A program made the translations under genes and the position numbers. Below are positions 1-35,091 of a stretch of DNA of 35,091 bases, piece after piece (within the stretch, counting starts at the first letter, position 1; each line of letters starts with the position of its first letter). Origin of the DNA: an uncultured Caulobacterales bacterium (GTDB taxonomy: Bacteria > Pseudomonadota > Alphaproteobacteria > Caulobacterales > Caulobacteraceae); assembly GCA_903851655.1 (NCBI GenBank), contig CAINOV010000139.1:1-35091 (forward strand), given 5' to 3'. Below the pieces are notes generated by a model, which did no database searches, had not been told where the DNA came from, and was given only the letters and a program-made list of their open reading frames with translations.

Positions 1-243
1 ACGCGTCGTCATCCAGCCCTCGTGGCTGGCCGTGTCCGGCTGCCAGGCGGTTCCGGACGCCTCCCGCGCCATGGGGACCGGGGACAGGGCGGTCATGCGG
101 CCCATGGCCATGGGGTCGCCGTGCTCCATCCCGGGCATGTCGGCCATATCGGACATGTCGTGCGCCGGGGGGGGCGCCGACTGGGCGAGGGCCGGACCCG
201 TCGCAAGGCTCAGCAGCAGGCCGAAAAGTCCCATCCGCCTCAC
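1..243 (-). CDS. Exported Met/His-rich protein, N-terminal part (runs off left edge)
   Basis: This reading frame is absent from the ORF track because it has no stop inside the window. Reading the minus strand from a GTG at 243 (or an ATG at 234) gives a twin-Arg n-region, a hydrophobic stretch (LFGLLLSLATGPALA) and a likely signal-peptidase cut before QSAPPP. A segment rich in Met, His and Asp follows (HDMSDMADMPGMEHGDPMAM), then SGTAWQPDTASHEGW. Met/His clusters of this kind are common in periplasmic copper-handling proteins. The SGTAWQP motif recalls a conserved but poorly described family of exported proteins found near metal-resistance genes; that is recall, not a search result. The GTG overlaps the TGA of the upstream synthase gene (GTGA), so the two are probably translationally coupled. 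About 80 residues are visible and the C-terminal part is missing. Metal binding is inferred only from composition. Confidence 0.6.
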   Translation of the reverse strand, partial: MRRMGLFGLLLSLATGPALAQSAPPPAHDMSDMADMPGMEHGDPMAMGRMTALSPVPMAREASGTAWQPDTASHEGWMTTR

Positions 244-2090
244 GGCAGGATGACTTCCGGGTCCGGATCGGCGTCGAACAGTCGCGCCACATCGTCGGCG
301 CGCCGGTCCCGGGCCATGGACTGGTTGATGTAGCCCTTGTCCGTCAGCTCCCCCGAATGGGCGTGGGGCGCGTCCCGCTGGATCAGGGCGCGGGTGACCC
401 TGGCCGCACCGCCGCCAGCGTCCCGGTTGAGGGCCGAAAGGCCCGCCTGCACGGCCGCCTTCACCGCCGGATGATGCGCCAGAGCCGCGAGATCCGCTGC
501 CTCGTCCCCCGCCACGGCCCGGGCCCGGGCGAGGTTGAGGAACACCAGAAGCCCCACGCCGGTCTGACCCTCGCCGCACACCACGGCGTCGGCGGCGACC
601 CCGCCCAGCGCCGACAGCGCCGCCAGCCGCAGGGCGCCCGCCGCCACGAAGGTGCCGCTGGCCAGCTTGAAGTTCTCCACCAGCCGGCCGTCGAAGACGA
701 TGCCCAGCAGCGGGTCGTCCGGGTCCGCCAGCTTGGCCGCGTCGCCCAGGCGGTAATAGCCCTCCTCGTCGAGGCTGAGCGGGATCAACCCGCCGTCCGC
801 CCCGCGATAGCCCGGCGAGATCTGCGGTCCCTTCACCCGGACCTCGAGCTTCTCGCCCTCCGGCGCCAGCTTCACTGTCGTGCCCGGCGTCGGCAGGCCG
901 CAGAGCCCTGCCCGGGTGTTGATCCAGTGGACATTGCAGGCCGTGGGCCCGGTCTCCGTCGAGCCATAGCCCGCCGCAAAGGTGATCTGGGTTCCGGTCA
1001 GGCGGGCGGCGACGGCGCAGACCCGGTCACACACCGACTGGGGCAGGCCCGCGCCCCCGTACTGCAGAACCCGCACCCGGCTGAAGAAGGTCCGGGCCAG
1101 GGCCTCGTCCGCCTCCAGCGCATCGGCCAGCAGGGCCCAGCCGGCGGGCACCATGTTGTGATAGGTGGGCGCGATCTCCCGCAGATTGCGCAGGGTCTCG
1201 TCAAAGCGCCCCGCCACCGGCTGGCCGTGGTCGATATAGAGGGTCCCGCCCCGATGCACGACCATGTGCAGGATGGCGTTGGCGCCCAGGGAATGGCTCC
1301 ACGGCGCGGAATTCACCGCCACCGGGGGGTCGGGGTCCGCGTAGCAGGCCTCGATCTGGGCGGCGTTGAAGCTGACATTGGCGTGGCTGCAGATGACCGC
1401 CTTGGGCTTGCCGGTGGATCCGGAGGTGAGCAGCAGCTTGGCCGCCTGCTCCGGCCGGGCCAGATCGCCGGTCTCCGCCGCCGCGTCCAGCCTCGCAAGA
1501 TCCAGCTGCCCGGCCTGCAGGTTGTGGCTGGCGATCACCGGCAGGGCGCTCAGCACCGCGTCCCGGGCGACGGCCACGGCGGCGGCGGCCCCATCCTCCA
1601 CATAGACCGCCGCGGGACCGACCAGGGCCGCCGCATGGGCCAGCCGGGCCGGATCGGCGCCCGCCTGGCCGTACTGCGGCGACAGGGGCGCGATGGGGCA
1701 GCCGATGCGCATGGCCGCATAGGCGATCAGGGCATGGTCGACGGTGTTCCGGGCCAGGATCAGAAGCGGGCGGTCCGGACCCAGGCCCAGGGCCAGCAGG
1801 GCCGTGGCGAGGCGCGCGATCCGGCGCTGCGCCGCGGCGAAGGTCACGCTGCGCCAGCCCTCCCCGCCCTGGGCCGTGTCCCGCTCGGCGATCCACAGGC
1901 GGTCGGGGGCCGCCTGCGCCCAGTGGTCGAGGGCCGCGTTGGTGGTGGCGAACCGGTCCGACCAGGGGGTGGTGTTCAGCAGCACCAGGGCCCCGTCCGA
2001 CCGCGGGACGACCTCGAGGCTGCGCGGCGCGTAGCGGGGGTCGCGAAAGGGTGCGTCTCGCACCGGGCCGGGAGCTCGTTCGCCGTCCAT
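240..2090 (-). CDS. Feruloyl-CoA synthase-type acyl-CoA ligase
   Basis: This is an ANL-superfamily adenylate-forming enzyme of about 616 residues. It should activate a carboxylic acid to acyl-AMP and then to acyl-CoA. The phosphate-binding motif LLLTSGSTGKPK lies near residue 220, the adenine-binding GYGSTETGP near 375, YRLGDA near 446, the hinge-region FDGRLVENFKLASG near 470, and the C-terminal LTDKGYINQ carries the likely catalytic lysine. NLREIAPTYHNMVPAG and the FKLASGTFV block are typical of the feruloyl-CoA synthase branch, which handles hydroxycinnamates and related aromatic acids. No enoyl-CoA hydratase/aldolase or vanillin dehydrogenase gene lies beside it in the window, so ferulate itself is not assured as substrate. 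The track starts at a TTG (2123); the ATG at 2090 is preferred but neither start has a strong Shine-Dalgarno sequence. The gene ends in a GTGA overlap with the Met/His-rich exported protein. Confidence 0.85.
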   Translation of the reverse strand: MDGERAPGPVRDAPFRDPRYAPRSLEVVPRSDGALVLLNTTPWSDRFATTNAALDHWAQAAPDRLWIAERDTAQGGEGWRSVTFAAAQRRIARLATALLALGLGPDRPLLILARNTVDHALIAYAAMRIGCPIAPLSPQYGQAGADPARLAHAAALVGPAAVYVEDGAAAAVAVARDAVLSALPVIASHNLQAGQLDLARLDAAAETGDLARPEQAAKLLLTSGSTGKPKAVICSHANVSFNAAQIEACYADPDPPVAVNSAPWSHSLGANAILHMVVHRGGTLYIDHGQPVAGRFDETLRNLREIAPTYHNMVPAGWALLADALEADEALARTFFSRVRVLQYGGAGLPQSVCDRVCAVAARLTGTQITFAAGYGSTETGPTACNVHWINTRAGLCGLPTPGTTVKLAPEGEKLEVRVKGPQISPGYRGADGGLIPLSLDEEGYYRLGDAAKLADPDDPLLGIVFDGRLVENFKLASGTFVAAGALRLAALSALGGVAADAVVCGEGQTGVGLLVFLNLARARAVAGDEAADLAALAHHPAVKAAVQAGLSALNRDAGGGAARVTRALIQRDAPHAHSGELTDKGYINQSMARDRRADDVARLFDADPDPEVILP

Positions 2091-2152
2091 GGGGGTTCCG
2101 GAGTCTGCGTCCGGACCCGCCAATGGGGTCCGGTCTCTGAAGGATCGGCCTC

Positions 2153-2162
2153 TTCTATAGAA
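2153..2162. promoter_or_regulatory. TTCTATAGAA palindrome, possible -10 region of the divergent promoters
   Basis: This is a perfect 10-bp palindrome in the 186-bp gap between the divergent synthase and serine hydrolase genes. It is one of the few AT-rich spots there. Read on the minus strand it offers TATAGA at a sensible distance upstream of the synthase starts. No convincing -35 partner was found, so promoter function is a guess from position and composition. Confidence 0.3.
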
Positions 2163-2184
2163 CGGACCGGCGCCGGACGGTAAG

Positions 2185-2223
2185 CCCCCCTTGCCGCCCC
2201 CCCTTGTAGTCCCCCCTTGTCGT
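2185..2223. repeat. Three tandem 13-bp repeats (CCCCCCTTGnnGn) in a divergent promoter region
   Basis: Three direct repeats sit back to back at an exact 13-bp period. Each starts with six C residues and TTG, and only positions 10 to 13 vary slightly (CCGC, TAGT, TCGT). They lie 54 to 92 bp upstream of the serine hydrolase ATG and 95 bp or more from the synthase start. They could be stacked binding sites for a regulator of one or both genes, or a slippage-generated short tandem array. No known binding motif is recognised. Confidence 0.6.
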
Positions 2224-2276
2224 CGGGGCGCAGCCCTCTAAGCTTGGCGCCAACAAGAGACTGCAGGGAGACGCCC

Positions 2277-3503
2277 ATGTCCATCCGTCCGGAAACCCTA
2301 GGCCTGTCGTCGGCGCGGCTAGCCCTGGCCGACCGCTTTTTCCAGGAGCGCTATGTGGACAAGGGACGGCTGAAGGGCCTCGCCTACGGGGTCTGGCGCG
2401 GCGGCCAACTGGCGCACATGGCCTGCCTCGGTCAGGCGGATGTGGAGCGCAACGTCCCGATCCGCGACGACACCATCTACCGCATCTATTCCATGACCAA
2501 GCCCATTGCGTCCGTGGCCCTGATGATGCTGGTGGAGGAGGCGAAGATCGCCCTGGACGATCCGGTGCATCGCTATATCCCGTCGTGGAAGTCCCTGGGC
2601 GTCTATGTGAACGGCCTGCCGGGCGAGTATGTCACCCGGCCGGTGGAGCGGCCGATGCAGGTGGTCGACCTGCTGCGCCACACCTCGGGCCTGACATACG
2701 GCTTCCAGAACCGCACCACCGTGGATGCGGCCTATCGCAAGGCCCATATCGGCGTGATCGGCAAGACCGTGGGGCTGGACGATCTGGTGGAGACGCTGGC
2801 CTCCATCCCGCTCGAGTTTTCGCCGGGAACCGCCTGGAACTATTCGGTGTCCACCGACATCGTCGGCTATCTGGTGCAGAAGGTCTCCGGCCAGAAGCTG
2901 GAGGATTTCCTGGAGGAGCGGATCTTCCGCCCCCTGGGCATGGTCGACACCGGCTTCATGGTGCCGCCGGAAAAGCAGGCGCGATTCGCCGCCTGCTACG
3001 CCCGCGGCCCCGGCGGGATCGTTCTGCAGGACGACCCGGCGCGCAGCCCCTATCTGGAGCCGCCGGTGCTCGTGTCCGGCGGCGGCGGCCTGGTCTCGAC
3101 CTTCGACGACTACATGCGCTTCTGCCGGATGATCCTCGGCCGCGGGACCCTGGACGGGCATCAGTACATCAGCCCCAAGACCCTGGCCCTGATGGGCGCC
3201 AACCATCTGCCGGGGGGCAAGGACCTGGCGGCGTGCTCCCAGTCCCTGTTCAGCGAGGCGACCTATGCCGGCGTCGGGTTCGGCCTCGGCTTCGCCACGA
3301 CGACCAACCCCGCCGCGACCCTGATCCCGGCCAGCGCCGGCGACCTTTGGTGGGGCGGCGCCGCGTCGACGGCCTTCTGGGTGGACCCGGCGGAGGACCT
3401 GGCCGTGGTTCTGATGACCCAGCTGATGCCGTCGGGCGCCTATCCCATCCGCCGGGAGCTGCGCACCCTGGTCTATTCCGCCTTCACCGAAAGCCGGATC
3501 TAG
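2277..3503 (+). CDS. Serine hydrolase, beta-lactamase class C / EstB esterase family
   Basis: A 408-residue enzyme of the serine beta-lactamase-like fold. The SxxK nucleophile motif is SMTK at 72-75, the YxN-equivalent tyrosine is in WNYSVS near residue 189, and the C-terminal motif is WWGGAASTAFWVDP, replacing the KTG of true beta-lactamases. DLLRHTSGLTYGF is another family hallmark. This pattern is typical of EstB-like esterases and broad-specificity beta-lactamase-related hydrolases. No signal peptide is visible, so a cytoplasmic esterase or amidase is more likely than antibiotic resistance. The track start (2217) adds 20 residues; the ATG at 2277 is preferred because GGGAGAC lies just upstream and the product begins at the usual family N-terminus. 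The gene is divergent from the feruloyl-CoA synthase gene. Its stop shares the palindromic CTAG with the stop of the convergent ureohydrolase gene. Confidence 0.85.
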   Translation: MSIRPETLGLSSARLALADRFFQERYVDKGRLKGLAYGVWRGGQLAHMACLGQADVERNVPIRDDTIYRIYSMTKPIASVALMMLVEEAKIALDDPVHRYIPSWKSLGVYVNGLPGEYVTRPVERPMQVVDLLRHTSGLTYGFQNRTTVDAAYRKAHIGVIGKTVGLDDLVETLASIPLEFSPGTAWNYSVSTDIVGYLVQKVSGQKLEDFLEERIFRPLGMVDTGFMVPPEKQARFAACYARGPGGIVLQDDPARSPYLEPPVLVSGGGGLVSTFDDYMRFCRMILGRGTLDGHQYISPKTLALMGANHLPGGKDLAACSQSLFSEATYAGVGFGLGFATTTNPAATLIPASAGDLWWGGAASTAFWVDPAEDLAVVLMTQLMPSGAYPIRRELRTLVYSAFTESRI

Positions 3504-4309
3504 TCCGCGCCCCGGCGGATCCGGGCCACGATCTCCTTGGCGAGGCGGGCGGCGACCTTGGCCGTGGTCCCGTTCACGTCCCGCCCGGGGGACAGCTCCA
3601 CGATATCGGCGCCCACCACCTGACCCGGCAGGGCGTCGATGATCCGCAGCGCCTCCCGCACCGTCAGACCGCCGGGCTCGTGGTGATTCACACCGGGGGC
3701 GAAGGCGGGATCCAGCCCGTCGAGATCGAAGGACAGATAGACCGGTCCGTCCCCCAGGGCGGCGATGGCCACCAGGGCCGAGTCGATATCGTCCGGCGGA
3801 TAGGTCCGCACGCCGAACCGCTCGGCCTGGGCCCGCAGGTGCGGCGTGTCGGCGCGGATGCCGATCTGCAGCAGCCGGCGCGCCAGCCCCTGCTCCATGA
3901 TCCGGGCGAAGGGCGAGGCGTGGCTGAGGGGATCCCCCTCGAAGTCGTCGTAGAGGTCCGGGTGGGCGTCCACATGCACGATGCGCACGCCGGGCCAGCG
4001 GGCGGCCACGGCGCGCATCACGGGAAAGGTGACGGCGTGATCGCCGCCCAGGGTCAGGAGGGCGTCGCCGCTGTCCAGCACCGCGGTCGCGGCCGCGGTG
4101 ATCCGGTCCGCATCATCGGCGTCGCCGGCCAGATGGCAGTCCCCGTGGTCGTGCAGGACCGCCGGGTCCAGCACGTCGGTCAGATCCGAGGCGAACCGGT
4201 TGCCGGCGTCATCCTGCAGCGCCGCGCGGATCGCCGCCGGGGCCCTTGCCGGCCCCCTGGCGTGTGAGGAGTGGTCGTCCCAGCCGACGCCCAGAAGCCC
4301 AGTCCGCAT
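3500..4309 (-). CDS. Arginase/agmatinase-family ureohydrolase
   Basis: A binuclear manganese ureohydrolase of 269 residues that releases urea from arginine, agmatine or a related guanidino compound. All six metal ligands can be read: H91 in GGDHA, D114, H116 and D118 in VDAHPD, and D195 and D197 in SFDLDGLDP. The segments DAHPDLYDDFEG, SHASPFARIME, LARRLLQIGIR and FAPGVNHHEPGGL closely recall plant mitochondrial arginases and their bacterial relatives rather than the E. coli SpeB pattern (recall, not alignment). The substrate is therefore open between arginine and agmatine. The gene follows gmk and the small hypothetical gene on the same strand, 73 bp downstream, and may be read through from them. 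Its stop overlaps that of the convergent hydrolase gene by four bases, leaving no room for an intervening terminator. Confidence 0.85.
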   Translation of the reverse strand: MRTGLLGVGWDDHSSHARGPARAPAAIRAALQDDAGNRFASDLTDVLDPAVLHDHGDCHLAGDADDADRITAAATAVLDSGDALLTLGGDHAVTFPVMRAVAARWPGVRIVHVDAHPDLYDDFEGDPLSHASPFARIMEQGLARRLLQIGIRADTPHLRAQAERFGVRTYPPDDIDSALVAIAALGDGPVYLSFDLDGLDPAFAPGVNHHEPGGLTVREALRIIDALPGQVVGADIVELSPGRDVNGTTAKVAARLAKEIVARIRRGAD

Positions 4310-4382
4310 CCGCGTCTCTCCGGTTCCGGTTCAGACGGTGCGGCGGCGGCGCAGGAATGTCCAGCCCGGCGCCGGACCCGGA

Positions 4383-4760
4383 TCAGCTGCGGAAGGTCAG
4401 GTAGCCCCGTTCGACCATGCGGCGCATGCCCTCATAGGCTTCGGACAGCTCCTCGAAACTGCGGCGCAGCTCGGCCAGCCGGGCGGTGCGCTCGGCGGGC
4501 ACGGCGAGACCCGCGCTGGTCGCAGCCAGGGCCTCGGCCACCCAGTTGGCCCGGGCCTGGGCGCAGGCCACGGCCAGCCGCTGGAACACCTGGGCGTCTA
4601 CGGGACCGACCATCTGGCCGATCACCTCGCGGTTGCAGGCATAGGCGGTGTAGTCGATCTTCTCCAGCTGTCCGCGCATGCGTCGCTGGGCGGCCGGATC
4701 TTCCGAGCTTTCGGGCTGGAAGTGATCGCTGCGCTTCATCGTGGTGCTGTATTGGGCCAT
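4383..4760 (-). CDS. Conserved hypothetical protein, 125 aa
   Basis: A short soluble protein with no signal peptide or membrane segment. The N-terminal 25 residues are polar and probably disordered. The rest is predicted mostly helical: two Ala/Arg/Glu-rich stretches with regular leucine spacing (LEKIDYTAYACNREVIG, AELRRSFEELSEAYEGMRRM) look like an antiparallel helical bundle. No catalytic motif is seen and no family is recognised. Codon use matches its neighbours. It lies 80 bp downstream of gmk in the same direction and ahead of the ureohydrolase, so it is probably the tail of the fabF-mltG-yicC-gmk transcript. Function is unknown. Confidence 0.7.
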   Translation of the reverse strand: MAQYSTTMKRSDHFQPESSEDPAAQRRMRGQLEKIDYTAYACNREVIGQMVGPVDAQVFQRLAVACAQARANWVAEALAATSAGLAVPAERTARLAELRRSFEELSEAYEGMRRMVERGYLTFRS

Positions 4761-4805
4761 GTCCGCGCCTTTCCGGCGTTTTCTCAGGCCCTCAGCATGG
4801 CACAG

Positions 4806-4830
4806 CGGGCTTAATCAGGGGTTTAGCCCG
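4806..4830 (-). other. Inverted repeat between gmk and the 125-aa gene
   Basis: CGGGCT and AGCCCG form a 6-bp stem that extends by two A-T pairs after one mismatch, around a 7-base loop, 11 bp past the gmk stop. There is no T-run on the minus strand, so this looks like an RNA-stabilising or attenuating hairpin rather than a true intrinsic terminator. Confidence 0.35.
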
Positions 4831-4840
4831 AATCGGACGG

Positions 4841-5488
4841 TCAGACGCGCCCGGCCATCACCCCGGCGACGAAGGCGTCCAGACCCGGCAGCCGCCGACG
4901 GCGCAGCTGCTCGCCCTGATAGATGCGCCGCAGCTGTTCGTAGGCGCGGTCGAAATCATCATTGACGATCACATAATCGTACTCGGCGTAGTGGGCGATC
5001 TCCTCCGTCGCCCGGGTCAGGCGCCGCTCGATCACCTCCGCGCTGTCCTGGGCGCGACCCTGCAGACGGGCGCGCAGGGCGGGCAGGTCCGGCGGCAGGA
5101 TGAAGACCCGGACCGCATCCTCCGCCGCCCGGTCGGTGATCTGACGCCCCCCCTGCCAGTCGATGTCGAACACCAGATCGCGTCCGGACTCCAGCGCCGC
5201 CAGCACCGGGGCGCGCAGAGTGCCATAGCGGTGGTCGTGCACGTCGGCCCATTCGAGGAAGGCGTCCTCGGCGATCAGTTCGGCGAACCGGTCCGGCGAA
5301 ACGAAGTGGTACTCCACCCCGTCCGTTTCCCCCGGCCGCGGCGCGCGGGTGGTGCAGGACACCGACAGGCCCAGGTGATCGTGCTCCGCGATCAGCCGGC
5401 GGGAGAGCGAGCTCTTCCCCGCGCCGGACGGGCTGGAGATCACCAGCATCAGGCCGCGGCGGGCAAGGGTGTCCGTCCTACTCGACAT
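4841..5488 (-). CDS. gmk: Guanylate kinase
   Basis: Cytoplasmic GMP kinase (GMP + ATP to GDP + ADP), 215 residues, normal for the family. The P-loop is SSPSGAGKSS (residues 18-27). SCTTRAPRPGETDGVEYHFVS forms the GMP-binding segment with the conserved S/R/R/Y residues, and DWQGG and the YDYVIVNDDFD block near the C-terminus are typical. The ATG at 5488 lies 11 bp inside the end of the yicC gene, so the pair is translationally coupled. The yicC-gmk order is widely conserved in proteobacteria. Confidence 0.97.
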   Translation of the reverse strand: MSSRTDTLARRGLMLVISSPSGAGKSSLSRRLIAEHDHLGLSVSCTTRAPRPGETDGVEYHFVSPDRFAELIAEDAFLEWADVHDHRYGTLRAPVLAALESGRDLVFDIDWQGGRQITDRAAEDAVRVFILPPDLPALRARLQGRAQDSAEVIERRLTRATEEIAHYAEYDYVIVNDDFDRAYEQLRRIYQGEQLRRRRLPGLDAFVAGVMAGRV

Positions 5489-6362
5489 TCTGGATCTGCT
5501 CGCGGAACTGCTCGATGGTGGCCTTCAGCTCCAGCCCGATGGCGGTCAGGGCTACCGTCGCGGACTTGGAGCACAGGGTGTTGGTCTCGCGCATGAACTC
5601 CTGGATCAGGAAGTCGAGACGCCGTCCCGCCGCCGCCTCCCCCGTCAGCAGGCCCCGGGCGGCGGCGATGTGCGCGGCCAGACGGTCCAGCTCCTCGCGC
5701 ACATCGGCCTTGCCGGCCATGATCGCGGCCTCGGCTACGATGCGCTCCTCCAGCGGGCGAGGGTCGGCGACCAGCTCGGCCATGCGCCGCTCGAACCGCT
5801 CGCGGATGGCCAGGGGCTGGGCCGCGGCCTCGGTCTCGGCCTGGGCGGTCAGGGCGGCGATGCGGTCCACCTGGCCGGTCAGCACCGGCGCCAGGGCCGC
5901 GCCCTCCGCCAGACGGGACGCCGCCAGACCGTCGAGCACGGCCAGCACCGACTGGCCCATGGCCGCCTCCACCGCGGCGCGGTCCTCGGGCGTATCGGTC
6001 TCCTCGGTCGCCTCGATGACCCCGCGGACCGCCAGGAGGCCGTCCAGCCGCGGCCGGTCGACCCCCGGGCGTTCGCCATAGTCCGCCGCCAGCCGGACCA
6101 GCTGGTCGAGGAGGTCGGTATTGATCCGCAAGCCGCCGCCGGCGTCGGCCCGCTTCGCCTGCACCGCCACCTGGATCTGGCCGCGGCTGAACCGCGCCTG
6201 GGCGGCGTCGCGGACGACGCGCTCCAGGCCGTCGAAGCCGCCCGGCCCGCGGTACCGGGCCTCGAGATTGCGGCCGTTGACCGAGCGCGCCTCCACCGAC
6301 CAGGACCAGAGCCCCAGCGCGCCCTCGACCCGGGCGAAACCGGTCATGCCTGACAGCGCCAT
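5478..6362 (-). CDS. yicC: YicC family endoribonuclease-like protein
   Basis: A 294-residue YicC/YloC family protein. It starts with the family signature MALSGMTGFARVEG and has SVEARSVNGRNLEARYR, the expected N-terminal block, and a C-terminal DUF1732-type block (GRRLDFLIQEFMRETNTLCSKS) that is among the best conserved parts. Members studied in enterobacteria act as endoribonucleases affecting small-RNA turnover; activity here is inferred from family. The track begins 29 residues too early; the ATG at 6362 is chosen because it gives the canonical N-terminus and sits 2 bp after the mltG stop. Confidence 0.93.
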   Translation of the reverse strand: MALSGMTGFARVEGALGLWSWSVEARSVNGRNLEARYRGPGGFDGLERVVRDAAQARFSRGQIQVAVQAKRADAGGGLRINTDLLDQLVRLAADYGERPGVDRPRLDGLLAVRGVIEATEETDTPEDRAAVEAAMGQSVLAVLDGLAASRLAEGAALAPVLTGQVDRIAALTAQAETEAAAQPLAIRERFERRMAELVADPRPLEERIVAEAAIMAGKADVREELDRLAAHIAAARGLLTGEAAAGRRLDFLIQEFMRETNTLCSKSATVALTAIGLELKATIEQFREQIQNVE

Positions 6363-6364
6363 CC

Positions 6365-7453
6365 TCAGCGGGTCCTTCCAAGGGTGGGGCGAAGGCCCGC
6401 GGTCGCAGGGGCCGGCGTCGGCTGGCGGCTCTTTTCGATGGCCCGCCATTTGGCCACGTTGCGCTCGTGCTCTTCCAAGGTCGAGGCGAAGGCCGCGCCG
6501 CCGGTTCCGTCGGCGACAAAGTAGATCTCGGTGGTGTGCGGCGGATCCAGCACGGCGGCGATGGACTCCCGACCGGGATTGGCGATGGCCGTGGGCGGAA
6601 GCCCCGGATGCAGATAAGTGTTGTAGGGGGTGTCCGCCGCCAGCTCCGACGCCCGGATCCCGTGGCCGAGCGGCAGGCCGCCGGTGACGCCATAGATCAC
6701 GGTCGGGTCCGCATCGAGCTTCATGCCCAGCCGCAGCCGGTTGATGTAGACCGCCGCCACCCGCGGCCGGTCGGACTCCCGCGCGGTCTCCTTCTCGACG
6801 ATGGAGGCCAGGATCACCGCCTCCTCCGGCGAGTGGATGGGCAGGTTGGGCTGGCGCTTGGCCCAGAACTGGCCTAGCTGGCGGTCCATGGCGGCGGTCA
6901 TCCGCTGCACCACCGCCGCCCGGGTCTCGCCGCGGGTGACGTCATAGGTCTCCGGCAGGAGCGTGCCCTCCTGCAGCTCCGGCGTGGGTCCGGTGAGCAC
7001 GTCGGTGTGGTCGAGAATGTCGGCCACCTGCTTGGCGCTGGCGCCCTCGGGGATGGTCACATGGTGATGGACGATGTCGCCGTTGCGCAGCTTGCCCAGG
7101 ATCAGGGACACCGAGGCCTGCGACGGGATCAGATACTCCCCCGACTTGATCCGGTGGGCCGAGCCGGTGATTTCCGCCAGCGCGATGAACACCGGCGCAT
7201 TGGGGATCACGTGGGACGAGGACAGCTCGCCGGCGATCTCGGCCAGGCCCGCGCCCTTGCGCAGGATCACCGTGGTGCCCGGCTGTCCCTGCGCGGCCCG
7301 CGGCCCGGCGGCGTAGTAGGCGAACAGCCCGCCGGCGGCGATCAGGGCGGCGATGACGGTGAAGGTCACCACGCCGCTCGCCAATCCCGCGAGGAAGCCG
7401 CGGCCCGGCGGTCGGCCCGCCGGCGGCCAGGACGAGGATCGGCCGCCGCTCAC
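6365..7453 (-). CDS. mltG: Endolytic murein transglycosylase MltG
   Basis: An inner-membrane lytic transglycosylase of 362 residues that cuts nascent glycan strands and so sets their length. After a short Gly/Arg/Pro-rich cytoplasmic tail there is one membrane segment (about residues 20-48), then a LysM-like part and the YceG catalytic domain. The catalytic glutamate is E220 in ASIVEKET. LDADPTVIYG and the YNTYLHPGLPP motif, followed by IANPGRESI, are family hallmarks. The start is GTG at 7453, overlapping the fabF stop as GTGA, which implies translational coupling. A fabF-mltG order is known in related bacteria and links lipid supply to wall growth. Confidence 0.96.
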   Translation of the reverse strand: MSGGRSSSWPPAGRPPGRGFLAGLASGVVTFTVIAALIAAGGLFAYYAAGPRAAQGQPGTTVILRKGAGLAEIAGELSSSHVIPNAPVFIALAEITGSAHRIKSGEYLIPSQASVSLILGKLRNGDIVHHHVTIPEGASAKQVADILDHTDVLTGPTPELQEGTLLPETYDVTRGETRAAVVQRMTAAMDRQLGQFWAKRQPNLPIHSPEEAVILASIVEKETARESDRPRVAAVYINRLRLGMKLDADPTVIYGVTGGLPLGHGIRASELAADTPYNTYLHPGLPPTAIANPGRESIAAVLDPPHTTEIYFVADGTGGAAFASTLEEHERNVAKWRAIEKSRQPTPAPATAGLRPTLGRTR

Positions 7454-8733
7454 GAGACCTTGCCAAGCAGCAACGAGGCGTTGGTGCCGCCGAACCCGAA
7501 GCTGTTGGACAGGGCGACATCGATGCGCATCGGCTTGGCCGTGTAGGGCACCAGGTCGATGGCCGTCTCCACCGACGGGTTGTCGAGATTGATGGTGGGC
7601 GGGGCGATCTGGTCGCGGATCGCCAGGGCGGTGAAGGCCGCCTCGATGGCCCCGGCGGCGCCCAACAGGTGCCCGGTGGCGCCCTTGGTCGCCGACATGG
7701 TGGTCTTGCCGGCGGCGTTGCCCAGCAGCCGCTCCACCGCGCCCAGCTCGATCTCGTCGCCGACGGGGGTGGAGGTGCCGTGGGCGTTCACATAGTCGAT
7801 GTCGGCGGCGGTCAGCTTGGCGTCGCGCAGGGACGCCTGCATGGCGCGGAAGCCCCCGTCCCCGTCCAGGGCCGGCGAGGTGATGTGGTAGGCGTCGCCG
7901 GACAGGCCGTAGCCCAGCACCTCGGCGTAGATCTTGGCCCCGCGGGCCTTGGCGTGCTCGTACTCCTCCAGCACCAGAACGCCGGCGCCCTCGCCCATCA
8001 CGAAGCCGTCCCGGTCCTTGTCATAGGGGCGCGAGGCGCGGGTGGGCGCGTCGTTGAAGCCCGTCGACATGGCGCGGCAGGCGATGAAGCCGGCGATGCC
8101 CAGCTTGCAGATCGCCGCCTCTGCGCCGCCGGCGATCATCACGTCGGCGTCCCCGTACTTGATCAGCCGGGTGGCGTCGCCGATGGCGTGCGCGCCCGTG
8201 GCGCAGGCGGTGACCACCGAATGGTTCGGCCCCTTGAAGCCATAACGGATCGACACGTGGCCCGAGCAGAGATTGATCAGGGCCGAGGGAATGAAGAACG
8301 GACTGATTCGCCGGGGGCCCTTGGCCTCGAGCTCCACCGCCGTGTCGGCGATGGTGCCCAGGCCGCCGATGCCGGAGCCGATGATGACCCCGGTCCGCTC
8401 CCGGCTCTCCTCGTCCTCGGGCGTCCAGCCCGAGTCCTCCACCGCCTCGACGGCGGCGGCGATGCCGTAGATGATGAAGTCGTCCATGCGGCGCAGCTCC
8501 CGCGCCGGCAGGATGCTTTCCGGCTCGAACAGACCCTCCATGCCCGGCGCGCCGCCGCCGCGGCCATCGGCCATGGGGACTTCGCAGGCCACCTGGCAGG
8601 CATAGCCCTCGGTGTCGAAGGCGGTGATGGGCCCCGCCCCGGACTCGCCGGCCAGCAGTCGCTTCCAGCTCAGCTCGCGCCCGGCCGCCAGCGGCGTGAC
8701 AAGGCCAATTCCGGTGATCACGACACGACGCAT
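7450..8733 (-). CDS. fabF: 3-oxoacyl-[ACP] synthase II
   Basis: Elongating ketosynthase of type II fatty-acid synthesis, 427 residues. It condenses malonyl-ACP with a growing acyl-ACP. The catalytic triad is complete: C177 (VTACATG), H318 (NAHGTSTP) and H355 (TGHLLGAAGA), with K350 just before. NSFGFGGTNASL closes the protein as in other FabF. The track start at 8763 adds ten residues; the ATG at 8733 gives the standard MRRVVITGIG start. The gene lies 270 bp after acpP and a terminator separates them, so fabF probably has its own promoter and heads the fabF-mltG-yicC-gmk unit. Confidence 0.97.
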   Translation of the reverse strand: MRRVVITGIGLVTPLAAGRELSWKRLLAGESGAGPITAFDTEGYACQVACEVPMADGRGGGAPGMEGLFEPESILPARELRRMDDFIIYGIAAAVEAVEDSGWTPEDEESRERTGVIIGSGIGGLGTIADTAVELEAKGPRRISPFFIPSALINLCSGHVSIRYGFKGPNHSVVTACATGAHAIGDATRLIKYGDADVMIAGGAEAAICKLGIAGFIACRAMSTGFNDAPTRASRPYDKDRDGFVMGEGAGVLVLEEYEHAKARGAKIYAEVLGYGLSGDAYHITSPALDGDGGFRAMQASLRDAKLTAADIDYVNAHGTSTPVGDEIELGAVERLLGNAAGKTTMSATKGATGHLLGAAGAIEAAFTALAIRDQIAPPTINLDNPSVETAIDLVPYTAKPMRIDVALSNSFGFGGTNASLLLGKVS

Positions 8734-8880
8734 CGGCAAGAAATCCCTGAACTCGATTCCCACGGTCTGAGCCCGCAGTGTGGCGCCAGATCCGGCAACT
8801 TCCCAGAGCTGGACGCCGCCGCACGGCGGGACAAGCGGAGAATCCGCCGCCCCGGCCTCCTGTTACCAGACCCGGGGGGC

Positions 8881-8934
8881 AAAAACAGCTTCGGCGCGCC
8901 ACGTATGTCGAAGGGACACAAGCGTAGCGCGCCG
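8881..8934 (-). terminator. Intrinsic terminator between acpP and fabF
   Basis: On the minus strand a 12-bp stem (CGGCGCGCTACG with CGTGGCGCGCCG, one G-T pair) closes a 19-base loop. A run of five T follows a few bases later. It lies about 70 bp past the acpP stop. The remaining gap (8734-9003) contains GANTC sites at 8753-8757 and near 8850 but no promoter I can call with confidence. Confidence 0.65.
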
Positions 8935-9003
8935 ATATTCAGCCCTGACGGGCGGGGAGACCGCGCGGCGACGCCGGACAGCCTCCCGATCAGTCCGTCC
9001 GGA

Positions 9004-9243
9004 TCAGGCGCCGAGACGCTCCTGGATGAACTTCACCGCGTCACCCACGGTCTGGATGTGCTCCGCCGCATCGTCGGGGATTTCGATGTCGAATTCCTCT
9101 TCGAAGGCCATCACGAGCTCGACGTTGTCGAGGCTGTCAGCGCCCAGATCGTCGATGAAGCTCGCCTTGTCGGTCACCTTGGCCGGATCCGCGTCAAGGT
9201 GCTCGATCACGATCTTGCGCACGCGCTCGAGGATATCGGACAT
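9004..9243 (-). CDS. acpP: Acyl carrier protein
   Basis: A 79-residue acidic helical carrier protein of fatty-acid synthesis. The 4'-phosphopantetheine attachment serine is S37 in GADSLD, followed by the helix II block [18 protein letters not shown] that docks with Fab enzymes. Length and charge are typical. An A/G-rich ribosome site (AAAGGG) precedes the ATG. It lies between fabG and fabF in the usual fabD-fabG-acpP-fabF order, but with 260 bp upstream and a terminator downstream, so its high expression is probably set independently. Confidence 0.98.
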
Positions 9244-9503
9244 TCAGTTAAACCCTTTGTGGTTGGGAGGCGGCTGTTGAAGATCCGTAGTTGGCGACCG
9301 CCGCCTTGGAGGTTGGTTGACAAGCCCGGCCCTTGGACGACCGGCCTTACCGGAGCTGACCGTCAGGCGCCGCGCTTCGTCAGCGCTGCGGTCCAACTGC
9401 CGTCGTGGCATCGCCTAGCATACTAATTTTCACCATGCCAGCGCCCGGCGCGTTCGGAGCGGTTCGCCGCACGGCGCGCCGCCGCTTCGCCGGCCGGCGC
9501 GGG
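9244..9503 (-). promoter_or_regulatory. acpP upstream region with an AT-rich patch
   Basis: This 260-bp gene-free stretch lies between fabG and acpP. On the minus strand an AT-rich patch (GTGAAAATTAGTATGCTAGG, about 9414-9433) contains TATGCT and GCTAGG. It stands out from the GC-rich surroundings and could hold a -10 element, but no good -35 was found. TTGTCA occurs closer to the gene, around 9320, without a matching -10. An acpP promoter is likely here by logic, not located with confidence. Confidence 0.35.
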
Positions 9504-10241
9504 TCAGATCATGGCCATGCCGCCGTTCACATGCAGGGTCTGGCCGGTGACATAGCCCCCGGCCTCGCTGGCCAGATAGACGCAGGCGGCGGCGATGTCG
9601 TCCCCCGACCCCAGGCGGCCTGCGGGGATCCGGGTGAGGATGGCCGCGCGCTGGGCTTCGGTCAGGGCGTCGGTCATGGGGCTGGCGATGAAGCCGGGCG
9701 CCACGCAGTTCACCGTGACATTGCGTCCCGCCACCTCCGCCGCCAGGGCCTTGGAGAAGCCGATCATCCCGGCCTTGGAGGCGGCGTAGTTCGCCTGACC
9801 CGGGTTGCCGGTGACGCCCACCACCGAGGTGATGCCGATGATTCGCCCCGAACGGCGCTTGAACATGCCCTTCAGCGCCGCGCGGCTCAGCCGGAAATAG
9901 GCTTCCAGATTGACCTTCTGCACCATCTGCCAGTCCTCGTCCTTCATCCGCAGCAGCAGGCCGTCCCGTGTCAGACCGGCGTTGGAGACCAGGATGTCGA
10001 TCGGGCCGGCCGCCTCCTCCGCGCGCGCCACCAGGCTGTCCACGGAGGCGTCGTCGGCGAGATTGGCCGCGGCGACGAACGCCCGCTCGCCCAGCTCCGC
10101 CGCGACGGCGGCGAGGGCGTCCTCCCGCGTGCCGGACAGGACGACGGTGGCGCCCTGGGCGTGGAAGGCCCGGGCGATGGCGCCGCCCAGGCCGCCGGAG
10201 GCGCCGGTGACAAGGGCGGTCTTGCCGGTCAGGTCAAACAT
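9504..10241 (-). CDS. fabG: 3-oxoacyl-[ACP] reductase
   Basis: NADPH-dependent short-chain dehydrogenase that reduces 3-ketoacyl-ACP, 245 residues. The cofactor motif TGASGGLGGAIA begins near residue 13, NAG lies near 87, and the active-site residues are S139 (GITSVVG), Y152 and K156 (YAASK). The C-terminus ends in TLHVNGGMAMI, the classic FabG ending. It follows fabD by about 60 bp on the same strand. Placement between fabD and acpP settles the role among the many similar SDR enzymes. Confidence 0.97.
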   Translation of the reverse strand: MFDLTGKTALVTGASGGLGGAIARAFHAQGATVVLSGTREDALAAVAAELGERAFVAAANLADDASVDSLVARAEEAAGPIDILVSNAGLTRDGLLLRMKDEDWQMVQKVNLEAYFRLSRAALKGMFKRRSGRIIGITSVVGVTGNPGQANYAASKAGMIGFSKALAAEVAGRNVTVNCVAPGFIASPMTDALTEAQRAAILTRIPAGRLGSGDDIAAACVYLASEAGGYVTGQTLHVNGGMAMI

Positions 10242-10302
10242 GGGTCGATCTCCAGGACAGAGGGCGCAGGCCCCTTACGGGGTCGCGTTCAGAGGGGCGC
10301 AG

Positions 10303-11250
10303 TCAGAGAGCCTGGGCGAAGGCCTCGAGATCCTGCGGCGTGTTGAGGGCGACCGCGTCGACGCCGGGGGCGATCCGCTTGGCCATGCCGGACAGGACCT
10401 TGCCGGCGCCGAGCTCGGCGAAGCGGGTGACGCCGCCCTCCTCCGCCAGCCAGGCGATGCTTTCCCGCCAGCGCACGCGACCGGTCACCTGCTGCACGAG
10501 CAGATGGCGGATGGTCTCGGGATCGGTCACCGGGCGGGCGGTGATGTTGGCCACCAGCGGGATCAGCGGCTCGGCCACCGACGTGCCGGACAGGGCCGCG
10601 GCCATGGCGTCGGCGGCGGGCTGCATCAGCGGGCAGTGGAAGGGCGCGGACACGTTCAGCGGGATCGCCCGGGCGCCCAGCTCCTTGGCCCGGGCGATCG
10701 CCCGCTCCACCGCCGCCACGTCGCCGGAGATGACGATGTTGCCCTGGTTGTTGTCATTGGCCACGGCGCAAACGCCGCCGCCTTCGCAGCCGGCGGCGGC
10801 GGCGGCCTCGGCCAGGGCAAGGTCAACCTTGGGTCCGATCAGCGAGGCCATGGAGCCCGCGCCCACCGGAACGGCCCGCTGCATCGCCTGACCGCGCAGC
10901 TTCAACAGGCGCGCGGTGTCGGCGAGACTGATGGCCTCGATGGCGCACAGGGCCGAATATTCCCCCAGGCTGTGCCCGGCGGCGTAGGCGGCCCCGTCCA
11001 CGCTCACGTTGAAGTCGTCCGCCAGCACCCGGACCACGGCCATGCTGACCGCCATCAGGGCGGGCTGGGCGTTCTCGGTGAGGGTCAGCTCGTCCTCCGG
11101 CCCCTCCTGCATCAGGCGGAACAGGTGCTGGCCCAGGGCGTCGTCCACGGCGGCGAACACCTCGCGGGCGCTGGCGAAGGTCTCGGCGAGGGCGGCGCCC
11201 ATGCCGACGGCCTGACTCCCCTGACCGGGAAACAATAGGGCGAGGCTCAT
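10303..11250 (-). CDS. fabD: Malonyl-CoA:ACP transacylase
   Basis: Transfers malonyl from CoA to ACP to feed elongation, 315 residues. The N-terminal FPGQGSQ oxyanion motif, the nucleophile S94 in GHSLGEYSAL, and H205 in SAPFHCPLM are all present; GSMASLIG is also conserved. The track starts 11 residues early; the ATG at 11250 gives the usual MSLALLFPGQG start. It heads the fabD-fabG-acpP group and is divergent from the peroxiredoxin gene with 158 bp between them, so that gap should contain both promoters, though I could not place them. Confidence 0.97.
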   Translation of the reverse strand: MSLALLFPGQGSQAVGMGAALAETFASAREVFAAVDDALGQHLFRLMQEGPEDELTLTENAQPALMAVSMAVVRVLADDFNVSVDGAAYAAGHSLGEYSALCAIEAISLADTARLLKLRGQAMQRAVPVGAGSMASLIGPKVDLALAEAAAAAGCEGGGVCAVANDNNQGNIVISGDVAAVERAIARAKELGARAIPLNVSAPFHCPLMQPAADAMAAALSGTSVAEPLIPLVANITARPVTDPETIRHLLVQQVTGRVRWRESIAWLAEEGGVTRFAELGAGKVLSGMAKRIAPGVDAVALNTPQDLEAFAQAL

Positions 11251-11408
11251 GGTCGGAATCCTGGGCGCAAGAGATCGATGCACGCACCCCTAATGCGCCC
11301 CGCGGCAAAGGGGAAGAGGGGGGAAAATCCGCGCGGCGTGCATTGCGCGTCGCCGGCGCCGCCCCCAAGTCACTTCCACTCGCCCTTCCGCGACCGGAGA
11401 TCAACCAC

Positions 11409-11960
11409 ATGACCCCCCAGCCGCTCAAGCTCGCCTTCGCCGCCGCCGCCACCCTGGGCGCGCTCAGCCTGGCCCTGCCCGCGTCCGCCTCGCTGAAGCC
11501 CGGCGCGACGGCCCCGGACTTCAGCGCCAGCGCGGCGCTGGCCGGCAAGACCTTCGATTTCAAGCTGTCGGAGGCCCTGAAGAAGGGCCCGGTGGTGCTG
11601 TATTTCTTCCCCGCCGCCTTCACGTCGGGCTGCACCATCGAGGCGCATGACTTCGCCGAGGCGACCGCGGACTTCAACAAGCTCGGGGCGACGGTCGTGG
11701 GCGTCACGTCCGGCAACGCCGACCGGGTGGCGGAATTCTCCAAGGTCGAGTGCCGCGACAAGTTCGCCGTCGCCGCCGACCCGGACAAGAAGATCTCCAA
11801 GGCCTATGACGCCCTGATCCCGGTCGCCGGCTACACCGACCGGGTGTCCTATGTCATCGCGCCGGGCGGCAAGGTGCTGCTGAGCTACTCCTCCATGTCG
11901 CCGGATCAGCACGTGGCCAAGACCATGGCCGCCGTCCAGGCCTGGAAGTCCGCGAAGTAG
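11409..11960 (+). CDS. Exported peroxiredoxin (AhpC/TSA, BCP-like)
   Basis: A 183-residue thiol peroxidase of the thioredoxin fold with a clear Sec signal peptide (hydrophobic 8-26, cut near ASA-SLKPG). It would act in the periplasm on hydrogen peroxide or organic peroxides. The peroxidatic site is P68-x3-T72-x2-C75 (FFPAAFTSGC), matching the PxxxTxxC motif. There is no cysteine five residues later, where many BCP proteins have the resolving one; the only other cysteine is C115 (KVECRDKF). It may be a 1-Cys enzyme or use C115 atypically. The start ATG at 11409 is supported by CCGGAG upstream. It stands alone, divergent from fabD and 77 bp before the SulP gene. Confidence 0.88.
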   Translation: MTPQPLKLAFAAAATLGALSLALPASASLKPGATAPDFSASAALAGKTFDFKLSEALKKGPVVLYFFPAAFTSGCTIEAHDFAEATADFNKLGATVVGVTSGNADRVAEFSKVECRDKFAVAADPDKKISKAYDALIPVAGYTDRVSYVIAPGGKVLLSYSSMSPDQHVAKTMAAVQAWKSAK

Positions 11961-12037
11961 CGATCCTGCGCGAGCGCAAAGACAGGGGTGCGGCAGGGGC
12001 GTAGTCTGGGGTTCAACCTCAGGAGGCCCCTGCGCCC

Positions 12038-13315
12038 GTGACCGCCGCCGATCCGCCGACGACCCTCGTCCCCAAGCTGTGGCTGGTGCTGCGGCAGGGC
12101 TATGGCTGGCGGGACCTGCAGGCCGACGCCCTGGCGGGCCTGACCGTGGCCGTGGTCGCCCTGCCCCTGTCCATGGCCCTGGCCATCGCGTCTGGAACCA
12201 CCCCGGACAAGGGTCTGATCACGGCCGTGGTCGCGGGCCTGGTGATCTCCCTCCTCGGCGGCAGCCGCGTCCAGATCGGCGGCCCCACCGGCGCCTTCGT
12301 GGTGATCGTGTCCGGCGTCATCACCCAGCATGGCTATGCCGGCCTCGTCGCCGCCAGCCTGATGGCGGGCCTGATCCTCTGTGCGGCGGCGGTGCTGCGC
12401 CTCGGCCGGTTCGTGCATCGCGTGCCCGAGCCGGTGATCGCGGGCTTCACCACCGGCATCGCCATCATCATCGGCGTGAGCCAGCTGCCCGACGCGCTCG
12501 GGCTTCACCTGCCGAAGAGCGCGGCGGAAGTGGTCCCCAAGCTGGCCGCCCTGTCGGAGCGCGCCAGCCAGATCGCCCCCGCGGCGCTGCTGATGACCCT
12601 GGGCGCGATCCTCGCCATCGAGCTGATGAAGCGGTTCGCGCCAAAGCTGCCGTCCCTGCTGCTGGTCACCGCCGGCGCGGCGGCCCTCGCGCTCGCCCTT
12701 CGCCTGCCGGTGGAGACCATCGCCAGCCGGTTTGGCGCCCTGCCACGCACCCTGCCCGTCCCGCGCCTGCCGGACCTGTCGCCCGCCCTGATGCTCAGCC
12801 TGGCGCCAGCGGCGTTCAACATCGCCTTCCTGGCGGGGATCGAGTCCCTGCTGTCGGCCAAGGTCGCCGACGCCATGACCGGCGGACGGCACCGGGCCAA
12901 TGCCGAGCTGATGGCCCAGGGGGTCGCCAATGTGGCGTCCGCCCTGTTCGGCGGACTGCCCGCCACTGGCGCCATCGCCAGGACCGCCACCAACATCCGC
13001 GCCGGCGCCCGCTCGCCTCTGGCGGGGGTGTTCCATTCCGCCTTCGTCATGATCGCCATGCTGCTCTTCGCCCCCCTGATGGGCCTTGCGCCCATGCCCG
13101 CCCTGGCGGCGATCCTGCTGATCGTGGCCTGGAACATGGGGGAGGCGCACAGGCTGCCGGCTGTGCTGCGCGGTCCCTGGCCGGAGGCCGCAGTGCTGTT
13201 CGTCACCCTGATCCTGACGGTCACCGCCAGCCTCACAGTGGCGATCTTCACCGGCATCGCCCTGGAGCTCGGGCTGAGCTGGCTCCGACGCCGCCGGGGC
13301 GCGTCGGCCGGCTGA
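12038..13315 (+). CDS. SulP family anion transporter lacking a STAS domain
   Basis: A 425-residue polytopic inner-membrane protein with roughly 10 to 14 membrane segments. The SulP signature is seen at the start: DALAGLTVAVVALPLSMALAIASG, then GGSRVQIGGPTGAFVVIV, GFTTGIAIIIG and GIESLLSAKVAD. Family members carry sulfate, bicarbonate or other anions, commonly with sodium or proton. Typical members have about 550 residues with a C-terminal cytoplasmic STAS domain; this one ends right after the last membrane helix (LSWLRRRRGASAG), so STAS is absent. The start is GTG at 12038 with a perfect AGGAGG 11 bases upstream. The substrate cannot be read; no carbonic anhydrase or sulfur gene is adjacent. 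Confidence 0.88.
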   Translation: MTAADPPTTLVPKLWLVLRQGYGWRDLQADALAGLTVAVVALPLSMALAIASGTTPDKGLITAVVAGLVISLLGGSRVQIGGPTGAFVVIVSGVITQHGYAGLVAASLMAGLILCAAAVLRLGRFVHRVPEPVIAGFTTGIAIIIGVSQLPDALGLHLPKSAAEVVPKLAALSERASQIAPAALLMTLGAILAIELMKRFAPKLPSLLLVTAGAAALALALRLPVETIASRFGALPRTLPVPRLPDLSPALMLSLAPAAFNIAFLAGIESLLSAKVADAMTGGRHRANAELMAQGVANVASALFGGLPATGAIARTATNIRAGARSPLAGVFHSAFVMIAMLLFAPLMGLAPMPALAAILLIVAWNMGEAHRLPAVLRGPWPEAAVLFVTLILTVTASLTVAIFTGIALELGLSWLRRRRGASAG

Positions 13316-13324
13316 GGCCGATTT
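13304..13324 (+). terminator. Possible terminator overlapping the SulP stop codon
   Basis: TCGGCC and GGCCGA form a 6-bp stem whose 6-base loop contains the TGA stop, followed by ATTTC. The stem is short and the T-run weak, so this is a tentative terminator ahead of the ribosomal operon. Confidence 0.3.
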
Positions 13325-13328
13325 CACC

Positions 13329-13356
13329 TTGCATTCCCGGCGTTTCCGCGTATTTT
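13329..13356 (+). promoter_or_regulatory. Candidate promoter of rpsF-rpsR-rplI
   Basis: TTGCAT (13329-13334) and TATTTT (13351-13356) are separated by 16 bp, a fair match to a housekeeping sigma promoter. It lies just past the SulP stop and about 140 bp upstream of the rpsF ATG, leaving a long leader consistent with autoregulation. Confidence 0.45.
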
Positions 13357-13374
13357 CCGCCGCTTCCCTGAGGA

Positions 13375-13425
13375 GCGGTCCGCCGCGGTCAGTTTTCGGG
13401 ACAGGCGAAGGCCTGCCCGGACCGC
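13375..13425 (+). promoter_or_regulatory. Structured 5' leader of the rpsF operon
   Basis: GCGGTCCG (13375-13382) pairs perfectly with CGGACCGC (13418-13425). Inside is a second hairpin, CAGGC-GAAG-GCCTG (13402-13415). The whole element lies in the untranslated leader about 70 to 120 bases before rpsF. Leaders of this operon in many bacteria carry an RNA element bound by the S6:S18 pair for feedback control. I infer a similar role from position and structure, but I have not matched the published consensus residue by residue. Confidence 0.45.
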
Positions 13426-13497
13426 GCTGGAGCCATCGCAGAGCCCGGATCTTCCGCCGGACCCTGCGCCGCCCCTCGCCCACGGAAGAGGACACAC

Positions 13498-13914
13498 ATG
13501 GCCTATTACGAACACGTGGTCATTGCGCGGCAGGATATCTCCCCGCAACAGGCCGAAGCTCTCAATGACACGCTGAAGGCGCTCATCGAGGAACATGGCG
13601 GCACTGTCGCCAAGATCGAGTACTGGGGTCTCCGCAACCTCGCCTACCGGATCAAGAAGAACCGCAAGGGTCACTACTCCCTGATGGCCATCGACGCCCC
13701 GGCGCCGGCCGTCAAGGAAATGGAGCGCCAGCTCGGCATCAACGAAGACGTGCTGCGCTACCTGACCGTGCGGGTCGAGGAACTCGACCTCGAACTGTCG
13801 CCGGTGCTCGCCCGTCGCGACCGCGAAGGCGGCCGTGAAGGTCGCGGCGACCGCGAAGGCCGCCCCGAGCGTGAGCCGCGCCCCGAGCGCAGCTACGACG
13901 ACGCAGCCATCTGA
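13498..13914 (+). CDS. rpsF: 30S ribosomal protein S6
   Basis: S6 of the small-subunit platform, 138 residues. [37 protein letters not shown] and [15 protein letters not shown] are standard S6 blocks. After residue 105 there is an Arg/Glu/Gly-rich charged tail ([16 protein letters not shown] and on) as in many alphaproteobacterial S6 proteins, probably disordered. It is the first gene of rpsF-rpsR-rplI; GAAGAGGAC supplies the ribosome site. Confidence 0.98.
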
Positions 13915-13931
13915 TCAGGGAGCCCATCACC

Positions 13932-14204
13932 ATGACCGATACGACCGAAGCTCCCGCCCCCGGCGCCGCCGCCGGCGGAGCCCGCCGCCCCTTCTTCCGC
14001 CGCCGCAAGGTCTGCCCGTTCTCGGGCGCCGGCGCGCCGAAGATCGACTACAAGGACGTCAAGCTCCTGCAGCGCTACATTTCCGAGCGCGGCAAGATCG
14101 TCCCCTCGCGCATCACCGCGGTGTCGCAGAAGAAGCAGCGTGAACTGGCCAAGGCCATCAAGCGCGCCCGCTTCCTGTCGCTGCTGCCCTACGTCGTGAA
14201 GTGA
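13932..14204 (+). CDS. rpsR: 30S ribosomal protein S18
   Basis: A 90-residue S18 that binds next to S6 on 16S rRNA. An Ala/Pro/Gly-rich start precedes the conserved [10 protein letters not shown], followed by [19 protein letters not shown] and [23 protein letters not shown]. It keeps one of the cysteines found in zinc-type S18. It lies 17 bp after rpsF and 13 bp before rplI. Confidence 0.98.
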
Positions 14205-14217
14205 GGGGGACAGCACC

Positions 14218-14808
14218 ATGAAAGTCATTCTTCTCGAACGTGTTGACCGCCTGGGCGCCATTGGCGACGTGGTGTCGGTGAAGGACGGGTTCGCCCGGAA
14301 CTTCCTGCTGCCCCGCTCCAAGGCGCTCCGCGCCACCAGCGCCAACCTCAAGGTCTTCGAAGCCCAGCGCGGCCAGATCGAGGCCCGCAACGCCGAGGCC
14401 AAGGCCGCGGCGGAACGGTCCGCCGAAAAGCTGGACGGCGCCACCTACATCCTGATCCGTCAGGCGGGTGAAAGCGGCCAGCTCTACGGTTCGGTCTCCG
14501 GACGCGACGTGGCCGACGCCGCCGTCGCCGAAGGTCACAAGATCGAGCGCAGCCTGGTCGTGCTGGACCGCCCGATCAAGACGATCGGCCTCCATCCGAT
14601 CAAGATCAAGCTGCACGCCGAAGTGACCATCACCGTCTATGTGAACGTCGCCCGCTCCCTGGACGAGGCCGAGCGCCAGTCCCGCGGCGAGGACGTGATC
14701 GCCTCGCAGTTCGACGAAGAGCGTCTGGCCGCCGAAGAGGCTGCCGCCGACCTTCTCGAAGGCGGCGCCGGTCAGGCCATGGCCGATGCGAGCTTCGACG
14801 ACCGCTGA
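14218..14808 (+). CDS. rplI: 50S ribosomal protein L9
   Basis: L9 binds 23S rRNA at the base of the L1 stalk. The N-terminal domain MKVILLERVDRLGAIGDVV with VKDGFARNFLLPRSKAL is diagnostic, followed by the long connecting helix and the C-terminal domain. At 196 residues it is longer than the roughly 150 of E. coli because of an acidic C-terminal extension after residue 150, a common feature in alphaproteobacteria. It is last in the operon and followed by a clear terminator. Confidence 0.98.
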   Translation: MKVILLERVDRLGAIGDVVSVKDGFARNFLLPRSKALRATSANLKVFEAQRGQIEARNAEAKAAAERSAEKLDGATYILIRQAGESGQLYGSVSGRDVADAAVAEGHKIERSLVVLDRPIKTIGLHPIKIKLHAEVTITVYVNVARSLDEAERQSRGEDVIASQFDEERLAAEEAAADLLEGGAGQAMADASFDDR

Positions 14809-14835
14809 TCCGGTCTGAGAAATGCTGAGACAGAC

Positions 14836-14873
14836 AACGGCGTCGGGCCTCTCGCCCGGCGCCGTTTTCTTTT
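14836..14873 (+). terminator. Strong intrinsic terminator after rplI
   Basis: A 13-bp stem, AACGGCGTCGGGC with GCCCGGCGCCGTT (one G-T pair), closes a 5-base CTCTC loop. It is followed by TTCTTTT. It starts 28 bp after the rplI stop and clearly ends the ribosomal operon. Confidence 0.9.
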
Positions 14874-14927
14874 GCGCGCCGCCGCCAGCGCAATCCCCCT
14901 TCACAGGCTCGCGGCAAAGTGGATGAT

Positions 14928-14945
14928 TGTCACCCTTGAGTGACA
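14928..14945. promoter_or_regulatory. TGTCAC-N6-GTGACA inverted repeat upstream of the M28 peptidase
   Basis: A perfect 6-bp inverted repeat with a 6-base spacer sits 18 bp before the preferred ATG of the peptidase gene. Dyads of this size suit a dimeric regulator, but no regulator gene is adjacent and no family is assigned. If the TTG at 14927 were the true start it would lie within coding sequence. Confidence 0.35.
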
Positions 14946-14962
14946 CCTTCGGGATTCCCCAC

Positions 14963-16345
14963 ATGCCTGCCGCCCTGTTGACCGCCCTCGCCCTTGCCGC
15001 CGCCCCCGCCGTGCCGACCCCGACGGCGGCGGATGCGCCCCTGCAGCCGGATCTGGCGGCCATCGCCAGGGCCGTCAGCGCGGAGGAACAGAAGGCGTTC
15101 CTGACCCGGCTGGTGGGCTTCGGCACGCGCCACACCCTGTCGGACACGACCTCGGCGACCCGGGGCATCGGGGCGGCCCGGCGCTTCGTCAAGGGGCGCT
15201 TCGAGGACTATGGCAAGGCGTGCGGGGGCTGCCTCGAGATCGTCACGCCGGAAGAGACCGTCACCGGCGCGCGGGTTCCGAAGCCCGCGGTCATCCAGGA
15301 CGTGCTGGCCATCCAGAGGGGGACGACCGATCCCGATCGGGTGGTGATCGTCGCCGGGCACATCGACAGCCGGGTCTCGGACGCCCTCAACGCCACCTCC
15401 GACGCCCCCGGGGCCAATGACGACGGGTCCGGCGTCACGGCGGTGATGGAGGCCGCGCGGGTGCTGTCGAAATACCGGTTCGGCGCCACCATCGTCTACG
15501 CCGTCCTGTCCGGCGAGGAGCAGGGTCTGTTCGGCGGAACCGTGCTGGCCCACTACGCCCGGGCCCACGGGTGGAAGGTCGAGGCCGACCTCAACAACGA
15601 CATCGTCGGCAACATCCACGGCCAGGGCGGCGAGACCGAGGCGGGCTTCGTCCGGGTCTTCTCCGAGGGCACCAAGGCGGTGGAGACCCCGGCGGACGCG
15701 GCCAGGCGCCGGTACAATGGCGGCGAGCTGGACAGCCCGTCGCGCAACATCGACCGCTACATGGCCGAACTCGCCAGCCGGTATCTGGACGGGTTCAAGG
15801 TGCGGATGGTGTACCGCACCGACCGCTTCGGCCGCGGCGGCGACCAGACCCCCCTGCTCGAGGCCGGCTATCCCGCAGTCCGCGTGACCGAGGCGGCGGA
15901 GAACTACACCCGCCAGCACCAGGATGTGCGGACCGAGAACGGGATCGCCTACGGGGACGTGCTGTCCGGCGTCGATTTCCCCTATCTGGCGAACGTCACC
16001 CGGCTGGACGCCGTCACCCTGGCCAGCCTCGCCTGGGCCCCCGCCCCGCCGGAAGGGGTGAAGATCGAGGGCGCCGTGTCGCCGGACACCCAGCTCAGCT
16101 GGCAACCGGCCCCTGGCGCCGCGGGCTATCGGGTCTGGTGGCGGGAAACCACCGAGCCGTTCTGGACCCACAGCCGCGACGCCGGGCCGGCGACGGCGCT
16201 GAAGCTGAACGGCGTGGTCATCGACGACTGGTTCTTCGGCGTGCAGTCCATCTCCCGCGAAGGTTACGCCAGCCCGGTGGTGTTCCCCGGACCGGCGGGC
16301 GCCTTCGTCTCGCCCGCGCCGGCTACGCCGACCACCGGAAAATAG
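14963..16345 (+). CDS. Exported M28 family zinc metallopeptidase with C-terminal FnIII-like domain
   Basis: A 460-residue secreted or periplasmic aminopeptidase-like enzyme. A Sec signal (MPAALLTALALAAAPA) precedes the catalytic domain. The two-zinc site is complete: H in AGHIDSRVSD (about 133), bridging D in GANDDGSG (about 153), catalytic and metal E pair in SGEEQG (about 185), D in NNDIVG (about 213), and H in RQHQD (about 319). The last 100 residues (LSWQPAPGAAGYRVWWRET and WFFGVQSISREGYASP) resemble a fibronectin type III fold. The track starts at TTG 14927; ATG 14963 is preferred because it begins exactly at the signal peptide. The gene ends 4 bp before the convergent murD stop. The substrate is unknown, probably peptides in the envelope or medium. 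Confidence 0.9.
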   Translation: MPAALLTALALAAAPAVPTPTAADAPLQPDLAAIARAVSAEEQKAFLTRLVGFGTRHTLSDTTSATRGIGAARRFVKGRFEDYGKACGGCLEIVTPEETVTGARVPKPAVIQDVLAIQRGTTDPDRVVIVAGHIDSRVSDALNATSDAPGANDDGSGVTAVMEAARVLSKYRFGATIVYAVLSGEEQGLFGGTVLAHYARAHGWKVEADLNNDIVGNIHGQGGETEAGFVRVFSEGTKAVETPADAARRRYNGGELDSPSRNIDRYMAELASRYLDGFKVRMVYRTDRFGRGGDQTPLLEAGYPAVRVTEAAENYTRQHQDVRTENGIAYGDVLSGVDFPYLANVTRLDAVTLASLAWAPAPPEGVKIEGAVSPDTQLSWQPAPGAAGYRVWWRETTEPFWTHSRDAGPATALKLNGVVIDDWFFGVQSISREGYASPVVFPGPAGAFVSPAPATPTTGK

Positions 16346-16349
16346 CCTG

Positions 16350-17738
16350 CTAGACCTGCGCTCGCGCCAGTTCGGTGAAGGCGTCGCCCCGGACCTCGAA
16401 GTCCGGGAACTGGTCGAAGCTGGCGCAGGCGGGGGACAGCAGCACCACGGCGTCCTGGCCGGTCGCCTTTGCATCCGCGTGCGCCGCCGCCACCGCCGTC
16501 GCCAGGTCGCCGCAGAGGACCGCCTCGGCGTGCCCCTTCAGGGAGCGGGCGAAGTCGTCCGCCGCCTCGCCGATCAGATAGGCCCTCGCGATGCGCGGAT
16601 AGAGGTCCGTCAGGGACTCGATGCCGCCAGCCTTGGCCCGCCCGCCTGCGATCCAGTAGAACCGGTCGAAGGTGGACATGGCCTGTCGGGCGGCGTCGGC
16701 GTTGGTGGCCTTGCTGTCATTGACGAAGCGCACCTTGCCGATCCGGGCCACCTCCTGCATCCGGTGCGCCAGGCCCGGAAAGCTGAGCATCCCCCGCAGG
16801 ATGTCCGCCGACGTGATCCCCAGCGCCAGGCAGGCGGCATAGGCCGCCGCGGCGTTCTGCCAGTTGTGGCGCCCCAGCAGCGACCGGGCCCGGCCCAGAT
16901 TGGCCACCTCCACTGAGCGTTCGCCGGTGGCGTCATAGAGCGCGCCCTGCAGCACATAGAAGCCCCGCCCCATGGCCCGGCCCGACGAGACCGGCCGGAT
17001 CGCGCGCTTGTTCAGGGCCGTGATCTCCGTACAGATGCGCTGGCCCCACGGGTCGTCGACGCCGATCACGGCGGTGTCGCCCTTGACCTGGTTGGCGAAG
17101 ATCCGGCGCTTGGCGTCCACATAGTTGTCCATGGATCCGTGCCGGTCCAGGTGATCGGGCGAGATGTTCAGCAGCACCGCGGCGTCGCAGCGCAGGCTGA
17201 ACGTCAGGTCCAGCTGGTAGGAGCTGAGTTCCAGCACATAGATGGCGCCGCCCTCGAGGTCGTCGAGGCCGAGCACGCCGAAGCCGATATTGCCGCCCAC
17301 CCGCACCGTGCGACCCGCGGACTTGCAGATGTGACCGATCAGGGCGGTGGTGGTGGACTTGCCATTGGTGCCGGTGACGCCGCAGACCTTCGGCCGGTCG
17401 TGGGCGGGCAGCGCATTCACCGTCCGGGCGAACAGCTCCACGTCGCCGATGATCTCGGTCCCCGCGGCGCGGGCCTTGTCCACCGTCCAGTGCGGTTTGG
17501 GATGGGTCAGGGGCACGCCCGGCGACAGGACCAGCGCCTCGATCCCCGACCAGTCGGCGAGGGTCAGGTCCTCCACCGGCAGACCCTCGGCGCGGGCGGT
17601 GGCCACGGCCTGGGCGTTGTCGTCCCAGACGCTGACCCGGGCGCCGGCGGCGACCAGGGCGCGGGCGGCGGCAAGGCCGGTGCGGGCCAGCCCGAACACG
17701 GCCATCCGCTTGCCTTCGAACCCGCGCAGGGTGATCAC
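16350..17738 (-). CDS. murD: UDP-N-acetylmuramoyl-L-alanine--D-glutamate ligase
   Basis: Cytoplasmic ATP-dependent ligase adding D-Glu to UDP-MurNAc-Ala, 462 residues. The N-terminal Rossmann part has VFGLARTGLAAA, the ATP P-loop is GVTGTNGKSTTT (about 117-128), and the central block LELSSYQLD and later HRMQEVARIGKVRFVNDSKATN are MurD-specific. The start is GTG at 17738 with GAGAGGAG upstream; it lies 22 bp after mraY. In the usual dcw order ftsW and murG follow; here the next gene is the convergent M28 peptidase. Confidence 0.97.
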   Translation of the reverse strand: MITLRGFEGKRMAVFGLARTGLAAARALVAAGARVSVWDDNAQAVATARAEGLPVEDLTLADWSGIEALVLSPGVPLTHPKPHWTVDKARAAGTEIIGDVELFARTVNALPAHDRPKVCGVTGTNGKSTTTALIGHICKSAGRTVRVGGNIGFGVLGLDDLEGGAIYVLELSSYQLDLTFSLRCDAAVLLNISPDHLDRHGSMDNYVDAKRRIFANQVKGDTAVIGVDDPWGQRICTEITALNKRAIRPVSSGRAMGRGFYVLQGALYDATGERSVEVANLGRARSLLGRHNWQNAAAAYAACLALGITSADILRGMLSFPGLAHRMQEVARIGKVRFVNDSKATNADAARQAMSTFDRFYWIAGGRAKAGGIESLTDLYPRIARAYLIGEAADDFARSLKGHAEAVLCGDLATAVAAAHADAKATGQDAVVLLSPACASFDQFPDFEVRGDAFTELARAQV

Positions 17739-17760
17739 GTCCGGTCTCCTCTCTCGCGGC

Positions 17761-18873
17761 TCAGCGCAGCTTCAGGGTGGCCATGCCCAGCAGCGCCAGC
17801 ACCACCGCCACGATCCAGAAGCGGATGACGATGGTGGACTCGCTCCAGCCCAGCTTCTCGTAGTGGTGATGGATCGGCGCCATCAGGAACACCCGCTTGC
17901 CGGTGCGGCGGAAATACAGGACCTGGATCGCCACCGAAAGCGTCTCGGCCACGAACAGGCCGCCGACAATGCCCAGCACGATCTCGTGCTTGGTGCAGAC
18001 GGCGATGGCCCCCAGCAGGCCCCCCAGGGCCAGGGAGCCGGTGTCCCCCATGAAGATCCGGGCCGGCGGGGCGTTGTACCACAGAAAGCCCATCCCCGCC
18101 CCGATCACCGAGCCGCAGACCACGGCCAGTTCTCCCGCGCCCGGGACGAAATGGATCTGCAGGTACTGAGCGAACACGAAGTTGCCGACCAGGTAGGCGA
18201 TCACGCCGAAGGCCGTCGAGGCGATCATCACCGGCACGATCGCCAGTCCGTCCAGTCCGTCGGTCAGGTTCACCGCATTGGAAAACCCGGCGATCACGAA
18301 GGCGCCGAAGGCCACGTAGAACCAGCCCAGGTCGATCATCAGGCTCTTGAACACCGGGAAGCTGAGCGAGGTCGAGAAATTGCCCATGGTCGAACTCGCC
18401 GGGCTCAACCGGATCAGGATCAGGGTCGCCAGACCGGCAATGAGGAACTGGACCAGGAGTTTCATCCGGCTGGAGACGCCGGCCGTGGTCTGTTTCGTGA
18501 CCTTGGCGTAGTCGTCCATGAAGCCGAGGATGCCATAGCCCGTGGTGACCATCAGCACGACCCAGACGTTGATGTTGGTCAGATCGGCCCAGAGCAGCGT
18601 GCCCACCGCCAGACCGGCCAGGATCATGAACCCGCCCATGGTCGGCGTGCCCTTCTTTTCCAGGACGTGACGCTCGATCCCGTCGGTGCGGATCGGCTGG
18701 CCCTTGCCCTGCTTGACCTTCATCCAGTTGATGAAGCGCGAGCCCATGGAGATCGCCACCAGCTGCCCGGTGAACAGGGCCATGGCGGCGCGAAAGGTCA
18801 GATAGTGCAGCAGGTTCAGCAGCGGGATGTGCTGGTGAGCGTGTTCCAGGTAGTCGTACAGAAGATACAGCAT
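17761..18873 (-). CDS. mraY: Phospho-N-acetylmuramoyl-pentapeptide-transferase
   Basis: Ten-helix inner-membrane enzyme that makes lipid I from UDP-MurNAc-pentapeptide and undecaprenyl phosphate, 370 residues. [17 protein letters not shown] (Mg/active site), [25 protein letters not shown] and the cytoplasmic [11 protein letters not shown] loop are all intact. The track fuses it to 187 out-of-gene residues; the true start is the ATG at 18873, which shares one base with the murF stop (TGATG) and begins with the usual MLYLLYDYL. Confidence 0.98.
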
Positions 18874-20258
18874 CAATGACGCTCCCCGCCGGTCAGCACG
18901 TCCACGATCTGTGACGCGCGCGACCCGTTCGATCCCTTGACCACCACAACATCGCCCGGACGAACAGCCCCTTTCAGCTCCTGGGCGAGCGCGGCGGCGT
19001 CCGGCGCATGGACGCCGCGCTCGGCGGGCGACAGCTGGTCCCACAGGGCCCGCATCAGGGGGCCGGCGCAGAACACCTTGTCCACCCGCGCCGCGCGGAT
19101 GTCCGCGGCCAGGGCGGCGTGCAGGGCGGGCCCCTGCTCGCCCAGCTCCAGCATGTCGGTCAGGGCCAGGATCCGGCGTCCCGCCGCCGGCCGGGCGCCC
19201 AGGGCGGCGATCACCGCCTGCATGGACACGGGGTTGGCGTTGTAGCTCTCGTCCACCAGGGTGTAGGTCCCGCCGGGCAGGAACAGGGTGTGCTCGGCCC
19301 CGCGCCCCCCCAGGGGGCCGAATACGGCCAGGGCCTGCAGGGCGGTCTCGCGGTCGACGCCCAGGGACTCGGCGATGACCAGCACCATCAGGGCGTTCAG
19401 GCCCCAGTGGTCGCCGGTCTGGGCGATGGCGAAGCAAAGCCGGGTCCCGAAGAGGTCAGCCGTGACGATCTGTCGCGCCCCGTCCGGCGCGAGATCCAGC
19501 AGACGGGCGGCGCTGGCGGTGCGGCGCCCCACGGAAACGATCTCCGCCCCGCGCTTGGCGGCGGCGGCCTGCAGCAGGTCGAACCAGCGGTTGTCGGCGT
19601 TGAGCACGGCCCGTCCGCCGGGCTTCAGGCCAGAGAAGATCTCCGCCTTGGCCCGGGCGACCCCCGCCTCGCCATCGGGAAAGTTCTCGATGTGCACCGG
19701 CCCCACGGTGGTGACCACCGCCACGTCCGGGCGGATCATCCCCACCAGAGGCGTGATCTCCCCCGCATGGTTCATGCCCACCTCGAACACGGCGCGCCGG
19801 GTGTCCCGGGGCATCCGCGCCAGGGTCAGGGGCACGCCGATATGGTTGTTGTAGGACTTCACGGAGCTGTGCCCCTGGCCGGCGCGGGCGAGCACGGCGG
19901 CCACGGCCTGGGTGACGCTGGTCTTGCCCACCGACCCAGTCACCGCAGCGCAGTGCAGCCCGGCCGGTCGTGCCCGGGCGGCGCGGCCCAGCGCCTCGAG
20001 GGCGGCGAAGACGTCGGCGACCTGCACGTGCGGCCCGTCCACCGCCCGGCTGACCAGGGCCCCGGCGGCGCCGCGGGCCAGCGCCCCCGGGACAAAGTCA
20101 TGGCCGTCCCGCGCGCCGGACAGGGCGACGAACAGGTCCCCCGCCTCCAGGGACCGGGTGTCGATGGAGACGCCGGAGACGGCGAAGGCCCCGCGGGCGG
20201 TCCCGCCGGTCGCCGCGGCGATCTCGTCGGCGGTCCAGAGGGGCTGCGGCTCAGACAC
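18873..20258 (-). CDS. murF: UDP-N-acetylmuramoyl-tripeptide--D-alanyl-D-alanine ligase
   Basis: Adds D-Ala-D-Ala to the UDP-MurNAc-tripeptide, 461 residues. The P-loop is [12 protein letters not shown] (about 109), the Mur-ligase central motif is [11 protein letters not shown], and [10 protein letters not shown] is a strong MurF-specific signature. The first 80 residues form the UDP-binding domain ([18 protein letters not shown]). It overlaps the murE end by 8 bp and abuts mraY, so the three are translationally coupled. Confidence 0.97.
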
Positions 20259-21717
20259 GGACGGTCTCGCCGCCCCGGGCGGCCAGGGCCGCTGCGGTCT
20301 CCGTCACGTCGTCGAAGGGGTGGGTGACGCCGGCGATGGTCTGGCCCTGCTCATGCCCCTTGCCCGCCACCACCAGGATGTCGCCGGCGCGCAGCTGCTC
20401 GACCCCGGCGCGGATCGCGGCCCGGCGGTCGCCCACCTCCACCGCGTCCGGACTGCCCTGCAGCACCATGGCGCGGATGCGGGCCGGGTCCTCGGACCGG
20501 GGATTGTCATCGGTGACGATGGCCAGGTCGGCCAGCCGGGCCGCGGCCTCGCCCATCCGGGCGCGCTTGGTGGTGTCCCGGTCGCCGCCGGCGCCGAACA
20601 CCACGATCACCCGGCCGCGGGCGTGGGGTCGCACCGCCTTCAGCACGGTCTCGAGCCCGTCAGGGGTATGGGCGTAGTCCACATAGGCCTCGCCGCCCTC
20701 CGAGGTCCGTCCCACCCACTGCAGCCGGCCCGGCGCGCCCTTCAGGTGGGCCAGGGCGGCGATCACGTCGTCCGGCCGCTCCCCCGCAGCGATGCACAGG
20801 CCCGCGGCCACCAGGGCGTTGGAGGCCTGGAACGCCCCGGCCAGGGGCAGCCGGACCGAATAGCCGCGCCCGCGGAAGCGCAGGATCAGCTCCTGCCCAT
20901 AGGGCTCGGGCCGCCGGTCGGCCAGGTGCAGGCCGTGGCCCGCCTCCCCCACCGAGAAGACCGTCTGGCCATACAGATAGGCGGAGGCGGCGAAGGCGGG
21001 GAATTCCGGACTGTCGGCGTTCAGCACCGCAGTGGCCCCGGTGGGCGCCAGGGTGTCGAACAGGCGCAGCTTGGCCGCGCGATAGGCGTCCATCGTCTCG
21101 TGATAGTCCAGATGGTCCTGGGTCAGGTTGGTGAAGCCCGCCGCCGTCAGCCGCAGGCCGTCGATCCGGCGCTGGTCCAGCCCATGGGACGAGGCCTCGA
21201 TGGCCAGATGGGTCACCCCCCGCGCCACCAGGTCCGCCGCCATCCGGGCCACGGCTTCCGCATCGGGGGTCGTCAGGCCGGGGCCGGTCAGGTTCTCGTC
21301 GGCCAGCTCCAGGCCCAGGGTGCCGAGGCTGGCCGCCTGGCGCCCCAGATGGGTGAAGATCTGGCGGCAGAAGGTCGCCACCGACGTCTTGCCGTTGGTG
21401 CCGGTCACCGCCACGATCACCGGCGGCTGGGCGCCCCAGAACCGGGCGGCGGCCAGGGCGTAGGCCCGCCGGACGTCATGAGTGCGGACGATGCTCGGCG
21501 CCGGATCGTCGGTGTCGTCCGGCGCCAGCACCGCCGCAGCCCCCTGCTCCAGGGCGCGGGGGATGAAGCTGCGACCGTCCACATGCGTCCCCGGCAGGGC
21601 GGCGAAGAGGGCGCCCGGGGCCACCTTGCGGCTGTCGGCCGTCACCCCCGTGATCAGCGGATCAAGGTCCAGCGGACGTTGCAGCAGGTCGGAAAGGCGG
21701 CGGGACGGGACGGTCAT
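20251..21717 (-). CDS. murE: UDP-N-acetylmuramoyl-tripeptide synthetase (meso-diaminopimelate adding)
   Basis: Adds the third stem-peptide residue, 488 residues. GVTADSRKVAPGALFAALPG starts the UDP-binding domain, VTGTNGKTSVATF is the P-loop (about 110), and EASSHGLDQRRIDGL is the carbamylated-lysine region block. DNPRSEDP (about residue 405) is the signature of meso-diaminopimelate specificity, as expected for a Gram-negative wall. It overlaps the ftsI end by 4 bp and murF by 8 bp. Confidence 0.97.
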   Translation of the reverse strand: MTVPSRRLSDLLQRPLDLDPLITGVTADSRKVAPGALFAALPGTHVDGRSFIPRALEQGAAAVLAPDDTDDPAPSIVRTHDVRRAYALAAARFWGAQPPVIVAVTGTNGKTSVATFCRQIFTHLGRQAASLGTLGLELADENLTGPGLTTPDAEAVARMAADLVARGVTHLAIEASSHGLDQRRIDGLRLTAAGFTNLTQDHLDYHETMDAYRAAKLRLFDTLAPTGATAVLNADSPEFPAFAASAYLYGQTVFSVGEAGHGLHLADRRPEPYGQELILRFRGRGYSVRLPLAGAFQASNALVAAGLCIAAGERPDDVIAALAHLKGAPGRLQWVGRTSEGGEAYVDYAHTPDGLETVLKAVRPHARGRVIVVFGAGGDRDTTKRARMGEAAARLADLAIVTDDNPRSEDPARIRAMVLQGSPDAVEVGDRRAAIRAGVEQLRAGDILVVAGKGHEQGQTIAGVTHPFDDVTETAAALAARGGETVRV

Positions 21718-23498
21718 TGCGCGTCCGTGCTGACATCTTCGACCAGGGGCTTGTCAACCGTCCGCACCGCCACCTGGGTCAGATCCCGCTTCACGTTGAG
21801 CAGCGGGGCGATGCGGTTCACCACCCGCCCGGCGGTCGGGCCGGCGTTCCAGGCGGCCTGGGCGTTGCCCGAACTGGCGGCGGTGGGCTTGGGCTCGTCC
21901 AGCAGCACCAGCACCAGGTAGCGCGGCGCGTTCAGCGGCCCGTCCGTGGGAAACACCGCGGCGAAGGACGTGAACAGGCGCTTGCGGGCGTACTGCCCGT
22001 TGATCACCTTTTCCGCCGTGCCGGTCTTGCCGCCCATGCGATAGCCAGGGGCCTCCTTCTCGGCGTTGCGGCCGGTGCCGTCGGTGACGTTCTTGCGCAG
22101 CAGCTGCAGCAGGACCTGCGAGGTCTCCGGCGTGATCACCTGCGGTCCGGCCGGCAGGTCGGCGCCGTCGCGCTTGCGGATGGTGAGCGGCAGCAGCCGG
22201 CCGCCATTCGTCAGCCCGCCAACCCCCTGGGCCACCGCCAGGGGGGTGACGGCGATGTTGTGGCCGAACGAGACGGAGACGCCGGAATCCTCGTTCCATT
22301 CCGCCGGGGCCAGGGGCTTCACGGACTCCGCCAGCTCGATCTTCGCCCGGTCGAGCACGCCGAAATTCTGCAGATAGGCGTGCAGCCGGTCGATACCCGC
22401 CATCCGCGCCAGCCGCGCCGTGCCGATGTTGGAGCTTTCGAGGAAGACCTCCTCCATGGTCAGGTTCTTGCCCGCCGGGTGGCTGTCATGCACCGTGCGC
22501 GACCCCATCTGCAGCGGGTGCAGGGTGTCCAGCACCGTGTCCAGCCGCGCCACGTGCTCGTTCAGGGCCATGGCGAAGGTGAACATCTTGAAGGTCGAGC
22601 CCATCTCGTAGCGGAACGCGCCCGCCCGGTTGATCTGGGCCGCGGGATCCCCCTCGCCCGGATGGTTCGGGTCGTAGTCGGGCAGGTTGGCCAGGGCCAG
22701 CACCTCGCCGGTCTGGACGTTGGTGACCAGGCCGATGGCGTTCTGGGCGCCGTAGAGGTCCACCGCACGCTTCAGCTCGGCCTCGAGGGCGGCCTGAATC
22801 CGCAGGTCCATGGCCAGGGCGATGTGTCCGCCCCCTGCGGCCGCGCTGTGCAGGTCGGCGTCCAGCGCCTTTTCCGCGCCGGCCAGCCCCTTGCCCGCCG
22901 GATCGGAGAAGCCGATCAGGTGCGAGGCCTGGTGGTCCAGCGGATAGGCGCGGCGCGGCTCTTCCTGGAAGGTGACGCCGGGCAGGCCCAGATCATGCAC
23001 CTGATCCCGCTCCTGCGCCGTCAGGCCGCTCTGGATCAGCACGATGCGCTTGCCGGAGACGGCCTCGTCGATCTTTGAGGCCAGGCCGGCCGCCGGGGCG
23101 CGGGTGAGCACGCTCAGCAGCCCGTCCTTGGTTTCCTTGGCGGTCCAGGTGTCCCGGCCGTCCACATAGACGCCATAGTGGGGCACATCGAGGGCCAGCA
23201 TCTCGCCATTGCGGTCGACCAGGTCCGCCCGGTGGATGGCGGCGGTCGGCCCTTCGACGCCGATCTCCACATGGTTCAGAAGGGCGACGGCGCTGGCCTT
23301 GGCGGCCAGTCCGACGAACAGCATCGCGAACAGCAGCAGCACGCCGAAGATGCGGACGCGGGTGTCGTCCACGGCGCGGTTGCGATTGCGGCTGCGCTCG
23401 AACGCATGCTCGATCCGCCAGAGAAACTCGATCAGCAGCCGCCACATGCGGAACAGGTTGGGCGGCGCGCGATACAGCTCGTCATGGGGGCGCTGCAT
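21714..23498 (-). CDS. ftsI: Peptidoglycan D,D-transpeptidase FtsI (PBP3)
   Basis: Septal class B penicillin-binding protein, 594 residues. A basic cytoplasmic tail is followed by one membrane helix (about 49-70), the PBP dimer/pedestal domain (RADLVDRNGEMLA) and the transpeptidase domain. Active-site motifs are S301-TFK-304, S355-S-N and K491-TGT, all intact. The protein has a long, Arg-rich N-terminal segment before the helix, and a C-terminal extension of about 35 residues after the usual fold. The start ATG shares one base with the ftsL stop (TGATG). FtsW, its normal polymerase partner, is not in this window. Confidence 0.97.
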   Translation of the reverse strand: MQRPHDELYRAPPNLFRMWRLLIEFLWRIEHAFERSRNRNRAVDDTRVRIFGVLLLFAMLFVGLAAKASAVALLNHVEIGVEGPTAAIHRADLVDRNGEMLALDVPHYGVYVDGRDTWTAKETKDGLLSVLTRAPAAGLASKIDEAVSGKRIVLIQSGLTAQERDQVHDLGLPGVTFQEEPRRAYPLDHQASHLIGFSDPAGKGLAGAEKALDADLHSAAAGGGHIALAMDLRIQAALEAELKRAVDLYGAQNAIGLVTNVQTGEVLALANLPDYDPNHPGEGDPAAQINRAGAFRYEMGSTFKMFTFAMALNEHVARLDTVLDTLHPLQMGSRTVHDSHPAGKNLTMEEVFLESSNIGTARLARMAGIDRLHAYLQNFGVLDRAKIELAESVKPLAPAEWNEDSGVSVSFGHNIAVTPLAVAQGVGGLTNGGRLLPLTIRKRDGADLPAGPQVITPETSQVLLQLLRKNVTDGTGRNAEKEAPGYRMGGKTGTAEKVINGQYARKRLFTSFAAVFPTDGPLNAPRYLVLVLLDEPKPTAASSGNAQAAWNAGPTAGRVVNRIAPLLNVKRDLTQVAVRTVDKPLVEDVSTDAQ

Positions 23499-23902
23499 CA
23501 GCGCACCTGTGCGGTCGCGGGGACCGGCGCCGCAGCGGACGGCGCGATCGGGGTCTCCGGCGTCGCCGGAGTCGCCGGGCGGCGGGCGACGGCGCGGAGG
23601 TCCGCCACCTGGACCTCCTGCTTCGCGGCCACCGGGCGCAGGTGCAGCATCTGATCGGACAGCCGCTCGATCCGCGCAGGCTGCTCCAGCCGGCTGAGTT
23701 CCTCCTGCATGCGGCGCACGTCCCGCTGCTCGGCGAGGATCTCCTTGTTCAGCTCGGTGATGCGGGCGCTCTCCTGCCCCGCGCCGGCCTTGAACAGGTA
23801 GACCGCCAGCATCAGCGCCACGAGGCAGCCGAAGGCCACCGTCTCCACCAGACTGACGCCCCGAACCCGAACGGTCAGGAGACGAATGATCGCAACGCTC
23901 AT
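23498..23902 (-). CDS. ftsL: Cell division protein FtsL (inferred)
   Basis: A small bitopic membrane protein of 134 residues. One membrane helix (about 20-40, [19 protein letters not shown]) is followed by a heptad-like periplasmic coiled coil ([28 protein letters not shown]) and a Pro/Ala-rich tail. FtsL is poorly conserved in sequence; the call rests on size, topology and its place between rsmH and ftsI. It would join FtsB and FtsQ in the divisome. ATGA overlap with rsmH upstream and TGATG overlap with ftsI downstream. Confidence 0.88.
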
Positions 23903-24852
23903 GCAGCCCTCCTCCAGACAGGCGCGGCCGTGCGGATGGCCGCGCGCAGTTTCGCCGACCGGGCGCGGGGATTGTCGGCCAGCTCCGCAGCGCCCGGGCC
24001 GCGGTGACCGTTGAACTGAAGCTCGAAACTGGCGGCCGCCCCCTTGGGCGCCTGGGGCAGGTGGCGGGAGCCCGAGGGCGTGCGCCCCGCCCGCTCGGTC
24101 AGGAAGGACTTCACGATCCGGTCCTCCAGGGAGTGGAAGGTCACCACCGCCAGCCGGCCGCCCGCGGGCAGCACCCGCTCGGCGGCGGCGAGGCCGGCCT
24201 CCAGCTCCCCCAGCTCGTCATTGACGGCGATGCGCAAGGCCTGGAACACCCGGGTCGCGGGATGGGTCGGCGCGCCCTTGCGGCCGCCCACGGCCCGCTC
24301 GACCTCCTCGGCCAGCTCCAGGGTCCGGGCGAAGGGTTGAATGGCGCGGCGGCGCGCCAGGAACTGGGTGATGCGGCGCGACGCCCGCTCCTCCCCATAG
24401 ACCCAGAACAGCCGCGCCAGCTCCGCCGGCTCGGTGTCGTTGACCAGGTCCGCCGCCGTGGGCCCCTCTGCGCCCATGCGCATGTCCAGCGGGCCGTCGC
24501 GCAGGAAGGAAAAGCCGCGGTCGGCCTCGTCCAGCTGCATGGACGACACGCCGATATCGAACACCACCGCGTCGCAGGCGGTCCAGCCCGCGTCGCCCAG
24601 CGCCGCCTCCAGATCCGAGAACCGGTGCTCCAGCAGGCGGAACCGGCCGGGAAACTCCGCCTCCAGGGCGCCCGCGAAACGCCGGGCCGTGGGGTCGCGA
24701 TCCAGGGCCAGAACCTCGGCGCCGGCCTCCAGCAGGGCCCGGCTGTAGCCGCCGGCGCCGAAGGTGGCGTCGACGATGCGAACGCCCGGAGCCGGGGCCA
24801 GGGCCTCCACGACCTCGTGAAGCAGGACCGGCAGGTGCGGCCGGGCGCTCAT
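23899..24852 (-). CDS. rsmH: 16S rRNA (cytosine(1402)-N4)-methyltransferase
   Basis: SAM-dependent N4-methylation of C1402 in 16S rRNA, 317 residues. [13 protein letters not shown] opens the protein, the SAM site is [10 protein letters not shown] (28-37), [18 protein letters not shown] is the family signature, and [12 protein letters not shown] and a basic C-terminus close it. The track runs upstream through mraZ in another frame; the true ATG at 24852 overlaps the mraZ stop as ATGA. Second gene of the dcw cluster. Confidence 0.98.
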
Positions 24853-25319
24853 GCCGCGCCCCCGGACGCCCGGGACAGGCGCTGGGCTTCCCGCAGGGCG
24901 GCCAGCCCGTCCCGAGCCGCCTTGCGCGCCGCCTCGCGATGGGCGGCGAAGGCGTCCGGCGCCCAGACCTGGAAGCGGTCGCCCAGCCCCACCAGCACCA
25001 CGCGGTCGGTGAGGCCGAACGCCTCGCACAGGTCCTCGGGCAGGGTGATGCGTCCGGCGGTGTCGTAGGACAGCTTGTGCATGCCGCCCAGCACCGCGGT
25101 TTCCAACGCGCTGCGCAGGGGGTCGCCGAAGGACAGCTCCCCGATCAGGGACTGATACTGGTTGAACAGGGCCATGCCGCCGCCCTCGAGGCAGTCCGCC
25201 TCGATGGAGGGGAAGCAGAACACCCCCTCGAAGGGGCCGGCCGCCAGGGCGCGGAAATCCGCCGGCACCACGATGCGCCGCTTCTGGTCCAGAGGCTTCT
25301 CGAAGGTCGAGAGAAACAC
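24849..25319 (-). CDS. mraZ: Transcriptional regulator MraZ
   Basis: A 156-residue DNA-binding protein with two SpoVT/AbrB-like halves: [13 protein letters not shown] near residue 11 and [18 protein letters not shown] near 85. In E. coli MraZ represses its own dcw operon by binding TGGG repeats at the promoter, and exactly such repeats lie upstream here. The start is GTG at 25319 with an AAGGGGA-type site a little upstream. The segment [19 protein letters not shown] resembles Caulobacter MraZ as I recall it. It heads mraZ-rsmH-ftsL-ftsI-murE-murF-mraY-murD. Confidence 0.96.
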
Positions 25320-25370
25320 CCTTGTCCGTCCCCTTCCGGGCGCAGCCCGCCCAGCCCGCCAACAGATAAA

Positions 25371-25394
25371 TGGGTTAGCATGGGATTAATTGGG
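25371..25394. promoter_or_regulatory. MraZ operator: three TGGG repeats at 10-bp period
   Basis: On the plus strand TGGG occurs at 25371, 25381 and 25391, each separated by six bases, i.e. TGGGN-N5-TGGGN-N5-TGGGN. This is the published layout of E. coli MraZ sites. They lie 52 to 75 bp upstream of the mraZ start codon and cover the predicted promoter. On the minus strand the middle also reads TTAA-N7-CTAA (25389-25375), one mismatch from a CtrA site. Confidence 0.75.
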
Positions 25395-25400
25395 ATACAA
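25372..25400 (-). promoter_or_regulatory. Candidate mraZ (dcw) promoter
   Basis: On the minus strand TTGTATC (25400-25394), 14 bases, then GCTAACCC (25379-25372) match six of eight positions in the Caulobacter housekeeping -10 consensus GCTANAWC and part of the TTGaCgS -35. The same elements read as TTGTAT-N17-TAACCC in sigma-70 terms. Transcription would start near 25365, giving a leader of about 45 bases. The TGGG repeats overlap both elements, which fits autorepression. Confidence 0.5.
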
Positions 25401-25411
25401 TGACACCAGAG

Positions 25412-25425
25412 CCTCGAATTCGAGG
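25412..25425. promoter_or_regulatory. 14-bp perfect palindrome upstream of the mraZ promoter
   Basis: CCTCGAATTCGAGG is a perfect palindrome centred about 20 bp upstream of the predicted -35. It could be an operator for an activator or repressor. No known motif is recognised. Confidence 0.5.
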
Positions 25426-25429
25426 ATTA

Positions 25430-25451
25430 CACAGTCAAACGAGGGACTGTG
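25430..25451. promoter_or_regulatory. CACAGTC-N8-GACTGTG inverted repeat
   Basis: Perfect 7-bp arms separated by eight bases, 4 bp upstream of the 14-bp palindrome. It overlaps another dyad, TGTGC-N8-GCACA (25448-25465). The 22-bp size suits a helix-turn-helix dimer. No regulator is assigned. Confidence 0.5.
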
Positions 25452-25475
25452 CATGGCCCGGCACAACAACTCACA

Positions 25476-25490
25476 GAACATACACAGAAC
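25476..25490 (-). promoter_or_regulatory. LexA (SOS) box GTTC-N7-GTTC upstream of the dcw cluster
   Basis: Read on the minus strand this is GTTC-TGTGTAT-GTTC, an exact match to the direct-repeat LexA box of alphaproteobacteria. It is part of a longer 9-bp direct repeat, CACAGAACA at 25472 and 25483 on the plus strand (11-bp period). It lies about 157 bp upstream of mraZ, downstream of the previous gene on that strand, and roughly 110 bp upstream of the predicted mraZ start site. It may act on an additional, further-upstream promoter. Confidence 0.6.
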
Positions 25491-25516
25491 AATGACATCG
25501 GACCCACGCGCCAGCG

Positions 25517-25541
25517 GGACGCCTGCGGTTCGCAGGCGTCC
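25517..25541. other. Perfect 11-bp stem-loop between the ATP-grasp gene and the dcw control region
   Basis: GGACGCCTGCG and CGCAGGCGTCC flank a GTT loop. It lies 80 bp past the stop of the ATP-grasp gene. No T-run follows on either strand, so it may end or stabilise that transcript, possibly with Rho, but it is not a classical intrinsic terminator. Confidence 0.55.
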
Positions 25542-25560
25542 GCCCTCCCCGGCGGGGACG

Positions 25561-25590
25561 GGGATCAGATGGGATCGGATGGGATCGGAA
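25561..25590. repeat. Three tandem 10-bp repeats GGGATCrGAw
   Basis: GGGATCAGAT, GGGATCGGAT and GGGATCGGAA lie directly end to end. They contain TGGGA at 25570 and 25580, on the same strand and with the same 10-bp period as the MraZ repeats about 190 bp away, with degenerate copies on either side. They may be a second MraZ-binding array in the 3' flank of the ATP-grasp gene, or a slippage product. Confidence 0.6.
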
Positions 25591-25620
25591 GGGGGACGGC
25601 CGGACGGGGCCGGCGCGCCG

Positions 25621-26853
25621 TCAGCGGCGGGCCGCGGCCGTCTCCAGCAGGGCGTGGAAGGCCGCGAACAGCTTCTTCATCTGCGGGACCTTGTAGGGGT
25701 ACAGGTCCGGCTCATCCATGGAATGGACGATCATCGCCACGTCGGCCTCAAACAGCAACAGGCGGCCGTCCGCCGTCTCGCCGGCGTCCACGGCGAAATA
25801 GTCCAGGTCGATCCGCTGGTGAAGTTCCTCCAGCGCCGCCTTGTGGCGCACGGCGAAATCCGTGTCGAAGGCGGCCATGACTTCGGCCTCTTCGGCGCGC
25901 TTACCGGCGTCGTCGGCCATGCCGGAATTGAGATAATGGACCATCCAGTGTTCGGAGATCGCCAGGTGGCTGAGATAGGGAACGCCGCCGATCAGGGCGA
26001 TCCGATACTTGCGGTACAGTCCGTCGGCGCTGGCGTAGTCGATGAAGGGCGCCACGAAATACTCGAGAGCGTTCGAGCCCTTCAGGTAATCGCTCAGCGC
26101 CGCCGCATCCGGCGTGAGGGACAGCTCCTGTCCCGCCTGGGATCCCACGGGCCGGATGATCACCGGGAAATCCAGTCCGCCCCGGCCGAGGATCTCTCCC
26201 GCCCCGCCGCTGGCGAAGCGCAGGACCGCGTCCCGGTCCACCCGCACCGTGGGCGGGGCCAGCACCTTGTCGGAGCCCTCGAACAGGGCCGACACCGCGT
26301 CGCGCCCCAGATTGGCGATGGTCTCGACATTGCGGTTGAGCAGGGGCCGCGGCCAGACCTTGAGCATCGGCCTGAGGTTGCGCAGGATGGTGCGGGTGGC
26401 GTCGGACTCGCCGATGGCCACGAAGGCCACATCGTGCTCCGGCACCGGCGGCAGGGGCTCCCCCTCCCCCACATAGAGCTGGATCAGGCTGGCGGCGCTG
26501 CCCTCCAGCAGGAAATCCAGAGGCGTATTGGCCATGAAGTCGCCATGGGTGACGAAGGCCAGCAGCCGCAGCCCGTCCGGAGCGCCAGGGCGCACATAGA
26601 CCTTGTGCAGCGCGAGGGCGTGGCGCTGGGCGTCCAGCCCCTGGTCCTTGTTGCCGGTCAGCTGCAGCAGGATGCCCATGTCCATGAGGGCCGCCGCGTC
26701 GTAGGGATCCTTGCGGACCCGGCCCAGCAGACCCTCCCAGATCGGCTGGAGGTCGACACCGGCATAGGCGCCATGGGTCAGGGCCGCCAGGCCGATGACC
26801 TCCCGCGGGGCGTCGTCGGGAACGGCTGCGTCAGTTTCGGCTGGGCTGGTCAT
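25621..26853 (-). CDS. RimK-like ATP-grasp protein of unknown function with N-terminal helical (TPR-like) part
   Basis: A 410-residue cytoplasmic protein. Residues 20-100 are helical with a TPR-like look (YDAAALMDMGILLQLTGNKDQGLDAQRHAL). A pre-ATP-grasp region follows (RPLLNRNVETIANLGRD), then an ATP-grasp core: VLAPPTVRVDRD, FPVIIRPVGSQAGQ (nucleotide-binding lysine position occupied by Arg), YFVAPFIDY, YRKYRIALIGGVPYLSHLAIS, and the metal-binding end GRLLLFEADVAMIVHSMD. ATP-grasp ligases join a carboxylate to an amine through an acyl phosphate. I recall similar proteins in other alphaproteobacteria, all uncharacterised. The track start is 39 residues early; ATG 26853 has GGAAAGG upstream and overlaps the decarboxylase gene by 23 bp, so the two are surely co-transcribed. 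Substrates are unknown; an amine from the decarboxylase is a reasonable guess. Confidence 0.75.
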   Translation of the reverse strand: MTSPAETDAAVPDDAPREVIGLAALTHGAYAGVDLQPIWEGLLGRVRKDPYDAAALMDMGILLQLTGNKDQGLDAQRHALALHKVYVRPGAPDGLRLLAFVTHGDFMANTPLDFLLEGSAASLIQLYVGEGEPLPPVPEHDVAFVAIGESDATRTILRNLRPMLKVWPRPLLNRNVETIANLGRDAVSALFEGSDKVLAPPTVRVDRDAVLRFASGGAGEILGRGGLDFPVIIRPVGSQAGQELSLTPDAAALSDYLKGSNALEYFVAPFIDYASADGLYRKYRIALIGGVPYLSHLAISEHWMVHYLNSGMADDAGKRAEEAEVMAAFDTDFAVRHKAALEELHQRIDLDYFAVDAGETADGRLLLFEADVAMIVHSMDEPDLYPYKVPQMKKLFAAFHALLETAAARR

Positions 26854-28339
26854 GGGTCGCCTTTCCGGCCAGTTCGGCGCCCTCGAGGAGCGCGCCATCC
26901 ACCAGCGCATTGATATCCGAAAGGGTTGCGCGGGGATTAAACAGGGCGGCCCGCAACGCCACCTTGCCATCGATTCGCGTCAGCGACGGCGCGACCCGGC
27001 CCTTTATCTGCAAACGCCGGGCGATTCCTCGGTTCAGGTCGTCGAGGTCGGGCGCGGCGCCGCCGCTCGTCACGGGATCTGGCAGGTAGCGGAAGCAGAC
27101 AATGTTCAGGTCGGACGGGCCCAGCTGCTCCAGTCGCGTCTCGGCGGCGATCCGCGCCCGCAGGGCTGCGGCGAGGTCCAGCCCGGTGTCGATGGCCGCC
27201 CCGATCGCCTCCACCCCGCAGGTGCGCAGGATGAACCAGGTCTTCAGCGCCCGACAGCCCCGGGACAGGTCCGGCCCGTAGTCGGTGGGCCAGAAGTCGC
27301 CGGCGGCCAGCCCCTCCGGCTCCCGCGACAGATAGGCGGCAGGTGAGGCGAACACGTCGGTCAGCCGCGCGCCGTCGGCCACGATGATGAAGCCGGCGTC
27401 ATAGGGCACCTGCCCCCATTTGTGGAAGTCGAAGGCCACGGACTGGGCGCGGTCCAGTCCGGCGAGCTTCGGCCGCACCCGGGCCGAATGCACGCCCAGC
27501 GCGCCGAACGCCCCGTCCACATGGAGCCACAGCCCCCGCCGCTCGGCGAGGTCCGCCAGCATCGCCAGATCGTCAAAGGCGCCCACATCCACCGAACCGG
27601 CCGTGGCCGTGACCAGGAAGGGCTGCAGGCCGGCTTCGACGTCTGCCTGAATGAGGCTGTCCAGCGCCTTGATATCCATCTGGAAATCGGCGTTGAGCGG
27701 AACCAGCCTGAGAGCTTCGCGGCCCAGCCCCGCCATCTCCATGGCCCGGACGACGCAGGCATGGGCGCCCTGGGCGGCGTAGGCCGTCAGCCGGGCTGCG
27801 CCGACGCCGCTGGCCCGCGCCTCCGGCCCGAGCGCCCGGGACCGGGCGGCGAGACAGGCGGCGAAATTGGCCATCGACGCCCCAGTGACGAACAGGCCCC
27901 GGGCGGTGGCCGGGAAGCCGAACCAGTCCCGAGCCCACAGGCCGATCTGCTGCTCCAGGGCGATGCCCACATGGTCGCGCCCGCCGCAGTTCATGTTCAG
28001 CCCGGCGGCCAGCATCTCGGCCAGCGCCCCCACCGGCGCGCCGGCGCCCTGCACCCAGCCCATGAAGCCGGGATGGCGATTGCCGCCGGCATAGGGGGCG
28101 ACGGTCTCGAGATAGTCCGCATAGACCGCCTCCACCGGCTGGGGCGCGCCCAGCGCCTCGCTGCGGAAGGTCGCGCGCACCGCGTCCGGCATGGGCCGCC
28201 AGACCGGGCCGTCGCCCAGTCCCTGCAGCTGATCGACAAGGTCGTCCACCATCCGCCGGCCCAGGGCCCGGAACGCGTCCCAGTCCTCCGGATCAAAGGC
28301 GGAGGTCGGACCAGCGGACACGGGGGAGGATCGGGTCAT
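26831..28339 (-). CDS. PLP-dependent group II amino-acid decarboxylase
   Basis: A 502-residue pyridoxal-phosphate enzyme of the aromatic-L-amino-acid/glutamate decarboxylase group. The PLP lysine is K307 in DFHKWGQVPYD. The ring-stacking histidine is H193 (AAQGAHACVVRA) and the ring-nitrogen aspartate D275 (WLHVDGAFGAL). The N-terminal block HPGFMGWVQGAGAPVGALAEML and LEQQIGLWARDWFGF fit the family. It should turn an amino acid into its amine plus CO2; which one cannot be read, though the aromatic-type layout favours a bulky or aromatic substrate. The ATG at 28339 has GAGGG upstream. The gene is divergent from ccrM (119 bp apart) and overlaps the ATP-grasp gene by 23 bp. Confidence 0.88.
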   Translation of the reverse strand: MTRSSPVSAGPTSAFDPEDWDAFRALGRRMVDDLVDQLQGLGDGPVWRPMPDAVRATFRSEALGAPQPVEAVYADYLETVAPYAGGNRHPGFMGWVQGAGAPVGALAEMLAAGLNMNCGGRDHVGIALEQQIGLWARDWFGFPATARGLFVTGASMANFAACLAARSRALGPEARASGVGAARLTAYAAQGAHACVVRAMEMAGLGREALRLVPLNADFQMDIKALDSLIQADVEAGLQPFLVTATAGSVDVGAFDDLAMLADLAERRGLWLHVDGAFGALGVHSARVRPKLAGLDRAQSVAFDFHKWGQVPYDAGFIIVADGARLTDVFASPAAYLSREPEGLAAGDFWPTDYGPDLSRGCRALKTWFILRTCGVEAIGAAIDTGLDLAAALRARIAAETRLEQLGPSDLNIVCFRYLPDPVTSGGAAPDLDDLNRGIARRLQIKGRVAPSLTRIDGKVALRAALFNPRATLSDINALVDGALLEGAELAGKATHDQPSRN

Positions 28340-28356
28340 GTCACAGCCCTCAACCT

Positions 28357-28380
28357 GAGTCCGTGAATCAATTCTTAACC
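28357..28380. promoter_or_regulatory. Two GANTC (CcrM) sites and a CtrA-type half-site between ccrM and the decarboxylase gene
   Basis: GAGTC (28357-28361) and GAATC (28365-28369) lie 3 bp apart, followed by TTAACC (28375-28380). In C. crescentus two GANTC sites in the ccrM leader and CtrA binding time ccrM expression to late cell cycle. The same elements here sit 79 to 102 bp upstream of the ccrM ATG and 18 to 41 bp upstream of the divergent decarboxylase ATG. The full CtrA consensus (TTAA-N7-TTAA) is not met. Confidence 0.6.
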
Positions 28381-28458
28381 GTCATGCCGCCATCTGGATC
28401 CTGAACCGGTCGCCTGCAAAACGCGGCGACCCAGCCTGCCCCCAGCCGGAGCCCATGA

Positions 28459-29526
<1,068 letters not shown>

Positions 29527-29612
29527 TCGGTCCGCCGCCGCGGACGCGCCGGAAAAACCGCACCCTGCGGATTGACGCTGGCCCTTGACTCGCGGCGGTT
29601 AGGCGCAAGGAC

Positions 29613-30377
29613 TTGAGGCGTGGGAAAGCGGGGACGGCGGTGCTGGGCGTATTGGGGGCGATCATGCTGGCGGCGGCGCCCGCCGCGCCAGGGGCCTGCC
29701 CCGGCGGCCCGCGGACCGCGCCGGTCGCGACCTCGGGCGGCGTTCGGATCGGCGCCATCAGCTACCCGGCCTCGGCCCCCCTGGCCGATCACGAGATCGC
29801 GCTGACCTTCGACGACGGCCCGGACGACGAGCACACCCGTCAGGTGCTGGAGATCCTGCGCCGCCACTGCCTCCGCGCCACCTTCTTCCTGGTGGGCCAG
29901 GAGGCGCGGAGCGATCCGGTCACGGTGCGGGCCATCGCCGCCGCCGGCCACACGATCGGCGCCCACAGCCAGACCCATCCGGACAGCCTCGCCGCCCTGC
30001 CCGCCGACGCCGCCCGCGCCGAGATCGCCGACAGCTTCACGGAGATCCGCCAGGCCCTGGCCCCGGCGCCCCCCGAAGACCGCGCCCGTCTGCTGCGCTT
30101 CTTCCGCTATCCCAGCCTGGTCGACAGCCCCGCCCTGAACGACTGGCTGGCGCAGCAGGGGATTGCGGTCATCTCCGCCGACCTCGATGCGGACGACTGG
30201 GAGGATCTGGGGTCGGAGGACATCCTCGCCCGGGCCATCATCCGGACCGAGCAAAGGAAGCGGGGCGTGCTGCTGCTGCACGACTACAATCCCCAGATGA
30301 TCGCGATCCTGGACCGGCTGATCGTCGCCCTCGAGCGGCGGGGCTATCGCTTCGTCCAGCTGACCCAGGCCGACTAG
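29613..30377 (+). CDS. Exported polysaccharide deacetylase (NodB domain)
   Basis: A 254-residue carbohydrate esterase family 4 type protein with a signal peptide (RRGK, then AVLGVLGAIMLAAAPAAPGA). NodB motifs are complete: TFDDGP (D67/D68), HSQTHPD (H118/H122), RFFRYP, DADDW and LLLHD. It should remove N-acetyl groups from a glycan in the periplasm or at the surface, perhaps peptidoglycan or an exopolysaccharide. The start is uncertain: TTG 29613 keeps the basic n-region, while GTG 29640 is an in-frame alternative. It follows ccrM by 86 bp and ends 18 bp from the convergent mutY stop. Confidence 0.85.
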   Translation: MRRGKAGTAVLGVLGAIMLAAAPAAPGACPGGPRTAPVATSGGVRIGAISYPASAPLADHEIALTFDDGPDDEHTRQVLEILRRHCLRATFFLVGQEARSDPVTVRAIAAAGHTIGAHSQTHPDSLAALPADAARAEIADSFTEIRQALAPAPPEDRARLLRFFRYPSLVDSPALNDWLAQQGIAVISADLDADDWEDLGSEDILARAIIRTEQRKRGVLLLHDYNPQMIAILDRLIVALERRGYRFVQLTQAD

Positions 30378-30395
30378 CGGCGCCCGACGATGCGT

Positions 30396-31472
30396 CTAGG
30401 CCAGGCCGCGCTGCAGGGCCTTCAGAAAGACGCTGGGCAGCCCGTCCCCGGCGGTCGCGGCGTCCCGCCAGTCTGCGTCGGGGATGTCCGCCGCGGCCAC
30501 ATAGACGTCCAGGGTCAACGAAAAGTGGGTGAAGACGTGCTCCACCGATCCGGCCAGACGCCAGTCGGCGACGGCGGGGGCGGCGGCCGCCATCTCGCTG
30601 CGGGACCAGGCCCGGCTGCGCCACTCGCTGGTGGGCAGCGCCGCCATGCCGCCCAGCAGGCCCTTGTCCGGGCGCCGCACCAGGGCCACCGCGCCGTCGC
30701 GCAGCGCCACCCAGGCGACCCCGTGGCGATGCGGGCGCTCCGCCTTCTTGACCTTCAGGGGATAGCGCGACGCCGTCCCGGCGGCGTGGGCTGCGCAGCC
30801 GGCGGCGATCGGGCAGGCCGCGCAGTCGGGACCCCCCGGGCGGCACACCGTCGCCCCCAGGTCCATCAGCGCCTGGGCCCAGTCCCCGTGCCGCCCGGCG
30901 CTCGCGATGATGAAGGCCTCCGCCCGGGCGCGGATCTCGGCCTTCCCCGCCGGTAGGGGCGTCTCCACGGCGAAGAGCCGGGCCATGACCCGCTCCACAT
31001 TGCCGTCCACCACATTGGCGGGCTGGTCGAAGGCGATGGCCGCCACGGCGGCGGCGGTGTAGGGGCCGACGCCCGGCAGGGCCAGCAGCTCCGCCTCCGT
31101 GGCCGGGAAGCGTCCCCCATGCCGCTCCGCCACCGCCCGGGCGCATTTCAGCAGGTTCCGGGCCCGGGCGTAGTAGCCCAGCCCCGCCCAGGCGGCCATC
31201 ACCTCCGCATCCTCGGCGGCGGCCAGGTCCGTGACCCGGGGCCAGCGACGGGTGAAGGCCAGGAAATACGGCGTGGCGTGGGGCACGGTGGTCTGCTGCA
31301 GCATCACCTCGGACAGCCAGACGAAATAGGGGTCGGTCCGCGCGCCCGGGCCCGGCGGCGCCCGCCAGGGCAGGCTGCGGGCCGCCGCATCGTACCAGGC
31401 CAGCAGCCGGGCCCGCAGGACCTCAGGCCCCGGCCGCGCCGCCTCCCGCCCGCTGTTCGCCGTCGAATCCAC
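30396..31472 (-). CDS. mutY: A/G-specific adenine DNA glycosylase
   Basis: Removes adenine mispaired with 8-oxoguanine, 358 residues from the chosen start. The catalytic Glu is E55 in SEVMLQQTT, the helix-hairpin-helix is LPGVGPYTAAAVAAIAF, and the catalytic Asp is D156 (VVDGNVERV). The 4Fe-4S cysteines C210, C217, C220 and C226 show the exact C-x6-C-x2-C-x5-C spacing. The C-terminal NUDIX-like 8-oxoG domain has HRHGVAWVALRDGAVALVRR and VEHVFTHFSL. The track starts 52 residues early; GTG 31472 is preferred because GGGAGGGGAT sits directly upstream and the extra residues would overlap the divergent DUF721 gene. Confidence 0.93.
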   Translation of the reverse strand: MDSTANSGREAARPGPEVLRARLLAWYDAAARSLPWRAPPGPGARTDPYFVWLSEVMLQQTTVPHATPYFLAFTRRWPRVTDLAAAEDAEVMAAWAGLGYYARARNLLKCARAVAERHGGRFPATEAELLALPGVGPYTAAAVAAIAFDQPANVVDGNVERVMARLFAVETPLPAGKAEIRARAEAFIIASAGRHGDWAQALMDLGATVCRPGGPDCAACPIAAGCAAHAAGTASRYPLKVKKAERPHRHGVAWVALRDGAVALVRRPDKGLLGGMAALPTSEWRSRAWSRSEMAAAAPAVADWRLAGSVEHVFTHFSLTLDVYVAAADIPDADWRDAATAGDGLPSVFLKALQRGLA

Positions 31473-31492
31473 ATCCCCTCCCACGCTGGTTT

Positions 31493-31503
31493 GCGTATAT
31501 AGT
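31493..31503 (+). promoter_or_regulatory. TATATAGT -10-like element directly before the DUF721 start
   Basis: GTATATAGT ends about 7 bp before the ATG at 31510, in the 37-bp gap between mutY and the DUF721 gene. If used, transcription would begin at or very near the start codon, giving a leaderless mRNA, which is common in Caulobacter. There is no Shine-Dalgarno sequence. No -35 was identified. Confidence 0.35.
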
Positions 31504-31509
31504 TGACGC

Positions 31510-32085
31510 ATGAGCCGCCGCACCCTGCCAGATGCGAACGAGACCGCGCTGATCCTCGCCGCGCGCCGAAGCCGCCCGGCGCGACGCCCGCCGCCCACGG
31601 CGGGGCGGGCCCTGACCCGCCTGCTCAAGCCCCTCGAAGACCGCTTCGGCCAGGGCCCCCAGGCGCTGCAGGCCCGCTGGCGCGAGATCGTGGGCGACGT
31701 GCTCGCCCGTCACACTGAGCCCGTCAAGCTGTCGCGCAAGAGCGGATCTGGGCCCGGCGCCCTGGAGATCCGCGTCAACGGCCCGGCCGCAGCGCTGATC
31801 CAGCACCAGGCGCCGGAGATTCTTGAACGGGTCAACCTGTTCCTGGGCGCGGGCGCCGTGGACAAGCTGCGCATCATCCAGGGGCCGGTGCGGGCCCTGC
31901 CTCCGCCGCCCCGGCCCCGCCGGCCGCCGCCGCTGGACGCCGCCCAGGAGGCGGACCTCGCCCGCGGCCTGGCGGATGCGCCGGACAGCCCCCTGAAAGC
32001 GTCCCTGCTCAAGCTTGGCCGCGCCGTCCTGCGCGAAGAGAGCCTCGCCGAGGCCGAGCGCGCCCGAAACCGTCTGCGGGACTGA
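31510..32085 (+). CDS. DUF721 / DciA-like protein
   Basis: A 191-residue basic protein. The DUF721 core is at about 30-120: ALTRLLKPLEDRFGQGPQALQARWREIVG, then the KH-like strands LEIRVNGPAAALIQHQAPEILERVN. A Pro/Arg-rich linker and an acidic to basic helical C-terminus follow. DciA proteins in bacteria without DnaC/DnaI help load the replicative helicase DnaB, and this domain is its defining part. The function is inferred from family. It is divergent from mutY and ends about 100 bp before the dsbA-like gene. Confidence 0.78.
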   Translation: MSRRTLPDANETALILAARRSRPARRPPPTAGRALTRLLKPLEDRFGQGPQALQARWREIVGDVLARHTEPVKLSRKSGSGPGALEIRVNGPAAALIQHQAPEILERVNLFLGAGAVDKLRIIQGPVRALPPPPRPRRPPPLDAAQEADLARGLADAPDSPLKASLLKLGRAVLREESLAEAERARNRLRD

Positions 32086-32155
32086 CAAAATACGGCCGCG
32101 AGCCTGTCGCAACCTCGCCACGCCGTCCACCTCGCGCTAAAGCGGGGAATCGCGG

Positions 32156-32170
32156 TTAACCTTTCGTTCA
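32156..32170 (+). promoter_or_regulatory. CtrA-like site upstream of the DsbA-like gene and smc
   Basis: TTAA-CCTTTCG-TTCA matches TTAA-N7-TTAA at seven of eight fixed positions. It ends 19 bp before the ATG of the DsbA-like gene, in the 104-bp gap after the DUF721 gene. In Caulobacter such sites mark cell-cycle control; here the match is imperfect and unproven. Confidence 0.35.
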
Positions 32171-32189
32171 GTCTTCCGGGGACGTTTTC

Positions 32190-32810
32190 ATGAAGAACCT
32201 TCTGCGCACTCTCGTCATCGCCGCCGCCGCCCTCGGGCTGGCGACGGCCTGCGGCGGCAAGTCGTCCACCACGACCGCCGAGGGCGACATGGATCTCGGC
32301 AATCCCAGCGCGCCGGTCACGCTGATCGAATACGCCTCGGCCACCTGCTCCCATTGCGCGCGGTTCGATCGCGACGTCTTCCCGAGCCTGAAGGCCCGCT
32401 ACATCGACACCGGCAAGGTCCACTACATCTTCCGGGAATTCCTGACCCCGCCTGTGCCGGTGGCGGCCGCGGCCTTCGTGCTGGCCCGCTGCGCCGGCAA
32501 GGACAAGTACTTCCAGGTGGTTGAGGCGGTGTTCCGCTCCCAGGACGAGATGTTCGCCACCCAGGACAGCCGCACGCCCCTGCTGCGCATCGCCAAGTCC
32601 ATGGGCATGACCGAGGACAAGTTCAACGCCTGCCTCAGCGACTCCGCCGCCCTGGACGGCGTGCAGAAGCGCATGGACCGCGGCGTCACCGAGGACAAGA
32701 TCGAGGGCACGCCCACCTTCCTGGTGAACGGCAAGCAGGTGGCCACCGGCGAGACCACGCTGGACGTCCTCGCCAAGGCCATCGACACCGCCGCCCCGGC
32801 GAAGAACTAG
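32190..32810 (+). CDS. DsbA-family thiol:disulfide protein, probable lipoprotein
   Basis: A 206-residue exported thioredoxin-fold protein. The signal [21 protein letters not shown] has a cysteine at 21 in a near-lipobox (ATAC, with Ala instead of Leu/Val/Ile at -3), so lipidation is likely but not certain. The redox motif is C53-S-H-C56 and the cis-proline lies in [10 protein letters not shown]. The helical insert is as in DsbA/DsbG-like members of this alphaproteobacterial group. It would form or exchange disulfides in periplasmic proteins. Smc follows 26 bp downstream, so both are probably one transcript. Confidence 0.9.
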
Positions 32811-32836
32811 GGCGGAGGGGCCGGACCGGCGACGCG

Positions 32837-35091
32837 ATGCAGTTCCAGCGGCTGCGCATAACGGGCTTCAAGTCCTTCGTCGATCCCATCGAGTTCCGGA
32901 TCGAACCCGGCCTCACGGGGGTGGTCGGACCGAACGGCTGCGGCAAGTCCAACCTGCTGGAAAGCCTGCGCTGGGTGATGGGCGCGACCTCGGCCAAGGC
33001 CATGCGCGCCGAGGGCATGGACGACGTGATCTTCGCCGGATCCCAGGGCCGCGCATCGCGCAACCACGCCGAGGTGCTGCTGCAGATCGACAACGCCAGC
33101 CGCAAGGCCCCGGCCCAGTTCAACCACCATCCGGTGCTGGAGGTGGTGCGCCGCATCGATCGCGGCGCCGGCTCCACCTACCGGGTCAACGGAGTGGAGA
33201 CCCGGGCGCGGGACGTGCAGCTGCTGTTCGCCGACGCCTCAACCGGGGCCAACTCCCCGTCCCTGGTCCGCCAGGGCCAGATCTCCGAGCTGATCGGGGC
33301 CAAGCCGTCCAACCGCCGGCGGATCCTGGAAGAGGCCGCCGGCGTCTCCGGCCTGCACAGCCGCCGGCACGAGGCGGAGCTGCGCCTGCGCGCCGCCGAG
33401 GCCAATCTCGAGCGGCTGGAGGACGTCACCCGGGAGCTCGACCAGACCCTTGGCCGTCTGAAGCGGGAGGCGCGTCAGGCGGAGAAGTTCAAGCGCCTCT
33501 CGGCGGAGATCCGCGCCCTGCAGGCCGCCGCCCTCATCTCCCGCTGGGAGGAGGCTCGCGCCGGTCTCGTGGCCGCCCGCCAGGCCCTGACGGAGGCCGA
33601 GGCGGTGCTGGGCGAGGCCAGCGCGACCACCGCCCGGGCGGAGACCACGGCCCTGACCGCCGCCGAGGCCCTGAAGCCCCTGCGGGAGGAAGAGCAGATC
33701 GCCGCGGCCGTGCTCCAGCGCCTGACCATCGAGCGGGATCGCGTGGACCGGGAAGAGGCCCAGGCCCAGGCGGAAGTGGCCCGGATCAATGGCGAGATCG
33801 CCCGGATCGACGCCGACCGGACCCGGGAGCAGCAACTGATCGAGGACGCCGCCGGGTCGGCGGAGCGCCTCGCCCGGGAACTCGCCGATGTGGAGCGCCT
33901 GCTGGCGGACGCGCCGGAACGCATCCCGGCTCTGGAGGTCGCCCTCGCCGCCGCCGAAGCCGCCCGCGCCGCCGCCGACGCGGAGGTCGAGCGGCTGGCC
34001 TCGGAGGCGGCCGCCGACCAGGCCCGCCGTCGCGCCGCCCAGCTGCGGATCGAGGAGGCGGACCGCGCGCTTCGCTCGGGCCAGGCCCGCGCCGAGGAGG
34101 CCCAAGGTCGCGTGGCGCGGAACGAACGGGCGCTGGAGCAGGCGAAGACCGACCGAGCCGCCCTGGGGGACGCCCTGCCTCCGGACGCCGCCCAGGCCGC
34201 CGCCCGGCTGGCCGAGGCCGACGCCGCCCTGGCCGCCGCCCGCGCGGCCCTGGAAACCGCCGAGGCGGTGCGGGCCGACGCCCAGATGGCCGAGAGCGAC
34301 GCCCGCGACGAGGCCCGCCAGGCCGAGGATCAGCTGCGTCGCCTCAGGACCGAAGCCCAGGCCCTGGCGGCCGTGGCCCGCAGTCCGTCGAAGGGCGGCT
34401 ATCGTCCGGCCCTGGAGGATGTGAAGCCCTCCCGCGGCTACGAGATCGCGCTGGCCGCGGCGCTCGGGGATGATCTCGAGGCGCCGCTGGATCCGGCGGC
34501 CCCCGCCCACTGGGGCGGCGCCGCCCCGCGCGACGCCGACTGGCCGCCGGGCGCGCAGCCCCTCGCCCCCCTGGTGGAGGCGCCCCCGGCGCTCGCGGCG
34601 CGACTGTCCCTGACCGGTCTGTGCGCGCAATCCGACGGCGACCGGCTGGCCCGGCTGCTGGGACCCGGCATGCGACTGGTGTCGACGGAGGGGGACCTGT
34701 GGCGCTGGGACGGCTTCGTGGCCCGGGCCGCCGCCGAGAAGCCCGCCGCCCGGCGGCTCGCGCAGAAGGCCCGCCTGGACGATCTGACCGCCCAGATCGA
34801 GAGCCTGGGTCCGGTGGCGGCGGCCGCCTCCGCCGCCCATCAACGGGCGCAGGAGGCCGTACGGACCGCCGACGCCGCCGTGCGCGCCGCCCGGGGGGAG
34901 CCCGCCCGCTTCGAACGCGCCGTCGCCGAGGCGCGGGAGGCGGTGGAGCGCTTCGCCCGCGACGCCGCCCGGCGGGAGGCGCGGGCCCAGTCCCTGGACG
35001 AGACCATCGCCCGGTTCGCGGCGGAAGCCGACGCCGCCCGTGACGCCGCCGCCGCGGCGGGGGCCGAGGCGGACGCCCTCGAGGAGATCGG
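32837..35091 (+). CDS. smc: Chromosome segregation protein SMC (5' two thirds; runs off right edge)
   Basis: No stop occurs before the window ends, so it is missing from the ORF track as a whole; 751 residues are visible. [17 protein letters not shown] is the SMC start, the Walker A is GPNGCGKSN (31-39), and [29 protein letters not shown] is the conserved R-loop/Q-loop region. A long coiled coil rich in Ala/Glu/Arg follows (about 165-510), then a globular segment ([33 protein letters not shown]) in the hinge position, Pro/Ala-rich, and the start of the return coil near residue 635. The hinge looks shorter and more Pro-rich than in Bacillus SMC, as I recall for Caulobacter. SMC condenses and aligns chromosome arms. 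The C-terminal ATPase half (ABC signature, Walker B) lies outside. Confidence 0.95.

Follow-up and report, generated by a model that had tools for sequence, protein, structure and literature searches.

The genes for a predicted ATP-grasp ligase (F0), a group-II PLP-dependent decarboxylase (F1) and a PLP fold-type-I protein (F2) are linked: they cluster recurrently, and they also co-occur where they are not neighbors. They make up a unit, probably one of PLP enzymes feeding an ATP-grasp ligase, that is more conserved than the earlier note on this DNA had supposed. F0 and F1 lie within the window, that is, the entire 35,091-nucleotide stretch analyzed, which is one whole contig of genome G000, a genome closest to Caulobacterales MAGs. 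The two genes overlap by 23 bp and are isolated from other metabolic genes, as that note described, with a CcrM-type DNA methylase gene on one side and the dcw-operon gene mraZ on the other (Table 1). The F0 gene is read from an ATG at 26853, which GGAAAGG precedes, to a stop at 25621; an alternative, longer in-frame start exists at 26970, and the orthologues support 26853 as the probable start. The original idea of a two-gene unit proved correct as to the pair but incomplete, since it missed F2, a variant with SerC and a C39-like fusion.

Table 1. Positions of the paired genes and their main features in the window, with the ligases that carry a C-terminal fusion at other loci
Feature	Position	Strand	Basis
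F1: predicted group-II PLP-dependent amino-acid decarboxylase, 502 aa (P0002)	26831..28339	-	Pfam Pyridoxal_deC, 4obu, invariant catalytic residues
K307 codon, F1 Schiff-base lysine	27419..27421	-	DFHKW motif, 64/64 conserved
F0: predicted TPR-fronted ATP-grasp ligase, 410 aa (P0001)	25621..26853	-	structure model, Foldseek
F0 reduced TPR-like helical front, residues 22-82	26608..26790	-	DSSP of model; profile match to consensus TPR proteins
F0 ATP-grasp core, residues 200-410; invariant R234, K282, R284, D356, E369	25624..26256	-	family conservation
F0 R234 codon, Arg at usual ATP-binding Lys position (IIRPVGS)	26152..26154	-	86/86 family + 11/11 paralogues
23-bp overlap, F1 3' end / F0 5' end	26831..26853	-	gene coordinates
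C39-like C-terminal fusion to ATP-grasp ligase: L065, L072, L075, L078, L085, L091, L094, L104, L106, L132			

First, the linkage is evident from gene neighborhoods. Across 90 F0 family rows, a count that excludes ten paralogue rows and contains near relatives, hence not 90 independent events, F1 is local to F0 in 65, with F2 also present in 41 and missing in 24; here a partner is a gene within the retrieved stretch, and a contig edge cuts some of these stretches short. The other rows have F2 alone (3), SerC (5) or no recognised partner (17), several of the last coming from genomes without F1. Gene order varies by lineage, the arrangements A2D, DA and DA2 accounting for 24, 20 and 13 loci, respectively. 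The pair is thus borne out as a real functional unit by the 65 local occurrences, and the ligase is not usually found without the decarboxylase: F1 (>550 bits) is encoded elsewhere in 11 of 21 genomes that lack it locally, compared with 11/385 (~3%) of the class sample. In that sample, an even draw of 385 alphaproteobacterial genomes, F0 is uncommon, occurring in 12, and it is present in 8 of the 10 genomes with F1 at 600 bits or more (Fisher p 2e-12) and in 5 of the 6 with F2 (p 7e-8), both associations staying significant after the window's genus is dropped. In genome G372, F0, F1 and F2 are all present on three different contigs, and the window's own genome carries F2 on another contig (G000:C136, L131:5523-6998, minus strand). 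That F2 copy has kdp-like genes for potassium transport and sensing as neighbors.

Second, the ligase reaches no Pfam or NCBIfam family; its top NCBIfam model, CofF, scores 15 bits where 300 are required, and a RimK-type structure is matched by profile at E 0.23. Because its AlphaFold2 model (pLDDT 88) matches LysX/ArgX and D-Ala-D-Ala ligases (Ddl) in Foldseek (E 7e-13, probability 1.00), the ATP-grasp identity proposed in the earlier note is right as judged from the modelled fold. The same note's TPR-like front is supported by the match of the family profile to designed TPRs (E 1.7e-5), by the model helices assigned by DSSP and by the full TPR arrays of the paralogues; in the F0 subfamily itself no more than a few helices of it are left. 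Its observation of an Arg in place of the nucleotide-binding Lys also stood, and this residue, R234, being invariant in the family and its paralogues, characterizes that wider group and is no peculiarity of P0001. By motif, D356 and E369 are assigned to Mg binding and R234 and K282 to ATP binding, and all four are invariant in 86 members; because these ATP and Mg residues are kept, F0 likely performs ATP-dependent ligation. RimK, LysX-ArgX and CofF share the ATP-grasp fold and are the closest solved structures, but the resemblance is at fold level only (~16% identity), and F0 differs in its Arg for Lys, its TPR front and its PLP-enzyme partners.

The decarboxylase is more readily placed. P0002 belongs to Pfam Pyridoxal_deC (E 4.7e-55; 187 bits vs a curated cut-off of 27), in keeping with its first reading as a PLP decarboxylase, and its closest solved structure is the tryptophan decarboxylase of R. 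gnavus (4obu, E 2.4e-59). The catalytic H193, D275, H306 and K307 and the loop Tyr336 are invariant among 64 relatives, so that the Schiff-base Lys (K307), pyridine-N Asp (D275), stacking His (H193) and loop Tyr of group II are found in 64/64, and the loop position holds the Tyr of decarboxylases rather than the Phe of aldehyde synthases. Since every catalytic residue is kept, including this true-decarboxylase loop Tyr, F1 likely produces an amine. It has the group-II fold and catalytic residues of RgnTDC (4obu), DABA and DfoJ decarboxylases, but falls far under the cut-offs of the NCBIfam equivalogs for DABA decarboxylase (164 vs 900 bits), PanP (97 vs 606), MfnA (61 vs 299) and histidine decarboxylase, and has an invariant NxNxGGR motif of its own.

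The third component, F2, is a ~500-aa protein located near F0 in 44 loci. It has no Pfam family: Aminotran_5 scores 16.3 bits (cut-off 21.5) for one member and gives no match in two others. The class-V pattern is recognizable in a fold match, in the invariant D and Q of the DxxQ motif (here D-x-C-Q) and in the Lys of GSKF, and SGTD is likewise invariant. In Foldseek, its model, a confident one (pLDDT 91), is closest to C–S lyases, to NifS and to decarboxylases, with identities of 12-18%.

We infer from these components a two-to-three-gene biosynthetic cassette in which an amine is made and then coupled to a carboxylate with ATP, a reading to which we give about an even chance. F1, judging from its family and intact catalytic residues, would decarboxylate an amino acid to an amine, and F0, judging from its fold and conserved Mg/ATP residues, would convert a carboxylate to an acyl phosphate and join it to that amine, forming an amide. 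F2, encoded at about half of the loci, would act in the same pathway, either readying the amino acid or altering the product afterwards. It is the enzyme families that lead to the amide chemistry, and the step order is our proposed arrangement of them. Methanofuran synthesis offers a precedent: MfnA, a group-II PLP decarboxylase acting on tyrosine, makes the amine tyramine, and MfnD, an ATP-grasp ligase, joins it to the amino acid glutamate. By analogy with such pairs, and from the clustering, the F1 amine may be the F0 acceptor. The enzyme types are the same in the two systems, but F1 lies well under the MfnA cut-off and no MfnD model is among the F0 matches.

The cassette also has variants. 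In a beta/gamma subgroup (Sulfuricella, Rhodocyclaceae, Thiocystis, Allochromatium and a Paraburkholderia plasmid), the partner of F0 is a SerC-like transaminase, a phosphoserine aminotransferase of the PRK12462 clade that takes the place of F1 and F2. It differs from ordinary SerC in being a second copy: all four SerC-type genomes tested carry a further, canonical SerC separately (47-51% identical to the query SerC) and have no F1 and no F2, whereas five decarboxylase-type genomes have one SerC. Since this subgroup retains F0 without F1 or F2, F0 is not strictly dependent on the amine of F1. In the rhizobial branch, ten rhizobial and Hyphomicrobium F0 proteins bear a ~155-aa C-terminal domain with C39-like Q/C/H/D residues invariant in all 10, which scores under the Pfam Peptidase_C39 cut-off (12.2 vs 22 bits, E 0.16). 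This cysteine-hydrolase-like fusion would let the amide be cut again. Glutathionylspermidine synthetase/amidase likewise combines an amide-forming ATP-grasp enzyme and a cysteine hydrolase in one protein; the likeness is one of analogy, as that hydrolase is a CHAP and not a C39-like domain, and the rhizobial loci give no sign of polyamine or glutathione. Taken further, and tentatively, with somewhat less than even confidence, F1, F2 and the TPR-fronted ligase may define a patchy, undescribed pathway to a novel amide metabolite that forms reversibly; beta- and gammaproteobacteria would have a SerC version of it, and in rhizobia the ligase would include its own hydrolase. No characterised system of such make-up, and no paper combining these families, was found in the open-access literature searched. 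The proposal places two families that lack a Pfam model, one of ATP-grasp and one of PLP fold, in a functional setting, and the gene set is compact, has a testable product and occurs in culturable members of Rhizobium, Mesorhizobium, Hyphomicrobium and Massilia.

Third, the substrates can be considered, and serine/ethanolamine is one candidate axis, toward which the SerC and ethanolamine ammonia-lyase clues point weakly. Nothing in the analysis singled out glutamate for the gamma-glutamyl-type conjugate raised in the earlier note. Under this special case of serine/ethanolamine, F1 would decarboxylate serine (or phosphoserine) and F0 would make an amide of ethanolamine or its phosphate, while the F0 of the SerC subgroup would take (phospho)serine directly. 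The specialised second SerC adjoining F0 in the four genomes and on the one plasmid is consistent with it, as are Arg121 and Asn117 of F1, invariant at a place that alignment puts in the side-chain pocket. At locus L113, EutB and EutC follow in line directly after F0-F2, 25 bp past F2 (L113:8760-10914, plus strand), in a genome with F1 elsewhere, but this is a single occurrence among the loci and is missing from the sister locus L110. EutB is enriched, in 19 of 45 F0 genomes compared with 24 of 289 across the class (p 6e-8), a weak signal for which genome size and lineage are confounders, and genomes G003 and G005 of the window's genus have no EutB. The SerC genomes also lack F1. We regard this special case as unlikely.

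Alternatively, F0 may modify a protein or peptide in the manner of RimK/LysX tailing, the tag being the F1 amine or an unrelated amino acid. RimK and LysX are among its closest folds, the TPR front and the large TPR paralogues suggest macromolecular recognition (the long TPR arrays of the latter could mean a protein or peptide substrate), and the C39-like fusion would fit as well. This reading strikes us as rather unlikely, given that the TPR of the F0 subfamily has shrunk to a few helices, that its partners are small-molecule PLP enzymes and that no small ORF in the 900-bp flanks is conserved across genera as a precursor peptide gene would be. A RiPP or graspetide system was rejected, the small ORFs of the flanks being frame artefacts or the ligase's own N-terminus.

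A third possibility, that ligase, amidase and lyase make a thiol or sulfur metabolite by analogy with ergothioneine synthesis, takes F2 as a C–S lyase like Egt2/EgtE; the top Foldseek matches of its model are indeed ergothioneine C–S lyases, with NifS next, but the likeness is at fold level only and group-II decarboxylases score almost equally. F2 has no conserved C-terminal catalytic Cys, and no sulfoxide synthase or EgtD-like gene was recognised among the neighbors examined, leaving this possibility quite improbable. That the genes are chance neighbors without joint function, favored by nothing except those F0 loci where no partner was recognised, has next to no probability, as the pairing recurs in distant genera with reshuffled order and in genome-level co-occurrence.

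Returning to the amide-forming cassette, no further operon members recur, and the neighbors of the cassette and of distal F1 are mutually unrelated (transporters, LysR, SDR, HpcH/HpaI aldolase). One F1-family decarboxylase gene without F0 overlaps an HpcH/HpaI aldolase gene (L156:5530-9124, minus), which may reflect another use of the decarboxylase. A MerB (alkylmercury lyase)-family gene lies 12 bp downstream of one ligase (L032:9865-10560, plus; E 2e-21); as a shared partner it was rejected, its occurrences (L032/L061) coming from one genome and the equivalent position of L033 holding an SDR. A defence system was likewise rejected, PADLOC giving no match.

Finally, the family is widely spread, and the gene set recurs as a group in many bacteria of soil and freshwater. 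A scan of one genome per species yielded 363 F0 relatives, of which the best 80 were retrieved; among these are Rhizobium, Mesorhizobium, Hyphomicrobium, Massilia, Undibacterium, Gallionella, Methylococcaceae, Chromatiaceae and Acidobacteriota and Gemmatimonadota MAGs. The relatives in other alphaproteobacteria mentioned in the earlier note are present, but so are members in beta- and gammaproteobacteria and in those MAGs. All five other searched genomes of the window's genus have an F0 copy, adjoining mraZ with F1 alongside wherever contigs let the position be seen. A fully supported branch separates F0 from longer TPR-ATP-grasp paralogues, several of which occur in some genomes. Those at L037-L046, 500-700 aa long and several per genome in some Caulobacteraceae, have a C-terminal half without a family model, and the one at L038 adjoins an FkbH-like protein and a redoxin/2OG-Fe(II) oxygenase fusion. 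On a Cupriavidus plasmid, the ligase is split into two annotated ORFs (L134:7962-9211, plus), possibly a decaying gene. A divergent TPR-ATP-grasp protein at L036:8684-11640 (plus), 29% identical to P0001 and grouping with the paralogues, is paired in reverse order with a true F1 decarboxylase, possibly a second recruitment.
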